Positions 1 to 64,000 of a stretch of DNA of 64,000 nt are shown piece by piece; position 1 is the stretch's first letter; the number at the start of each line of letters is the position of its first letter. A program made the position numbers and the translations under genes. Under the pieces are notes generated by a model that was not told the origin of the DNA, made no database searches, and worked only from the letters and a program-made list of their open reading frames with translations. Source of the DNA: an uncultured Verrucomicrobiae bacterium (GTDB taxonomy: Bacteria > Verrucomicrobiota > Verrucomicrobiia > Limisphaerales > UBA1100); contig CALKBX010000005.1 of assembly GCA_937775205.1 (NCBI GenBank), forward strand, positions 124,001 to 188,000, written 5' to 3'.

Positions 1-1
1 A

Positions 2-337
2 GATGTCTTGCCTACAATATGCGAGTTGATTGGGCAACCCGTGCCGAAGCAGAATGATGGCATTTCGTTTCTACCCACTTTGCAGGGTGAAAAGCAGAAG
101 TGCCACGAATACCTTTACTTTGAATTCTGCAAAAGCCCGAAACAGAAAATCTACTCTCAGGCCATCCGCATGGGTGACTGGAAGGCATACCGGCAGGCTG
201 GCAAGCCCTTGGAGTTATTTAACCTCGCAAAAGATCCCTTTGAGAAAAGTAACATTGCTAAGGCCAATTCCGACCTCTCTCGCAAAATGGTCGACCTGAT
301 GAAACAGGCGCACGCACCGTTGCCTGTGCGGAAATAA
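2..337 (+). CDS. Sulfatase, C-terminal fragment (cut by window edge)
   Basis: The reading frame is open from the first bases of the window and ends at 337. The fragment carries the typical end of a PVC secreted sulfatase: a stretch reading AIRMGDWKAYR, then PLELFNLAKDPFEKSN and a closing helix. The GDWK and 'LYDL..DP.E..N' elements are the conserved C-terminal part of alkaline-phosphatase-superfamily sulfatases. The catalytic half, with the formylglycine Cys or Ser, lies outside the window, so substrate and activity cannot be judged. A DUF1592/DUF1552 pair follows on the same strand, a common PVC arrangement. Assignment to the family is fairly secure; specificity is unknown. Confidence 0.8.
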   Translation, partial: DVLPTICELIGQPVPKQNDGISFLPTLQGEKQKCHEYLYFEFCKSPKQKIYSQAIRMGDWKAYRQAGKPLELFNLAKDPFEKSNIAKANSDLSRKMVDLMKQAHAPLPVRK

Positions 338-342
338 CTGAG

Positions 343-465
343 ATGATGAAAGGTCAACGAGCGACCGCAAACAAACGACAGAAAAAGGAAATACTGGATC
401 GCATCCAGGATTGGCCGGCCCCTCCGAGATCTTTAACCGCTTTGACCACTGAAGCAAATGAATGA
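343..465 (+). CDS. Possible 40-residue small ORF
   Basis: A short ATG frame lies in the gap between the sulfatase end and the DUF1592 gene. It is lysine/arginine-rich at the start (KRQKKEILDRIQ) and proline-containing in the middle. No family was recognised and no convincing ribosome binding site was seen. It may be chance; it is listed because the gap otherwise holds nothing visible. Confidence 0.2.
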   Translation: MMKGQRATANKRQKKEILDRIQDWPAPPRSLTALTTEANE

Positions 466-495
466 TTTCCGTTTAACCAGCGTCTGCAATTTTCA

Positions 496-2904
496 ATGAG
501 ACGGTTGAGTTTGATATTGATGGTGCTGCTGAGTTTTGGGGCAGGCGCCGATGAAGTGTACCAGGTGGATGTATTACCCGTGTTGCAAAAGCATTGCTTT
601 GGCTGTCACGGGCCTAAGAAGCAGAAGGGGGAGATTCGGTTGGATCAATTGGATTCTGACTTGGTGAAGGGTAAATCGACCGAGACCTGGCACGATGCCC
701 TGAACATGCTCAATCTAGGGGAAATGCCCCCTGAGGACGAACCGCAATTGTCGCCTGAGGAACGCCGCATACTTGTCGGTTGGCTGACCAAGGAGTTGCG
801 CCGAGCTGCCGATGCCAGGCGAAACACAGGTAATGGAGTGGTGATGCGCCGTCTCAACCGGGCGGAGTACCAAAACACCATGACGGACCTGCTGGGTTTC
901 GAGATAAATTACAGCGAGGATCTGCCGTCCGACGCCCGCTCCCCGGAAGGATTCAAGAACAACGGCGCCTCCTTGGGCATGACCGCCCTACAAGTCGAAA
1001 ACTATCTCAAAATCGCGCGAAAGGCCTTGGATTTCGTCCTTGTGGAGGGAGAGCAAGAGGAGAGAGAAATTACCGAACTGGATCGAAACAAAGGGGCCAT
1101 AAAAACCCCCCAAAGCAAGCGTTTCCCCGGCCTTTCTTCGGAGCGCCTAGGGAGAGTGAACTTTTGGCACGGAGCCTTCAAGGATTTGCCGCGGACAGGT
1201 AAATTCAGCATTCGCGTGAAGGCCTACACGGACCGCAAACCCAGCCAACCAGCCCCCATACTCTTCGCTCAATATGGTTATTTCGTTCCAGGGCTAACCC
1301 AGAATATAATGGGCGACGCCGGAGAAATCACCATTATGTCGAATACTCCGGAATATTATGAAATTCCCGGTTGGCCCGAGTGCTTCCCCCTGCCGGAGGC
1401 TCACGTGCCGAACGACAAGTTAAGCGGTATTATCGCACTGCAAAACACACTCGACGACGGCAATCCGCTCCCCAAGGCCGTCAACGAGGTAATCGAGGAA
1501 AAAGACAAGAAAGGAAAGATCAGGAAGAGGAAGGTCAAGGTCTATCCGGAGGACCCTGATTTCCCTCGCATCATCATCGAGTCCGTCGAGTTCGTCCGCA
1601 ACGATTATCCGTCCTGGCCCCCGCCGCTGCACCAAAGAATCATTCGCGAAGGGGAGTCATTGTCCGATCCGCAGGCGCTCGAGAAAATATTGGCCCGCTT
1701 TCTTCGACGGGCTTGGCGACGACCGGTCAACGGGGATGAAATGGAAAAGTGGCTGGCCCACTACGAAAGAATGCGTAAGCAGGCGGATACTCCTGTCTCG
1801 GCCCTCAAGGAAACCTTGTCCGCCGCCTTGGCCTCCTCCCACTTCCTTTACCTCATCGAGCCCTTCAAGTCCGATGAATCGAGAAAGCTCAACGCCCACG
1901 AGTTAGCCGCTCGCCTTTCTTATTTCCTCTGGAGCTCGATGCCGGATGAGGAACTGTTCGCCTTGGCTGACTCCGGTCGCTTGCTCGACACCAAGGTGCT
2001 CGGCGAACAATTCAAGCGCATGCTCGCGGATGAAAAGTCCGATCGCTTCGCCGATCAGTTCAGCATGCAATGGCTCGACCTTGAGGGAGTGAATCGGGTA
2101 GCCGTCAATCCCCAGTACTACAAGGATTTTGACAACCGCTTGAAGCTCGACATGGTCGGCGAGACGAAAGCCTTCTTCAAGGAAATCCTCCGCAGCGACA
2201 CCTCGGCCCTGCAATTTCTCGATGCTGACTTCACCATGCTGAACGCCACCTTGGCCAAGCACTACGGGTTGAGCGGGCCGAAGTCCCAGTTCTTCGAGAG
2301 GGTTTCCTTGAAAAACACGAATCGCCCGGGAGGTCTCCTCGGTCATGCCTCCACCCACCTTGCCGGTTCGGACGGAGCGGATTCTCATCCGATCAAGCGT
2401 GCGGTCTGGATCAGGGAACGTCTCTTGCACGATCCTCCCAATCCACCTCCGCCTGATGTCCCCAGTGTGGAAAAAAGCGTGCCTGACTTTGAGAAGCTTT
2501 CCATTCGAGAACAACTCGCAGTTCATCGAAAGAAGGAGGCCTGTGCGGATTGCCACCGGAGTATTGACCCGTGGGGAATTGCTCTTGAGGCATATGATGC
2601 CATCGGCCTCTACAGGCAAAAGACAGCTCGAAGAAGGAAGCCCGTTTCCTCAGAAACCGTGCTGCCCGGAAATCACGAGATCTCGGATTTGGCTGATCTC
2701 CAGAAATACATGCTCAATGAAAGACGCGAGCAATTTTCCAAGGCATTGGTCTCAAAATTACTTACCTACGCCTTGGGTCGCTCCCTGAAATTCGAAGACG
2801 AACTTTTAATTGAAGAACTGAGTGTTAACTTCGCAAAGGATGACTACCGGCTTTCTGGTTTGATGAAAAATATAGTCACGGGCCGGCCTTTTTTATCGCG
2901 ATAA
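496..2904 (+). CDS. DUF1592-type secreted cytochrome-domain protein
   Basis: This 802-residue protein has a short hydrophobic signal sequence and the domain order of the PVC DUF1587-DUF1592-DUF1588-DUF1585 family. Residues about 20-100 form a planctomycete cytochrome-c-like domain with CFGCH. RLNRAEYQNTM near residue 117 marks DUF1587. The segment around 390-440 (ILARFLRRAWRRP) is the DUF1595-like part, and SHFLYLIEP opens DUF1592. HPIKRAVWIRERLL belongs to DUF1588, and a second haem-type motif CADCH precedes DUF1585. The family is exported and usually sits beside a DUF1552 gene, as here, 43 bases downstream. A role in periplasmic polysaccharide or sulfated-sugar metabolism is often suggested, but the biochemistry is unestablished. 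Confidence 0.9.
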   Translation: MRRLSLILMVLLSFGAGADEVYQVDVLPVLQKHCFGCHGPKKQKGEIRLDQLDSDLVKGKSTETWHDALNMLNLGEMPPEDEPQLSPEERRILVGWLTKELRRAADARRNTGNGVVMRRLNRAEYQNTMTDLLGFEINYSEDLPSDARSPEGFKNNGASLGMTALQVENYLKIARKALDFVLVEGEQEEREITELDRNKGAIKTPQSKRFPGLSSERLGRVNFWHGAFKDLPRTGKFSIRVKAYTDRKPSQPAPILFAQYGYFVPGLTQNIMGDAGEITIMSNTPEYYEIPGWPECFPLPEAHVPNDKLSGIIALQNTLDDGNPLPKAVNEVIEEKDKKGKIRKRKVKVYPEDPDFPRIIIESVEFVRNDYPSWPPPLHQRIIREGESLSDPQALEKILARFLRRAWRRPVNGDEMEKWLAHYERMRKQADTPVSALKETLSAALASSHFLYLIEPFKSDESRKLNAHELAARLSYFLWSSMPDEELFALADSGRLLDTKVLGEQFKRMLADEKSDRFADQFSMQWLDLEGVNRVAVNPQYYKDFDNRLKLDMVGETKAFFKEILRSDTSALQFLDADFTMLNATLAKHYGLSGPKSQFFERVSLKNTNRPGGLLGHASTHLAGSDGADSHPIKRAVWIRERLLHDPPNPPPPDVPSVEKSVPDFEKLSIREQLAVHRKKEACADCHRSIDPWGIALEAYDAIGLYRQKTARRRKPVSSETVLPGNHEISDLADLQKYMLNERREQFSKALVSKLLTYALGRSLKFEDELLIEELSVNFAKDDYRLSGLMKNIVTGRPFLSR

Positions 2905-2947
2905 GAACCATAAACATGTATTTTTCAGAGGCAGTTACGAAGTCATT

Positions 2948-4291
2948 ATGATGAGTCAAAAGGCATTCCAAATGAATCGTAGAACCATGCTCAAGGCGGC
3001 GGGCATCTCGCTCGCGTTGCCTTGGATGGAGTCACTTGCGGGTGCCAAGACAAAATCGCCTCCACGTCGATTCTGTTCCATCTATTTCCCTTATGGGGTA
3101 AGTCTACCCAAACAGGATGGGGAATACGGTCAGTGGAACTGGTTTCCAAAGGGTTCAGGCAAGGACTTCACCTTCAACAAATCCCTTGAGGTGCTGGAGC
3201 CCTTTCGCGATCAGGTCACAATTCTGGGAGGCTTGTCTCATCCCAAGGTACGCCGGATCGGTGGGCACGATAGCGGGGATACTTTCCTCACCGGCGAGGA
3301 ACTTAGTCTTGCTACTACCGGGCTGAAAAATTCAATTTCTCTGGACCAGTTCATGGCACGCACGCACAAGCTGGGGGCAAGCACCCGGTTCACAAGCCTG
3401 GTACTCTCTTCTGATGGCGGCACCGGCATGCCCACGCGTGCCAATACCCTTTCTTTTTCTCGCACCGGCCAACCTATTCCTTCTTTCAACCGCCCAGCTA
3501 TAGTTTTTGAGCGCTTGTTTGGATTGAAGGGAGACTCCATCGAAGCTCAGAGAAAAGGTCTGACCCGAACAGGCAGCCATCTCGACCTGTTGCTCGGCGA
3601 GGCCAAAAGCCTGCACCGTAAATTGGGCAAGGCAGACCAAGGCAAGCTGGACCAGTATCTGACTTCCGTTCGCGAGATTGAGCAGGACGTCGAGCGTTCG
3701 GCTCAATGGCTGAAAGTACCACGTCCTAAAGTGAATGCTGAAGGGCTTAGTCTTGATGCGGATAACGAAACGCCGGGCAAGCTCATTCACACGATGTTAG
3801 ACTTGGTTGCCCTTGCATTCCAAACCGATTCTACGCGCTTTGCAACTTATCAGCTGGCGAGCATGCATGGGGCAATCTCTATAGCTAACAAGTTTCCAAC
3901 GCTCCTTGGTTTCAATAAGGGCGCCCACGGATTGGCTCATGAAGCGGGTAAAGGTTTGGGTGCTGAGAACAGAGGCAAATGGGATCGTTATCAAGCCGAA
4001 TGTTTGGCTTACTTAATTAAGAGGTTGAGCCAAATGGAAGAAGGTGATGGGTCTGTGCTGGACAACACCTGCATCTTTTACGGGAGCAGTAATAGCACGA
4101 CTCATAACAATAACAATTACCCACTGATCCTCGCCGGCGGTAAAAACATGGGCTATAAACATGGACAATATCTCACCTTCGACAAGGATGTTCCTCTAGC
4201 CAACCTCTTTGTCACCATGCAAAAACGAATGGGCGTAAAGGCTGACTCCTTTGCCGACAGTACCGGCGGACTCGAAGCATTGGTGACGTAG
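2948..4291 (+). CDS. DUF1552 domain protein, Tat-type signal
   Basis: This 447-residue protein begins with a twin-arginine-like leader (MNRRTMLKAAGISLALP). An ATG at 2972 would start directly at that leader. The body matches DUF1552, with a segment PRRFCSIYFPYGV near the start and a C-terminal FYGSSNSTTHNN region that resembles the metal-binding end of DUF1501/DUF1552 proteins. It is the standard partner of the DUF1592 gene just upstream and is probably co-transcribed with it. A folded, exported metalloprotein is likely; substrate and reaction are unknown. Confidence 0.88.
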   Translation: MMSQKAFQMNRRTMLKAAGISLALPWMESLAGAKTKSPPRRFCSIYFPYGVSLPKQDGEYGQWNWFPKGSGKDFTFNKSLEVLEPFRDQVTILGGLSHPKVRRIGGHDSGDTFLTGEELSLATTGLKNSISLDQFMARTHKLGASTRFTSLVLSSDGGTGMPTRANTLSFSRTGQPIPSFNRPAIVFERLFGLKGDSIEAQRKGLTRTGSHLDLLLGEAKSLHRKLGKADQGKLDQYLTSVREIEQDVERSAQWLKVPRPKVNAEGLSLDADNETPGKLIHTMLDLVALAFQTDSTRFATYQLASMHGAISIANKFPTLLGFNKGAHGLAHEAGKGLGAENRGKWDRYQAECLAYLIKRLSQMEEGDGSVLDNTCIFYGSSNSTTHNNNNYPLILAGGKNMGYKHGQYLTFDKDVPLANLFVTMQKRMGVKADSFADSTGGLEALVT

Positions 4292-4357
4292 CCGTTGGTA
4301 GGAGGCTTCAACTTTCTCTTGCCGTGAAGCCCAGCTTTGCGCATGTTGCGCGGCTTC

Positions 4358-6281
4358 ATGTTGACACTGGCGGGAGTAGAAAAATCTTTTGGCGGGCGCA
4401 CGCTGTTTAGCGAGGCTTCGTTGCAGCTGAACCGTGGCGATCGCCTGGGCCTCGTGGGGCCCAATGGCGCTGGGAAATCCACGCTTTTCAATCTCATTCT
4501 CGGCGAGGAATCGGTGGACAAAGGTAAGGTGGAACGCCTGCGCAACCTCGATCTCGGATTTTTGCCTCAGGAAAGTTTGCCGGTGGGGGATGGCACGGTG
4601 CTGGAATTGGCGCTGTCGTTCTCGCCGGAATTTCTGTCCGCACGCGGGAAGATTCAGCGCGGCGAACACGTGGAGCCAGACGAGTACGATCTGTACAACG
4701 AAATGGGCGGCCCGCAGCTCGAGGCCAAGGCGAAGCGCATCCTTGCGGGCTTGAGCTTTCGCGACAGCGATCACAACCGCCCCGCGCGCGAGATGAGTGG
4801 CGGCTGGATTATGCGCGCGCACCTCGGCCGGTTGCTGGTGCAGGAGCCGGACTTGCTGATGCTCGATGAGCCGACGAATCACCTCGACCTCGAGGCGCTG
4901 CTTTGGGTGCAGGAGTATCTCAAGAATTATCCCGGCGCGATTTTGATGATTTCGCACGACCGCGAGTTCATCAACCAACTCGTGCATGGCATCCTCGAGA
5001 TTCGCCGCGAGCGGCTGTTTCGTTGGACGGGAAATTACGATTCATTTTTGCAACAACGCGACGCGCACGAAAACCAACAACTCGCCGCGCACAAAAATCA
5101 GCAGCGTCAGATTGATCATCTGCAAACATTCGTCACCCGTTTTGGCGCGAAGAACACCAAGGCCACCCAAGCCAAGAGCAAGCAAAAGCAAATCGATCGC
5201 ATGAAGGCCGCGATGGTGGACGCGCCGCAAGGCGAGGAGCGCCGGATGAAAGGCTTCCGCTTTCCGCAACCCGCGCGCAGTGGCCAACGCGTGCTCACGC
5301 TCAAGGGCATCGATTTCGCCTATGGCGACAACGAGGTGTACCGCGGAATGGAAATCGAAATCGAACGCGGCCAACGCACCGTGCTCGTGGGCCCCAACGG
5401 CGCAGGCAAATCGACGCTGTTAAAACTCCTCGCCGGCGTGCTCACGCCTCAAGCCGGTCAGCATCTCCCCGGGCATAATTGCAAGAGCGGTTATTTTTCG
5501 CAAAACCGCGTGGACGTGCTGAACCCCGCCGCCACCGTCCTCGAGGAAGCGCTCGACACCCCCGAACGCCTCACCGAAGAACATGCCCGCACGGTGCTTG
5601 GCTCATTCCTCTTTCGCGGCGACGACGTTTTCAAACGTGTGGGCATCCTCAGCGGCGGAGAAAAAAGTCGACTCGCGCTGGTCAAACTCCTGCTCGATCC
5701 GCCCAACCTTTTATTGATGGACGAGCCCACCACCCACCTCGACATCGCCAGCATCGACGCCCTCATCGCCGCGCTCAAGCAATACGAAGGCACCCTCGTT
5801 TTCATCAGCCACGACGTCCATTTTATCCGATTGATTTCCGAGCAAACCATCCATGTCAACGCCGGTCGCCTGCGAAACTTCCCCGGCGGGTACGATTATT
5901 ATTTGCAAAAGACCCACGCCGAAACCGCCCGCGCCGGCCTCACCGGCTGGCGCCAAAGCCGTCGCCACAAATCCTGCGAACGCCGCGCCCGCCAACAAAG
6001 GCGACCAACGCGCCCGCAAACGCGCCGAAGCCGAATCCCGTAACGCCAAAAGCCGCGACCGTCGCGTCATTGAAAAAGAAGTCAAACGCCTCGAAAAAGA
6101 AATCCAAAAAGCTGAAGCCCAAATCACAAAACTCACCGTCGAGCTGGAAGACCCTGGAACCTACGAAAACCCCGGCCGGGCAATGACCATCAACCGTGAA
6201 CTCACTCAAGCCCAAACCACTCTGGACAGCCTCACCCCCGAATGGGAAAAAGCAGCGGGTAAGTTGGAGGCTTCCGAGTAG
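4358..6281 (+). CDS. ABC-F ATPase, interrupted by a frameshift near 5925
   Basis: A soluble ABC-F protein (Uup/EttA type, ribosome-associated ATPase). Each half carries GPNGAGKST. The Walker B motifs read LMLDEPTNHLD and LLMDEPTTHLD, and the second signature is LSGGEKS. There are no membrane segments. I chose ATG 4358 (MLTLAGVEKSFGG) over 4337 because family homology starts there. The first frame runs out into low-complexity residues after YDYYLQKTHAE. The expected C-terminal linker and coiled coil (KEVKRLEKEIQKAEAQI) continue one base further on, to 6281. One extra base between about 5905 and 5950 explains this. No slippery site is evident, so an assembly error or a real mutation is more likely than programmed shifting. 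Confidence 0.88.
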
Positions 6282-6387
6282 CGGTTATTCGCCGTCACCA
6301 TCCGGAGATTGCCTCATCGTTTGCAGGCATTCTTCGTTGGTCATATCGCGGCAAGCCGGCGGGTGGATTATTGACGGCGTCGCTTTA

Positions 6388-7008
6388 CTAGAGCTCTTTA
6401 ATTTTAATATTGCGGAAGTAGAGGTTGTTGGGCTCGCCGTGGTCCTGCAGGCCGATGTAGCCCTCGAGCGGGCGGTCTTTCACCGGAGTTTTATCCAGTT
6501 GAATGTCGACGATCTGTTCTCCGTTCAGTTTCACCAGCAAGTGGGATCCTTTGCAGGTCACGATCATGGTGTTCCATTCTCCGGGTTTCTTGGACATGTT
6601 TTTGGAGGGACCCACCGTACGAATGATGCCGCCATGATCGTGTGGCCCCACTTTTGCCTTGCCGAATGAATCGAGTACTTGCGCCTCAATACCGGTCTCC
6701 ACAGGGTTGTCGCGGTCGCGCACGCGAAAGTAAATGCCGCTGTTACCCTTGGGCGGGTACTTGTATTCCACGTGCAGCACAAAATCCTTATAAGTGCGCT
6801 TCGTCCAGAGGTAGGCCTTGTAACGTTGCCAGCCCTTTTCGCCTTTGCGCGGTTGGATGAGTACTGAGCCGTCCTTTTGCGGGAGCCAGTTTCCAGTGGT
6901 CTGCCAACCGGTGAGGTCTTTGCCGTTGTAAAGTGTTACCCAGTCTTTTTCCTTGGCCGAAACCAGAGGCGCGAGGGCGATGAGTATGACAAGAAATAAT
7001 TTATTCAT
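6388..7008 (-). CDS. Secreted DUF1080 (3-keto-disaccharide hydrolase-like) protein
   Basis: A 206-residue protein with a signal peptide (KLFLVILIALAPLVSA) followed by one DUF1080 jelly-roll domain. Family marks are WVTLYNGKDLTGW, the NSGIYFRVRD strand, a GPHDHGGI loop and the closing IGLQDHG...FRNIKIKEL. DUF1080 is a concanavalin-like fold very abundant in PVC bacteria; some members act on 3-keto-glucosides. It lies 9 bases downstream of a second DUF1080 gene on the same strand, so the two probably form one transcript. Sequence is only modestly shared between the pair. Confidence 0.9.
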   Translation of the reverse strand: MNKLFLVILIALAPLVSAKEKDWVTLYNGKDLTGWQTTGNWLPQKDGSVLIQPRKGEKGWQRYKAYLWTKRTYKDFVLHVEYKYPPKGNSGIYFRVRDRDNPVETGIEAQVLDSFGKAKVGPHDHGGIIRTVGPSKNMSKKPGEWNTMIVTCKGSHLLVKLNGEQIVDIQLDKTPVKDRPLEGYIGLQDHGEPNNLYFRNIKIKEL

Positions 7009-7017
7009 GATTGGTCC

Positions 7018-7668
7018 CTACTTGAGTTCAATGATCTCCAGATTGCGCCAGCGTACCTCGAAGGGACCGCTCTTTTTGCCGATGCCGTGCACCTGCAGGC
7101 CAATGAAGCCCTTGGGGTGGCTCTTAAGTTTCCCCTCATCCGTTAGGTCAGAGATTTGCGTGCCATTGATCCAGACTTGGATTCGCGCGCCTTGGGCGAG
7201 CACACGGTAGGAGTTCCATTGCTCGTCCTTGAAGTGCTTGTGCGGTTTGCGTTTGTCCGCGGGCGTCATCCAGCCACCAGCCGCCTCGCCATAAATGTAA
7301 CCAGACTCCGCGCCGTTTTTGCCGCTGGACTCAATCTCCACTTGAGGGCCATTCACGCGTCCCTTGGGGCCACCGCGTGTTTGTGAGCGAACCTGCACGC
7401 CGGAGTTGAGGCCATTATCCACATTCACATCAAACTTAAGGTCGAAGTTGCCGTACAACTTGTTCGAGCACAAAAACGAGTTAGGGCTGCCCTCTTTCGT
7501 CTTGCCGATGATGATGCCTTTCTCCACGCGATACGTGGCCGTGCCGTTGAGCTGCGTCCAGCCCTTGAGCGTTTTGCCATCGAAGATGGGCGTGTAATCC
7601 TTGTCCTTTGCCAAAGCGGAAAAGTTGAGGGCCAATAATATAACAGAAGTAAGGAAGTGCTTGGTCAT
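7018..7668 (-). CDS. Secreted DUF1080 protein, first gene of the pair
   Basis: A 216-residue DUF1080 protein. The start is placed at MTKHFLTSVILLALNFSALA, a clear signal peptide, rather than at a GTG 84 bases upstream. Visible family motifs are YTPIFDGKTLKGWTQLNG, SGVQVRSQTRGG and the terminal GFIGLQVHG...WRNLEIIELK. It is followed 9 bases later by the second DUF1080 gene. Differences between the two in the central loops suggest different ligands. A periplasmic or surface sugar-derivative hydrolase or binding role is inferred only from the family. Confidence 0.9.
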   Translation of the reverse strand: MTKHFLTSVILLALNFSALAKDKDYTPIFDGKTLKGWTQLNGTATYRVEKGIIIGKTKEGSPNSFLCSNKLYGNFDLKFDVNVDNGLNSGVQVRSQTRGGPKGRVNGPQVEIESSGKNGAESGYIYGEAAGGWMTPADKRKPHKHFKDEQWNSYRVLAQGARIQVWINGTQISDLTDEGKLKSHPKGFIGLQVHGIGKKSGPFEVRWRNLEIIELK

Positions 7669-7777
7669 GAGAGAAATTCTGGCCTCACAGCTGCCGTTCG
7701 TCAATACCCGAAATGTGCTTTCGCGCTGCGTTATCGACAAAACCTCAGTCACCCACTAAAACTGCCTCACCGAATTT

Positions 7778-8716
7778 ATGGACAGCACGATTTTTTGTGG
7801 CGGGATTCCTGCCTTGATGACGCCTTGCGGCGAGGACCGCGCGCCGAACACTGCCGCGTTGGTGCGCAAGGCGCAGGAGTTGATGGGCGCGGGGATGAAC
7901 GCCGTGGTGTACTGCGGCTCGATGGGTGATTGGCCGTTGCTTACCGATGCCCAACGCCAAGCCGGCGTGGCCGCGCTCACGGAGGCCGGCGTGCCGGTGA
8001 TCGTGGGCACGGGCGCGGTGAATACGCGCACCGCAGCCGCCCACGCAGCGCACGCGCAGGAGATTGGCGCGCGGGGGTTAATGGTCATCCCGCGATTGCT
8101 TTCGCGCGGCACTTCGCCTGCGGCGCAGCGGGAACACTTTGCCGCCATCCTCAGCGCAGCGCCGGAATTGCCGGCAGTGATTTACAACAGCCCCTATTAC
8201 GGCTTCGAGACCAAGGCGGATTTATTTTTCGATTTGCAGGGTGAGTTTTCAAACCTCGTCGGCTTCAAGGAATTCGGCGGGGCGGAGGCATTGAGTTACG
8301 CCGCAGAGCACATCACCAGCCGCGACGAAAACCTCGTGCTGATGGCCGGCGTGGACACGCAGGTGTTTCACGGTTTTGTGAATTGCGGTGCGCGCGGCGC
8401 TATCACCGGCATCGGCAACTGCCTCCCCACCGAAGTGCTGCACTATCTCAAACTCTGCGAACGCGCCGTCGCCGGCTGCGCGCGCTCACGCGCATTCGCC
8501 CGTGAACTCGAGCAGGCGTTGCAAGTCCTCTCCACCTTCGACGAAGGCCCTGACCTCGTGCTCTATTACAAACACCTCCTCGTCGTGCTCGGCGACAGCG
8601 ACTACGAACATCACTTCAACGAGACTGACAAACTCAGCGAAAGCCAAAGCAAATACGTCGAAGCACAGCTAAAAGTTTTCCAAAACTGGTGGGCCGATTG
8701 GGAGGGGAAGGGGTGA
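7778..8716 (+). CDS. Dihydrodipicolinate synthase (DapA) family lyase
   Basis: A 312-residue (beta/alpha)8 class I aldolase-family protein. GGIPALMTPC starts the barrel, GSMGDWPLL lies where DapA has its GTTGE substrate loop, YNSPYYG holds the family tyrosine, and VGFKEFGG holds the Schiff-base lysine. The loop differs from true DapA, and no lysine-pathway genes are adjacent. A catabolic aldolase or dehydratase acting on a 2-keto acid is therefore as likely as lysine biosynthesis. It is divergent from the DUF1080 pair. Confidence 0.85.
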   Translation: MDSTIFCGGIPALMTPCGEDRAPNTAALVRKAQELMGAGMNAVVYCGSMGDWPLLTDAQRQAGVAALTEAGVPVIVGTGAVNTRTAAAHAAHAQEIGARGLMVIPRLLSRGTSPAAQREHFAAILSAAPELPAVIYNSPYYGFETKADLFFDLQGEFSNLVGFKEFGGAEALSYAAEHITSRDENLVLMAGVDTQVFHGFVNCGARGAITGIGNCLPTEVLHYLKLCERAVAGCARSRAFARELEQALQVLSTFDEGPDLVLYYKHLLVVLGDSDYEHHFNETDKLSESQSKYVEAQLKVFQNWWADWEGKG

Positions 8717-8886
8717 GTAGAGGATGTTCGTCTTTTTGTGAATGCGACTCTATTGGAGAGCAACATACAGAATCTATTTCTTATCAGTATATTAGTGAAA
8801 AAACGCAATGTCGGTTTGGTTGTTACAAACTCTGATCAACATTTTACCAGCTCTTACCATGTTGGTTGAAGGAGAATTCCCACAAT

Positions 8887-8916
8887 AAAAAAACTCCGAT
8901 AATCTAATCGGGGGAG
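8887..8916 (-). terminator. Probable intrinsic terminator of the 8922-11657 gene
   Basis: Reading on the minus strand, an imperfect GC-rich hairpin (CCGATTAGATTATCGG core) is followed by seven T residues, immediately downstream of the stop codon. The stem is short and contains a bulge, so strength is moderate. Confidence 0.5.
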
Positions 8917-8921
8917 GTAAT

Positions 8922-11657
8922 TTATTTCTTAGGCACTTGGTTGATGGTGAGGTAAACCAGTTCATTGAAGGGCTCTGAATCGACCGATTCCAACTTAAGA
9001 TTCATCTCCACTTGGTTCACCGGCTTGATGCCCGGGATTTGCAGGAGCACCGAGTGTCCATCTTTTGCTAATTTCACGCTGCTAATCTCTACAGTATCCT
9101 GGCCAACCTTGCCACTCTTGGGTGAGTATTGCTTGGAGCCGTAGTTTGCAGCCCATTTGTAGTTCCATTGTTTCAGCTGGTAGCTTGCTGGATCCATTGC
9201 GTTCTTAGGAGCGAGCTTGAAATTGAACTTCAATTCAATGCCATTATGCCTGACCTTTGTGTCGGTCAGCAGTCGCGCGGGCTTTCCGGTGTAGCGGAAG
9301 CGGTGGATGTGGCCTTGGGAAAGGCCCTTTCGTCCTCCTCCATTCCAGCCATTTAGGCCGGTGGCATACACCTGTCCATCAGCAGGATTCACACGCGCGC
9401 GGTGGATGCCAGTTAAGGCGTTCAGTTTAAGCCGCACGATGGCAGCCTGACTCTGCCCCTTCACTTCCTGCAACATCATGTAATAGAGCCAGCCCTTGCC
9501 GAAGCTGGTGTGGAGAAGGCGCCCAGAAAGCGGCCCCCAGCGCGGGTCATCCACCCAGAGCTGGCCGCCTGAGGAGTTGTCAAAATTCTGTGGCATCCAG
9601 ATGAGGGGCTGATCGAAGCTCTTGGGCGGCACAACTTTGCGGTGATCGATGCGGCCACCATCAGGAGCCCACAGGCCACCCTTGTGCGTGTGGGTCTGCA
9701 CGTAGCCGTAAAAACCGCCGGGCTTAAGCAGGCTGACCTTGGAGGCAGGCATCCAGCTACCTTGGTTGTCGCTGGCAGTCAATCGGCCATCAGGCAGGAT
9801 TCCCATGCCGTTGGGAGTGCGGAACCCAGTGCAGTAGACCTCGCGCCGCTTGCCATCAGGCGAAACCTTGATCACAGCACCGGGCAAGGCGTGGGAGGTG
9901 TATTGGCCAGCCTTCACGTAATAGAGATTACCAGCCGCATCCTGTTGCAGATCAAAATTAAACGCATGGAAATAAGTGGAGACATCGGTATCGGCGCTGA
10001 AGCTCTCGTAGAAATCCGCTTCGCCATCATTATTGAAATCATGCAGTCGCGTGAGGCGATCCTTGCAGGTGACATACACCTTGCCTTCAATCACCTGCAG
10101 ACCGAATGGCTCATACATGCCGGCAGCAAAGCGCTTCCACCTGAGGTTCGCCAGTGACTTGTCGATGCCAGAGACAATCCATACATCCCCGCCATGGGTA
10201 CACACGGCCATGCGGCCATCAGGGAAAAAGGCGAGGGCTGAAGTGCGGAGCCACACATTGCCGGGAATCTTTCCGGGTAAGGTAAGAGTATCAAGCGTGT
10301 AAGCCTCATCATTTGAACCAATCGCGCCATTGGTGGTGATCACCTCAGGCCAACGTTGTTTACCACCCTTGAGGCGCTGGGCCGGGTCAGGCAATTCATT
10401 CTTCAGCTTCAGAAGCCCAAGGTAACCGGCCAAGGATAAGAGCTGCGCATCGCTCTGGCCGCTGTAGCGGATGACCTGGAAGAGGCGGTCCCGTTTGGAG
10501 GCGGGAATGGTCAGCACCATGCGGTTGCGTTCATCAAAGCTCCACTGCAGGTCATCGGTCTGGCCGAAGGTGGCCGCAGCGGTGAACTGACCAAGGCCCT
10601 GCTTGGCGGGCAAACCGCTCACAATGATTTGGTCAGCAGGACTAGTTGCAGTGTTAACCAGTTTTACCGTCGGGGCCTTGGGATCCAGAAAGCCCTTAAT
10701 CAGGTCCGGCATTTCCAACTGCCCCACACTTAGTTGCAGCGGTTGTGTACCTGCAGCAACGTGCAGGGTATGGACGACGGCCCCGTAGCCCTGCGCCTTG
10801 GCTGGCATCTCCAAAATATCCCGGCCATTGATGGAATAGGAGAGTACAAGGTTATCCTCGTGAAGATAGTGCCCTCGGTATTCCATCCACTTGGCAGGAA
10901 TGGGGCCGCGGGGAAGGAGGTTTTCTTTCGGGTAATTGAAGATGCCTTCATGCGCCCATTGCCAGGACTGCAGGCCGGTAATACGTTCACCCTGAATTTC
11001 CGGCACACCCTCGCCGCGTTCACGATAATGTTGTGTGCTGTGCAAGTTCAGGAACCCCTTACGCCAAAGAGCTGCCTGATCCATGGAGTGCAAGTTGTAG
11101 CTGATGGTGTGGTTCTCTCCCAGCTTCACGGTGAGCACACTGGAAAGTTTACGGCCCAGCTGTGAGGCCAAGGCCGGCCCGAAGTCGCGCTCGACCTTCT
11201 TTGTAGTAGCGACAACGGCATTCACCTTAGGCAAACCCACCAGGTACTGGGGCTTCAGGGCCTGATACTTCGGATGCATCGGCTTCATGAATTTTTCACG
11301 GATGTAATGGATGACATCGTAACGCTCCTGCGGAGTCATCCACGTCTGCGGTCCCATGAGCCCATTGCCCTTGGTGAGGGTCAGGAACATTGAATAGGGG
11401 TCGGTGCCAAATTTGAGTTCGCCCGTGCCAAAGGCGCGCGCAATAGGCAGGGCCGGAGTCTTGCCGTCACTACCGTGGCAGTTGATGCACAAGTTATTGT
11501 AGATGTCCTGACCCTTGGCGAAATTCTTTGGGCCCAGTTGCCTGAGGATCCCAGCATGATCGACTGTGTTGGATACAATCTTTGCCTTTTGAGCCAAAGC
11601 TAGGTTGGCAAAAATAGTAAGACTGAAAATCGCGGTAACGATGGGAATGAGTTTCAT
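8922..11657 (-). CDS. Large secreted c-type cytochrome with DUF6797 and beta-propeller
   Basis: About 911 residues from MKLIPIVTAIFSLTIF, a signal peptide; an in-frame ATG six codons upstream is less likely. A cytochrome domain with CINCHGSDGK follows at about residue 60. Then comes a DUF6797-like segment (ERDFGPALASQL, MDQAALWRKGFL) and a propeller resembling glucose/sorbosone dehydrogenases (FFPDGRMAVCTHGGDVW, TGFRTPNGMGILPDG). The last 150 residues look like a beta-sandwich. The combination is typical of PVC periplasmic dehydrogenases that pass electrons to an attached haem; the sugar or other substrate is unknown. The gene stands alone with its own terminator. Confidence 0.82.
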   Translation of the reverse strand: MKLIPIVTAIFSLTIFANLALAQKAKIVSNTVDHAGILRQLGPKNFAKGQDIYNNLCINCHGSDGKTPALPIARAFGTGELKFGTDPYSMFLTLTKGNGLMGPQTWMTPQERYDVIHYIREKFMKPMHPKYQALKPQYLVGLPKVNAVVATTKKVERDFGPALASQLGRKLSSVLTVKLGENHTISYNLHSMDQAALWRKGFLNLHSTQHYRERGEGVPEIQGERITGLQSWQWAHEGIFNYPKENLLPRGPIPAKWMEYRGHYLHEDNLVLSYSINGRDILEMPAKAQGYGAVVHTLHVAAGTQPLQLSVGQLEMPDLIKGFLDPKAPTVKLVNTATSPADQIIVSGLPAKQGLGQFTAAATFGQTDDLQWSFDERNRMVLTIPASKRDRLFQVIRYSGQSDAQLLSLAGYLGLLKLKNELPDPAQRLKGGKQRWPEVITTNGAIGSNDEAYTLDTLTLPGKIPGNVWLRTSALAFFPDGRMAVCTHGGDVWIVSGIDKSLANLRWKRFAAGMYEPFGLQVIEGKVYVTCKDRLTRLHDFNNDGEADFYESFSADTDVSTYFHAFNFDLQQDAAGNLYYVKAGQYTSHALPGAVIKVSPDGKRREVYCTGFRTPNGMGILPDGRLTASDNQGSWMPASKVSLLKPGGFYGYVQTHTHKGGLWAPDGGRIDHRKVVPPKSFDQPLIWMPQNFDNSSGGQLWVDDPRWGPLSGRLLHTSFGKGWLYYMMLQEVKGQSQAAIVRLKLNALTGIHRARVNPADGQVYATGLNGWNGGGRKGLSQGHIHRFRYTGKPARLLTDTKVRHNGIELKFNFKLAPKNAMDPASYQLKQWNYKWAANYGSKQYSPKSGKVGQDTVEISSVKLAKDGHSVLLQIPGIKPVNQVEMNLKLESVDSEPFNELVYLTINQVPKK

Positions 11658-11808
11658 TGCGGCGGAGAATATCACTAAGGAGGCGAGCTGCCTATTGTAA
11701 ATCGGCTGGCAATTTTATAGTGAGCCGGTTCATCGAATCCGTTTTTTGAATAAAACAGGGAAAAAGACCCACTTTTTGATTATAATCGACTTTTGAGTCC
11801 TATGGCAT

Positions 11809-11997
11809 GGGCGTGGAGGCATTGTGCACATCTCTCGTGCCGTTCGTCACGAGAGGGGGGATGGAGTGCATTTGCGGCGTGCAGTACGTCACGAGCGGGG
11901 TGGCATTGTACATATCTGATGTGGCATGCGGCACAAACAGGGTGGCGAAGTGCAGCAGTCTCGTGGAGCAATGCAGATCATTCATGTAGCATGGAGG
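11809..11997. repeat. Degenerate tandem array, nine units of 21 bp
   Basis: Nine consecutive 21-base units run without gaps. Each has about six variable bases and a 15-base core. G at unit position 10 is present in 9 of 9 units, G at position 8 in 8 of 9, and C and A at positions 19 and 20 in 8 of 9. Units 2, 4 and 6 contain a perfect GTG-N8-CAC inverted repeat, and others differ by one or two bases. Because 21 is a multiple of three, open frames appear on both strands; I regard these as by-products. A TATAAT hexamer lies at 11781-11786. Confidence 0.8.
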
Positions 11998-12052
11998 ACG
12001 TCGAAAGGATTTGCCTGCTCAACGCTTACAATCCACGACATCAAGCGATACT

Positions 12053-12106
12053 AATTCCAAAATCAACCGGGCGGTGTGGATGGATATCCCCGTGGCGAAT
12101 CTCGAT
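12053..12106 (+). pseudogene. Remnant of a VOC (glyoxalase) family gene start
   Basis: Reading on the plus strand, residues INRAVWMDIPVANLDR match the first beta strand of VOC/glyoxalase-bleomycin-resistance proteins. Homology stops abruptly after the DR, and no further VOC motif follows. The rest of the gene seems deleted. Confidence 0.4.
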
Positions 12107-12199
12107 CGTCCATTCGGGTTTGTCGATCAGTTCCCACGTACTATTGAAACAATACGCGGAGAAAAATTGATGGGCTTTGTCGGAATCGAAGTCGGGCAT
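12104..12199 (-). pseudogene. Remnant of a small hypothetical gene start
   Basis: A minus-strand ATG frame from 12199 begins MPDFDSDKAHQFFSAYCFN and continues STWELIDKPEWT. The 'FN.TWELIDKP' signature is one I associate with a widespread small hypothetical protein family of about 100 or more residues. Homology ends where the opposite-strand VOC remnant begins; the open frame itself continues to 12041. Confidence 0.35.
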
Positions 12200-12213
12200 G
12201 GCGTGCCCGTTGG

Positions 12214-12843
12214 TTAGTTTGTCTCGGGTGCGTTTTTAAGAAAATCCACTTGGCCCGTTTCGATGGAGTATTCGGCACCTACGATTTGGAGGTCGTGATT
12301 TTGTACGAGGTTTTCGAGGATGGCGGAGCCGTGGCGGAGTTGGTCGACGGAGGCGCGGACATTGGCGAGCATGGCGTCGTGTAGCAATTCGTCGTGATCA
12401 CGGTCACTTTTGTTGGCAAAGAGTGGCTCTACGGAGGGTCGGATACGGTCGACAATGGAGGCGAGATTGGGCGAGTGGATTTCGTTAGGAGTTTCGAGTT
12501 GCTCGACCGTGGCCTCGATGGCCCCACAGTTGGAATGGCCGAGCACGACGACCAGCCGCGTGCCGTAGCGTTCGGCGGCAAATTCGATGCTGCCCACTTG
12601 CGAGGGCGCCACGATGTTGCCGGCCACGCGGATGACAAAGAGGTCGCCGAGACCGTGGTCGAAGACAATTTCCAACGGCACGCGGGCATCGGAGCAGCCG
12701 AGCACGATGGCAAAGGGCTCGTGGCCTTTCATCACTTCGGTGCGGCGCTCGCGGTTGGTGAGGTCTTTCACCACGCGCCCGCCGTTGACGAATCGTTGAT
12801 TGCCTTCCTTGAGTTGCTGAAGTGCTTCGGTGGCGGTAATCAT
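12214..12843 (-). CDS. Beta-class carbonic anhydrase
   Basis: A 209-residue beta carbonic anhydrase, interconverting CO2 and bicarbonate in the cytoplasm. Zinc ligands are visible as Cys and Asp in LGCSDARVP, and His and Cys in VVLGHSNCGA. The family's RVAGN motif is present as well. The length is usual for the family and no signal peptide is seen. The gene lies upstream of nothing obviously linked in function, apart from the deletion scar just beyond its 3' end. Confidence 0.93.
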   Translation of the reverse strand: MITATEALQQLKEGNQRFVNGGRVVKDLTNRERRTEVMKGHEPFAIVLGCSDARVPLEIVFDHGLGDLFVIRVAGNIVAPSQVGSIEFAAERYGTRLVVVLGHSNCGAIEATVEQLETPNEIHSPNLASIVDRIRPSVEPLFANKSDRDHDELLHDAMLANVRASVDQLRHGSAILENLVQNHDLQIVGAEYSIETGQVDFLKNAPETN

Positions 12844-12904
12844 TTTCGGCGGGGAGCCTAACCCGTCGCGGCCCGCGCGTAAAGCCGTGGCTGTTCGCAG
12901 CGTG

Positions 12905-13354
12905 TCATGCCTCTAGCGCTTCGCATTTGCGCTTGAGGTTTTCTAGTTCCTTACGCGCGGCTTCGCAGCCGCCTTTTTTCATCAGCCAACCGAACAGGAA
13001 AAAGAACACTTTCAGAAAACCCTTCGGCGTGACATCTGAATTCTGCGTTACGCGCGTGCGGCCTTCGTCCAGCGATTCAAATGTGTACGCCGCCTCAATA
13101 TCAAACGAATCGCCAACCAGCACCACCGTGCTCGCGGTGGGCGGCTCGTAATGCGTCACCTCGCCAGGGAACTCCATGCGCCGCCCGCGTTCTTCCGTCA
13201 CCGTGCAAAATTTCGTGCCCAAACCACCGTCGTTCTTCTCCTCAATCATCACGTCCTCGACGACACAGGAGCTCCACTCGGCGACGTTTTTATTAGTGTA
13301 ATCAAAAACCGCCTCAATCGGCTTATCAATTTCAACGGCACAGGAAGATTGCAT
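12905..13354 (-). CDS. SRPBCC (START-like) family protein
   Basis: A 149-residue protein starting at MQSSCAVEIDKPIEAVFDY, the typical first strand of the polyketide-cyclase/START-like fold. An upstream in-frame alternative would add 21 residues reading through a hairpin repeat and is disfavoured. The C-terminal helix begins near LFGWLMKKGG. Such proteins bind hydrophobic small molecules or act as cyclases; the ligand cannot be predicted. It is a separate unit between carbonic anhydrase and the helicase, both on the same strand. Confidence 0.8.
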   Translation of the reverse strand: MQSSCAVEIDKPIEAVFDYTNKNVAEWSSCVVEDVMIEEKNDGGLGTKFCTVTEERGRRMEFPGEVTHYEPPTASTVVLVGDSFDIEAAYTFESLDEGRTRVTQNSDVTPKGFLKVFFFLFGWLMKKGGCEAARKELENLKRKCEALEA

Positions 13355-13407
13355 AACGCCGGAAGTATCCGGCGACGATGCAAGTTTGGCAACCCTTCGT
13401 AATGTAG

Positions 13408-13426
13408 CCCGGCCCAACGGGCCGGG
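13408..13426. repeat. Short perfect hairpin between helicase and SRPBCC genes
   Basis: An 8-bp perfect inverted repeat (CCCGGCCC / GGGCCGGG) with a 3-base loop lies just downstream of the minus-strand helicase stop. No T-run follows on either strand, so it is not a classic terminator. It resembles other hairpin elements in this window. Confidence 0.6.
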
Positions 13427-13435
13427 ACAATTGCG

Positions 13436-14959
13436 CTAACGCTGAAACCGGCTGCGGCCTCGGCTGTTTTGATGGCTGTTGCGTCCGCGCGATTGCGGGC
13501 GTCCGCCTCGGCTATGGCCACCGCCACCGCCGCTACGACCACCACCGCCACCACCACCACCGCCACGGCCACGACCGAAGTTTTTCGGCGCGGGTTGGCT
13601 AGAGTGAAAGGCGCGTTCGCAGTGAAATGGATGTTCCATCTCGGCGGGCACGGGTTGGTCGAGCAGGCGCTCGATGCTGCGCAGCAAAGCGCGGTCTTCG
13701 GCGCTGCAGAATGAAATCGCGTTGCCGTCGTTGCCCGCGCGGGCGGTGCGGCCGATGCGGTGCACGTAGGTTTCCGCTTCCATCGGGAGGTCGTAATTAA
13801 TCACGTGCGTGATGTCGTCGACATCGAGTCCGCGTGCGGCGACGTCTGTGGCAACGAGCACTTGATAGCGGCCGCGTTTGAAGCCATCCAGCGCGCGTGT
13901 GCGGGCGGCTTGTGTTTTGTTGCCGTGAATGGCCGTGCAGTGGATGCCGGCCTTCTCCAAGGTTTCCGCCACGCGATTAGCTTGATGCTTCATCTGCGTG
14001 AAAATCAGCGCCTTGCCAACGGGGAATTTTTCAAACAACGCAACCAATAGCGCGTCCTTGTCTTTTTGGCCGACGAACAACACTTTTTGTTCGATGCTTT
14101 CCACCGCCGGTTTGTCCGGCGTGATGGCGACGCGCACGGGGTCGGTCACCATTGTGTGGGCGAGCTGCACCATCTTGGGCGTCATGGTGGCGGAGAAAAA
14201 CAGCGTCTGCCGTTCCGCCGGCAGTTTACCGATCACGCGCTGGATGTCGGGGATGAAGCCCATATCGAGCATCCGATCCACTTCATCGAGCACGAAAACT
14301 TCCACCTCGTGCAATTTGATGTGGCCTTGTTGCATCAGGTCAAGCAAGCGGCCCGGCGTGGCGACAAGAATATCGACCCCGCGTTTGAGCGCGTTGACTT
14401 GGCGGTATTGATTCACACCGCCAAAGATGACCGTGTGGTTGAGGCGCAAAAAACGACCGTATGTTTTCAGGCTGTCACCAATCTGCGCGGCGAGTTCGCG
14501 TGTGGGCGCAAGGATAAGAGCGCGCGGGCAACCCTTGTTGGGTCGACGCGGTTCGCTGGCGAGCTGTTGCAGCAGCGGCAGCGTGAAGGCCGCCGTTTTG
14601 CCGGTGCCCGTTTGCGCGCTGCCGAGCAAGTCGCGCCCATCAAGCAAATGCGGAATGCACTCAGCCTGAATCGGCGTGGGGTCGCTATAACCCTGCGCGG
14701 CGACCGCCTTTTGCAGCTCCGGCACCAAAGTACCAAACGCCCCGCGCGGCCGGCCGGTGTACTCCGGCTTTTGCTTTTGCGGTCCGGGTTGAAATTGGGA
14801 ATCGGACTGAGAACGCGCTTCGTTTTCAAAGCGGGGTTCGCGGGATTCATTCCGCGAGTTGGAATTCCCGTTATTCCGAGAATTCTGCGATTTTCCATTG
14901 GAGGATTTAGAGACACTACGTCCCTTGCGCGCGCGAGGCGCGTATTCGTTTACTTTCAT
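13436..14959 (-). CDS. rhlE: DEAD-box RNA helicase, RhlE-like
   Basis: A 507-residue DEAD-box ATPase. The Q motif region reads [14 protein letters not shown]; motif I is AQTGTGKT, motif II DEVD, motif III SAT, and motif [12 protein letters not shown]. The N-terminal 80 residues are rich in Ser, Asn and Arg, and the last 60 residues are a Gly/Arg-rich tail, both likely disordered RNA-binding extensions. The DEAD motif reads DEVD here, a mild variant. RhlE-type helicases remodel RNA in ribosome assembly and mRNA decay. A cold-shock protein gene lies within 2.2 kb but is not in the same operon. Confidence 0.92.
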
Positions 14960-15244
14960 TATTTTCCTGGTCCGGCGTGTTATAAACTCTCTACCCGCCG
15001 GACGCGTGGAAAAGAACGAGCCGAATGTTTCGGCGACTAACTCAGTTAAAAGGCCAAACCGAACAGCAGGCCTTTAACCCGAATCGGAATGTATTCGCAA
15101 TCTACAGACAGAACCGCCTGCGCGAAAACCTCGTGAGCGGCGGTGTTTACAGGAATCTGACTTTTGAAACAAGAAAAAAATTCCAAAAGTTCAATAAACA
15201 CGGTATTTGCGCGACTTGGACAAGTGGAGCTCTATACTGTTGCC

Positions 15245-16378
15245 ATGCAATTGCAAACCAATCGTAGGAAATTTTTGGGTGCATTGACGGCGGGGGCGAT
15301 TGCGGGACCGTTGCTTTCGGCTCGGCCGAATGTGGTTGGGGCGATTGATTCGCACTTTACGCCGCCGGCGGAGTGGCGGGGGAAGTTGGGGGCGTTTCGG
15401 TCGCTGTTGGTTTTTAAGGATGGGGCGCGGGTGAAGTCGCCGGCGGAGTGGGCGCGGCGGCGGTTGGAGATTCGTGAGGATTGGATGCGGTTGCTGGGGG
15501 CTTGGCCGGAGTTGATTGCGGAGCCGAAGGTGGAGGTTTTGGAATCAAAACGGCGGGAGAATTTTCAGCAACTCAAGGTGAGGTTTAAGTGGACGCCGGT
15601 TGAATCCACGACCGGCTATTTGCTTATCCCCGAGGGCAAAGGCAAACGGCCGGCGGTGGTAACGGTTTTTTATGAACCGGAAACGGCGATTGGGCTCGGC
15701 AAAAATCCGCATCGGGATTTCGCGCTGCAACTGGCGCGGCGCGGGTTTGTCGCGCTTTCCATCGGCACTACGGAGACGACGAACAACGGCACTTACGCCA
15801 CCTATTTTCCATCGATAAAAAACGCCACTGTGCAGCCGCTCTCGATGCTCGGCTGCGTGGCGGCCAATGCGTGGCACGTCCTCGCACAACGACCGGAGGT
15901 GGACAGTACTCGCATCGGTATCGTCGGCCATTCGTACGGCGGCAAGTGGGCGATGTTCGCCTCGTGTTTGTTTGACAAATTTGCCTGCGCCGCGTGGTCT
16001 GATCCCGGCATCGTTTTCGACACGCGCCCGAGCGTGAATTACTGGGAACCGTGGTACCTCGGTTATCACCCCAAGCCGTGGCGCAAACGCGGCGTGCCCA
16101 CCGCCGCCAATCCCGCCCGCGGGGTTTACCCCAAGCTCCTCGCCGCTAAGCGCGACCTTCACGAACTGCACGCGCTAATGGCTCCGCGACCGTTCCTCGT
16201 CAGCGGCGGCTCCGAGGATGGCCCACATCGTTGGGAAGCACTCAATCACACGATCGCCGTCAACGATTTGCTCGGCGTCAAAAACCGTGTGGCGATGACT
16301 AATCGTCCCGCCCATTCGCCGAACGAAAAAAGCAACGCGGTGATTTGCGATTTCTTTGAGCGGTTTTTGAAGGGGTGA
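15245..16378 (+). CDS. Exported alpha/beta hydrolase (Abhydrolase_7-like)
   Basis: A 377-residue hydrolase. I placed the start at ATG 15245 because a Tat-like leader (NRRKFLGALTAGAIAG) begins seven residues later. The upstream extension of the frame has no homology. The nucleophile elbow is GHSYGGKW, an oxyanion-type region reads AVVTVFYEPETAIG, and PFLVSGGSEDGPHRW holds the likely catalytic Asp with a late His (AHSPNEKSN). The family includes dienelactone-hydrolase and acetylxylan-esterase-like enzymes common in PVC bacteria. A periplasmic esterase role on plant or algal polysaccharide is plausible but unproven. Confidence 0.83.
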   Translation: MQLQTNRRKFLGALTAGAIAGPLLSARPNVVGAIDSHFTPPAEWRGKLGAFRSLLVFKDGARVKSPAEWARRRLEIREDWMRLLGAWPELIAEPKVEVLESKRRENFQQLKVRFKWTPVESTTGYLLIPEGKGKRPAVVTVFYEPETAIGLGKNPHRDFALQLARRGFVALSIGTTETTNNGTYATYFPSIKNATVQPLSMLGCVAANAWHVLAQRPEVDSTRIGIVGHSYGGKWAMFASCLFDKFACAAWSDPGIVFDTRPSVNYWEPWYLGYHPKPWRKRGVPTAANPARGVYPKLLAAKRDLHELHALMAPRPFLVSGGSEDGPHRWEALNHTIAVNDLLGVKNRVAMTNRPAHSPNEKSNAVICDFFERFLKG

Positions 16379-16390
16379 TTTTGGATGTTC

Positions 16391-16460
16391 GGACTCGCAA
16401 GCTCGTCCCTCCAATGCAACTGTAGCCGTGTCTTCGATGGAGGGACGAGCTTGCGAGTCC
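16391..16460. repeat. Inverted repeat with 23-bp perfect arms
   Basis: The arms at 16391-16413 and 16438-16460 are exact reverse complements, separated by 24 bases. The element lies between the hydrolase stop and the selenoprotein-like gene. It has no transposase and no T-run. It looks like a small mobile or REP-type hairpin element. Confidence 0.85.
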
Positions 16461-16480
16461 AAAATGAATTTTTGAGATGA

Positions 16481-16873
16481 ATGCCTTTAAGGACATCGCC
16501 ACCTGCACCTTTTGCTCTTTGGTTGGTTGCGTGCACCACGGCGCAGGGGCCGGTGGGGACGGACGCCATTGTGGTGCTGAAATCCGGCAGTTGACCTAAT
16601 GGGGCGCGTGCGGTCGCACGTTTGCGGGAGGTTTTGGCGGAGCACAAGATTTCGCTATCCATTCGTATTCAGGATATTACCATCGAAGAAGAGGCGGTGC
16701 GGCATCGTTATCTTGGCAGCCCTTCCATTCGGATTCACGGGCTGGACATCGATCCGGAAGCGCGCGCCTTCGACGACTACGGCCTCGGCTGACGCCGCTA
16801 TCCGGACGCCGGCGGCGTACCGACCAAAGCCATGATGCTCGAAGCCCTGCGCGAGGCGGAGTTGATTGATTGA
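16481..16873 (+). CDS. Putative selenoprotein, thioredoxin-fold, two in-frame TGA
   Basis: This frame runs from ATG 16481 to a TGA stop at 16871-16873, interrupted only by TGA at 16592-16594 and 16790-16792. Read as selenocysteine it gives 130 residues with Sec38 and Sec104. Sec38 sits in IVVLKSGS-U-PNGARA, where relatives I know have a Cys after the first beta strand ('..FDGCPN..'). Sec104 sits in DYGLG-U-RRY, where relatives have 'DYGLxCRxY'. The cis-proline loop YLGSPSIRIHG is intact. A lipobox-like LVAC precedes residue 20, so it may be a lipoprotein; a GTG at 16553 would start without it. A SECIS-like hairpin follows the first TGA. The alternative is a pseudogene with two nonsense mutations. 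No selA, selB or selC lies in the window. Confidence 0.7.
16607..16620 (+). promoter_or_regulatory. Candidate bacterial SECIS hairpin with GGUC apical loop
   Basis: Five perfect base pairs (CGUGC / GCACG) close a four-base loop GGUC at 16612-16615. The loop begins 17 bases after the TGA at 16592-16594. E. coli fdhF SECIS also has a GGUC loop recognised by SelB, at nearly the same distance. The element is within the coding frame, as bacterial SECIS elements are. The bulged U of fdhF is not obvious here. Confidence 0.6.
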
Positions 16874-16882
16874 AGTTTAATG

Positions 16883-16941
16883 AACACAGATATTCACGAT
16901 GCACAGGATGATGAATCCTGAATATCCTGCCCATCTGTGTT
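16883..16941. repeat. AACACAGAT-type hairpin repeat, copy 1
   Basis: A 59-base element with ends AACACAGAT and ATCTGTGTT and an internal palindromic AGGAT...ATCCT section. It starts 9 bases after the selenoprotein-like gene. Related copies lie at 18206-18263 and 19401-19459. Confidence 0.8.
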
Positions 16942-17015
16942 AAAGCAATCCTCTGAAAATCCGTTGGGCGAACATTGATTCTCGCTGAACCGATTGAGGG
17001 TGTTTAACCCAAAGC

Positions 17016-17063
17016 TCCGCCTGCAGGGGTGTCCTCAAATAGTGGGAGTCGCCCCTAGGCGGG
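17016..17063. repeat. Imperfect inverted repeat downstream of the cold-shock gene
   Basis: The segments at 17016-17031 and 17050-17063 can pair with gaps (CGCCT...AGGGG against CCCCT...AGGCG). It is 25 bases past the cold-shock stop. No T-run follows. It may be a transcript-end structure or a decayed repeat. Confidence 0.35.
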
Positions 17064-17088
17064 TTGGAGTTGTTGAGCGGGGCGAAGG

Positions 17089-17283
17089 TTAGACAACCTT
17101 CACGCCGGAAGCCTGCGGGCCTTTACGGCCTTCGGTTTCCTCAAACTCAACGGCATCACCTTCCTGAAGTTGGCCGCCATCCACCTCGTTGATGTGGACG
17201 AACAAATCTTTGCCGCCGTCATCGGGTTGGATGAAACCGAAACCTTTTTGGTCGAAGAACCGAGCTACTTTTCCTGTTGGCAT
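17089..17283 (-). CDS. Cold-shock domain protein (CspA family)
   Basis: A 64-residue single cold-shock domain: [16 protein letters not shown] includes RNP1 (KGFGFI), and DLFVHINEV includes RNP2 (FVHI). The length is standard. It binds single-stranded nucleic acid and acts as an RNA chaperone. It stands as a single gene. Confidence 0.95.
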
Positions 17284-17459
17284 AATCTTATTTTGTTAAG
17301 TCGCCTTGCTGGCGATGCGCGGAGAGTGCCCGAATGAGTCGCGATGGCAAGCGAATTCCTGAAAAATCGTCAATAGCTTCGGTGTGCTTCAGTAAAATGC
17401 AGACTAATCTCGCATTTGGGGTTGCCTTTCAGGGGGCTTTCGCCACCATCCGCGCACAG

Positions 17460-18206
17460 ATGAAACGCATCATTTCCTATTTCACGTTTGTGCTGATGGC
17501 GGCCGCGGTTTTTGCCGGGGACACGCGCTGCTTTGAGCTTCGCATTTACACGGCCAACGAAGGCAAGCTCGCGGCGCTTCAAGCGCGCTTTCGCGATCAC
17601 ACTTGCAAGTTGTTTGAAAAACACGGGCTTACCAACGTGGGTTATTGGGTGCCGGTGAATGCAAAGGATGCGCGGCTCATTTACGTGATTAGCTCGCCCG
17701 ATCGCGCGGCGCACAAAAAATCGTGGCGGGGATTTCTCAATGATCCGGATTGGAAAAAAGCCTTCGCGGCCTCCATTAAGGACGGCCGACTTGTGGCTGA
17801 AATTGACAGCACGTTTCTGAGCGCCACGGATTATTCGCCCGCGGTGAAGCCCGCCAAGGCGAAGGATGGACGGGTATTCGAGCTACGCACTTACACGACG
17901 GCGGAAAACCGGCTGAAGAATTTGCACGCGCGGTTTCGCGATCACACTTGCAAAATTTTTGAAAACCACGGGATGACCAACATCGCATACTGGACACCGA
18001 TGGACGCCGACAAAGGCAAGGCCAACACGCTCACCTATCTCATCTCGCACGCCAGCCAAGCGCAAGCCGGCAAAAACTGGCGTGGGTTTGGCGGCGATCC
18101 CGCTTGGAAAAAAGCCCGTGCTGCATCCGAGGCCGATGGCAAAATCCTCGCCAAACGGCCCGCGCGCCTTTACCTCAAAGCCACGGATTTTTCGCCCATC
18201 AAATGA
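17460..18206 (+). CDS. Secreted protein with two NIPSNAP domains
   Basis: A 248-residue protein. The start at ATG 17460 gives a signal peptide (YFTFVLMAAAVFAGDTR) and removes a 42-residue unconserved extension. Two repeats follow: CFELRIYTANEGKLAALQAR...FRDHTCKLFEKHG at residues 25-130, and VFELRTYTTAENRLKNLHAR...FRDHTCKIFENHG at 140-245. Both are NIPSNAP (ferredoxin-like dimeric barrel) domains, and the copies are clearly duplicated from each other. Exported tandem NIPSNAPs are common in PVC genomes, and their function is unknown. The AACACAGAT repeat begins at the stop codon. Confidence 0.85.
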   Translation: MKRIISYFTFVLMAAAVFAGDTRCFELRIYTANEGKLAALQARFRDHTCKLFEKHGLTNVGYWVPVNAKDARLIYVISSPDRAAHKKSWRGFLNDPDWKKAFAASIKDGRLVAEIDSTFLSATDYSPAVKPAKAKDGRVFELRTYTTAENRLKNLHARFRDHTCKIFENHGMTNIAYWTPMDADKGKANTLTYLISHASQAQAGKNWRGFGGDPAWKKARAASEADGKILAKRPARLYLKATDFSPIK

Positions 18207-18263
18207 ACACGGATTTTTACGATGTCAAGATAATGAATCCTAATCATCCTGGACATCTGTGTT
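18206..18263. repeat. AACACAGAT-type hairpin repeat, copy 2
   Basis: A 58-base diverged copy (AACACGGAT ... ATCTGTGTT) whose first base is the last base of the NIPSNAP stop codon. The inner ATGAATCC block is shared with copies 1 and 3. Confidence 0.75.
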
Positions 18264-18394
18264 AACACCCGAAACCCAAATGTGTTATTGCGTTGGTCGC
18301 TGGAAGGCCTGTGTGTATGGTCGCGCGCGGGGGGATTCTCCTTTTCTAATTTGAAGATGAATAATTTTTTGAGCCTCAAGCGAAAGAGCAAATC

Positions 18395-19385
18395 TTGAAT
18401 TCACAAAAGCAAGAGGTCATCGCGGGTATGGAGGGATTTGTCTCCGGCCAGCTTGGGTTGTTGGATTCGCTGGACGAATGCTGGCAGCCGCAGGATTTAT
18501 TGCCGGACTTGACGGCCGAAGATTGGGCGGATCGGGTGAAGGCATTTCGTGCACCATCGGTAGGTCTTGTCCGATGCGGTGCTGGTGGTGTTGGTGGGCG
18601 ATATGGTGACGGAAGAAGCGCTGCCAACTTATCAGTCATTGCTCAACGGCTTCGAGGGCATCGGCGACAAAACCGGCGCCGACGAAAGCCCGTGGGCGCA
18701 ATGGACGCGCGGCTGGACGGCGGAAGAAAATCGGCACGGGGATTTGCTTAACAAATATCTGTACCTCACCGGCCGCGTGGATATGCGCGCGGTGGAGCTG
18801 ACGATTCAAAATTTATTGCGCAACGGGTTTGATCCCGGCACCGCGCAGGATCCGTACAAGGGGTTTGTTTACACCTCGTTTCAGGAACGGGCCACCAAGA
18901 TTTCGCACAAAAACGTGGCCCAGCTCGCGCGCGCCGAAGGCGACGAACATTTGCAAGCCATTTGCAGCGCCATCGCCACTGACGAAGCGCGCCACGAAAA
19001 GGCATACACCAATTTCATGGGCCACATTTTCGAGCAAGACCCCAACGGCGCGGTGCTGGCGTTTCGCGATTTGATGCGCGACCAAATCGTGATGCCCTCG
19101 CACCTGATGGAAGATGGCGCGGGCCCCGGCTTGTTCGAAAGTTTCTCCACCGTCGCGCAGCAACTCGGCGTGTACACGGCGAAACATTACGCGGAGATTG
19201 TCGAGCACCTCGTCCGTCGCTGGGATGTGGAACACTTGGCCGGGCTCACCGGCGAGGTCGCCGAGGCGCAGGATTATTTGTGCCGACTCGGCGCGCGTTA
19301 TGCAAAACTCGCCGAGCGCAGCCTACACCGCCAATCCAAAGTAGAGCCACGGCAGTTCAGTTGGGTTTTCAGCCGGGCGGTGTAA
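18395..19385 (+). CDS. Acyl-ACP desaturase, frameshifted near 18565
   Basis: Together the two frames encode a soluble ferritin-like fatty acyl-ACP desaturase of about 329 residues. The di-iron motifs are EENRHG and DEARHEKAY. The first frame begins at a TTG (18395; an ATG follows at 18428) and covers LLDSLDECWQPQDLLPD. It then loses homology after KAFRAPSVGL. The second frame picks up at SDAVLVVLVGDMVTEEALPTYQ. Deleting one T in GGTCTTGTCC at about 18562-18572 restores a continuous sequence. An assembly indel or a real disabling mutation are both possible. The enzyme would introduce a double bond into acyl-ACP for membrane lipids. Confidence 0.85.
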
Positions 19386-19400
19386 AACACCTCGATTTTG

Positions 19401-19459
19401 AATACAGATATTCACGATGCACAGGATAATGAATCCTGAATATCTTGCCCATCTGTGTT
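19401..19459. repeat. AACACAGAT-type hairpin repeat, copy 3
   Basis: A 59-base element almost identical to copy 1, differing at the first end (AATACAGAT) and a few internal positions. It lies between convergent desaturase and ThuA genes. Confidence 0.8.
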
Positions 19460-19472
19460 CAGCGAAAACGTG

Positions 19473-20531
19473 TTATTTGAAGTCCGCCGGCTTCAGGTTT
19501 TTCTCCGGCCAAAAGTTGCCTCGGCGGAAGCTGTATTGGGTGGGCTCGAATTTGCCGACGAGATCTACTTTCGTGCCGGTTTTGGGCACTTCTAAATCTA
19601 TTAACCAATACGCGCCATTCACCAACATCCGGCGGGTGCCGGCGGCGGTGAGGTCAGTGGAGGAACCCATTGTGGTGGCGAAGGTCTTCCCCTTTTTGCC
19701 GCCGGGGATTTGATAACTTTTCGTCCAGGCCACAGGCATCATCGGGCTGTTTTTGCGGCCGGGCACGGCCACGTGATCCGTGGGTTTCATTCCGAAAAAT
19801 GGGTCGTTGGTTTTCGCCCCGGCGCGTTTGGTGACTTGGCCGAGGATGATGGGCTGGCTGTCGCCGGGCAAGGGCAGCCGCACGCCGTACACATCGGTGG
19901 GGCCCCACACATCGCCATTTTTTAATCCGCGCAAAATAGGGTGGCCCATTGCTTTCGGCGCGAGGAGGCCCACGGTGCTTTCGCTTTTGTGGCCGCCGTG
20001 ATGGCTGATCCATTTTTCGCCGAGCACCAATCGGCCAAAGCCGCCGGTCCATTCTTTTTTGTCGCCGTTGTAGCCGTTGCCGTAATGGCCGTAAGTTTTG
20101 TCGCGGCTGATATTGAAACCGTGCGTGGCCGTGCGCATTCCAATCACCGGGCCGCCGCGCCGCAGGTAGTCATCGATATCTTTCATCTGCGCGTCCTTGA
20201 GATCGCGGAAGCGCGTGGCGATGATCATGAGATCCGCAGTCTTCAACGCCTCGGTGCCGGGGATGTTGCCGCGGTTATTGGGATTGATCATCCCCGTTTT
20301 TTCATCAATGGAAAACAGCACCGTGCATTTGAACCCGTGGTGCGTGGCGAGAATTTTGCCGAGCTGCGGCATTGCCTCCTCCGAGCGATATTCCTCATCA
20401 CCGGCAATGAGTACGATGTGCTTCCCTTTGCCCGGGCCGTTTTTGCCCTCAAACACCAGCCAATCCTGCCGGGCTTGGAGTTGGGGGACGATGAGGGCGG
20501 TGGCGAAAAGTAATGTGAATAGTTTTTTCAT
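19473..20531 (-). CDS. Secreted ThuA-like domain protein
   Basis: A 352-residue protein with signal peptide (KKLFTLLFATALIVPQ). It is followed by a ThuA-like (trehalose utilisation, class I amidotransferase-like fold) domain: HIVLIAGDEEYRSEEAMPQL, ADLMIIATRFR, YLRRGGPVIGMRTATHGF and ISHHGGHKSESTVG. In PVC bacteria these exported proteins often accompany DUF1080 and sulfatase genes and may act on sugar derivatives; the reaction is unknown. It is convergent with the desaturase. Confidence 0.88.
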   Translation of the reverse strand: MKKLFTLLFATALIVPQLQARQDWLVFEGKNGPGKGKHIVLIAGDEEYRSEEAMPQLGKILATHHGFKCTVLFSIDEKTGMINPNNRGNIPGTEALKTADLMIIATRFRDLKDAQMKDIDDYLRRGGPVIGMRTATHGFNISRDKTYGHYGNGYNGDKKEWTGGFGRLVLGEKWISHHGGHKSESTVGLLAPKAMGHPILRGLKNGDVWGPTDVYGVRLPLPGDSQPIILGQVTKRAGAKTNDPFFGMKPTDHVAVPGRKNSPMMPVAWTKSYQIPGGKKGKTFATTMGSSTDLTAAGTRRMLVNGAYWLIDLEVPKTGTKVDLVGKFEPTQYSFRRGNFWPEKNLKPADFK

Positions 20532-20622
20532 GGGATGAGATTTGTTTCGGAACGCCGTTATTTTAGCCGTTCAAAGGCCGACTGCAAACCACAAATGCAA
20601 ATGGGCAGAGTTGCCCTGCGCA

Positions 20623-21966
20623 TTACTTTTTTTGGCCGGGGTTGAAGAGTTCGAACAGGCCGGGGGGGAGGCCGTTGACGTTGCCGTTGTCGAGGGTGCC
20701 GGCTTTGGTGGGGTCTAGCATGATTTCGATGCGGTTGTTTGTGCCTTCGAGCATGCGGTCGAGGCCTTCGTCTTTGGAATCGGTTTTGATGGATTGGATG
20801 AGCTTTTGGCGGTTACGAAGGGTTTGCTCGGAGTTGTCGCCGCCGGTGAGGTGGCCCAGCACGAGGAAACGGATGGGGCCGAGTTCTTTGTTGGTAACCA
20901 CCTCGGCGAAGAATTTGTCGCTGTCGGCGTTGGTGCCCACGTGTTTGAGGATGGCATCGCCGAGGGCCATTTTGTCGCCGTCATCGGTGAGGCTTTTGTC
21001 GTTTATTTTTGCGTACAACAGCGGCACGGCTTTTTCGCCGAGGACGGAGGTGAGGTAGTGGACGACGGCGCCATCGACGCGGCCTTCGGGGGTGATGATT
21101 TGGGTCTTGGCGATGTCGACGAAAGTGGCGTCGCGGTATTTCACGAGGAGGGCAAAAAGGTAGGCGCGGGAGGTTTCGTCGAAGAGGCTTTGGGCATTTC
21201 CGTCGGGGGTGTGCTTGAGGAGCAAATGTGCGGTCTCGAGAATTTTATCGCGATAGGCATCGCCGGCGATTTTTTCGAGCAAGCCGTCGAGGTAAGCCAC
21301 CTCGAGGCCTCGGCCGGTTTTGGCCAACACGTTGGCGAGGATGGCTTCGGCTGGGTTGCCGCCAATATCGGCCACCACGTCCAGCAGGCCGAGCCGCAAG
21401 GAGCGCGGGGCGAGTTGGCGGGTTTGTTTGAGGAGTTCGCGGGACATGAAATAGCTACCAAAGCCCGAGCGCACAAAGCCACTGATGCGGCCTTGCGTGC
21501 CGTCTTCGCCTTTGGCCTTGGCAGCGGCGGCGGCGGCTTGTTCGCCGTCGAAGGCGATGGCGTTGGATTCGTATTCGATGTCCACGGGATTTTCCTGCAG
21601 CAAAAATTCCCTGATCGGCGGGAACGCGGCTTCGCCGGCGTCGGTGAGGCCCACCATATAATGGATGACGCGGCGCATGGTTTGCTGGCGGTTGGCTTCG
21701 CCGGGGCGCACGGTTTTGAGTTCCTCGAGAATTTCCTCGGGCTTGATGCTGGCGGTGACGGTGATGATTTTTTCTTTTTCCACCGTGGTGATGCGGTTGC
21801 CATGGGCGTCGGTGCTTTTGAGTTCACCGCGCAGTTGCGCGATTTGTTCCTTTAGTTTTTCATTTTCCGAATCATGACTTGCTGCGGCGGGTGCAGCGGA
21901 TTTGAGGATGAATGTGGCGGCGGCACCCACGAGGGCGGCTACGAGGATTGCGATGACTTGTTTCAT
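20623..21966 (-). CDS. Membrane-anchored repeat protein, paralogue A
   Basis: A 447-residue protein of unknown function. Residues 3-22 form one membrane helix (IAILVAALVGAAATFIL), followed by a short coiled coil (SENEKLKEQIAQLRGELK). Then come an RRVIHYMVGLTDAGEAAFPPI module near residue 100 and an LRLGLLDVVADIGGNPAE module near 195. HEAT-like helical pairs fill the C-terminal half. Its ATG overlaps the stop of paralogue B (TAATG), so the two are translationally coupled. Three more relatives lie to 27043. No catalytic motif is visible, so a scaffold role is possible. Confidence 0.75.
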   Translation of the reverse strand: MKQVIAILVAALVGAAATFILKSAAPAAASHDSENEKLKEQIAQLRGELKSTDAHGNRITTVEKEKIITVTASIKPEEILEELKTVRPGEANRQQTMRRVIHYMVGLTDAGEAAFPPIREFLLQENPVDIEYESNAIAFDGEQAAAAAAKAKGEDGTQGRISGFVRSGFGSYFMSRELLKQTRQLAPRSLRLGLLDVVADIGGNPAEAILANVLAKTGRGLEVAYLDGLLEKIAGDAYRDKILETAHLLLKHTPDGNAQSLFDETSRAYLFALLVKYRDATFVDIAKTQIITPEGRVDGAVVHYLTSVLGEKAVPLLYAKINDKSLTDDGDKMALGDAILKHVGTNADSDKFFAEVVTNKELGPIRFLVLGHLTGGDNSEQTLRNRQKLIQSIKTDSKDEGLDRMLEGTNNRIEIMLDPTKAGTLDNGNVNGLPPGLFELFNPGQKK

Positions 21967-23240
21967 TATTTGGGGTCTCCAGATTGGCGGCGTTTTTGCT
22001 CTTCGCCCAGTCGTTTATCCATGGCGGTGAAGCCGAATTGCAGGAGGATGTCACTGGATTGTTTGCGCACATCGCCGAGCAACTTACGGCGGGCGACGAT
22101 GACGTGCACCGGGTGCTCGTCCACATCGCGCATCAACGCGCCGAGCGGTTGGGCGATGTGCTCGTAGCGTTTGAAGTCGAACATATCGCCCTTCTTCATT
22201 TTGGCGAGGCCTTCTTTTACGCTCTCGTGGAAAATGGCGTCGGCCTCGGGGCTGGTGCCGATGAAGCGTAGGGCGGCATCGCGCAGGGCGGCTTTGTGAA
22301 ATTCATTTGTGATACGCGGATCTTTGTACGCGGCCAACAGAATGGGCATCGCCTCCGCGCCGAGCACTTGGCGCAGGTACGAGAGCGCGTAGCCATCGAG
22401 CGAGCCATCCTCGGTGATGAGCAGCCCCTTGGCGGTGTCCACAAAAATGCGGTCATTGTGTTTCACGAGGATGGAATAAAGATAACCCTTGGTGCGGCGA
22501 TCCAGTTCGCTGGCGTCCTCGGCCAAGGTGGGCGGGTTGGCGAGGATGCCGCGGGTGACGGCGAGGATGCGGTCGAGGTATTGGTCCGGTGCGATTTCCT
22601 GCAGGGCAATTTCAAGGTAAGCGACTTCAACGCCGCGCAGGGTTTTTTCTAGCACCTTCAGCAGCAACTGTTCGGCGGAGTCGCCGCCGATGTGGGCGAT
22701 GGTTTCCAGTAATCCCAAACGCAGCGTGGGCGGGAATGAATTGTCCGGTTTCGGAAAAGGACGAAAGTAACGGCCGGCCTCGCCTTCGCGGTATTTGCGG
22801 CGGCGGGCTTCGTCATCATTACGCGGGGCGGGGCGAGGTTCAGTCGGGAGATTGAATTCCAAATCCTGGCTGGCCGCCAAAAATTCTTCGATGGGCGGCA
22901 GCGCGTCCACGCTAAGATCCACTAACGATTCAAAATAATGTACTGCGCGGCGTTTGGTGCGGCCATCAGTGGCTTGGAGCGTTTGGAGTTGGGCGAGATA
23001 AAAAGCGGCGTCCGGGCGTGGCTCGGATTTTTCCTCAGCGGGCACTTCCACCGTGATCACCTCGGGGTTATTGCGCCGCGCCTTGAGCGATTGATTTTCG
23101 CGGCGCAGTTCGGCGAGCGATGCGAGGTAGGAATCGTTGGCCTCGCGTTCCTCGCGCGGGGGCGCGGTGTCACGGGTCAGCACATAAGTGGCAGTGCCTC
23201 CGGTTAGTGCGGCAGCGAGAATTGCAATAAGTTGTTTCAT
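21966..23240 (-). CDS. Membrane-anchored repeat protein, paralogue B
   Basis: A 424-residue protein starting at MKQLIAILAAALTGGTATYVL, a single membrane helix; a start seven codons upstream is weaker. It has the same architecture as paralogue A: coiled coil (LASLAELRRENQSLKAR), RRAVHYFESLVDLSVDALPPI, then LRLGLLETIAHIGGDSAE and a run of helical pairs. It overlaps paralogue A by one base. Sequence identity is concentrated in the two modules. No known family was recognised. Topology suggests that most of the protein is periplasmic. Confidence 0.75.
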   Translation of the reverse strand: MKQLIAILAAALTGGTATYVLTRDTAPPREEREANDSYLASLAELRRENQSLKARRNNPEVITVEVPAEEKSEPRPDAAFYLAQLQTLQATDGRTKRRAVHYFESLVDLSVDALPPIEEFLAASQDLEFNLPTEPRPAPRNDDEARRRKYREGEAGRYFRPFPKPDNSFPPTLRLGLLETIAHIGGDSAEQLLLKVLEKTLRGVEVAYLEIALQEIAPDQYLDRILAVTRGILANPPTLAEDASELDRRTKGYLYSILVKHNDRIFVDTAKGLLITEDGSLDGYALSYLRQVLGAEAMPILLAAYKDPRITNEFHKAALRDAALRFIGTSPEADAIFHESVKEGLAKMKKGDMFDFKRYEHIAQPLGALMRDVDEHPVHVIVARRKLLGDVRKQSSDILLQFGFTAMDKRLGEEQKRRQSGDPK

Positions 23241-23423
23241 TGATATAATTTCAAAGGTCACGCGCCTCCGTGATTCGGCGGCTTAATCGAGGCTTGTATT
23301 CGCGGAACCAAATAGACGCGTTAGTCCCGATTACGCGAAATGGGCCGACGGGGTTACCTTGGCCCAAAAACGGCGATAATGCCACGAATAAACGTGCTAA
23401 AGCAGCCGAGCCCTTTCTGCCGA

Positions 23424-24435
23424 TTAAAGCGCTGTTACCGTCTCCGCAATTTGCACTGCGTTGAGTGCGGCACCCTTGAGGATTTGGTCGCCCACTACCC
23501 AAAAACTTAGCCCGTTTTTCATGGCGCAATCTTTGCGAATGCGGCCCACGGCGCAGTTATCTTTTTCGGCGCGCTCCAGCGCGAGCGGGTAAATGTTTTT
23601 GGAAACGTCATCCAATCAAGTCCAGCCCCGGCGCTTTTTTCAAAACCCGTCGCGCGGCGGCCACGGTCACGGGCTTTGTGAATTCCGCGTTCACCGCGAT
23701 GGAGTGCGCGCGGTAAACCGGCACGCGCACGCAGGTGGTGCTGGCTTTGAAGCGTGCATGATGCATGATTTTGCGCCCCTCGTTTTCGAGCTTCATTTCC
23801 TCCTTTGTGTAGCCGCTGTCGAGAAAGGCGTCCACGTGCGGCAGGGCATTGAAGGCGATCTGGTGAGGGTAAACCGACTTGGAAATTTTGCGCGCGCGCG
23901 CGAGGTCTTTCACCTGCGATTCCAGTTCCACAATCCCCTGCGCGCCGCTGCCGGACACGGCCTGATAGGTGGCCGCGAAAATGCGCTTCACGCCAAACGC
24001 CGCGTGCAGCGGATGCAACGCCATCAGCGTGACGATGGTGCTGCAGTTCGGGTTGGCGATGATGCCGCGATGCTTGGCCACATCCGCGCCGTTGATTTCC
24101 GGCACCACGAGCGGCACGTTTTTCTCCATGCGAAAGGTGCTGGAATTATCCACCACCACCGCGCCGGCTTTCACGGCGGCGGCCGCAAATTTTTTGCTGA
24201 TGCCACCGCCGGCGCTGAAGAGGGCGATATCCACGCCCGCAAACGAATCGCGCGTGAGTTCGCGCACGGTGATTTGTTTGCCATTGAAACGCACGCGCTT
24301 GCCGGCACTGCGCTTGGAAGCGAGCGGCACGAGTTGGCCCACGGGAAAGCGCCGCGCTTCCAGCACGCGCAGCATCGCCTGCCCCACAGCACCGGTGACG
24401 CCCACGACGGCTACGTTATATTTGCGTTTGCTCAT
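23424..24435 (-). CDS. asd: Aspartate-semialdehyde dehydrogenase, frameshifted near 23612
   Basis: It forms aspartate semialdehyde for lysine, threonine, methionine and diaminopimelate. About 336 residues are spread over two frames. The first has the NADP-binding start [18 protein letters not shown], the ASKRSAG loop, and the catalytic Cys in NPNCSTI. It ends prematurely after [11 protein letters not shown]. The remaining conserved end ([19 protein letters not shown] ... [11 protein letters not shown]) is in the next frame to 23424. Removing one G in ATTGGATGAC restores ...LDLIDDVSKN. Because the pathway is normally essential, an assembly error is the simpler explanation. Confidence 0.92.
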
Positions 24436-24524
24436 TCAAGGGCGCGGAGGATAACGGAAAAATGCGGAGAGTTCAAACCGTCAAAAAGGCTCGTGCCGCG
24501 TGGGGCGGTGTGGTTCCTTGCGTT

Positions 24525-25043
24525 GTGAGCGATGAGGTAATTATTCGGCCGGCGGTGCGCGGTGATGTGCCGGGGATTTTGTTGATTTATAATGCGGCAG
24601 TGCGCGAGCCGGCGGCGGCTTATGAGGACGTGCCGCACACGCTGGCTCAACGGGAGGAATGGTTCGACCATTTTGCGGGGCGTAACTTCCCCATTTTGGT
24701 GGCGGAATCAAACGGCGTGATTGTGGGCTGGGGCTCGCTGGGGCCGCATCAGGAGCGGATGGGATTTCGCTTCACCGGCGCGGTGGCGGTGTACGTGGCG
24801 GCACGCTTTCGGCGGCAGGGAATTGGCGGTCGATTGCTGGAATCGCTGTTGGTGGCGGGGCATGAGCGGCAGTTGCACGTGGTGCTGGCGACGATTGATG
24901 CGGCGAATGAGCCAAGTCTGCAATTGCATGCGCGACATGGCTTTACGCAGGCAGGGGTGTTTCCGGAGGCCGGTTGCAAGTTTGGCGAATGGCGTGATGT
25001 GATTTATTTGCAGCGAAAATTGGACGATCGGCCCGTGCCGTAA
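24525..25043 (+). CDS. GNAT N-acetyltransferase, phosphinothricin-acetyltransferase-like
   Basis: A 172-residue GNAT protein from GTG 24525 (VSDEVIIRPAVRGDVPGIL). An ATG 63 bases upstream would add an unconserved extension. The acetyl-CoA loop is visible as FRRQGIGGRLLESLL, preceded by AVAVYVAARF. The C-terminal GFTQAGVFPEAGCKFGEWRD resembles Pat/YncA-type amino-acid acetyltransferases. The natural substrate is unknown; methionine sulfone/sulfoximine-type amines are known for relatives. It is divergent from asd. Confidence 0.85.
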   Translation: MSDEVIIRPAVRGDVPGILLIYNAAVREPAAAYEDVPHTLAQREEWFDHFAGRNFPILVAESNGVIVGWGSLGPHQERMGFRFTGAVAVYVAARFRRQGIGGRLLESLLVAGHERQLHVVLATIDAANEPSLQLHARHGFTQAGVFPEAGCKFGEWRDVIYLQRKLDDRPVP

Positions 25044-25056
25044 TACGTTAGGGCAT

Positions 25057-25080
25057 AAAAAAACCGCCCCGAAGGGCGGT
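25057..25080 (-). terminator. Intrinsic terminator (UUCG tetraloop) of the 25096-26265 gene
   Basis: On the minus strand, ACCGCCC-TTCG-GGGCGGT forms a 7-bp stem with a stable UUCG-type loop, followed by seven T residues. It lies 15 bases past the stop codon of the minus-strand gene and also close to the GNAT stop, so it may serve both. Confidence 0.85.
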
Positions 25081-25095
25081 GTGGAAATCTGACTT

Positions 25096-26265
25096 TTAGT
25101 TACCTTGTCCGGGTCGCCGAGGTGTGCCGGGGGTTCTTCCTTCACCACCGTCGCGGTTACGCCTCTCTTCTTCGCGACGGGCGCTTTCGGGATCGCTAAG
25201 GCGCCAACGAGAGTTGGTTTCCTCAGTGGGATTAGCTAGGTCATCGAGCCTTTTATCTAAGGACGCAAACATCGTCTGGAAATCAGGATCACTTGTGGTC
25301 CCCTTAACGCCGGTTAGGATTGCTCGCCGGTTGCTAATGGCTTCGGCAGCAAGTTCCTTGCCTTGACCCGGGCTGCGACCTAATCGTTCGAGATCTCCTC
25401 TCAAAGCACCGCGTGAGCCGCCGCCCCGCCCGCCGCCGCCTTGCTGGAACCGTGCTCTCATCTCTGCAAAGCGATCAGCGCGACTAGCTTCTTCGCCACC
25501 ACCGCCAGCAGCTCGCTGGGCCCGTTCGGCTTCACGTTTAGCTTGTTCAACCTTTTCATCGGCCATTTTCTGGAGGCCTTCCCGGAAACGATCGACCATG
25601 ACCTGGCCAGCTGCAGGAGATTCATCGAGGTAATCATTGATGCGTCCCCACAAATCTTCCTTGGTGCGGTTCTCGATGTTGGCATCATAGTAGACGGTAG
25701 CGAGGATAGGCACGGACTGTGCTTCAAGCACGCGGGTGAGGTAGTCCAATGCGCGCCGGTCGAGGCCATTCTCGGTAACTAGCATTTTCTCGGCCTCATC
25801 CTTGAAGGTAGTATCCTTGTAGCGGATGAGAATATCCCATAGAGCCCCTACGGCCCGTGAGTCGAGTTGGCCGGGCACAGCGTCGGTGGTATCGGGTGGG
25901 TTGAGGAGAATATACTTTGCAGCACTGAGCACTTTGTCTTTGTAGGGATGCTCCGCGTCATCGGCCAGCTTAGTTAATTGGCTGTCAATGATTGAGACTT
26001 CAACGCCCACTTGGGTTTGGCGTAGGGTTTTCACTAGGATAGCTTCAGCGTCCAAACCGCCAATGCGTCCAAGGGTTTCAATAAGGCCGATGCGCAATGA
26101 AATTGGCATGACACGACCGGTTTCTCCTCCGCGATCACCACCAGGGCGCTGACCTTGACCTCGATCACCACCGGGGCGGCCTCCGCCGGGGCGACCTCCA
26201 CCGGGTTGGGCTGAAATGACTCCGGTAAGAGCCAATAGAATTAGAATGTTAAGTGTGTTTTTCAT
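25096..26265 (-). CDS. Secreted repeat protein, paralogue C (C-terminal-half type)
   Basis: A 389-residue protein with a signal peptide (TLNILILLALTGVISAQ), then a Gly/Arg/Pro-rich linker. It continues with the second module of the paralogue family: ISLRIGLIETLGRIGGLDAE and VGVEVSIIDSQL. HEAT-like helices, a KQEAERAQ-type charged helix and another Gly/Arg-rich stretch follow. It lacks the N-terminal coiled coil and HYFESLVDAGEEALPAI module, which are carried by the gene just upstream. Together the two look like one ancestral A/B-type protein split in two, or a two-subunit version. Function unknown. Confidence 0.7.
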   Translation of the reverse strand: MKNTLNILILLALTGVISAQPGGGRPGGGRPGGDRGQGQRPGGDRGGETGRVMPISLRIGLIETLGRIGGLDAEAILVKTLRQTQVGVEVSIIDSQLTKLADDAEHPYKDKVLSAAKYILLNPPDTTDAVPGQLDSRAVGALWDILIRYKDTTFKDEAEKMLVTENGLDRRALDYLTRVLEAQSVPILATVYYDANIENRTKEDLWGRINDYLDESPAAGQVMVDRFREGLQKMADEKVEQAKREAERAQRAAGGGGEEASRADRFAEMRARFQQGGGGRGGGSRGALRGDLERLGRSPGQGKELAAEAISNRRAILTGVKGTTSDPDFQTMFASLDKRLDDLANPTEETNSRWRLSDPESARREEERRNRDGGEGRTPGTPRRPGQGN

Positions 26266-26317
26266 TTTCTTAGAGTGGATTAGGTTTTAGTCAGATTTTA
26301 GATTGTTTGGGTCGGCT

Positions 26318-27043
26318 TTAACGTCCTCCTCTGCCGCCGCCTCTGCCTCCCATCATTCCCCGCATCATGTTCCGAACACGTTCTTCTTGGCTGCCGCCCA
26401 TTTGCTCCATCTGTGCCTTTTGTTCGTCCGTCATCATCCCCATGAATTTTTCTCTACTTGAATTTCCGATCTCTCGCATTTTCTCCATTTTTTCTTCGCG
26501 GCTCATTTCTTGGTTGCTCCAAAGCTCACCCATCTTTTTGCGCAGTTCTGAACCTTCTCCCCAAGATTCGGTTACAAAGGCCCGCATCTCTTCCGCTTGG
26601 GCGTTGGTGATTCCGAGCTGCTGTCGGAAGCTGGGCCGGCCAAATTCCTTATCCACTCCCTCTGCCATAAAGTTGGAGATGGCAGGTAGTGCCTCTTCGC
26701 CGGCGTCCACAAGGCTTTCAAAATAATGGATCACCCGCTTTTGCGATTCCACGTCTGCGCCGTCAGCACCATCGGCGGATAGTTGGTCAATTAAATCCGC
26801 AGGGTCAGTCACTACGCCGCGCACCCTTATACTGGATTCACTGAGGACCATTGCGGACTGCGAATTGGCTTTGGCCCGCAAATCCACAATCTCTTTGCGG
26901 AGCTTGGCTAGGTCCTCGGCGTTGGTGTCTTCTTCAGAATCCTTTCGCTCTTGGACCTTGTTTTTTGAGGATGAGCTGGCGACCAAGACGGTAATTGCCG
27001 AGCTCACCACCATGGCTACGATGATGGCTATAACTGTTTTCAT
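26318..27043 (-). CDS. Membrane-anchored protein, paralogue D (N-terminal-half type)
   Basis: A 241-residue protein: membrane helix (KTVIAIIVAMVVSSAITVLV), then coiled coil (NAEDLAKLRKEIVDLRAK), then KRVIHYFESLVDAGEEALPAI. The last third is Met/Gln/Glu-rich and ends in a GGRGGGRGGR tail. The first two elements match paralogues A and B. The LRLGLL module found there is in the next gene (25096-26265), 52 bases downstream. A ribosome binding site AGGAA precedes the ATG. It is likely co-transcribed with paralogue C. Confidence 0.72.
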   Translation of the reverse strand: MKTVIAIIVAMVVSSAITVLVASSSSKNKVQERKDSEEDTNAEDLAKLRKEIVDLRAKANSQSAMVLSESSIRVRGVVTDPADLIDQLSADGADGADVESQKRVIHYFESLVDAGEEALPAISNFMAEGVDKEFGRPSFRQQLGITNAQAEEMRAFVTESWGEGSELRKKMGELWSNQEMSREEKMEKMREIGNSSREKFMGMMTDEQKAQMEQMGGSQEERVRNMMRGMMGGRGGGRGGR

Positions 27044-27046
27044 AAA

Positions 27047-27092
27047 TTTATTCCTGCCTCTATGACGCTTCGAATGGCGAAGCGTTACAAAG
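27047..27092. repeat. 46-base repeat with ACGCTTCG hairpin, copy 1
   Basis: It is identical to 32423-32468 except for one base. It contains an 8-bp perfect stem (ACGCTTCG / CGAAGCGT) with a 5-base loop. On the minus strand its end includes the GCAGGAAT that serves as ribosome binding site for the 26318-27043 gene. Confidence 0.85.
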
Positions 27093-27101
27093 AAAAAACG
27101 G

Positions 27102-28304
27102 CTATATTGGGGCTATGATCGTGCGGATTGCACGGCGGGCTCCGTCGCAGCGCGGTGAGGCGCCGCGTAGTTTGGCGATCATTCCGGGCAGTTTTTCCAG
27201 CAGGAAATCGACTTCCGCGGCGGTGGAATAATGGCTAAGGCTCAGCCGCACCGAGCCGAGCGCGTGCTCGGGCGAAACCCCCATCGCGGTCAGCACGTGG
27301 CTGGGCGCCAGTGAACCGGTGGTGCACGCTGAGCCGCTGCTGGCGCAAATACCTTCGCGATCGAGCAGCAACAAAATCGCCTCCGCCTCGCAATTGGCAA
27401 AACTCAGGTTGCTGGTGTTCAGCAAACGCGGCTCGCGCGCGCCATTACGCGTGACGCCTTCGATGCTGCTCATAATGCCTTCTTCCATCCGATCGCGCAA
27501 AGTGCGGATGCGGTCGGCGTCATTTTCCAAGCTCTTCATCGCCAGCTCTGCTGCGCGACCGAAGGCGGCGATTTGCGCGACATTCTCCGTGCCGCCGCGT
27601 CGGCCGCTTTCCTGTCCGCCGCCCATGACGTACGGCTGCCACGGCGTACCTCGTCGCACGTACAATAGCCCGATGCCTTTGGGCGCGTGCAGTTTGTGGG
27701 CCGAGAGCGAAAGGAAATCCACGCCCATCGCTTTGACATCGAGCTTCAACTTGCCGGGCGTCTGCACGGCGTCGGTATGAAAAAGCACATTTTTTGCACG
27801 ACACATTGCGGCGATTTCTTCGATGGGAAAAATCACGCCCGTTTCGTTGTTGGCCAGCATCACCGTGACGGCTGCAGTATCTTCGCGGATGGCTTCGTGC
27901 AGTTCGTGCACATCCAGTTGGCCCGCGCGATCCACCGGCAGCCACGTGACTTCGCCGCCGCGTTTCTCGAATGCTTCACCAAACTTCAAATTGGCCGAGT
28001 GCTCCACCGCCGTGGTGACGAGGTGCCGCTTGCCCGGTCGCGTGAGCAAAGCGCTGTTGAGCGCGGCATTGCTGCTCTCGGTGCCGCAACTGGTGAAAAT
28101 GATTTCGCGCGGATCGGCATTGATCAGCGCCGCCACCTGTTCGCGCGCAGCATCCACCGCCCCCACCAGCCGATTGCCAAAAGTATACGCACTGGAAGGA
28201 TTGCCCCATTGCTCCGTGAGAAACGGCAGCATCGCCTCCAACACCTCCGGCGCTACACGCGTGGTGGCATTGTTATCAAAATAATAAACCGTTTCTTCAC
28301 TCAT
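27102..28304 (-). CDS. Cysteine desulfurase (NifS/IscS family)
   Basis: A 400-residue PLP enzyme that takes sulfur from cysteine for Fe-S clusters and thio-cofactors. VYYFDNNATTRVAPEV is the classic start. SCGTESSNAALNSAL and VEHSAN line the PLP site, the Schiff-base lysine is in SAHKLHAPKG, and the catalytic cysteine is in ASSGSACTTGS. The C-terminal 40 residues (KLRGASPRCDGARRAIRT) extend past the usual end. It has no isc neighbours, but its products would be needed by complex I genes 6 kb away. Confidence 0.94.
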   Translation of the reverse strand: MSEETVYYFDNNATTRVAPEVLEAMLPFLTEQWGNPSSAYTFGNRLVGAVDAAREQVAALINADPREIIFTSCGTESSNAALNSALLTRPGKRHLVTTAVEHSANLKFGEAFEKRGGEVTWLPVDRAGQLDVHELHEAIREDTAAVTVMLANNETGVIFPIEEIAAMCRAKNVLFHTDAVQTPGKLKLDVKAMGVDFLSLSAHKLHAPKGIGLLYVRRGTPWQPYVMGGGQESGRRGGTENVAQIAAFGRAAELAMKSLENDADRIRTLRDRMEEGIMSSIEGVTRNGAREPRLLNTSNLSFANCEAEAILLLLDREGICASSGSACTTGSLAPSHVLTAMGVSPEHALGSVRLSLSHYSTAAEVDFLLEKLPGMIAKLRGASPRCDGARRAIRTIIAPI

Positions 28305-28436
28305 TCGTCACTCATCAATTCAGCCGCGAACACATCGCGGGGGAACGGCGAGTTAAACAGCTTTTCCACGCTAAAATCAAAGCTTTTTCTTGTGGAGACC
28401 CACCGCGCGCGGTAAATTGACAGCCAATCCAACGGT

Positions 28437-30454
28437 ATGAAGGCAGCACTTATTTTCGGAATCGTAGCCATGGCCGCGCTGGGCGGTTGGGGCTGGAAAG
28501 CCACTCAAGCCAAACACACCGCGCTGCCACAGCCCAAACCCGCCGAGCCGCTGTGCGAACTGTGCGTTTCCCCCGGCAGCCGCGCGTCGCTCCTGCTGGC
28601 ACAGCCTTCCTTCATCGCCAATCCCGCTCCGCTCACCGAGGCCGCCATCGCCACCGCGCTCAGCGAAAAAATCATCGGCCCCGATCTTGCGCTGGAAGAG
28701 GTGCGCGTCTTCAACGAAACCCGCGTGCCCGATATGCCCCGCGTCCGCACCGCCGCCGAGTGGCAAGCCAAGGCCGCCCAAATGCGCAAGGACGTCCTCG
28801 ACAAAGTCATCTTCCGCGGCAGCGCGGCGGCTTGGCGCAACACCCCGCTCAAGATTCAGTGGGGCGACACCCTCGAGAACCTCCCCGGCTATCGCATCAA
28901 GAAACTGAAGTTTGAGGCCTTGCCCGGCTGGTGGATTCCCGCGCTCCTTTACGAGCCACTCAACCTCAAGGGCAAAGTGCCCGTGGTGATGAACGTCAAC
29001 GGCCACGCCCGTACGGGTAAGGCGACGGACGGCAAACAACTCCGCTGCATCAACCTCGTCAAGCGCGGCATGATTGTGCTCAACCCCGAGTGGATTGGCA
29101 TGGGCCAGTTCGCCAATCGCATGGGGCATTATCAAATGAACCAGCTCGACCTCTGCGGCTCCTCCGGCATCGCGCCGTTTTACCTGAACATGAGCAAAGG
29201 CCTCGATGTATTGCTCGCCCATCCCAATGCCGACCCAAAACGCGTGGCGGTGGCCGGCCTTTCCGGTGGTGGTTGGCAGACCATTTTCATCAGCTCACTC
29301 GACGAACGCGTCACGCTCGCCAATCCCGTGGCCGGCTATTCCAGTTTCAAAACCCGCGCGCGCCACGGCAAGGATCTCGGTGATTCCGAGCAAACCCCAA
29401 ACGACCTTGCGCTTTACGCCGACTACACCCACCTCACCGCCATGCTCGCCAACCGCGCCGCGTTGCTAACCAACAACGCTTACGACGCCTGCTGCTTCAC
29501 CGCCGGCCACGCACTCCCGCCGCTCATCGAGGCCGCCGCGCCCATCTTCAGCCTGCACGGCCGCCGCGATTTCCTGCGCACGCATATTAATTTCAAACCC
29601 GGTACCCACAACTTCGGCGTCGACAACCGCCAGCAACTCTATCGCTTCATCGGCGACGTGTTTTATCCCGGCGTCAAAGATTTCAACCGCAACGAAATCC
29701 CCAGTGAAAAAGAATTAAAAACCTACGACGAACTTATCGTCCCCTTGCCCAAGGACAACCACTCCTTCAACACCCTCGCGCTGGGGCTCATGAAAAACCT
29801 GCCTAAACCCCAAACCGTCACCGAAGCTGAGCAACGCGCCAATCTCCTGAAAATCATCCACGCCAAAAACTACAAAGCGAAGGCAAAGGAAATTGAAGCG
29901 AAGGCGAAGGCGGCATCGACGGCGTGGCGCATTACCAATTCCAAATCGGCAACGATTGGACCGTGCCCGGCACTGTCTTCACGCCCGCCAATCCCAAAGG
30001 CACCACCCTCCTCATCGCCGACGCCGGTCGCAAAAAACAAGCGGCTAACGTGAAGGCGTTGCTCGCCGAGAGCCAACGCGTCATCGCCTTCGACCCCTTC
30101 TTCTTCGGCGAATCCAAAATCAAGAGCCGCGATTATCTCCACGTTATTTTGATGCACGCCGTCGGCGAGCGCGCCCTCGGTGTTCAATCCGGCCAAATCA
30201 CCGCCCTTGCCAACTGGGCCAAAAACGAATTCGGCGGCGAAGTGAATCTCAATTCAATCGGCCCCCGCCTCAGCGTGGCCGCGCGCTTGGCAGCAGTCCA
30301 AACCAAAGCCATCGCCTCTCTCGAATTGGAATACCCGATGAAAAGCCTCAAAGAAGTCATCACGGGAAACAAAGGTGCCAACCATTTGCCCGAAATGATG
30401 TGCCACGGCTTGCTCGAACATTTTGATTTGAAACAAATCGAGGCGCTCAAATAA
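28437..30454 (+). CDS. Two-domain alpha/beta hydrolase (acetylxylan-esterase-like), frameshifted near 29905
   Basis: About 672 residues across two frames. The first starts with a membrane or signal helix (ALIFGIVAMAALGGWGW). It has a central hydrolase domain with VVMNVNGHARTGKA, nucleophile elbow VAGLSGGGWQ and a late HNFG histidine. Homology is lost after EAKAKAAST. The other frame supplies a second, smaller domain from HYQFQIGNDWTVPGTVF to LKQIEALK. Adding one G in AAGGCGGC at about 29903-29911 restores KGGIDGVAHYQF. PVC genomes carry such exported esterase-like proteins in polysaccharide-use regions. Confidence 0.78.
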
Positions 30455-30456
30455 CA

Positions 30457-30508
30457 GACACGGATTTCACGGATGAACACGGATACATTCATCCGTGAAA
30501 TCCGTGTC
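30457..30508. repeat. Perfect 20-bp inverted repeat
   Basis: The arms 30457-30476 and 30489-30508 are exact reverse complements around a 12-base loop. The arm begins GACACGGAT, resembling the ends of the AACACAGAT family. It sits 3 bases after the hydrolase stop codon. A run of A follows on the plus strand rather than T, so it is not a standard terminator. Confidence 0.85.
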
Positions 30509-30555
30509 AAAAAAAAACCTGCGAATCACCAGCCAAGTTTGTCGTCCAACACACC

Positions 30556-31767
30556 ATGAAATTTGGAACCCTATTTCTGTTCGCAACGCTGTTGGCCGTA
30601 CCCACGGCTGAGGCGGCGAAGCGTCTGCGCGATTTTGAGAAGCCGCCGCATAATTACTGGCAGCGCGCGCCGCAGGATCGGTTCACCAAGATCAAGACCG
30701 CGCTGGAAACCGGCAAGCTGCCGCTCAATCGTACCAGCGAAAAGGCATTTGTCGTCAGCCTGCTTGCGGCGCTGGAGATTTCGCCCGCCACGCAGACGCT
30801 CGTGTATTCCACCACCAGCCTGCAGCTCAGCCGCATCTCGCCGCGCAATCCGCGTGCGCTTTATTTTAATGAGGACGTCTACGTCGGTTGGGTGCCGCGC
30901 GGGCAGATTGAGATTGCGTCCATCGACCCCGCGCTCGGCGGAATATTTTATATTTTCAATATCCCGCGCGCAAGCGCGCCCATCCGCATCGAGCGCAGCG
31001 CGCGATGTTTCAATTGCCACGCGGAATTTGAAAATGGTCGCGTGCCCGGGTTGCTGCTCAAATCCGTGGTGCCCGGGCCGGGCGGCGGCAGCTTGGAATC
31101 CTTTCACGGCGACATCACCGGCCACAGCATTCCGCTCAAGGATCGTTTCGGCGGCTGGCACCTCACCGGCAAACACGGCATCACCGAGCATTGGGGAAAC
31201 ATGGTCGGCACGCTCTCGACCGCAGGCCTTAAAAAATACGCCAACCCGCCCGGTCGGCAATTCCGTTGGGAAACTTATCCCGTCTCCACCAGCGATGTGC
31301 TTGCGCATTTGCTGCATGAGCACCAAGTCGGCTTCGTCAACCGCGCAGTGAAAGCTACCTACGACACCCGCGCCGCGCTGGCCGCCGGCGACGCCCAGGC
31401 GATGATCGCGAAACATGCCGCCGTTCTCACGCGCTATTTGTTATTTGCCGATGAGGCGAAATTTCCAGCCGGCGGCATCGGCGGCGATGCGTTATTGAAA
31501 AAAGATTTTGCAGCCCGCGCGCGCCGCACAAAGACCGGCCTGTCCCTGCGCGATTTAGATTTGCGCACACGAATATTCAAGCATCGCTGCAGCTATATGA
31601 TCCACAGTGCCGCCTTCACAGGCTTGCCCGCGCCGTTGAAGCAGCAAGTCTTCACAAGCCTTCGCGAGGCATTGAATCCCGCTAAACCGCATCCCGCCTC
31701 CGCGCATTTACCTGCCGCCGAAAAGCGCGCCATCGCCGCCATTCTTACAGCGACGAAGGTTTGGTAA
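30556..31767 (+). CDS. Secreted protein with one CxxCH haem motif
   Basis: A 403-residue protein with a signal peptide (GTLFLFATLLAVPTAEA) and one CFNCHAE site near residue 153. No other cytochrome-c signature such as a distal Met loop was recognised. NYWQRAPQDRFTKI near the N terminus and LTGKHGITEHWGNMVG near residue 205 seem diagnostic of a PVC hypothetical family. A covalently attached haem in the periplasm is likely; the partner and reaction are unknown. It does not form an obvious operon with the neighbouring hydrolase. Confidence 0.75.
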   Translation: MKFGTLFLFATLLAVPTAEAAKRLRDFEKPPHNYWQRAPQDRFTKIKTALETGKLPLNRTSEKAFVVSLLAALEISPATQTLVYSTTSLQLSRISPRNPRALYFNEDVYVGWVPRGQIEIASIDPALGGIFYIFNIPRASAPIRIERSARCFNCHAEFENGRVPGLLLKSVVPGPGGGSLESFHGDITGHSIPLKDRFGGWHLTGKHGITEHWGNMVGTLSTAGLKKYANPPGRQFRWETYPVSTSDVLAHLLHEHQVGFVNRAVKATYDTRAALAAGDAQAMIAKHAAVLTRYLLFADEAKFPAGGIGGDALLKKDFAARARRTKTGLSLRDLDLRTRIFKHRCSYMIHSAAFTGLPAPLKQQVFTSLREALNPAKPHPASAHLPAAEKRAIAAILTATKVW

Positions 31768-31785
31768 CATAGCAACCAAACCAAT

Positions 31786-31887
31786 TCACCACAGAGGGCA
31801 CAAAGGTTTGATATGGTAGGGCTGTTTCTCCGAAACCGCCGTGGCGCGCTCGAAGAGCACGCCCTACCTCTCTGTGTCTCTGTGGTG
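31786..31887. repeat. CACCACAGAGG-type hairpin repeat, interrupted by another element
   Basis: The outer ends TCACCACAGAG and CTCTGTGGTGA are inverted repeats of the same family as 48655-48708 and 57137-57203. A 54-base element of a different family lies inside, at 31815-31868, so the outer element appears to have been there first. Confidence 0.75.
31815..31868. repeat. GGTAGGGC-type 54-base element, copy 1
   Basis: It starts GGTAGGGC and ends GCCCTACC, with an inner TTTCTCCGAAA palindrome. It matches 46451-46504 at all but three positions. It is nested in a CACCACAGAGG-type element. Confidence 0.85.
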
Positions 31888-31923
31888 AAAAAATGGGACG
31901 AGGTGGAACTTGTCCCTCCCAAC

Positions 31924-31947
31924 AAAAAAGGCGCCCGAAGGCGCCTT
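31924..31947 (-). terminator. Intrinsic terminator (UUCG tetraloop) of the rhodanese gene
   Basis: On the minus strand, AAGGCGCC-TTCG-GGCGCCTT forms an 8-bp stem followed by T-rich sequence, 25 bases beyond the rhodanese stop codon. It has the same tetraloop design as the terminator at 25057-25080. Confidence 0.85.
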
Positions 31948-31971
31948 GTGATTTTTTGTGTTCGGAAAGGA

Positions 31972-32358
31972 TTAGTTCTTTTCGAGTTTCTTGCCGGCTT
32001 TGATCCAGCCGCCGAGGCCGGCGGACAGGTGCTTCACGTTTTTGAAGCCCAGATCCGCTGCCACCGATGCGCCGCGCTTGTAGGCGCTGCAGGTCGGGCC
32101 GCCGCAGTAAGCAACCACGAGGACGTCTTTGTCGGATTTTTCCAATTGCTTGGCCAAATCTTTCGCGCCCTTGAAGGCCACCGCGCCGGGGATGTGGCCG
32201 CGTTTGGTGAATGACTTCGCGCCGTTCACGTCGATGACGACTACCTTGCCGGCCTTGATGGCTTTTTCGAGGTCGCCGATGCTGATGTCCGGGTATTCAC
32301 CGGCCTGCACGTTCACCGCGAGAACCGCGATTGCAATGAGAGCTAACAGTTTTTTCAT
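31972..32358 (-). CDS. Exported single-domain rhodanese-like protein
   Basis: A 128-residue protein: signal peptide (KKLLALIAIAVLAVNVQAG), then one rhodanese domain. VVVIDVNGAKSFTKRGHIPGA is the N-terminal half. The active-site loop is VAYCGGPTCSAYKRG, with a sulfur-accepting Cys, and LSAGLGGWIKAGK closes the domain. It may be a periplasmic sulfur-transfer or redox protein. It is followed by its own terminator and preceded by a 46-base repeat about 65 bases upstream. Confidence 0.9.
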   Translation of the reverse strand: MKKLLALIAIAVLAVNVQAGEYPDISIGDLEKAIKAGKVVVIDVNGAKSFTKRGHIPGAVAFKGAKDLAKQLEKSDKDVLVVAYCGGPTCSAYKRGASVAADLGFKNVKHLSAGLGGWIKAGKKLEKN

Positions 32359-32422
32359 ATCTTATTTATTTGGTTTTCAGTGGGTTCCCGGACGCTTGTA
32401 GTTATAGCCGCATCCGGATTTA

Positions 32423-32468
32423 TTTATTCCTGCTTCTATGACGCTTCGAATGGCGAAGCGTTACAAAG
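32423..32468. repeat. 46-base repeat with ACGCTTCG hairpin, copy 2
   Basis: It is one base different from 27047-27092. The hairpin ACGCTTCG / CGAAGCGT is intact. Both copies lie upstream of minus-strand genes, here the rhodanese gene. Confidence 0.85.
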
Positions 32469-32517
32469 GTCAAGTTGGACTTGCCGAGCAGCCTAATCAT
32501 TCACGCCAAATGCGCAA

Positions 32518-32640
32518 CCCTTTTTCACTGGCCTCGGTCGAGGCGACCTCACGGCGGTGATCGGCGACAACGCCGCACTGCGCCCGAAATGTTCGCGCGC
32601 AGAGATTTTGAAGGAAGTGGCAGAGTGGCAGAAGGGTTGA
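32518..32640 (+). pseudogene. Possible remnant of an unknown gene's 3' end
   Basis: One plus-strand frame reads PFFTGLGRGDLTAVIGDN, then a short helix ending EILKEVAEWQKG before a stop. The first part recalls a PVC secreted-protein motif, but no start and no upstream homology are seen. It may be a decayed gene end or chance. Confidence 0.25.
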
Positions 32641-32670
32641 TTACGGTGCTAATTCGTGTAAGTTGCAGGT

Positions 32671-32904
32671 ATGGAAGCGACTGTGGAAAGTTTGGAGGAA
32701 CAAGCGCTGGCCCTGCCGGTGAAAGATCGACTTCGCTTAGCGAATACCATGTTGAAAAGTGCGCCATCGCCTGGGCAAGACTTGACTGAAGAGGAATGGG
32801 GGGGCGAGTTGAAGCGGCGTGCGGATGAAATTGATTCAGGGGAAGTGGTATGTCGCAAATGGGATGAGATCCGCGAGGAAGTTAATGAGCGCTTCAGTCA
32901 ATGA
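32671..32904 (+). CDS. Addiction-module component (antitoxin-like, TIGR02574 type)
   Basis: A 77-residue acidic helical protein: VESLEEQALALPVKDRLRLA, then TEEEWGGELKRRADEIDSG, and a final EIREEVNERFS. This matches the 'putative addiction module component' family, usually paired with a RelE/ParE toxin. Here no RelE/ParE gene follows. Its stop overlaps the start of a HAD phosphatase gene by ATGA, so the two are translationally coupled. Whether it works as an antitoxin, or as a regulator of the HAD protein, is unknown. Confidence 0.8.
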   Translation: MEATVESLEEQALALPVKDRLRLANTMLKSAPSPGQDLTEEEWGGELKRRADEIDSGEVVCRKWDEIREEVNERFSQ

Positions 32905-33404
32905 TCATCTACGATTTTGATCAGACCATTCCATCGAGCCACATTTTTCACGCCACCGGGGGAGCGGCGGAAGTGGGTGAGTTTGAAGATGATTTTTTCA
33001 TTGATGCGTTTGGTGGGGAAGAAAGAATACTCCGACTTCAAGCTCACTTTTTCAGGTTGAAAAAACGTGGAATTGAATTACTCATTTTGTCGCACGGATG
33101 GAGTGGAGTGATAATAGAATCGCTGGCACGCGTAGAGTTAAGCGAGTTTTTCGCGAGTGATACAATCTTCGGCAACGACAGTGATTTGATGACTCAAAAT
33201 CGTGGTGAAAAGCAGCCAGCAATCCAAGAGTTGATGCGAGATCGACACCTTCAATTTGAGCAAGTGCTGTTCGTGGATGATGACTGGATGGTGGTCGAGC
33301 AGTGCAAAAACAGTGAAACCTGTCGGACGCTCCACGTGGAGGCCGAGGCCGGCCTTACAGAAAATGAACTGATCACAATCGAAAACGCGTTTAGCCCGAG
33401 CTAA
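32901..33404 (+). CDS. HAD-superfamily phosphatase-like protein
   Basis: A 167-residue protein with all four HAD motifs: motif I DFDQT (nucleophile and acid/base Asp), motif II LILSHGW, a Lys in RGEKQP, and motif IV VDDDW. It should be a Mg2+-dependent phosphohydrolase or transferase, without a large cap domain. It overlaps the antitoxin-like gene by 4 bases (ATGA). Its stop codon overlaps the stop of convergent trpS. The substrate is unknown; nucleotide, sugar phosphate or protein are all possible. Confidence 0.8.
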   Translation: MIIYDFDQTIPSSHIFHATGGAAEVGEFEDDFFIDAFGGEERILRLQAHFFRLKKRGIELLILSHGWSGVIIESLARVELSEFFASDTIFGNDSDLMTQNRGEKQPAIQELMRDRHLQFEQVLFVDDDWMVVEQCKNSETCRTLHVEAEAGLTENELITIENAFSPS

Positions 33405-34366
33405 CTCAACCCACAGTTTTTCTTTGCGCGATCAAGGACGGTGGTGGCGAGGGCGCGGGCTTTTTGGGCGCTTTCTTTGAGGACTTGGTTTACGTGGTCG
33501 AGGTTGTTTTCGAGTTCGGCGCGTTGGGCCCGGGCTTTTTCAAAGTAATTCCAGTAGTGCTCGAAGAGGGTTTTTTTGAGGTCGCCGTAGCCGAGGCCGC
33601 CTTCACGCAATTTATTTTCTGTTTCGCTGGCGACATTTTCCGGGGCGAAGAGTTTCAATAACTGGATGGCGATGTTTTGGTTGGCGTCGGGTTTGGGTTC
33701 TTCGGGGGGGCGGCTGTCCATGACGAGGCGCATGATTTTTTTGCGCAGGGGTTTTTCGTCGCCGAAAATCTCGATGGTGTTGTCGTAGCTTTTGCTCATC
33801 TTTTGGCCGTCGGTGCCCGGGACGGCGGCGACTTCGGCGCGGATGCGGGGTTCGGGCAGCACGAAGGTTTCGCCGTATTGCATGTTGAATTTCACGGCGA
33901 TGTCGCGCGTGACTTCGACGTGTTGTTTTTGGTCGCGCCCGACGGGGACGATGTTGCTGTCGTAGATCAAAATATCGGCGGCCATCAGCACGGGGTAGGC
34001 GAAGAGGCCGTGGTTGGGCTTGAGGCCTTTGGCGAGTTTGTCTTTGTAGCTGTGGCAGTTTTCGAGCATCGGCATGGGGGTGAGGGTGGTGAGCAACCAC
34101 GTGAGCTCGGTGACCTCCGGCACATCGCTTTGCTTGAAAAACACGGCTTTTGCGGGGTCGAGGCCGCAGGCGAGGAAATCGAGGGCGACGTCCATTGTGT
34201 TTTTGCGGCGTTGCTCGGCGTCGAAGAGGGAGGTCATCGAGTGGTAATCCGCGATGAAATAGTAGGCCTCGCCTTCGTTTTGCAATTCCATTGCGGGCTG
34301 CATCATGCCGAAATAATTGCCGATGTGCAGCGCGCCGGAGGGTTGGATGCCGGATAAAATTCGCAT
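33401..34366 (-). CDS. trpS: Tryptophanyl-tRNA synthetase
   Basis: A 321-residue class I synthetase charging tRNA-Trp. The start is at MRILSGIQPSGALHIGNY, the conserved N terminus with the HIGH-type HIGN. The frame is open 48 codons further but without homology. The KMSKS loop is intact (GQKMSKSYDN). A specificity-region motif reads ADILIYDSNIVPVGRDQ. It is divergent from the nuo operon and convergent with the HAD gene, sharing stop-codon bases. Confidence 0.96.
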   Translation of the reverse strand: MRILSGIQPSGALHIGNYFGMMQPAMELQNEGEAYYFIADYHSMTSLFDAEQRRKNTMDVALDFLACGLDPAKAVFFKQSDVPEVTELTWLLTTLTPMPMLENCHSYKDKLAKGLKPNHGLFAYPVLMAADILIYDSNIVPVGRDQKQHVEVTRDIAVKFNMQYGETFVLPEPRIRAEVAAVPGTDGQKMSKSYDNTIEIFGDEKPLRKKIMRLVMDSRPPEEPKPDANQNIAIQLLKLFAPENVASETENKLREGGLGYGDLKKTLFEHYWNYFEKARAQRAELENNLDHVNQVLKESAQKARALATTVLDRAKKNCGLS

Positions 34367-34504
34367 AGCGCGGAAGGTAACAGGGTGGGGCGGGGGGTTC
34401 AAGCGGTTCGAGTGGGTTGGATGGGTTGGGAACAAATCGGGCTTTTCATTTTGGGGCGGCGTGCTACAAACAGCGCGTCTGCAAGGGCGGACACGACCCA
34501 AGGG

Positions 34505-34909
34505 GTGCAAACCATTTTGCTAATCGGCGACGCGACAGCGACAGCGCCGACGCCGTATGCCCAATATCTTTTACTGGGCGTGATGGCTGTTATGGCGGTG
34601 GGCTTTGCGTGCGGGCCGCTAATCCTCTCGGCCATTCTCGCGCCGCGCAAACCGAACGATATCAAGCAATCCACTTTCGAGTGCGGGCTCGAATCGAAGG
34701 GCGATCCGTGGGTGCAGTTTAATGTGCAGTATTATTTGTACGCGCTGGCGTTTGTGATTTTTGATATTGAGGTGGTGTTCATTTATCCGTGGGCGGTGGC
34801 ATTTACGGATCTGTCGTTCGGGGCGTTTCTGGCGATGGGGGTTTTCATTTTGCTGTTGGCGGAAGGTTTGATTTATTTGTGGATTAAAGGAGTGCTGACG
34901 TGGAAATAA
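34505..34909 (+). CDS. nuoA: NADH-quinone oxidoreductase subunit A
   Basis: A membrane subunit of complex I with three helices. The start is uncertain: GTG 34505 or TTG 34517, both just before [19 protein letters not shown] list GTG, which gives 134 residues. Family marks are [14 protein letters not shown] (the conserved 'YECG' loop), [22 protein letters not shown], and a final helix LAEGLIYLW. It is the first gene of a 12-gene operon and is divergent from trpS. Confidence 0.93.
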
Positions 34910-34913
34910 AAAA

Positions 34914-35570
34914 ATGACGACCGAAAACATCAACGCCGGAATGGATCTCGATGACACCACGCGCTCGGAGCTGGAGCGTGCGGGGGTGATCGTGTCGAAG
35001 GTGGATTTCCTCTACAACTGGGCGCGCGGCGGCTCGGTGTGGCCGCTGACGTTTGGGCTGGCGTGCTGCGCCATCGAGATGATTGCCTCGGCGACTTCGC
35101 GTTTTGACATCTCGCGTTTTGGATCGGAAGTGTTTCGCCCCACGCCGCGTCAGGCGGATTTGATGATTGTCTCCGGCACGGTCACCAAAAAAATGGCACC
35201 GCAAGTGGTGCGGATTTACAATCAAATGCCCGAGCCCAAATGGGTGATCGCGATGGGCGCATGCGCCATTTCCGGCGGGCCGTTCAAGCAAGGCTACAAT
35301 GTGCTCAAGGGCATCGACCGCTACATTCCGGTGGATGTTTATTTGCCGGGCTGTCCGCCGCGGCCGGAGGCGGTTTTGCAGTCGCTCAATTATTTGCAGG
35401 AAAAAATTCGCACGATGAAAATCGAGGACGACCCCGCCTTTACTGAGGGTCGGCGGCAATATCCCGTGCCGCGTTTCACGGGCACGGACCTTGAGCCGCC
35501 GTTCAATCCCGAAGTGTGGTCGCCGCCGGAAAATCCGAATGCAAAACCGGAGGAGGAAGCCGCCGCATGA
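34914..35570 (+). CDS. nuoB: NADH-quinone oxidoreductase subunit B (N2 cluster)
   Basis: A 218-residue peripheral-arm subunit that holds the terminal N2 4Fe-4S cluster. The cluster cysteines are in [18 protein letters not shown] and LPGCPPRPE. The last 50 residues, after [11 protein letters not shown], are an extension rich in Pro and Glu beyond the usual end. The gene starts 4 bases after nuoA and overlaps nuoC by ATGA. Confidence 0.96.
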
Positions 35571-36130
35571 GCGAACTTTGCCACGAATCATTGCTGAAAG
35601 AATTCCCCGAGGCGCAATGGGATGAAGCCGCGGGCGCGGTGATATTGCCCGCGGCAAATGCGCGCACCATCGCCGAATGGCTGCTCGCCAGTGGTTGGGA
35701 TTACTGCAGTAATGTCACCGGTGTGGATTATCTTGAGGTGGAGGTGAAAGAGAAAATCACCAACGACGCTGGCGAAACCGAAACCGTGCCGCGCATCGAG
35801 GCCGGCCGCATCGATGTGGTTTATCATCTTTATTCGATGGCCAATAAAACCGGCCCGCTCGTGCTCAAGCAACGCACCGGCCGCGAAGGCGCGACGGCGG
35901 AATCGCTCACGCCGGTGTGGCGCAGTTGCGATTTGCAGGAGCGCGAGGTGTACGATTTGTTTGGCGTCGATTTCAAAGGGCACCCCGACCAACGCCGCAT
36001 TTTGATGTGGGATGAATTCGAGGGACATCCGATGCGGCGCGATTACACCGAGCCCTTCGATTACGAATGGGAACCCACGCCACACGCGGAAATTTTGGCG
36101 AAACATCAGCGGGGGAAAGTCATCGTTTGA
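35567..36130 (+). CDS. nuoC: NADH-quinone oxidoreductase subunit C
   Basis: A 187-residue peripheral-arm subunit (30-kDa type). The start is ATG 35567 within ATGA overlapping nuo[21 protein letters not shown] is the family signature, followed by [14 protein letters not shown] separate nuoC, not fused to nuoD, is present. The region of about 80 residues before the signature includes an acidic insertion ([12 protein letters not shown]). It overlaps nuoD. Confidence 0.95.
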
Positions 36131-37275
36131 TCACCGCCGCACTCAATTACGAGCTACTGCAGCAGGAAGGTCTTGAGACCAGTCTGCTGGAAATCTCGAT
36201 GGGGCCGCATCATCCGAGCACGCACGGTGTGTTTCGGATGGACGTGAAGCTCGATGGCGAAACGGTGGTGGAACTGCGGCCGGTGTTTGGCTACCTCCAT
36301 CGCAATCACGAAAAGCTCGCGGAAAACATGACCTACCTTTCGAGCATGCCGTTTACGGATCGGCTCGATTATTTTAACAGTATGACCAACAATTGGGCGT
36401 ACGCGCTGGCGGCGGAAAAGCTCATCGAGGTTGAGGTGCCCGAGCGCGCAGAATATCTGCGCGTCATTATGGCCGAGCTCACGCGCTTGGTGAATCACGT
36501 GACGCTCGTCGGTTTTTTCATCAACGACCTCGGCGCGTTGGGCACGCCGCTGATGTACGCCTTCCGCGAGCGCGAGAAAATTCTCGATCTCTTCGAGCAA
36601 GCCAGCGGCGCGCGAATGATGTGCAACTACTTCCGCTTCGGCGGCCTCCGCAATGACGTGCCCGAAGGATGGCTCGACCGCACGCGGGAATTGGTCGATC
36701 GCTTCCCCGCATTCCTTGACGAGTACGAGCAGTTGCTTTGCGAAAACGAAATCATCCTCAGCCGCACGCAGGGCGTGGGAAATTTATCGCGCGAACTTGC
36801 CATCAACGCCGGTGTCACCGGCCCAATGCTCCGCGCTAGCGGCGTGAATTATGACCTCCGAAAAGTGGACGCCTACGGCATTTACGATCGCTTCAAATTC
36901 CGCGTGCCTTATACCGACGGCGACACCGGCGATTGCTACGATCGTTTTATGATTCGAATGCTCGAGATGCGCGAGAGCGTAGCGATTTTGAAACAAGCCC
37001 TCGCTGACATTCCCGAAGGCGACATCATCGGCAAAGTGTCCAAGGTTTTTAAGCCCAAACCCGCCGAGGTTTACGGCCGCATCGAGGGGCCCAAAGGCGA
37101 GCTGGGTTTTTATCTCATCGCCGACGGCACCACCAAACCCTATCGCTACCGCGTGCGGCCGCCGTCGCTCATCAATCTCACAGTGCTGCGCGATATGTGT
37201 CTCGGCGGCAAAATCGCCGACGCCGTCATCATTCTTGGCAGCATCGATATCGTCCTCGGGGAGGTGGACCGATGA
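36127..37275 (+). CDS. nuoD: NADH-quinone oxidoreductase subunit D
   Basis: A 382-residue quinone-site subunit (49-kDa type). I place the start at TTG 36127, overlapping the nuoC stop as TTGA. Motifs are [19 protein letters not shown] and YLHRNHEK near the quinone cavity, [11 protein letters not shown], and the C-terminal [14 protein letters not shown]. Length and motifs are normal for the family. It overlaps nuoI by ATGA. Confidence 0.95.
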
Positions 37276-37967
37276 GCATTCTCGGCGGCGGAATTTTCAA
37301 GGGCATGGCGGTGACGCTGCGGAATTTCATTGGTTCCTATTTTTACAAGGAACGCCTTACGACTAATGATTATGAATGGCGTGCTAAAGATAAATTGCCG
37401 CAAAGCATCGGTGATTATCCTAAAGAAGAAGGCGAGCAACTTCGCGACACCACCACGGTCAATCATTACAGCCGCAACTTCCCGATGTTGCTGCACGATA
37501 CCGGCGAGCCGATGGATACCATCCGCTGCGTGGCCTGCCAAATCTGTGAGCGCGAGTGCCCGCCGCAATGTATTTACATCGAGAAGAGCACCGAGAAAAA
37601 AGAGAACGCCGACGGCAAGCCACAGTTTTATCCGGCCAAGTTCGACATCGATGTTTCCGTTTGTATGAGCTGCCAGATTTGCGTGGAGGTTTGCCCGTTC
37701 GACGCCATTGTGATGAACAGCCAGTTCGAGCTAAGCACGCCCAATCGGTTTGGGGGGTTGCTTGTGCGGCGCGATGATTTGCTGAAGAGCAACGATTACT
37801 ATCACAAAATTCATCCGCAAGAAGCCGCAGCGCGCGACCAAAAAATGGTCGCCGACAAAGCCGCCAAAGAAGCCAAGAAAAAAGCCGCCGCCGAAAAAGC
37901 CAAAGCCGCGGCTGAAGCCAGAGCGGCCGCCGCCGCCGAAGCAGAAGCCAAGGAGGACACCGAATGA
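37272..37967 (+). CDS. nuoI: NADH-quinone oxidoreductase subunit I (two 4Fe-4S)
   Basis: A 231-residue ferredoxin-like subunit of the peripheral arm. Two cluster motifs are complete: [12 protein letters not shown] and [12 protein letters not shown]. The last 50 residues are an unusual Ala/Lys/Glu-rich charged helix ([17 protein letters not shown]), likely a solvent-exposed tail. The gene lies before nuoH rather than after it, unlike the E. coli order, with no nuoE, nuoF or nuoG between nuoD and here. Since the subunit stays at the end of a short cluster chain, it may accept electrons from ferredoxin. Confidence 0.95.
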
Positions 37968-39322
37968 GTTTCGAGCTCATCAAAGATATCCTCCTCGCCA
38001 CCGTGCCGTTGCTGGTGATTTTCCCGTCGCTTTTTGCCTTCACCACGTGGATGGAACGCAAAGCCCTCGCGCGAATTCAAAACCGCATCGGCCCCAACAA
38101 AACTGGCATCCCCTGCACCCGCATCGGCCTCTTTGGCCTCGGGCAACCCGCCGCCGACGGCATCAAAATGATTTTTAAGGAAGACATCGTGCCGCGCGGC
38201 GCCGATAAGCTATTCCACTTGCTCGCCCCTATCCTCGCGCTCATTCCCGCGATGCTCATCTTGTGCTTTTTGCCGCTCGAATTTCCGTGGGGAAAATTTA
38301 TTTCCGGAAAAGTGCAGGCATTTATGCTCGATAGCGCGGTCATATTTTTCTTCGCCATCTCCGGCCTCGCCACGCTCGCCATTTTTATGGCCGGCTGGGC
38401 CTCGCGCAACAAGTACTCGCTCCTCGGCGGAATGCGCGCCGTGGCACAAATGGTCAGCTACGAAATTCCACTGCTTTTGTCAGCCGTCGTGGTGGTGATG
38501 ATGGTCGGCAGCCTCAACGCCAAAGAAATCGCCGACGCGCAAACCGGCTTCAACTGGTTTGTGTTTACCCCATGGGGATTGGCGGCGTTTGTGATTTTCT
38601 TCATCGCCGCCCTCGCGGAAACCAATCGCTCGCCTTTCGATCTCCCCGAAGCCGAAAGCGAAATCATCGCCGGCTATTTCACCGAATACAGTGGGTTCAA
38701 ATTCGCGCTCTTTTTTCTCGGCGAATACATCGCCATGTTTGCCATCAGCGGCTTGGCGGTTACTCTTTTCCTCGGTGCCGGCGACGGGCCGTTTTTGACC
38801 TCCGCGCCGTGGCTGTCGGTGGTGTGGTTTATCGCGAAAATTTTCGGGCTCATCGCCGTGATGATTTGGCTGCGCGGCACGCTCCCGCGTTTGCGCGTGG
38901 ATCAACTGATGGCCTTCGCCTGGAAATTTCTGCTGCCGCTTTCCATTTTTAACATCCTCCTCGCGGGGCTGACGCACTTCGCGCTGGATGCCCGCGTGGC
39001 GGCCACATCCGATGCCATTCTTTATTCCATCCACGCGCCTCACACTCATTCCGGTGAGGCCAATCACGAGCATCCAAAACCGGTGGCGGGACAAAAAGAA
39101 GCTGTGATGGGTGCATTGCATTACACGGATAAGAATTGGATGGGAGCCATGAAATGGTTTTCCAAAGCCGCACTGAAAGGCCATGCGCAATCGCGCTCCA
39201 TCCTCGGTTGGGGGTTCGGCATTTGGGCGATGAGCCTCATCGTGTTGTACGTGATGGCCAAGGGCTTGGATAATGTCAGCCGTTCCACGGCGAAACCGCG
39301 CGAATATTTATACGCTGAATGA
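37964..39322 (+). CDS. nuoH: NADH-quinone oxidoreductase subunit H, extended
   Basis: A 452-residue membrane subunit at the quinone chamber. The core matches the family: TTWMERKALARIQNRIGPNK, GLGQPAADGIKMIFKED, AALAETNRSPFDLPEAESE and LPRLRVDQLMAFAWKFLLP. The E. coli protein is 325 residues. Here about 110 residues follow, with a His-rich loop (HAPHTHSGEANHEH) and another probable membrane helix (FGIWAMSLIVLYVMAKGL). The extension is not part of the common family. It overlaps its neighbours by ATGA on both sides. Confidence 0.94.
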   Translation: MSFELIKDILLATVPLLVIFPSLFAFTTWMERKALARIQNRIGPNKTGIPCTRIGLFGLGQPAADGIKMIFKEDIVPRGADKLFHLLAPILALIPAMLILCFLPLEFPWGKFISGKVQAFMLDSAVIFFFAISGLATLAIFMAGWASRNKYSLLGGMRAVAQMVSYEIPLLLSAVVVVMMVGSLNAKEIADAQTGFNWFVFTPWGLAAFVIFFIAALAETNRSPFDLPEAESEIIAGYFTEYSGFKFALFFLGEYIAMFAISGLAVTLFLGAGDGPFLTSAPWLSVVWFIAKIFGLIAVMIWLRGTLPRLRVDQLMAFAWKFLLPLSIFNILLAGLTHFALDARVAATSDAILYSIHAPHTHSGEANHEHPKPVAGQKEAVMGALHYTDKNWMGAMKWFSKAALKGHAQSRSILGWGFGIWAMSLIVLYVMAKGLDNVSRSTAKPREYLYAE

Positions 39323-39840
39323 CGCAGGAAATTACATTTTGGGTGTTGGCGGTCATCGCTGTGCTCGGCGCGCTGGTGGCGGTGCGGCGGCGCAATCTCA
39401 TCCACGGCGTGTTCGCGCTGATGATTTTCTTCGCGTCGCTGTCCGGATTATTTCTGCTGTTGCTGGCGGAATTTATCGCCGCGGTGCAAATCCTCGTTTA
39501 CATCGGCGCGGTGGGCATTCTGTTGTTGTTCGCCATTATGCTCACCGAACGCGTCACCGGCGACGACGCGCGCGACATCACTTCACGCGGCAGCTTCTGG
39601 GGCTGGGCCGCAGCCTTGGCGGTGTTGGTAGTTCTATTATTGCCGGCCATTCAAGGCGCGGATTTATCGCAAGTCGCCAAACCGATAAATCCCTCTGTCA
39701 AAGCGCTGGGCCAGCAGATGATGGAGCCTTACGTCGTCACGCTCGAAGTGTTAGCGTTGCTGCTCACCGCCGCGCTCATCGGCGCGGTGGCCGCATCGCA
39801 GGGCGGCGAGAAAACAAAGGAGGACACCGATGACGCTTGA
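39319..39840 (+). CDS. nuoJ: NADH-quinone oxidoreductase subunit J
   Basis: A 173-residue membrane subunit with five predicted helices. EFIAAVQILVYIGAVGILLLFAIM is the conserved third helix, including the pi-bulge region. The start is ATG 39319, overlapping the nuoH stop. It overlaps nuoK by 11 bases. Confidence 0.93.
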   Translation: MTQEITFWVLAVIAVLGALVAVRRRNLIHGVFALMIFFASLSGLFLLLLAEFIAAVQILVYIGAVGILLLFAIMLTERVTGDDARDITSRGSFWGWAAALAVLVVLLLPAIQGADLSQVAKPINPSVKALGQQMMEPYVVTLEVLALLLTAALIGAVAASQGGEKTKEDTDDA

Positions 39841-40141
39841 GCATTGCCTCATCCTCGGCGCGGTGTTGTTTTGCATTGGACTGCTCGGCGCGCTCACGCG
39901 GCGCAACGCGGTGGTGGTGCTTTTCTCAATCGAAATTATGCTCAACGCCGCCAACCTAAATTTCATCGCCTTTTGGCGGTTTAGTGAAAACCCCGATCAA
40001 CTGCACGGGCCGTTGTTCACCCTGTTCACCATCGCCGTCGCCGCCGCTGAAGTCGCCGTTGGCCTCGCGCTGGTCATTGCCGTTTACCGCCATTTCAAAA
40101 CCGTGGACCTCGAACAACTCGACACCCTGAAAGAAGAGTGA
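39830..40141 (+). CDS. nuoK: NADH-quinone oxidoreductase subunit K
   Basis: A 103-residue, three-helix subunit. VLFSIEIMLNAANLNFIAF holds a conserved membrane Glu, and the second is in AEVAVGLALVIAVYRH. Both are needed for proton coupling in known complexes. It overlaps nuoJ by 11 bases and nuoL by GTGA. Confidence 0.94.
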   Translation: MTLEHCLILGAVLFCIGLLGALTRRNAVVVLFSIEIMLNAANLNFIAFWRFSENPDQLHGPLFTLFTIAVAAAEVAVGLALVIAVYRHFKTVDLEQLDTLKEE

Positions 40142-42046
40142 CTCTCGAAACGCTAGCATTAATTCCGTTGTTGCCTTTGGTGGCTGCCGCCATCACGAGC
40201 GGCATGCAGTGTGGCCGTCGCTCGGCGGGCATCGCCATCGCGGCGATGCTCGGCTCGTGTGTGCTGGCGCTCATGGCGTGCAACGAGTCTTGGGGAATGG
40301 CGGCCACCGAGCACAAAACTTTCGACATCGAATGGCTCACCGTCGGCAGCACTGCCATCAACTTCGGCTTCGTGCTCGATCCGCTCACCGGCGTGATGGC
40401 CGCGATGGTCACTTTCGTTGGCCTGCTCATTTTCATTTTCTCCTTCGGCTACATGAAGGACGACAAGCGGATGGCGCGTTTTTTCTGTTACCTTTCGCTT
40501 TTCGCCGCCGGAATGCTGGGCCTCGTTTTGGCGAACAGTTTGCTGCTGCTTTTCATGTGTTGGGAAATCGTTGGCGTGGCGTCGTATTTGCTCATCAGTT
40601 TTTGGAACCACAAACCCGAAGCTGCCGCCGCCGGGAAAAAAGCATTCATCGTCACCCGCATCGGCGACATGGGTTTTCTCATTGGAATTTTGTTGGCCTT
40701 CAAAACCACCGGCACGCTGATGCTCTACGATGAGCGGCGCGGGTTTATTGGAAACCGAAATGGCCGGCACTGTGTTCGGCTTCAAAACCGCAGCGGTGGT
40801 GAGCCTGCTTTTATTCTGCGGCGCGGCGGGCAAGTCCGGCCAGTTGCCGCTGCACGTGTGGCTGCCGGACGCGATGGAAGGCCCAACGCCCGTGAGCGCG
40901 CTCATCCACGCGGCCACGATGGTGGCGGCCGGCGTGTTCCTCGTGGCGCGTGCGATGCCGCTGTTCTTCGATGGCGGCACGTTGCCGGTGGTGGCTTGGG
41001 TGGGGGCGCTCACCGCGTTGGTGGCGGCCTTCATTGCGTTGGGGCAATATGATATTAAGAGAATTTTGGCGTACTCCACTGTGAGTCAGCTCGGACTGAT
41101 GATGGTGGGGCTCGGCGTGGGTGGCGTGGCGATTGGGATGTTTCATTTGCTGACGCACGCGTTTTTCAAGGCACTGCTTTTTCTTGGTGCGGGCAGCATC
41201 ATTCACGGTTGCCGCGAGGAACAGGACATCCGCAAAATGGGCGGCGTGTGGAAATCAATGCGCGTGACGTCCATCGCCTATTTGTGCGGCACGGCGGCGC
41301 TCGTGGCGTTTCCGTTCACGAGCGGATTTTTCAGCAAAGACGAAATCCTCGCGAGCGCGTGGGCGGCCAATCGCCCCATCTTTTGGATCGCCGCCTTCGC
41401 TTCGCTGCTCACTGCAATTTACATGACGCGCCAGTGTTTGTACGTCTTCACCGGTGCGCATCGCGGCGACCACGAACCACACGAAAGCCCGAAGGTGATG
41501 ACCGTGCCGCTCATCATTCTCGCCGTGGCCGCGTTGGGTCTCGGTTGGCTGGCGCACGAAACTGTTTTTGAAAAACTGCCGGGCTCTGCGGCCCCGCACG
41601 AAACCATCATCATCGTTGTGAGCGTCGCCGTGGCACTCGGCGGAATCCTGATTGGCTGGCTGCTGTACGGCGGGCGCGAGTTGGGCGAAGCGCCTGATCC
41701 GCTGGCGGTGGAGCCCTTGCGCGAGAAGCTGTGGTTCGATGAATTGTACGCCGCCACCGTGGGCCGTCTTTGGAACTTGATGGCCATCATTTGGGAACAG
41801 CTCAATGAGCTGTTGCTTTTCGTGCGCGATATGGTTGTGGCGCTGGCGCGCGCACTTAGCAGCGCCATGGCCATTGGCGGCGATCGTCGGTTCATTGACA
41901 CGTTTGCCTTTGATGGCTTGTGCGAAAAACTCCGTGACTGTGGCTGGGCGGTTACGCGGCCGCAAAGCGGATTTTTGCCGGGCTACCTGCGGCTCATCGC
42001 CTTTGGCGCGGTGGCGCTGGGGCTGCTCTTGATTTGGATGACATGA
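40138..42046 (+). CDS. nuoL: NADH-quinone oxidoreductase subunit L, frameshifted near 40725
   Basis: About 635 residues in two frames. It starts at GTG 40138 and carries the antiporter-like core: MCWEIVGVASYLLISFW with the key Glu, then VTRIGDMGFLIGI. Homology breaks after TGTLMLYD. The other frame continues at SGAGLLETEMAGTV, with the key Lys in GAAGKSGQLPLHVWLPDAM and SALIHAATMVAAG. The C-terminal lateral helix region is also present. Dropping one G in GATGAGCGG restores LYDSGAGLL. A broken nuoL in an otherwise intact operon suggests an assembly error. The subunit is one of the proton-pumping channels. Confidence 0.93.
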
Positions 42047-43482
42047 TTACCGCGCTCACATTAGCACCGATTGCGGCGGCGATTTTGATGTTCGCCCTGC
42101 CGGAAGCGCGTGCGCGGATGGTCGCGCTCGGTGGCGCGTTGGTGTCTCTGGCGCTGACGGTGTTTATGCTCACGCGGTTTAATCTCGCGGACACCGGCAT
42201 CCAGTTTCAGGAAAAATTCAATTGGATTCCCGCGCTTGGCATTGACTACTTCGTCGGCCTCGATGGCCTGAACGCGCTGGTGCTTTTGCTCGCCGCGTTG
42301 CTCGCGCCTATCGTCGTACTGGCGTCTTGGAAACACACTGACCGGCCGCGCACGTATTTTGCGTTGATGTGCCTGCAATTCACGGGGTTGTTCGGCACGT
42401 TCACGGCGCTGAATTTTTTCCATTGGTTTCTCTATTGGGAACTGGCTTTGGTGCCGGCGTTTTTTCTCATCAAACTTTTTGGCAAGGGCGAAGAACGCCA
42501 TCGCGCGGCGCTGAACTTCTTTCTGTTCACCGTGGTTGGCAGCGTGGCGATGCTGTTGGGGTTCCTGTTTATTTATCAGCAAACGAAGACTTTCGATTTC
42601 ATCACGCTCGCCGGAATGGGCGTGGATGTGAGCCCGTGGATTTTCTGTGCGGTGCTGGCCGGTCTTTGGGTGAAAGTGCCGATGGTGCCGCTGCACATTT
42701 GGCAGGCTCCCGCGTATGCCGCCGCGCCCGCGCCGGTGGCGATGCTGCTCACGGGCGTGATGAGCAAAATGGGCGTGTACGGTTTTCTGCGATTGGTGGT
42801 GCCGATTTTCCCCGACCATTTGCAGAACTACGCCACGGCGCTGATGGCCTTTGCGTTGGTGACGGTTTTGTGGGGCGCATTCCTCGCGCTTCGGCAAACG
42901 GATATCAAACGGATGCTGGCATTTTCATCGCTCAATCACGTGGCCTTTTGCGTGCTGGCGGTGGGCGCGATTGGGCTGGCGGCGAATGGCACAGAAATCG
43001 ATGTGCGCGCATTGGTCACGCAGGGAATTATACTGCAAATGTTCGCGCACGGCATAGCGGCGGCGGGGTTATTTTATCTCGTGGGCTTGCTGGAAGAACG
43101 CGCTGGCTCGCGCGGCTTGGGCGACTTTGGCGGGCTGAGCTCGGTGACGCCCCGATTGGCGGCGGCGTTTTTTGTGCTTACTTTTTGTTCGTTGGGCCTG
43201 CCGTTTATGGCGGGATTTGCGGCGGAGTTTTTGATTTTCAGTGGCAGCTTTGCCGTGGCTCCGGGCATCACGGCGGTGGCCACGCTGGGGCTTTTGGCGA
43301 CGGCGGTTTTTTTGCTGACGATGCTGCAAAAAGTATTTACCGGCCCCACGCCCGAACGCCATCGCGCGATGCCGGATTTGTCCTTGATGGAAACGCTCAT
43401 TTTAATCCCGCTGCTCATCCTTGTTTTTTGGGTGGGTACCGCGCCAGCCACGTGGCTGCGATTTAGCGCAAATCTCTTCTGA
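42043..43482 (+). CDS. nuoM: NADH-quinone oxidoreductase subunit M, first copy
   Basis: A 479-residue antiporter-like subunit. ATG 42043 overlaps the nuoL stop. The Glu of helix 5 is in FLYWELALVPAFF, the helix-7 Lys in GLWVKVPMVPLHIW, and the helix-8 Lys in LTGVMSKMGVYGF. A late Glu lies in GFAAEFLIFSG. The loop after PLHIW reads QAPAYAAAPAPVAM, less like the usual LPDAHSQAPT. A second nuoM-like gene follows directly; the pair recalls so-called 2M complexes. Confidence 0.92.
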   Translation: MITALTLAPIAAAILMFALPEARARMVALGGALVSLALTVFMLTRFNLADTGIQFQEKFNWIPALGIDYFVGLDGLNALVLLLAALLAPIVVLASWKHTDRPRTYFALMCLQFTGLFGTFTALNFFHWFLYWELALVPAFFLIKLFGKGEERHRAALNFFLFTVVGSVAMLLGFLFIYQQTKTFDFITLAGMGVDVSPWIFCAVLAGLWVKVPMVPLHIWQAPAYAAAPAPVAMLLTGVMSKMGVYGFLRLVVPIFPDHLQNYATALMAFALVTVLWGAFLALRQTDIKRMLAFSSLNHVAFCVLAVGAIGLAANGTEIDVRALVTQGIILQMFAHGIAAAGLFYLVGLLEERAGSRGLGDFGGLSSVTPRLAAAFFVLTFCSLGLPFMAGFAAEFLIFSGSFAVAPGITAVATLGLLATAVFLLTMLQKVFTGPTPERHRAMPDLSLMETLILIPLLILVFWVGTAPATWLRFSANLF

Positions 43483-43483
43483 T

Positions 43484-44968
43484 ATGATCGCTCTGCTCAC
43501 AATCATTTTCAGTTTTATTGGCGCGCTCATTTGCGGGTTGATGCCGGCGTGCGCGCATCGGCGTATTCGCTGGGTGGCGCTGCTGACGGCGGGGCTGGGG
43601 TTGGCGGCGGCGTTCTGCTGCGCGCTGCGCTACACGGGGCCGGGGATGGAGGATGTCATCAGCCGGACTTGGATTCCGTCGATGGGCGTTGGATTTCTCA
43701 CGGGCTTTGATGGGATCAGTTTGCCGTTGTTGTTGGTGACGGGATTGGTGGCGGTGGCGGGCGTGCTGTTTACTTGGAAACTTGATCATCGGGCCAACCA
43801 GTTTTACGCATTTTACTTTGCGCTCATCGGAGGCGTGTACGGAGTGTTTTTGTCGATGGATTTGTTTCTGCTGTTTGTCTTTTATGAAATTGCGATTGTT
43901 CCAAAATATTTTTTAATCGCAATCTGGGGTGGCGCGAAGCGCGAGTATGCGGCGATGAAACTGGTGATGTATTCCTTCGGCGGCAGCGCGTTGGTTTTGA
44001 TTGGAATGCTGGCGCTGTTCTTTGCCTCGGGACTGAACACCTTCGATTTGCGTGCGTTGATGACGGTGGATTTTTCCAGCGGACTGCAGTCGGTGGTATT
44101 TCCTGTGATGTTCGTGGGCTTCGCGATCTTGGCGGGCATGTGGCCCTTCCACACGTGGGCGCCGCAAGGCCACTCGGCGGCGCCGACAGCGGCGAGCATG
44201 CTGCTGGCGGGCGTGGTGATGAAGCTGGGCGCGTACGGTTGCCTGCGCGTGGCGGTGGGCTTGATGCCCGAAGGCGCGATGGTGTGGGCACCGTGGGTGG
44301 CGGTGTTCGCGGTGATCAATATCATTTACGGCGCGCTGGCGGCGTTGCGGCAGGACGATTTCAAATACGTGATCGGCTATTCCAGCGTGAGCCACATGGG
44401 CTTTGTGTTGCTGGGCATCGGCACGCTGCATCTCACGGGGATGACGGGCGCGGTGCTGCAAATGTTTTCGCATGGCGTCATCGGCGCACTGCTCTTCGCG
44501 ATGGTGGGCACGGTGATTTACACGCGCACCAAAACGCGGAAGCTCGACGAACTGCATCGGCTGATGGAAAGGATGCCAGGCATCGCGTGGGTATTCATCG
44601 TGGTGGCCCTGGCGTCGATGGGCTTGCCGGGGTTCAGCGGGTTTGTGTCCGAGCTGTACGTGCTGCTCGGCGCGTGGGCGACTTTGCCGACGTGGATTGT
44701 CATCAGCGCGGGCGTGGGTGTGCTGGCGACCTTCGGCTACACGCTGGCGAAAATTCACGAAGCATTTTTCCGCGAGCGGAGCACTGGCGACAACACCAGC
44801 GATGGCAACGACGGGGAAGGCGATGCCGATTATCCGCCAATGACCTTGCCCGAAAAGGCGGGCGTGGCGTTGTTGCTGGGCGCATCGCTGCTCATCGGCC
44901 TTTGCCCGTGGTTGCTCACCAATCACATCGCCGGCAGCCTGCAACTTTTGCTGAACCGATTTAATTAA
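43484..44968 (+). CDS. nuoM: NADH-quinone oxidoreductase subunit M, second copy
   Basis: A 494-residue paralogue starting at ATG 43484, one base after the first nuoM stop. The helix-5 Glu is kept (FVFYEIAIVPKYFLIAIWGG) and so is the helix-8 Lys (AGVVMKLGAYG). The position of the helix-7 Lys is Leu216 (GFAILAGMWPFHTW). WAPQGHSAAPTAASM follows the typical NuoM loop. A charged insertion (DNTSDGNDGEGDADYPP) precedes the last helices. It is clearly diverged from the first copy, so it is not a recent duplicate. It would add a fourth antiporter-like unit to the membrane arm. Confidence 0.92.
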   Translation: MIALLTIIFSFIGALICGLMPACAHRRIRWVALLTAGLGLAAAFCCALRYTGPGMEDVISRTWIPSMGVGFLTGFDGISLPLLLVTGLVAVAGVLFTWKLDHRANQFYAFYFALIGGVYGVFLSMDLFLLFVFYEIAIVPKYFLIAIWGGAKREYAAMKLVMYSFGGSALVLIGMLALFFASGLNTFDLRALMTVDFSSGLQSVVFPVMFVGFAILAGMWPFHTWAPQGHSAAPTAASMLLAGVVMKLGAYGCLRVAVGLMPEGAMVWAPWVAVFAVINIIYGALAALRQDDFKYVIGYSSVSHMGFVLLGIGTLHLTGMTGAVLQMFSHGVIGALLFAMVGTVIYTRTKTRKLDELHRLMERMPGIAWVFIVVALASMGLPGFSGFVSELYVLLGAWATLPTWIVISAGVGVLATFGYTLAKIHEAFFRERSTGDNTSDGNDGEGDADYPPMTLPEKAGVALLLGASLLIGLCPWLLTNHIAGSLQLLLNRFN

Positions 44969-44969
44969 A

Positions 44970-46451
44970 ATGGATTACACCGCAATATTCACCGCGCTCT
45001 TGCCCGACCTGTTTGTGGTGGTGGCATTGTTCGCGGCGTTGGGGGTGGACTACGGCTGCCTGCGCGGCGCGTCCTTGGCCGATCGCGCGGCCGCGGCCGC
45101 GCGCATTGGCGGCGTGGGGCTGGTCGGCGCATTGGTGGCATTGGCATTTCAGTTAACCGGCAGCCTCGCGGTGGACGGCCACGCGTTGGAAGTGGCCACG
45201 CACGGGCAATTGGTTTTGAACGCTGGCACGTTGGCGCTAAAGGCGCTGTTGTTTTTGCTGGGACTATTGGTGCTGCCGCTGGCGGCGCGAACGATTTCCA
45301 CACCGCAAGTGAGCGAGTATTTCGCGTTGTTGTTGCTGGCCACTTTGGGGATGGGTTTTATGGTGACGAGCCGCAACCTGCTCGGGGCATTCGTGGCGTT
45401 GGAATTGGTGAGCTTGAGCTTGTACGCGCTCACGGCGCTGAACCCGGCGCGCAAGAAATCCGCTGAAGCCGCACTTAAATATTTTACTTATGGCGGTGTG
45501 GCGTCGGCATTTTTATTATTCGGAATCAGTTATTTATTTGGCGCATTGGGGCAACTGGATATTACGCAAGCTACCCTAGCGGAAGCACCGCGATTGGTGG
45601 TGGTGGCGTATTTATTTATATTGGTCGGGCTCGGCTTTAAGCTCGCGCTCGCGCCATTTCATTTGTGGGCGCCGGATGTGTATCAAGCCGCGCCCACACC
45701 GGCGGCCGCGTGGATTGCCAGCGGTTCAAAAATTGCCGGCGTGGCATTGTTGCTCGCCTTGCTCGGGCCGGTTTCATTGCCCTCGGCGCATTCGGCGATT
45801 GTGCCGCTGTTGTTATTGATGGCCGTGGCGAGCATGGCGGTGGGCAACCTCGGCGCGTTGCGGCAGGCCAATGTAAAACGGCTGCTCGCCTACAGCGCCA
45901 TTGCCAATGCCGGATATATTTTAGTGGCCGTGGTCGCCTTCACCGATGCCGGCCGCGCGGCGGCATTGTTTTATGCGATCGTGTACGCCATCGCCACGCT
46001 GGGCGCGTTTGCGGTGGTGAGCGTATGGAACGATCGACTCGGACGCGAAGCGCTCATCGAAGATTTTCGCGGCGTATGGAAAACCAGTCCCGGCCTTTCG
46101 CTGGCGTTACTGGTGTTTGTGCTGTCGCTGGCGGGCATTCCCCCGCTTGCGGGGTTTGTGGGGAAATTTTATTTATTTTTCGCCGCCATCCACGCCGCGC
46201 CACAAATGGAATACTGGAGCGATGGATTATATTGGCTCGTGGCCGTGGCTTTACTCTTCAGCGTGGTGGCACTTTATTATTACCTAAAAATCCTCAAAGC
46301 CGTCTTCGTGCGTGAAGAAAATGGTGAACTGGATTCCTCCCCCGTAGGCCTCCCCGCCGCCACGGCAATCCTCGTGCTGGCGCTGCTGACCGTGGCACTC
46401 GGCGTGTGGCCGGAGCCGGTGGTGGATTATATTCAGTCGTATTTGTTTTAG
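44970..46451 (+). CDS. nuoN: NADH-quinone oxidoreductase subunit N
   Basis: A 493-residue antiporter-like subunit. The lysine of helix 7 is in VGLGFKLALAPFHLWAPDVY. A glutamate in AFVALELVSLSLYAL and late motifs LSLAGIPPLAGFVGKFYLF are as expected. It starts one base after the second nuoM. The final base of its TAG stop is the first base of a GGTAGGGC repeat, which marks the end of the operon. Confidence 0.94.
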   Translation: MDYTAIFTALLPDLFVVVALFAALGVDYGCLRGASLADRAAAAARIGGVGLVGALVALAFQLTGSLAVDGHALEVATHGQLVLNAGTLALKALLFLLGLLVLPLAARTISTPQVSEYFALLLLATLGMGFMVTSRNLLGAFVALELVSLSLYALTALNPARKKSAEAALKYFTYGGVASAFLLFGISYLFGALGQLDITQATLAEAPRLVVVAYLFILVGLGFKLALAPFHLWAPDVYQAAPTPAAAWIASGSKIAGVALLLALLGPVSLPSAHSAIVPLLLLMAVASMAVGNLGALRQANVKRLLAYSAIANAGYILVAVVAFTDAGRAAALFYAIVYAIATLGAFAVVSVWNDRLGREALIEDFRGVWKTSPGLSLALLVFVLSLAGIPPLAGFVGKFYLFFAAIHAAPQMEYWSDGLYWLVAVALLFSVVALYYYLKILKAVFVREENGELDSSPVGLPAATAILVLALLTVALGVWPEPVVDYIQSYLF

Positions 46452-46504
46452 GTAGGGCGGTTTCTCCGAAACCGCCTTGGCGCGCTCGGAGAGCACGCCC
46501 TACC
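46451..46504. repeat. GGTAGGGC-type 54-base element, copy 2
   Basis: It has the same length as, and three differences from, 31815-31868. It begins at the nuoN stop codon, between convergent nuoN and recF. The ends GGTAGGGC and GCCCTACC are inverted. It could also act as a hairpin at the transcript end. Confidence 0.88.
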
Positions 46505-46511
46505 TTTTGCG

Positions 46512-47588
46512 TTAACGTTCGCTTAACGCTCCTTCTGTCACTTCCCATTTTTGCAGCTCTTCGCCAAGTTCTTCGGGCCAGTTTTGTTCGGTGCAGGTCA
46601 TGAAGACTTGGCCTCGGCCTTGGGTGCATTGGTTTAGGAGGGGGAGGAAGGCTTGGCGGCGGGGGGCGTCGAGTTCGCCCATTACGTCATCGATCAACAG
46701 GATGGGCGGGGCGCCGTGGGTGGCGGCGAGGTGCTCGGCTTGGGCGAGTTTGAGGGAGATGGCGAGGGTGCGTTTTTGGCCTTCGCTGGCGAAATCGGCG
46801 GCGGGTTTGTGGTTGAGCTGGAGGCTCAATTCATCGCGGTGCGGGCCGAGGAGGGTGGAGCCGAGGGCGCGTTCGCGTTCGCGGACGCGTTGGAGTTCGG
46901 CGGCGAAATCTTCTTTGACGCGGGGTTGGTATTCGACGAGTAGTTCTTCGCCTTCGGGGGCGATGCGGGCGTGGGCGGCGGTGATGCGCGGGCCGAGCTC
47001 GGGCATCAACGAGTGGCGGTGGGCCATAATTTGGTTGCCGAGCTTGACGACTTCGATGGTGAAACTTTCCAGCGCGGCTTCGTCGACGGGGCGGCGTTTC
47101 AGCAGTGCGTTGCGGGAGCGCACGGCGCGGGTGTAGTTTTGCAGAAGGGGAAGGTAAGCGGGCAGGGTTTGGGTGAGGAGGAAATCGAGGAAGCGCCGCC
47201 GGCCGCGTCCGGCGCCTTTGATGAGCTGGAGATCCTCGGTGGAAAAGGCGACAGTGCGGAGGGTGCCGAGGTAATCGGTGAGCTTGCGGATGGGTTGCTC
47301 GTCGAGCGTAAGGCGGCGTTCGTTTTTGCTCCAATAAAGTTTGATGGCGTGCGAGCCGGTGGCGACGACGCGTCCGCCCACGAACCAGCCGGGTTGGCCA
47401 TGGCGCACCATCGCGGCGCTGCCCACGCCGCGAAAGCTGCGGAGGGTGGCGAGCAGATGAACGGCCTCGAGTAGGTTGGTTTTGCCCTGCGCATTGCGGC
47501 CGAGTAGCACGTGAAAGCCCGGCCCGAAGTCGGCATCGAGCCGCCGGTAGTTTCGAAAATCCCGCAATCGCAAATGCCCCAAGTGCAC
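46512..47588 (-). CDS. recF: DNA replication and repair protein RecF
   Basis: A 358-residue SMC-like ATPase that helps load RecA at gaps. LRLRDFRNYRRLDADF is the N terminus, Walker A is GRNAQGKTN, the signature is ASEGQKRTLAISLKLAQ, and Walker B is PPILLIDDVMGELD. Length is as usual. It is not beside dnaA/dnaN here, but follows a Xer recombinase gene on the same strand with a 48-base gap. Confidence 0.95.
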   Translation of the reverse strand: MHLGHLRLRDFRNYRRLDADFGPGFHVLLGRNAQGKTNLLEAVHLLATLRSFRGVGSAAMVRHGQPGWFVGGRVVATGSHAIKLYWSKNERRLTLDEQPIRKLTDYLGTLRTVAFSTEDLQLIKGAGRGRRRFLDFLLTQTLPAYLPLLQNYTRAVRSRNALLKRRPVDEAALESFTIEVVKLGNQIMAHRHSLMPELGPRITAAHARIAPEGEELLVEYQPRVKEDFAAELQRVRERERALGSTLLGPHRDELSLQLNHKPAADFASEGQKRTLAISLKLAQAEHLAATHGAPPILLIDDVMGELDAPRRQAFLPLLNQCTQGRGQVFMTCTEQNWPEELGEELQKWEVTEGALSER

Positions 47589-47636
47589 GGGCGACTATGG
47601 GCCGAAGGCGGGGCGCGTGCAATCACCGGCGAGCAG

Positions 47637-48614
47637 TTAAGCGCGCGGGTGGGCTTCGTCGTAGGCTTGCTTGAGGCGGTCGGTGGTGAGGTGGGTGTAG
47701 ATTTGGGTGGTGACGAGATTTTCGTGGCCGAGGAGTTCCTGCACGCTGCGGAGGTCGGCACCGGCATTGAGTAAATGGGTGGCGTAACTGTGGCGGAGCT
47801 TATGCGGGGTGAGGGTGGGGTCGAGATCGGCGGCTTCGAGGTAGTGCTTGAAATGCAGTTGCACAAGGCGCGGATAAACGGGCCGGAGCTCATTGGGGTT
47901 GGCAAGAAACACCGGCATCTCATCGGTGGGCGGATGCTCCAGCGCGGCCCAGTAGCGCTCGATGGCCGTCACGGCAGGTGCGCCGATGGGGACTTGGCGT
48001 TCCTTTTTGCCTTTGCCGTGGACGCGCAGCAGGCGTTCGGTGCGGTCGAGATCGAGCACGCGCATCCCGCAGACTTCACTGATGCGCAAACCGCAGGAAT
48101 AAATGGCCTCAAGGATGGCCGCATCTCGAAGGTACGGTGCGGGGTCGATTTCAGCTTTCTTCTCCGCGTGCTTTTGTGCGTTGGCCAGTTCAGCCAAGGG
48201 CGCTTCCATCAATGCCGCCGATTGCTCGGGTGTGAGAAATTGCGGCAGGCGTTTTTCTTTTTTTGGCAGGGTGATGTCCTTAATGGGCGAGGCGTCAAGT
48301 TTACCGCGGCGCATCAGGTGTTTGTAAAAGGATCGCAACGCGGAGAAGCGCAGTTGCACCGCCGAGCGGCTGAGATTGCCGCGCCCGAGGAATCGCAGGT
48401 AGCCGCGAAAATCGAGTTTCTTTAAGTTCAACCAATCCGGCGCGGTGTTGCGTTCACCGAAATACCATCGCGAAAATTCCGTGAGCGCTTGCCGATAATT
48501 CCGTTGCGTGTACACGGACGCGCCCGCTTCGGTGTGCAAATAATCCAAAAACGACGACACAAACGCATCGTCATCCGCGATGGATGAATTGGAATTAGCT
48601 GCCCTCCCCGGCAT
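47637..48614 (-). CDS. Tyrosine recombinase XerC/XerD
   Basis: A 325-residue recombinase for chromosome dimer resolution. The N-terminal SAM-like DNA-binding domain includes SVYTQRNYRQALTEFSRW. Catalytic residues are visible as Arg in CGLRISEV, Lys in GKGKKERQVP, HxxR in PHKLRHSYATH, His in LLGHENL and Tyr in TQIYTH. It ends in AYDEAHPRA. It is single, with no integron or phage genes nearby, so a housekeeping role is likely. XerC versus XerD cannot be separated from sequence alone. Confidence 0.92.
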   Translation of the reverse strand: MPGRAANSNSSIADDDAFVSSFLDYLHTEAGASVYTQRNYRQALTEFSRWYFGERNTAPDWLNLKKLDFRGYLRFLGRGNLSRSAVQLRFSALRSFYKHLMRRGKLDASPIKDITLPKKEKRLPQFLTPEQSAALMEAPLAELANAQKHAEKKAEIDPAPYLRDAAILEAIYSCGLRISEVCGMRVLDLDRTERLLRVHGKGKKERQVPIGAPAVTAIERYWAALEHPPTDEMPVFLANPNELRPVYPRLVQLHFKHYLEAADLDPTLTPHKLRHSYATHLLNAGADLRSVQELLGHENLVTTQIYTHLTTDRLKQAYDEAHPRA

Positions 48615-48654
48615 TCATTGATGCTAACAGAAACGGGGTGGGAAAACAAGATGA

Positions 48655-48708
48655 ACCACAGAGGGCACAGAGGAATTATTCGCTCTGTGAACTCTGTGTC
48701 TCTGTGGT
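48655..48708. repeat. ACCACAGAGG-type hairpin repeat overlapping the topoisomerase 3' end
   Basis: A 54-base inverted repeat (ACCACAGAGGGCACAGAG against CTCTGTGTCTCTGTGGT, imperfect centre). The topoisomerase stop codon at 48676-48678 and its last ten codons lie inside the element. Confidence 0.85.
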
Positions 48709-51273
48709 GTTTTTTGCAGCTTTCTTCTTAGCCGGTTTCTTGGGGCGCGGCGGAAATTCCCAGGCGAGTTTGCCGGTGGTTTTATCGAGCAACAAAAAGG
48801 CGCTGAACGGGCGGCCTTTTTTGGAGATAAAACCGGCGATGACGTCGGTCTTGCCTTCGGTGAAGAGTTTGGCGGCTTGTTCGGCAAGGATTTCTTTTTT
48901 CAGGATTTCCTTAGCGATGCGGGTGCCGTTCTTTTGTTTGTCCCGCGCCATATCGGGACAAAGGTAGGCGCGATCGGTCTCGTACACCTTGGCGGCGGTG
49001 CCATCGGCGAGGGTTGTTTCGCAGAGGAGCTGATCGTCGGTGAGGTTTTTGGATTCCGCTTCGCGTTCCTCGTCGCCTTCGAAAATGAATTCCGGCTTCC
49101 ACGCGCCGCGCGCGCCTTCGGCCATTTGAATTTCAGCGGCAAAGGGTTGGCCGAAGCGGTTTTTGAAATCTTCAAACGGCCCCACGCGGCCTTTTTCCAG
49201 CAATGCCTTGGCCTCGGCGGGCACGAGTTTGTGGCTGGCGATGTATTTGTTGAGTTTGAATTTGCAGTCCGCGCCGGTGCATTCGAAGTTGCCGTCGGTT
49301 TGCTTGAGCGTGGTGGTGCCGCAGCTGGGGCAGATGGCTTCGAGGTCGGGATAGGTGCGATTGGCCAGCTCGGTCATTTTGCCGACCGTGCGCTCGACGA
49401 TGTCTTTGGTGAGCGTTTTGATTTCGCTCATAAACGCTTCACGACTGAGCGCGCCGGTTTCCATTTGCTTGAGTTTGTACTCCCATTCACCGGTCAACTC
49501 TGGCGAAGTGAGCGCCTCGATGCCGATGTCCTCCAGCAGATCAATCAACGCGAGCCCTTTGTTTGAAACCACGAGGTCGCGCTTTTGTTGTTCGTGGCGG
49601 AAAATGTATTTGTGCTTGATGAGCCCTTCGATGGTGGCCGCGCGGGTGGCGGGCGTGCCGAGGCCGCGCTCGCTCATTGCCTCGCGCAGCTCGTCGTCGT
49701 CCACGCGTTTGCCGGCGGTTTCCATCGCGGAAAGCAGAGTGGCTTCCGTGTAACGCGCGGGCGGTTTGGTTTGTTCGCCCTTGAGTGTGATTTCTTTTGC
49801 GTCGGCCTTTTCGCCAGTTTCAGCGGGCACCAGTTCGTCCTTCTCCGTGGCCACGCCGGGGCGGCGGCCGTACACTTCAAGATACCCCGGCACCACCAAA
49901 ACTTTGCCGGTGGTTAAAAATGAATCCTCCGCGATGCGCGTGATACGGCGGGTGTTTTCGAATTCCGCCGATGGAAAAAAGATGGCCACAAACCGCCGCG
50001 TCACGAGGTCATAAATTTTTTGCTCCTGTTCCTTGAGCCCGCCCGCGGGAATTTTTCCGGTTGGGATGATCGCAAAGTGATCGCTGATTTTTGCGTTATT
50101 AAAAATGCGTTTGTTTGGCGCCACCCAATCATTGCTCAACACTTTGGAGCAAGCGGCGATGACCTCCGGCGCCAAGGTGGCGTTGGGCTTGGCCTTGGCG
50201 AAGCCGGCGAGATGGCCGCGCACGGTGTCGATGTAATCCTCCGGCAGACATTTCGAGTCTGTGCGCGGATAGGTCAGTAGCTTGTGGCGATCGTAAAGCG
50301 ACTGCGCGATGCCGAGCGTGTTTTTAGCGCTGAAGCCGAAGCGGCTGCTGGCCTCGCGTTGCAGCGTAGTGAGATCGTAAAGCTGTGGCGGTGCCTGCTT
50401 GGCGGGTTTTTTGATTTCCTCGACGATGCCCGTTTTGCCTGTGCAACGGGCCACAATCGCCGCGGCCTCGGCTTCGGTCCAAATGCGTTCGGCGCGGGTT
50501 TGGTCGTCGTTTTCGTCCTTTTTAAAATTCTCGCGGAACCAGCGGCTCGCGTACGTGCCCGCGTGCACTTCAAAATCCGCGTGCACCTCCCAATAATCGC
50601 GTGGCACAAAATCACGAATCAATCGCTCGCGTTCGCTGAGGATCGTCAGTGTGGGCGTCTGCACGCGGCCGGCGCTCGTCATGTTAAATCCACCGTGGCG
50701 CGAGTTGAACGCCGTGAGTGCGCGCGAGCCATTGAGCCCCACCAGCCAATCACTCTCCGACCGACACAACGCCGCGTCCGCCAGCGGCTGCATCCGGCCA
50801 TCCTCGCGTAATTTTTGGAACGCCTCGACAATCGCGCCGTCGGTCATTGACTGCATCCACATCCGCTTCATCGGTTTCTCCACGCCGGCCAGTGCCATGA
50901 TGTAGCGAAAAATCAATTCCCCTTCACGGCCCGCATCGCAGGCGTTGATGATTTGATCCACCTCCTTGCGCTTGATCAACCGCAGCAACAGATTCAGCCG
51001 CGACTCACTTTTTTCAATCGGCTGTAGCTCAAATTTATCAGGGATGATTGGCAGATGCTTAATGCCCCACGGCAGCTTTTTGCCATTCGGTCCCTCCGGC
51101 ATTTTCAGCTCCACCAAATGCCCCACTGCCGAAGTGACAATCGCGTTGTCGTTTTCGAAGTAGCTGTTGCGGTCCTTGCCCTTCCGCTCAAACTTGCCAA
51201 GCGTCTTGCCCAGAACTCGGGCAAGGTCGGTTTGGACCGATGGTTTCTCGGCGATGACTAGTGTTTTGCCCAT
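48676..51273 (-). CDS. topB: Type IA DNA topoisomerase (topoisomerase III-like)
   Basis: An 865-residue enzyme that relaxes or decatenates DNA through a 5'-phosphotyrosine. It starts at [13 protein letters not shown]; the in-frame ATG three codons upstream is less likely. The Toprim domain shows [15 protein letters not shown]. The active-site Tyr is in [10 protein letters not shown]. Then follow [16 protein letters not shown], a zinc-finger-like [11 protein letters not shown]...CTGADC, and a C-terminal repeat ([21 protein letters not shown]). The final residues [11 protein letters not shown] are encoded by a hairpin repeat, which probably replaced the original end. It is divergent from ubiE. 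Confidence 0.93.
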
Positions 51274-51413
51274 TTGTTGCAAACGTTGCGGCGGGGTTTA
51301 GTGGTCTATTGGCCTTTTTGCAACCCCTTTTTCCAGACGCACCCACGGCCTGTTTCATTGAAAAAACTTTTTTGCGCAGCCCTGCCGCGTTCATCGTGCT
51401 ATCGTCCGCCGCC

Positions 51414-52118
51414 ATGGGCGGAGGCTATTTTACCAATGACACAACTCGCGCTGAGCGCGTGCGCGACCTCTTTGACGCCATTGCCCCGCGCTACGATCTC
51501 ATCAATGATCTTCAAAGTCTTTGGCTCCATCGCCGCTGGAAAAAGCGTCTCGTTGCCCTTGCCAATCCGCGTTCTGGCCAGCGCGCGCTCGACCTTTGCT
51601 GCGGCACCGGCGACATCGCCTTCGCGCTGGCGCGGAACGGCGCGGACGTCACCGGCCTCGATTTCAGCAAACCGATGCTCGACCAAGCTAATCGCCGCAA
51701 TTGCGACCTCACCGTCACCTTTCGCGAAGGCGACGCGCTGGAAACCGGCCTGCCCGATGACCATTTTGATTGCGTTACAATCGCCTTCGGCCTGCGTAAC
51801 CTCGCCAGTTTTGAAAACGGCCTGCGCGAAATGCATCGCCTCACCAAGCCCGGCGGCAAAATGCTCGTGCTCGATTTTGGCAAACCCACCTTCGCGCCGT
51901 GGCGATGGATTTATTTTTGTTACTTGAAATGGATCGTCCCGTGGTTCGGCCGCCTCATTTGCCGCGACGCTCCGGCCTACGCGTACATTCACGAATCCCT
52001 CGAAAACTATCCCGCCCAAGACGGCGTAGAAAAAGTAATGCATGAACTCGGCTGCAAAGAAATCACCATCCACCGAATCCTCGGCAGCGCGATGACGATT
52101 AACGTGGGGGTGAAGTAG
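51414..52118 (+). CDS. ubiE: UbiE/MenG-type quinone methyltransferase
   Basis: A 234-residue SAM-dependent enzyme of ubiquinone/menaquinone synthesis. ATG 51414 gives MGGGYFTNDTTRAERVRDLFD; the longer open frame adds 51 unconserved residues. Motifs: IAPRYDLINDLQSLWLHRRWK, the SAM loop ALDLCCGTGDIA, FGLRNLASFENGLRE, and HESLENYP. PVC bacteria mostly use menaquinone, so MenG activity is likely and would supply the quinone used by complex I. It abuts a convergent lipoprotein gene. Confidence 0.93.
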   Translation: MGGGYFTNDTTRAERVRDLFDAIAPRYDLINDLQSLWLHRRWKKRLVALANPRSGQRALDLCCGTGDIAFALARNGADVTGLDFSKPMLDQANRRNCDLTVTFREGDALETGLPDDHFDCVTIAFGLRNLASFENGLREMHRLTKPGGKMLVLDFGKPTFAPWRWIYFCYLKWIVPWFGRLICRDAPAYAYIHESLENYPAQDGVEKVMHELGCKEITIHRILGSAMTINVGVK

Positions 52119-52889
52119 TTATTTCGCCGTGGATGCAATATCCTTCATCAACGCCAATGCGGTGGCCTCGGTGAGTTGCTGGATATTATATCGCTTCAAC
52201 ATTCGCGCGGCGGCGGCTTGGTGCGGAAACAAATCCAACACCGTGGCTTGCCCAAGCACTTGGCCATCGGCGGCGCGCGTGGCGGTGACGATGATGTCCG
52301 GCACGGTGTGGGATTTCGTGCCGGTGATGCCCGGCACATTGATTTCGCGTTCGCCCAATAGAATTTCCAGCGTCAACTCCGGCAGATTCGTTTGAGCCGG
52401 ATCAATTAGCGTGGCCCCCGCCAAACGCAATGGACGGCCAAAGAGCAATTCCACCTCGCGCTTGGTTTGGCGCGTCGACAATTCGTCTGTGTCAAAAATG
52501 CGCGGCCCGGCGGGCACGACCGGCGCGGCACCGCCCACTCCGGCGGGCATCGGCAGGCCCGTGGCGGGATCAATCTGCGGCGTGCCGCCCACACTCACGG
52601 TGGGAATCTGCGGCACTTCAAAAGCGCCTTGCGGAAGGTTTACGTTGATGTTGATGCGCGGCGCGCCGAGCTTCACATAGGCCGCGCGGAAATCCTCCAC
52701 GATTTGCTGCGCTTGCTGCGCATTGTAAATTTGCGAAAGCGGCACGGAGGGCGACACGGTGTAGACATATTTTTTGCCTTCCACCGGCGCGGCAGTTTGC
52801 TTGAACACCACCATTGCGGAACGGTTAGCGCTGGGCGCACCGCAGCCAACGAGCAGCAGCGCGGGAATGAGCAATGCGATTTTTTTCAT
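52119..52889 (-). CDS. Hypothetical lipoprotein
   Basis: A 256-residue protein with a lipobox (LLPALLLVGCGAP near residue 16). No family was recognised. It has an IDPATGLPMPAG segment near residue 110, a motif shared with the glycine-zipper protein at 55121-55687. A REVELLFGRPLRLAGATLID region lies in the second half. It is the last gene of a minus-strand run of cell-envelope proteins, followed immediately by the convergent ubiE stop. An outer-membrane location is likely from the company it keeps. Confidence 0.75.
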   Translation of the reverse strand: MKKIALLIPALLLVGCGAPSANRSAMVVFKQTAAPVEGKKYVYTVSPSVPLSQIYNAQQAQQIVEDFRAAYVKLGAPRININVNLPQGAFEVPQIPTVSVGGTPQIDPATGLPMPAGVGGAAPVVPAGPRIFDTDELSTRQTKREVELLFGRPLRLAGATLIDPAQTNLPELTLEILLGEREINVPGITGTKSHTVPDIIVTATRAADGQVLGQATVLDLFPHQAAAARMLKRYNIQQLTEATALALMKDIASTAK

Positions 52890-52901
52890 AAATTTTTAGA
52901 G

Positions 52902-53282
52902 CTAGCGCGCCAGTCGCACGCGCACGGTGTAATCCTTAGCTTGGGCGTTGAGCGATTTGAACTCCACGGTTTCCTGCGCGGTCTCGTCGAGGATGAGCGT
53001 TTGGAACGGCGTGGTGTCGATGGCGAATCCCTGTTCATCCTTGAACGCGCAACTCACTTGTAAGTCCACGCGCTTGTTGATGAGGTTCAAAATGTTCGCG
53101 CGCACCTGCAGCCGTCCATCGGCCAGCTGCGTTTCCTGTATCGCCGTGCATTTTACCGTGCGTGCGCCGAGCGTGCCGAGCGCCACGAACTTGCTGTTGT
53201 TGGCCGTGGCCGATTGTTGTGCGGCGGGCGTGCCGCAGCCGGCGATGATCGCGCAGGCGCTGAGGATGAGTAGTGCTTTCAT
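52902..53282 (-). CDS. YcfL-like lipoprotein (DUF1425 type)
   Basis: A 126-residue protein with a signal peptide and lipobox IIAGCGTP. The rest fits a YcfL-like beta-sandwich: VRANILNLINKRVDLQVSC, then FAIDTTPFQTLILDETAQETVE. In E. coli ycfL lies beside lpoB; here an LpoB-like gene is two genes away. Function is unknown but connected with envelope biogenesis by neighbourhood. Family assignment is moderate. Confidence 0.65.
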   Translation of the reverse strand: MKALLILSACAIIAGCGTPAAQQSATANNSKFVALGTLGARTVKCTAIQETQLADGRLQVRANILNLINKRVDLQVSCAFKDEQGFAIDTTPFQTLILDETAQETVEFKSLNAQAKDYTVRVRLAR

Positions 53283-53294
53283 AAATCTCCTTTT

Positions 53295-54441
53295 TTAATC
53301 GGCCACGAACACCACCGTGTCGCGGCCGGTCTGTACGGTTACTGAAACATTTTTTTGTCGATCCGGCAAGGCAATGCCGTTGGCATCGAGGAATTCGATC
53401 ACCGCCGTGTGCGTGCCCGTGGGCAGTTGCAACGCGGCGAAGCTGAGATGCTGTGGGAGATTCGTCCACGTTCGCGTGTCCGCGCGCGGCTCGGCGGAGC
53501 CGCCCACAATTTTGCCCACCAAGCCCGCGCTCAGCAAGGCTACGCCCGCGCCTTCGGTTTCGGGTTGGCTGGCAAGGATGGCGCCGCCGGTCACGCCGAT
53601 GTCGCCCACGAGATCTCCGGCTTTTTTGATGGTAGCTTTTTTGGCGAGGATGGCGTCCATCGCGCGATCGCCACGGGTGGAGGCTTGGAAGGTGAGGTTG
53701 TCAAAAATTGGCGCGATGACCGGCCGCCCGCCCACGGTAATGCTCGCGGAGCGGGCTTGGGAACGGCCTCCGTTGTACACGATTTTTTCACCCACATCGC
53801 CGCCGGTTTTTTTCATCGGCCCAAAGCCGAACTGTAGAAATATCATCACGTTGGCTTTGGTGTTGTAAGGGGGCAGGGCGGTGTCGCCGGCATTGGCTTG
53901 GGCGCGGGTGCGGGCATCACTGCCGTCGCGGCTGAGCTTGGTGGTGATGTAGCCATCGAGATAATCGAGCAACACCCAATCCGCGCGATGCTCCGGCTGC
54001 GCGGCGAGGGCGTCCATGAGCTGCGCGGTGCGGAAACAGGCTCGGGCGTTGTCGGGCTCGCCGTCCATCCAGTAAAACATGCCGTGATAAAACCAGCCCA
54101 TCGCGCGCTCGTGCGATTCGCCGTGGAAGCCTTTCACGTTCTCGGGCGAGAAGGTGCTTTGCGCTAACCGCGTGTGGGCATTGGCTTGCAGGATTTGCCC
54201 TGCCGAGGGCATTGCGGTGGTGAGCAACGCGCGCGCCTCCGAATGGCGGCCGAGCTTGAGCGCGTGCACAGCGGTGATGAGCCGCCAGCGATTTTTATCG
54301 TGCGCGGGGGCCTTGGCGATTTGGCGATGACCGGCGGCCACGAGGTCGCCATTAAATTCCGGCGCGCGCTGAATGGCCGGCGCTTGGCACGCCGCGAATC
54401 CGCAACGCGCTTAACAGACAAATGCTCGTGGCAATTTTCAT
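53295..54441 (-). CDS. COG3014-like lipoprotein, frameshifted near 54402
   Basis: The main frame lacks a start and signal peptide. An ATG at 54441 begins KIATSICLLSAL in another frame. If one C is dropped at about 54398-54405, it continues GFAACQAPAIQRAPEFNGD, a proper lipobox, and then joins LVAAGHRQIAKAPAHDKNRW. The repaired protein has about 381 residues. It has TPR-like helices first, then a beta-rich C-terminal part (IVYNGGRSQARSASI...GRPVIAPIFDNL). Its composition and its neighbours YcfL and LpoB match the COG3014 lipoprotein type of gammaproteobacteria. Its role is unknown. Confidence 0.68.
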
Positions 54442-54465
54442 CACCGTGAAATGACAAGCGCCGGA

Positions 54466-55085
54466 CTAACGATAGGTGACGTCGTCCTTGCCTTGTTTTT
54501 TGATTTGATGATTTCCTCCCCAGACAATTTCACTGGTATCCGGATCGATGAGTTGAAAAGAGTACAGGACGTAGTCGCTAGCCCCCGAGTTTCCTCGGCC
54601 TGAGATTCCCTTGAAGGTGCCGGTGAGAATGAAGTCTGCGCCCTTGAATTTATTGCCCGTGATTTTTTCGCCGCCGGTGACTTGGCCGCTGAGTTTCAGG
54701 TCTCGTTCTTTTTCCAATTTGTCCATGTGCTCGCGCGCTACAAAAGTTATTTTGCTGGCCGCATGCTCGAGCAGTTTGTCGCGAATCAGCATCAGGAAAA
54801 TATCCTTGTCGATGGGGAAACGCGTGTCGTTGTTGATGGGCTCGAGCACGACCACCGGTTTGCCCTCGGCCTTGGCGATGGGATCCGCGCCGAGAATGCC
54901 GCGCGCCATCTTCTCGGAAATGGTGACGAGATCCTGCGACTCAATACCCAGCCCGGCCACAAAGCCGCGCTCGCCCGGGCGCAACTCGGTAACGCTCGGT
55001 CCGTGTGGGGAGTTGAGTTGGTGTTGGAACAACCCAGCACGGCCGCAAGGGCGGTGCCGACAAAAAGTATGGTGATGTGTTTCAT
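54466..55085 (-). CDS. lpoB: LpoB-like lipoprotein (PBP activator type), frameshifted near 55010
   Basis: The body frame reads GLGIESQDLVTISEKMARGIL, VVVLEPINNDTRFPIDKDIF, then ADFILTGTFKGIS and YVLYSFQLIDPDTSEIVWGG, a good match to the LpoB family. LpoB activates a class A penicillin-binding protein from the outer membrane in enterobacteria. The signal peptide and lipobox (ILFVGTALAAVLGCSNTN) are in another frame from ATG 55085. A missing base at about 54995-55015 explains the split. Whether a PBP partner exists here cannot be seen. Confidence 0.8.
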
Positions 55086-55120
55086 GCCTCTCCTTTGGAC
55101 GGAAGAATATGGCAGAAAAC

Positions 55121-55687
55121 TCAACGGCCGAAAAGTTTTTTCACACGCTTGCGGTGTGAAAGACGCGGCTTGGTCTGAGCCTCGGTGGCGGGCGCGGGTA
55201 CTGGGCCGTTGGCAAGCACGGGCAAACCCGTCGCGGGATCAATCGCCGGAGCCGTGGAAGTTGCGGCGGGTGCATTTGGATCAATCGGCAAACCCGTCGC
55301 CGGATCAATCTGCGGCAACGGGCCGGTTGCGCCGGTTTCGGCGTCGGGATTCTGTGCGCGTTCCAGCGCGGCTTGGCGCTCGGTCTCGGCTTTTTGCGCC
55401 GCTTTGCGATCCATCATTTGCCCAATCAACAAACCCAACGCGCCGCCAATGGCCGTGCCTTCGGCAGTGCGATTGCTTTTGTTGCCGAGCACGCCGCCAA
55501 TTGCCGCGCCTAAAACTGTGGTGGTGGGAACCGCCGGCGCACGCGATTGCGGTGCGGGCTGCGGTGCCGGCGCGGGATCGCCCGCTGCGCGTAATCCTGG
55601 AATATTCAGTCCTGGGAAAAGTTGTGCCTGCGTTGTGCACACCGAAATCGTGAGCAAAATGAGGGCAAAAACAGTAGATTTTTTCAT
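55121..55687 (-). CDS. Secreted glycine-zipper protein
   Basis: A 188-residue protein with signal peptide (TVFALILLTISVCTTQAQ), then a Pro/Ala-rich stretch. A glycine zipper follows (VLGAAIGGVLGNKSNR and GTAIGGALGLLIGQMMD), as in YMGG-like outer-membrane proteins. IDPATGLP occurs twice in the tail, which ends in a basic RKRVKKLFGR. Likely envelope-associated; function unknown. It is the first gene of the minus-strand lipoprotein run. Confidence 0.75.
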   Translation of the reverse strand: MKKSTVFALILLTISVCTTQAQLFPGLNIPGLRAAGDPAPAPQPAPQSRAPAVPTTTVLGAAIGGVLGNKSNRTAEGTAIGGALGLLIGQMMDRKAAQKAETERQAALERAQNPDAETGATGPLPQIDPATGLPIDPNAPAATSTAPAIDPATGLPVLANGPVPAPATEAQTKPRLSHRKRVKKLFGR

Positions 55688-55781
55688 TTTAGCAATACCT
55701 TCCTTGGTTTCATCAGTAGCAAATCTGGGTTTGTTAACAGGTTATTCACAGCAAGCCGCGTGCCGTTTTGGGTGCAAAAAC

Positions 55782-55817
55782 AAAAAACCGCTGTTTTTGC
55801 GAAAAACAGCGGTTTTT
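55782..55817. terminator. Strong 16-bp hairpin, bidirectional terminator
   Basis: AAAAACCGCTGTTTTT pairs perfectly with AAAAACAGCGGTTTTT around a GCG loop. T-runs end the stem on both strands. It lies just past the stop of the minus-strand 55841-56239 gene and upstream of the glycine-zipper gene. Confidence 0.85.
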
Positions 55818-55840
55818 AGCTAAAATATGGGGTTTTGAAA

Positions 55841-56239
55841 TTATCGCCCGAACAGCACGCGGGCTGGAAATGCGGCATTTACGCGCGGTGGCGTGATTAT
55901 AATCACCGATCCAGCCGTCGGCTGAACGTGCATTGGGCGCGCATATTGGAATCCCGGCGTCATTGCCATCGTGTGCATCGGTAATCCGCGGCGCATCCCA
56001 AAGTAGTTTGGCTGCGGAAAATAGCTCGGCATCGGCGCGATCATTTGCGACTGCGCGGGCGGCGTGATGAGCACCGTGGCTGCCTGCGCACCGGGGCGGG
56101 CGGGCAGTTTGATTTCAAGGGTGCGATCGGCCATCCCCGGCCCCATGCGCAAAACGCCGGGACCAAAAAGTTGCGCGGAAAGTTGGGGGGCAAAACCCAG
56201 TGTCATCAGAATCGAAAGCAAGCTAATCAGTCGTAACAT
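55841..56239 (-). CDS. Small secreted protein of unknown function
   Basis: A 132-residue protein with signal peptide (RLISLLSILMTLGFAPQLSA). A start 23 codons upstream is possible but adds an unlikely leader. The mature part is rich in Pro, Met and Gly with few charges (AQSQMIAPMPSYFPQPNYFG). No domain is recognised. It has its own terminator and is divergent from hisF. Confidence 0.55.
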   Translation of the reverse strand: MLRLISLLSILMTLGFAPQLSAQLFGPGVLRMGPGMADRTLEIKLPARPGAQAATVLITPPAQSQMIAPMPSYFPQPNYFGMRRGLPMHTMAMTPGFQYARPMHVQPTAGSVIIITPPRVNAAFPARVLFGR

Positions 56240-56352
56240 TCGAAAAGTGTACGCCTTCCTGATGCGCGCGCAACAGAATAGTGTGCACACGTACAAAAAC
56301 TTTTTCACTCGTGGCCGACTCTCCCCACCGCTAGTCTCGCCGCGCTTTTAGG

Positions 56353-57129
56353 ATGTTAGCCAAACGCGTCATTCCCTGCCTCGATGTTCATAACGGACAA
56401 GTGACCCGCGGCGTGCAGTTTGGCAAAGCCGAGGCGGGCGAGTTGCGCAACGTCGGCGATCCCGTCGAGCTGGCGCTGGAGTATAATAATCAGGGCGCGG
56501 ACGAAATGGTGTTCTTCGACATCACCGCCACCGCGCACGAACGCAAGACCATCGTGGACGTCATCGAGCGCGCGGGCGATCAATGCTTCATGCCGCTCAC
56601 CGTCGGCGGCGGCATCCGCACCGTGGAGGACATGAGCACCATGCTCAAAGCCGGGGCCGACAAAGTGAGCATCAACTCCGCAGCAATCGCCCGCCCCGAA
56701 CTCATCCGCGAAGGTGCAGAAAAATTCGGTAGCCAATGCATCGTCGTCAGCATCGACGCCAAAAAAACCGGTGCCGACCAATGGTGCGTCTTCACCCACG
56801 GCGGTCGCAAAGAAGCCGGCTTGGACGCCGTCGAATGGGCGAAGGAAGCCGTGGCCCTAGGCGCGGGCGAAATTGTTTTGAACAGCATCGACGCCGACGG
56901 CACCAAAGCCGGCTACGACATCGAGATCACCCGCCGCATCAGCGAAAGCGTCGGCGTCCCAATCGTTGCCAGCGGCGGCGCGGGCAATCTCGATCACATG
57001 GTCGACGTGCTGAAGGAAGGCAAAGCTGATGCCGTCCTCGCCGCCAGCATTTTCCATTTTGGCGAATACACCGTGGGCGAAGTGAAAGCGCATCTGGCGA
57101 AGGCGGATATTCCGGTGCGGGTGGTTTGA
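56353..57129 (+). CDS. hisF: Imidazole glycerol phosphate synthase subunit HisF
   Basis: A 258-residue cyclase barrel of histidine synthesis. It uses ammonia from HisH to form IGP and [24 protein letters not shown] carries the catalytic Asp. [38 protein letters not shown] with the second Asp, and [12 protein letters not shown] are all intact. hisI follows 86 bases later. Confidence 0.97.
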
Positions 57130-57136
57130 TTTTTTT

Positions 57137-57203
57137 ACCACAGAGGCACAGAGAGCACAGAGTGGATGGAGTTTTTTCTCTGTGTTCTCTGTGCCTCTGT
57201 GGT
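57137..57203. repeat. ACCACAGAGG-type hairpin repeat between hisF and hisI
   Basis: 26-bp arms with one mismatch (ACCACAGAGGCACAGAG at one end and its complement at the other) around a 15-base loop. It starts 8 bases after the hisF stop. It would form a strong hairpin in a hisF-hisI transcript. Confidence 0.88.
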
Positions 57204-57215
57204 TAAGTTCGGCGC

Positions 57216-57602
57216 ATGTCATTTATCGACAACTTGAAATTCAACGAACAGGGGCTGATTCCAGCTATCATTCAGGAAGAAGGAACCGGCCGCGTGCTAA
57301 TGATGGCTTGGATGAATGCAGACTCGATTCGCGACACGATTGAGAAGGGCAAGACACATTTTTGGAGCCGCAGCCGACAAAAATATTGGATGAAGGGCGA
57401 GAGCAGCGGCAACACGCAGCAGGTGAAAGATGTGGCGTATGATTGCGATGCCGACACGCTGTTGATCCAAGTGGAGCAAATCGGCGCGGCGTGTCACGAG
57501 GGGTACAAGAGCTGCTTCTTCACGTCGGTGAAGGAGGGCGAATCGGAAATCACCGAGAAGCGGTTGATTGATCCTGAGGAAATGTACGGCAAAAAATCGT
57601 GA
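57216..57602 (+). CDS. hisI: Phosphoribosyl-AMP cyclohydrolase HisI
   Basis: A 128-residue stand-alone enzyme (no fused HisE). KTHFWSRSRQKYWMKGESSG and the metal-binding DCDADTLLIQVEQ with AACHEGYKSCFF are typical. It opens the adenine ring in histidine synthesis. Its stop overlaps the trpE start (GTGA), coupling histidine and tryptophan genes. Confidence 0.96.
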   Translation: MSFIDNLKFNEQGLIPAIIQEEGTGRVLMMAWMNADSIRDTIEKGKTHFWSRSRQKYWMKGESSGNTQQVKDVAYDCDADTLLIQVEQIGAACHEGYKSCFFTSVKEGESEITEKRLIDPEEMYGKKS

Positions 57603-59134
57603 GCGATTCCCCGCACATCACGCCTTCGCGCGAGGAGTTTCTGCAGCACGCGCAGGTTGGTAATTTGATTCCGGTGTATCGCGAAATTCTTGCGGACTTC
57701 GAAACGCCGCTTTCGGCGTATCGCAAAATCCGGTCCGACGGTGAGGCTTTCCTGTGTGAGAGCGTGGAGGGCGGCGAGCATTTGAGCCGATATTCGTTCG
57801 TGGGCTGCAATCCACGTGGCATCATTCGGCAGGACGGCGATCAAGTGCAGGTGGTGGAGGGCGGCAAAGTGACGGCCACGTACGCGGTGAGCCGTGAGGC
57901 TGGCGAAAACCACGTGCGCGATGGGTTGGAGGTGGTGGAAAAAGTTTTGGGGGGTTATCGGCCGGTGGATTTGCCGGGGCTACCGCGGTTCACTGGCGGC
58001 GCGATGGGGTTTGTGGGGTACGAATTCATTCACGATGTGGAGCCGGTGGTGCCGCGTCCGCTCAAGGACGAGCTGGGCACACCGACGATGTATTTTCTGA
58101 TCGCCGATGAACTGCTCATTTTCGATCGCGTGCGGCAGACGGTGACGGTTCTCGTGAACGCCATCATCGAAGGCGGCACAAAACCGGAGGACGTTTACGA
58201 GGAAGCAGTCGACGAAGTGGAACGCCTCGTCTCACTGCTCGAGCAACCGACCGAGCACTGCGCCGTGACACTCGCCGCCGATCCGCCCGATGCGGCGTTT
58301 GAGTCCAATATGGAAAAGGACGTCTTTCTCGCCAATGTCGCCAAGAGCAAGGAATACATTCGCGCGGGCGACATCATTCAGGTGGTCGGCTCGCAACGAT
58401 TCTCCACCGCGGTAAAGGCTGACCCGCTGGATGTCTATCGCGCCGTTCGCTCCATCAATCCTTCGCCGTATATGTTCCTGCTTGAGCTGGATGGCTTTTC
58501 GCTCGTTGGCGCTTCGCCGGAAATCCATGTGCGCTGCGAGGAAGGCGAGGTGCAAATCCGCCCCATCGCCGGCACCCGCCCGCGCGGCGCCACGCCCGCC
58601 GAGGATTTGGCGCACGAAAAAGATTTGCTCGCCGACCCCAAAGAACGCGCTGAGCACGTCATGCTTGTGGACCTCGCCCGCAACGATATTGGTCGGGTAT
58701 GCGAATACGGCAGCGTGCAAGTGGCAGACCTCATGATCATCGAGCGTTACAGCCACGTGATGCACATCGTCTCGAGTGTCACCGGAAAACTTACTGACGA
58801 CAAGACGCCCTATGATTTGCTACGCACCACTTTCCCCGCCGGCACCCTCACCGGCGCGCCTAAGATTCGCGCCATGCAAATCATCAGCGAACTCGAACAA
58901 ACCACCCGAGGCCCCTACGGCGGCACGGTCGGCTACTTTAGCTTCAACGGCAACCTCGACTGCTGCATCACCATCCGCACCGCACTATTAAAAGACGGCC
59001 AAGCCTACGTCCAAGCCGGCGGCGGTTGGGTGAATGATTCCGTGCCCGAAAATGAATTCGAAGAAACCGTCAACAAAGCCAAAGCCATGATCAAAGCCAT
59101 CGCCCTCGCTGAGCATTGCGTAAGTAGTGATTGA
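57599..59134 (+). CDS. trpE: Anthranilate synthase component I
   Basis: A 511-residue chorismate-utilising enzyme of tryptophan synthesis. GTG start inside GTGA overlapping hisI. PLSAYRKIRSDGEAFLCESVEGG with SRYSFVG lies in the feedback region. IQVVGSQRFSTAV, RPIAGTRPRGATPAEDLAHE, DLARNDIGRV, TFPAGTLTGAPKIRAMQII and GPYGGTVGYFSF form the chorismate site. trpG is not in the window. Confidence 0.96.
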   Translation: MSDSPHITPSREEFLQHAQVGNLIPVYREILADFETPLSAYRKIRSDGEAFLCESVEGGEHLSRYSFVGCNPRGIIRQDGDQVQVVEGGKVTATYAVSREAGENHVRDGLEVVEKVLGGYRPVDLPGLPRFTGGAMGFVGYEFIHDVEPVVPRPLKDELGTPTMYFLIADELLIFDRVRQTVTVLVNAIIEGGTKPEDVYEEAVDEVERLVSLLEQPTEHCAVTLAADPPDAAFESNMEKDVFLANVAKSKEYIRAGDIIQVVGSQRFSTAVKADPLDVYRAVRSINPSPYMFLLELDGFSLVGASPEIHVRCEEGEVQIRPIAGTRPRGATPAEDLAHEKDLLADPKERAEHVMLVDLARNDIGRVCEYGSVQVADLMIIERYSHVMHIVSSVTGKLTDDKTPYDLLRTTFPAGTLTGAPKIRAMQIISELEQTTRGPYGGTVGYFSFNGNLDCCITIRTALLKDGQAYVQAGGGWVNDSVPENEFEETVNKAKAMIKAIALAEHCVSSD

Positions 59135-59198
59135 TCGTTTTCCGTATTGCTACTCCACCTCAAACCTGATTTAGTGTGCCCCTCCGAATTTAAAAATT

Positions 59199-59618
59199 AT
59201 GGCTACCGAACGTTCACTTATATTGCTCAAACCCGACTGCCTCAACGGCCACCACGCTGGCGAAGTCATCGGACGCTTTGAAAAAGCCGGCTTCGAAATC
59301 CGCGCCACCAAGCTCATCGCCCTCACCGACGATCTCCTCAAAGAACACTACGCCCACATCGCCGACCGCCCGTTCTTCCCCGAGATCGTTGAATTTATGA
59401 GCTCCCGCCCCGTGCTTGCCCTCGTGCTTGAAGGCGAAAATGCTGTGGCCGCCATTCGTGATCTCCTCGGCCCCACCGATTCCACCAAAGCCCCCGCCGG
59501 CACCATCCGCGGCGACATGGGGACCACTAGCATGGAAAATATCTGCCACGCCTCTGACTCTGTCGAAAATGCCGCAATCGAAGTCGAGCGCTTCTTCAGC
59601 ACGGGCGAGGTACATTAA
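59199..59618 (+). CDS. ndk: Nucleoside diphosphate kinase
   Basis: A 139-residue kinase that balances NTP pools. TERSLILLKPDCLNG is the start, GPTDSTKAPAGTIRGDMG the nucleotide site, and the phospho-histidine lies in NICHASDSVENA. Length is normal. It stands alone between trpE and the nitroreductase gene. Confidence 0.96.
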   Translation: MATERSLILLKPDCLNGHHAGEVIGRFEKAGFEIRATKLIALTDDLLKEHYAHIADRPFFPEIVEFMSSRPVLALVLEGENAVAAIRDLLGPTDSTKAPAGTIRGDMGTTSMENICHASDSVENAAIEVERFFSTGEVH

Positions 59619-59638
59619 CCTCCGCCACTCTGGACGCC

Positions 59639-60313
59639 ATGAATCCGGCTGATTTTCTTGCGCTGATTTCCCGCCGACATTGTCAGCGGGCGTTTACTGA
59701 TGAACCGGTGGAACGGGAAATCATGGAAGCGGTGCTGTTGGCGGCGGGGCAGGCGCCTTCGGGGAAGAATACGCAGCCGTGGAACGTCACTGTGGTGAGT
59801 GACAAGGCGCGGGATAGATTAAGCGCGGCGTTGTGTGCGGCGTTTGATGCGGGGGAAAAGCCGGTGTCGGATTATGAGTATTCGCTGTTGCCTTCGCCGG
59901 AGGAGTGGAAGGACCGGGCGCGTGCGTGCGGGTATTCGCTCTTCGAATTGAAAGGCATCGCGCGGGATGACGTGGAGGCGCGGAAGGCACATGGACGAGA
60001 GAATTTCACTTTTTTTGGCGCGCCGGCGCAATTGATTTTCCATTTGCCGACTGGCGCAGAGCGCGGGAATTTTTTGGATGTCGGTATGTTTATGCAAAAC
60101 GTAATGCTGGGACTCACAGCGTACGGGCTGGGGAGTTGCCCGCAATTTAGCGTGGCGGGCTATGCGTCGGTGGTGCGCGAGAGCCTTGGGTTGGCGGCGG
60201 ATCGCTGGGTGGTGGCTGGGATGTCCGTGGGTTGGCCGGAGGAGGAGGCCCGTGTGAACGTATTTGTACCAGAACGCCTCCCGTTGGCGGATTTTGTCGA
60301 TTGGCGGGAATGA
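59639..60313 (+). CDS. Nitroreductase-family FMN oxidoreductase
   Basis: A 224-residue protein with the start ISRRHCQRAFTDEPVEREI, FMN contacts in AAGQAPSGKNTQPWNV, and LTAYGLGSCPQFSV. It ends with MSVGWPEEEARVN. The family reduces nitroaromatics, flavins or quinones with NAD(P)H, and the physiological substrate is not predictable. It starts 20 bases after ndk. Confidence 0.9.
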   Translation: MNPADFLALISRRHCQRAFTDEPVEREIMEAVLLAAGQAPSGKNTQPWNVTVVSDKARDRLSAALCAAFDAGEKPVSDYEYSLLPSPEEWKDRARACGYSLFELKGIARDDVEARKAHGRENFTFFGAPAQLIFHLPTGAERGNFLDVGMFMQNVMLGLTAYGLGSCPQFSVAGYASVVRESLGLAADRWVVAGMSVGWPEEEARVNVFVPERLPLADFVDWRE

Positions 60314-60385
60314 TGAAAATTGCTGTCGCCAATAATCATGCTGATTTGGTAGCTTCTTCCCCAGCCGGATCGTCCGGCCAAATTG

Positions 60386-61825
60386 ATGAGTGAGGAGTAT
60401 TGCAAAAGCGCGTGCCAGGAATGCAACGGCCGGATTTCTCTGCCGGTGGATGCAGTGGGCGTGGAGTTCAATTGCCCGCACTGCGGCGTGAATCTTCAGC
60501 TCGTCCTCAAGCATTATTGCGAGCACTGCAATGGGCCGCTTTCCTTTGATGGCAATCCGGATGCCATCGGCATGGAAATCGAATGCGGCCACTGCAAAAA
60601 CCAAACGGTGCTGCAGCCTTCGGCCTTGGTGATTGAAGACAAAGCGGCGGCGGAGGAGGAGGAAGAAGAAGTTTGCGAAGAAGAATTTGAAGAGGACGGT
60701 GACGGCAGCGAGGAAGAGTACGACGAGGAATACGAGGAAGAGGATCAGGAAGAAGCGGAGCCCGAGCCCGAGCGCGGAGGCCCGCCCAAACCACGGCAGC
60801 CAAAACGCGGTGGCCCACCCAAGCCGCGGCAGCCCAAGAAAGTTCGCCAACGCCCCGGCGGCGGCGGGGCGACGCCCGGTGATGCGCCGGAAAAGATTGG
60901 ACGCCGATTGGCCGGTGCCGGTGCCAAACCCGCCGAGGAAGAATCTGACGAGGCACCCGCAAAGGGAGGTCGGCCCGGCAGGCCCAAGCCCGGTGGTCGG
61001 CGCGGTGGCCGCCCCAAGCCCAAGCGCCGCACGCGGCCTGATGGCGAGTCCCAATCGGCAGTTCCCAGCGCACCAATGACTCGCCGTCAACCGGCGGCGG
61101 CTCCCGAGGAATCAATGGATCCGATGGCCGGTGCGGTGCCCGGAGGATCTTCTGCGCCGCCTCCCAATCCGGCTGGCCCGCAACCGCCCGGACCGGTGGT
61201 GCGTAAGGTGGCGGGAGTGATTCCCGGCGCGGGCGGCGGCGCCCACAGCGACGCCCAAAGCAGCGGCACGCCTAAGTTGAAATCTTCTTTCAACAAAAAA
61301 TCTAAGGACGAGGAAAAATTTGACGGTCCGTGGTACAAGGATAGCGAGAAACAAAAACTCGCCGTTGTGGTTACGGTGTTTGTGTTGTCGTTCGCCTATT
61401 TTGGGCTGCCCAGTTTGGCGGGGTTGATTGACAAGTCGTGGGAACAAAAGGTGGAGCGAATTGTAAAATTGAAATTCCTGTTCGGGGATGGTTACCGCAA
61501 AAATAATGTGGCGGAATCTATCAAGGTGGATCAGTCTTCCCTGTTGATCAGCCGGGGAACGGGTCCGGAAACCGAAGGCCAACAAGGGCCGAATGTATTT
61601 TATGTCACCGGTTCAGCCCAAAATATTACGAGCGATACACTCGAACAGGTGGAGATTATTTTCAAACTTTATGATCAAAGTGGCGCCGAGTTGGGTGAGG
61701 CATTCGACTACACCAACCAGCTCGGCCCGAATGTGGTTTGGGATTTCCGTGCCCTTTGCAATACCCGCGAGATTGGGTCCACCAACATCTTCCGCGCGAA
61801 CCTCGACCGATTGATCGTGCGGTAG
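60386..61825 (+). CDS. Zinc-ribbon membrane protein with disordered linker
   Basis: A 479-residue protein of unknown function. The first 75 residues hold four CxxC pairs (CQECNG, CPHCG, CEHCNG, CGHCKN), enough for two zinc ribbons. Then comes a Glu-rich acidic stretch (about residues 88-130) and a long Pro/Gly/Arg/Lys-rich linker. One membrane helix follows (AVVVTVFVLSFAYFGLPSLAG near 330). The C-terminal 130 residues resemble an FxLYD-like beta-sandwich (VTGSAQNITSDTLEQVEI). It may sense or bind something at the membrane. It is convergent with a damaged lipoprotein gene. Confidence 0.7.
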   Translation: MSEEYCKSACQECNGRISLPVDAVGVEFNCPHCGVNLQLVLKHYCEHCNGPLSFDGNPDAIGMEIECGHCKNQTVLQPSALVIEDKAAAEEEEEEVCEEEFEEDGDGSEEEYDEEYEEEDQEEAEPEPERGGPPKPRQPKRGGPPKPRQPKKVRQRPGGGGATPGDAPEKIGRRLAGAGAKPAEEESDEAPAKGGRPGRPKPGGRRGGRPKPKRRTRPDGESQSAVPSAPMTRRQPAAAPEESMDPMAGAVPGGSSAPPPNPAGPQPPGPVVRKVAGVIPGAGGGAHSDAQSSGTPKLKSSFNKKSKDEEKFDGPWYKDSEKQKLAVVVTVFVLSFAYFGLPSLAGLIDKSWEQKVERIVKLKFLFGDGYRKNNVAESIKVDQSSLLISRGTGPETEGQQGPNVFYVTGSAQNITSDTLEQVEIIFKLYDQSGAELGEAFDYTNQLGPNVVWDFRALCNTREIGSTNIFRANLDRLIVR

Positions 61826-61827
61826 CT

Positions 61828-62797
61828 TTACTGTTGGTTCGAAGGCCTCCCCGGGGGCGGTGGCTGTTTCCAATTCCAACTGGAGGTGTATTTGAAGTTC
61901 AGATAATCCGTCGGCACCGCCATGCCATTTTTGTTTTTGGAAATGAGCAGGGCGTCGAGCAACGCGCCGGTCATCAACGTGCGCTCGGCGGGCCAAGTGG
62001 GTTGGCCGGTGTGAAACATTTTCTCCGTGCCCTTCACGAGATAAGTGAAGGGCATGTACGGGCGCGCTTCTTGCGTCCAAAACGTCGCGGACGTCCGCGC
62101 GCCCGCCGTTGTCTTCCAGGCCACGCCCCATTCGTTCACCGCGCCGTTAAGCGTGAGCACGAAGGCCTTCAGCCCGTCGCGGTATTCGATGACGAACATG
62201 TCCGGTGCCTTCGCCAACTCACGCAGCGGTCGTTTCGGCTGGCGTGTGATGGGGCTGTGCTTTAGGCGCTTGAGCGCGGCGTCGAGCAGTTTGCGGTCGA
62301 ACATCCCCGCGTCTATCGCGCGCCAAACCGCCTCGCCGGAAAGGCAGCGCACGCGCTTCACGCCTGTCTCGCCGCCCGCGCGGCGTTCCACAAGGCACAC
62401 TGCACCATCTCCAGCGCGTGATAACCGTAGGCGTCGAGAGTGTGATACGAAACGGCGACAATTTCCTTGAGCTTCGCCTCGCGCTTCACGTCCACCGCCA
62501 GCTTGCCAGTGCCGAGTGTGAGCGTTTCCTCCACGGTTTTGTAAATGGGCACGCCGAATTTTTCGCCCACTTGCGGCTGGTATCGCCGGCCGGCACTTGG
62601 TCGGTATACAGCGAAACAAGCTTGAGATTCGGCCGCTCGCCTTTTTCGTCCAGCGTGTGTGTGAGCAGCAATCGGCTCACAATGGCATCCGCTTGCGAGT
62701 TGTGCCGGTACTCCGTCACGATCGCCGCAATCCGTTTCGGCGGCGCGGCGCAGCCGATGACCGAAAAAAGCAGTGAAACAAACAGTATCTTTTTCAT
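61828..62797 (-). pseudogene. Degraded lipoprotein gene with two frameshifts
   Basis: The minus-strand start is MKKILFVSLLFSVIGCAAPP, a lipoprotein leader, followed by RIAAIVTEYRHNSQADAIVSR and VSLYTDQVPAGDTSR. The next homologous piece, EKFGVPIYKTVEETLTLGTG, is in another frame. After KLAVD the text jumps to VKREAKLKEIVAVSYHTLDA, as if a middle segment were missing compared with the PVC family I recall. A second shift near 62405 leads to LVERRAGGETGVKRVRCL and a C-terminal domain ending at 61828. It may be an assembly artefact, but two shifts plus a gap suggest decay. Confidence 0.6.
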
Positions 62798-62802
62798 AAA
62801 TA

Positions 62803-64000
62803 TTAATAATCCCGAAACGGCCCGCGCGGCTCGGCGGCTTCCATTTCCTTTTTCCAGTTGGCGAAACGGGCTTTCATCATCTTCAAAATTTCCGGCTTCG
62901 CTTCTGAAAGGTCGTACTTCTCGCTCAAGTCCGTTCGCAAATCAAAGAGGCCGTTGCCGCGGCTGCTCTCCACCCATTTCCAGTGGCCCACGCGCGCGCC
63001 CTTGTCGAGGCGGCGTTGCCAGAACATTTCTTCACGCGGTGATTTCTTTTTGCCTTGAAGGACCGGCAGCATGTCGAAGCCGTCGAGCTTCACCCCTTTG
63101 GCCGGCGCGGCCCCGGTGGCGGCACAGAGCATTGGGAAAATTTCCAGTGAGGTGAGGAATTCATTGCTCGCGGTGCCGGCGGGGATTTTGCCGGGCCAAC
63201 GCACGATGCACGGCACGCGGATGCCGCCCTCAAACATTTGGCCTTTTCGACCGCGCAAGGGCGCGTTGTCCGCCGCGCCGCCACCGCCGTTGTCGCTGAA
63301 GAAAATCACAATCGTGTTGTCGGCGATTTTATATTGGTCGAGCAAGTCGAGCAGCTTGCCGATAGCGGCGTCCATAGCGGTGATGGAGCCGACAAACTCC
63401 AGCCGCCGCGCGGCGCGATTGCGGACGGTGGCCGGTTTGCCGTAGCGCGTGCCCGTTTGCGTGCCGGCTTGGGAGACGAGCGCGGGGTACAGTTTCTTAA
63501 ATTTATCCGGCGCCTGCGCGCTGCTGCGGATGATGGGGTCGAGGCTGGACGCGCCGTGCGGGGCATTGAAGGGCACGTAGAGTAAAAATGGTTTTTTGTG
63601 ATTTGCTTTCAGGAAGCGCACGGCCTCGCGCTCGAAGAGATCGGTGCAGTACTTGCCTTTGTCTTCGGTGGTGGGCGAGTTGTTGCGGTACATCGACGGC
63701 ACGCCATAGCGTTCGTGCGTGTAGTAATCGATGCCGGTGTTGACGAACCCATAAAAATCATCGAAGCCGCGCGCGAGCGGGAGGAAGCGTTTGTGCACGC
63801 CGAGATCCCATTTGCCGAAAATGCCACTGGTATAGCCGGCGGTTTTCAGTGCGCGCGGCAGCAGCACCTCGCGCGTGTCCATGCCGCCGATGCGCTCAAA
63901 GGTGGCCTCGTATTGGCCGGGCTTGTATTTGTAGCCGTAGTCGGGAGCTTCATTACGAATCATGTCGTAAATGCCATTGCGCTGCGGATAGCGCCCGGTG
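62803..64000 (-). CDS. Sulfatase, C-terminal part (cut by window edge)
   Basis: The frame is open to the window edge. The visible portion starts TGRYPQRNGIYDMIRNE, the segment just after the active-site Cys/Ser loop, which lies outside. Then come SGIFGKWDLG with catalytic Lys, PFLLYVPFNAPHGAS, IVIFFSDNGGGGAADNAPL with metal-binding Asp and Asn, and RGRKGQMFEGGIRVPCIV. It is a secreted-type PVC sulfatase. The missing start prevents judging the export signal and formylglycine site. The stop is at 62803, 5 bases from the start of the damaged lipoprotein gene. Confidence 0.9.
   Translation of the reverse strand, partial: TGRYPQRNGIYDMIRNEAPDYGYKYKPGQYEATFERIGGMDTREVLLPRALKTAGYTSGIFGKWDLGVHKRFLPLARGFDDFYGFVNTGIDYYTHERYGVPSMYRNNSPTTEDKGKYCTDLFEREAVRFLKANHKKPFLLYVPFNAPHGASSLDPIIRSSAQAPDKFKKLYPALVSQAGTQTGTRYGKPATVRNRAARRLEFVGSITAMDAAIGKLLDLLDQYKIADNTIVIFFSDNGGGGAADNAPLRGRKGQMFEGGIRVPCIVRWPGKIPAGTASNEFLTSLEIFPMLCAATGAAPAKGVKLDGFDMLPVLQGKKKSPREEMFWQRRLDKGARVGHWKWVESSRGNGLFDLRTDLSEKYDLSEAKPEILKMMKARFANWKKEMEAAEPRGPFRDY

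Follow-up and report, generated by a model that had tools for sequence, protein, structure and literature searches.

A predicted double-selenocysteine protein of the DF family in an uncultured Verrucomicrobiae bacterium

Introduction

Can a reading frame that is interrupted by two in-frame TGA codons be a gene for a protein with two selenocysteine (Sec) residues? This question is raised by positions 16481-16873 of a stretch of 64,000 nucleotides (the window; positions 124001-188000 of contig C5) from the genome of an uncultured Verrucomicrobiae bacterium (G000; assembly of 3.25 Mb in 31 contigs, 92% complete and 3.7% contaminated). An earlier note on this DNA had proposed an overlooked selenoprotein. 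The gene with its two TGA codons was borne out by our analysis; the family as such, however, is already known, having been named DF in 2025 with a single Sec residue. It is represented by the curated model NF049942, termed 'DF family (seleno)protein', whose cut-off of 70 bits is exceeded by the proteins of G000 (89.3 bits) and of the genomes G004 (92.5 bits), G054 (87.0 bits), and G877 (90.0 bits).

The DF family originates from the deep-Sep study, in which the hypothetical protein DF of Desulfosediminicola flagellatus was described as lacking homologues with a TGA in other organisms that use Sec (PMC12013277). A review of 2026 lists DF with one Sec residue in its Table 1 and assigns two to three Sec residues to only a small subset of 119 families or subfamilies (PMC13188914). 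This review was the only publication found in a literature search for NF049942, most subscription papers lying outside the search, and within the literature so covered a double-Sec branch of the DF family appears to be undescribed. The window protein and the D. flagellatus protein belong to the same family by the curated model and share the exchange of Sec and cysteine; in contrast to the one Sec residue of the latter, the branch described here has two predicted Sec residues, occurs in five genomes of another phylum, and consists of predicted lipoproteins. What would be new is thus a conserved double-Sec branch with Sec at both conserved DF positions, by which the family is extended from a single one-Sec protein to another phylum and joins the few families in bacteria that have two Sec residues. 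On the comparative evidence presented below, we consider it very probable that the frame is a functional gene for a translated double-Sec protein of the DF family.

Gene structure

The features of the locus, all on the plus strand, are as follows.

16477-16873, plus strand: probable full gene of a predicted double-Sec lipoprotein of the DF family, delimited by DNA alignment with the G004 copy
16481-16870, plus strand: open frame of the earlier note, 130 codons with two internal TGAs (by translation; match to NF049942 with 89.3 bits, E=1.3e-25)
16532-16534, plus strand: predicted lipobox cysteine (..LVAC-T..; ..LGAC-T.. in G004), from the translation and a lipobox-like cysteine in all five copies
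16592-16594, plus strand: TGA1, predicted Sec38, where helix 1 begins in the model (thioredoxin nucleophile position); the column holds cysteine in every Cys-form homologue and TGA in five genomes
16606-16621, plus strand: bSECIS-like hairpin after TGA1, pairs conserved in five genomes
16715-16723, plus strand: cis-proline loop motif G-S-P of the thioredoxin fold, residues 79-81, invariant in the alignment
16790-16792, plus strand: TGA2, predicted Sec104, in the motif ..DYGLG-U-R..; the column holds cysteine in every Cys-form homologue and TGA in five genomes
16804-16821, plus strand: bSECIS-like hairpin after TGA2, pairs conserved in five genomes
16871-16873, plus strand: terminal TGA, the normal stop; the G004 copy ends at about the same place and the frame beyond is not conserved

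When TGA is read as a residue, the frame 16481-16873 specifies 130 residues and a terminal TGA, and translation confirmed the earlier reading that it is broken only at codons 38 and 104. A frame with two TGAs is by itself no evidence for a gene, since the 64-kb window contains 40 raw frames of at least 120 codons that start with Met and hold two or three TGAs before a TAA or TAG codon. The case for the predicted gene rests on homology, namely on the presence of both TGAs at the same columns in four further genomes. Compared with the same-genus copy in G004, the leader of the window copy has one extra base (TTTT against TT near 16515). The start of the G004 copy aligns with ATG 16477, which is put out of frame by this shift. 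The ATG at 16481, taken as the start in the earlier note, does lie in frame, but the homologous start is rather ATG 16477, which is probably the real one, ATG 16481 being an in-frame ATG after the leader shift. Gene calling with table 11 would truncate the gene in several genomes.

Elsewhere in the window TGA terminates translation in the usual way; the esterase gene upstream ends with it at 16376-16378. Just upstream of the predicted DF gene lies a perfect inverted repeat of 22 bases, GGACTCGCAAGCTCGTCCCTCC (16391-16412 on the plus strand and 16439-16460 on the minus strand), which has only these two matches in the window; a related sequence precedes the G004 copy. Two other genomes (G001, L086; G002, L087) carry a peptidase-like gene in place of the DF gene between the esterase and a cold-shock gene.

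Homologues and selection

Homologues were sought in 58 relatives, in the order (320 genomes), in the class (384 genomes), and in the order of G877 (387 genomes). Among the 58 relatives, the two-TGA gene was found in G004 (same genus, 82% identity) and G054 (same order, 42% identity), and the wider searches brought two more copies that likewise carry both TGAs, one in G877, whose genome is a single contig, and one in G893. In all five copies the two TGAs occupy the same two columns, at identities down to 31-42%, and none has any other stop inside the domain; the five genomes represent three families of one class. Every aligned homologue of the Cys form (from Methylacidimicrobium and relatives, Armatimonadetes, Actinomycetota, Pseudonocardia, and Mycolicibacterium) has cysteine at both columns, in agreement with the earlier recognition of both TGA positions as family cysteines.

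Across the sampled genome sets the Sec form is rare. The Cys-form genome G736, which belongs to the same class as G000, is tied by identical sequences to Verrucomicrobia bacterium LP2A, in line with a verrucomicrobial source of the window. A scan of the genome contigs with the single protein as query gave no match, and the same scan with a tighter family alignment gave four loci, all of the Cys form; a plasmid search yielded three actinobacterial Cys forms. The tree contains one change to the Sec form with support of 68/84, by which a single origin is not settled.

The close relative G004, to which the earlier note would have looked for further disruption, has kept both TGAs, and its comparison with G000 over 107 codons by the NG86 method resulted in a dN of 0.075 and a dS of 0.295 (dN/dS about 0.25). 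Between TGA1 and TGA2, dN was 0.050 and dS 0.236; after TGA2, the values were 0.20 and 0.41 (about 0.5), calculated from only 25 codons. These figures point to purifying selection downstream of TGA1 that is weaker after TGA2, and translation is thus well supported beyond TGA1 and more weakly beyond TGA2.

Selenocysteine machinery and frame splits

The absence of sel genes from the window had been noted before and is correct; in G000, tRNA-Sec (67.4 bits, anticodon TCA), selA, selD, and selB (342.6 bits) are clustered on another contig, C26. The search for selB and tRNA-Sec that the earlier note had suggested as a check was therefore passed. A tRNA-Sec with 66-69 bits is present in G000, G004, G054, and G877, in each of which ARAGORN likewise predicts a tRNA-Sec with the anticodon TCA. 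These four TGA-form genomes all have a selB over the cut-off, which none of the five Cys-form genomes has (G323, G736, G732, G364, and G336); with the genomes treated as independent, such a distribution has a chance probability of 1/126. Matches to the tRNA-Sec model in Cys-form genomes are weak (about 40-53 bits) and probably represent other tRNAs that have a long variable arm. The selD gene of G054 (L043, C219:3940-4863) has an in-frame TGA itself and probably encodes a Sec-containing SelD.

In G000, selD (L017:11947-12983, C26, minus strand) changes frame near L017 12480 and is thereby split in two; a real split would abolish the synthesis of selenophosphate. The gene is intact in G002, G004, G005, and G007, three of which belong to the same genus and one to the same family. 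An unrelated neighbour in the window, the gene at 18428-19382, is broken in a similar manner, forming one frame in G004 and two in G000, and when the selenium-cluster genes were compared in both directions, no G004 gene was broken relative to G000. Together with the extra base in the leader, these splits suggest indel errors in the G000 assembly as the simplest reading; alternatively, the split selD may reflect recent decay.

Two rival readings of the locus were rejected on the grounds of the shared TGAs, purifying selection, the nearby TGA stop, the equivalence with cysteine, and the sel genes. That the frame is a pseudogene, in which two nonsense mutations hit both family cysteines by chance, would fit the leader frameshift and the split selD of G000, but is extremely improbable given that both TGAs recur in five genomes from three families, that the domain has no further stop in any of them, and that there are signs of purifying selection. 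Hardly more credible is the decoding of TGA as an amino acid other than Sec, through an altered code or natural suppression: the comparative data would look alike, but TGA terminates the neighbouring gene, the aligned residue is cysteine, and selA, selB, selD, and tRNA-Sec accompany the TGA form, with no selB in the Cys-form genomes tested.

Putative recoding hairpins

In the preferred reading, both in-frame UGAs would be read as Sec by SelB and tRNA-Sec, and a hairpin just downstream of each UGA would help Sec insertion. The first hairpin consists of six pairs (16606-16611 with 16616-16621) enclosing a GGTC loop (16612-16615), whose first base lies 20 nt downstream of the T of TGA1. In the five copies, loop and spacing are identical and 100% of the pairs are kept, two of them with compensatory changes, compared with averages of 82.8-83.9% paired in shuffles and at most 66.7% with slid partners. 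The SECIS of E. coli fdhF likewise has a GGUC loop. The second hairpin has the arms GGACGC and GCGTaCC and a G-rich loop of five bases (CGGCG, 16810-16814); 96.7% of its pairs are kept in the five copies with one compensatory change, in an alignment that needs a two-base shift in the genus of the window. At both sites, the hairpin that follows the UGA has a G among the first two bases of its loop, as bSECIS elements do. In comparison with synonymous-codon shuffles, the folding energies of the hairpins at TGA1 and TGA2 of G000 were not significant, and energies far stronger than those of the shuffles occurred only at the TGA2 sites of G054 and G877. For G000, the hairpin argument is therefore one of conserved position and covariation.

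The higher dN/dS after TGA2 and the more variable position of the second hairpin could also mean that only TGA1 is efficiently decoded and that TGA2 mostly terminates translation, the main product then being a truncated domain with a single Sec residue. We regard this as improbable, because all five copies have kept TGA2 together with the U-R motif, the alignment reveals a conserved C-terminal helix beyond TGA2, and the second hairpins of G054 and G877 are the very ones whose energies stand out.

Protein structure

The thioredoxin-like fold assigned in the earlier note has gained support from several predictions. A profile of the family matched the archaeal thioredoxin 1fo5 among PDB sequences (E=2.4e-4), an AlphaFold2 model built with five sequences was thioredoxin-like (pLDDT 89.7), and VIA-align of this model retrieved thioredoxins and fold-switched KaiB with Z values up to 8.8. 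Foldseek with the model gave no match at E<=0.001, and Pfam none under E=0.01 for the window protein. Helix 15-29 of the model follows model residue 13, which corresponds to Sec38 and places it at the start of helix 1. The fold, a nucleophile at this position, and the cis-Pro loop would be shared with thioredoxin. Unlike thioredoxin, the window protein has no CxxC motif, nor UxxC or CxxU (it reads U-P-N-G, and cysteine at position +3 is found in no copy), its second redox residue is located far downstream, and it carries a lipobox-like leader. SelW-like (Rdx) proteins (PDB 2obk/2oka) are moderately similar in fold, with a Foldseek TM of about 0.53 by query (0.63 by target). They came up neither in the profile search of PDB sequences nor among the VIA-align matches listed, the latter being no argument against a relationship. 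They use a CxxU/CxxC motif.

As for the lipobox-like leader of the earlier note, a hydrophobic leader and a lipobox-like cysteine were recognized by eye in all five Sec-form copies, the leader frame being disturbed in that of G000, and the Cys forms are without such a leader. Apart from Sec, the mature domain has no cysteine in four of the five copies, including that of G000, and one cysteine in G877; the Sec pair is thus probably the active site. More than one Sec residue per chain is also known from MbdU, Prx-like UxxU, and MduS (PMC13188914, Table 1), which belong to other families, unlike the window protein with its predicted Sec residues 66 positions apart in a thioredoxin-like fold.

Possible function

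From these data we infer not only Sec insertion itself but also export, the spatial meeting of the two Sec residues, and their chemistry. The product would be a thioredoxin-fold domain with predicted export and a lipid anchor, in which the Sec pair replaces two invariant cysteines of the family; the first stands where helix 1 begins, and the second follows the cis-Pro loop at a distance of 66 residues. At the membrane or in the periplasm, the pair might switch back and forth between two selenols and a diselenide within the protein, or might hold a soft metal or metalloid, and our confidence in such a Sec-Sec redox or metal mechanism is evenly balanced. Somewhat more tentatively, we propose an enzyme of thioredoxin-like fold that is exported and has a Sec pair but no cysteine in its active site. 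It would act through a diselenide within the protein or through a metal site with two selenium atoms, and in its lineage an all-Cys cytoplasmic family would have exchanged both cysteines for Sec when it gave rise to a lipoprotein. Should the two Sec residues meet, the protein would offer a small, natural, cysteine-free system for comparing a Sec-Sec with a Cys-Cys pair.

A more specific possibility, to which we give distinctly less than even credence, is a role with thiophilic metals and metalloids (Hg, organomercury, As), which the Sec pair would bind, in place of general redox reactions. Soft-metal chemistry is indicated by the contexts of Cys forms and of a sister group: a Cys form on a Pseudonocardia plasmid is located between genes for alkylmercury lyase and rhodanese, behind a MerR gene; in G364 (L022), a Cys-form DF domain shares one frame with a domain resembling low-molecular-weight arsenate reductase; and the sister group is fused to a MerC-like membrane part (L059 in G004, C40; L057 in G024; L058 in G020; L071 in G738). 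However, the MerC matches fall short of the NCBIfam cut-off, and the Sec-form genes examined are without metal-gene neighbours, being found next to the esterase and cold-shock genes in G000 and G004 and to an ftsZ-like gene in G877. The DF-MerC-like fusion of the sister group might transport mercury with the help of a built-in thiol domain.
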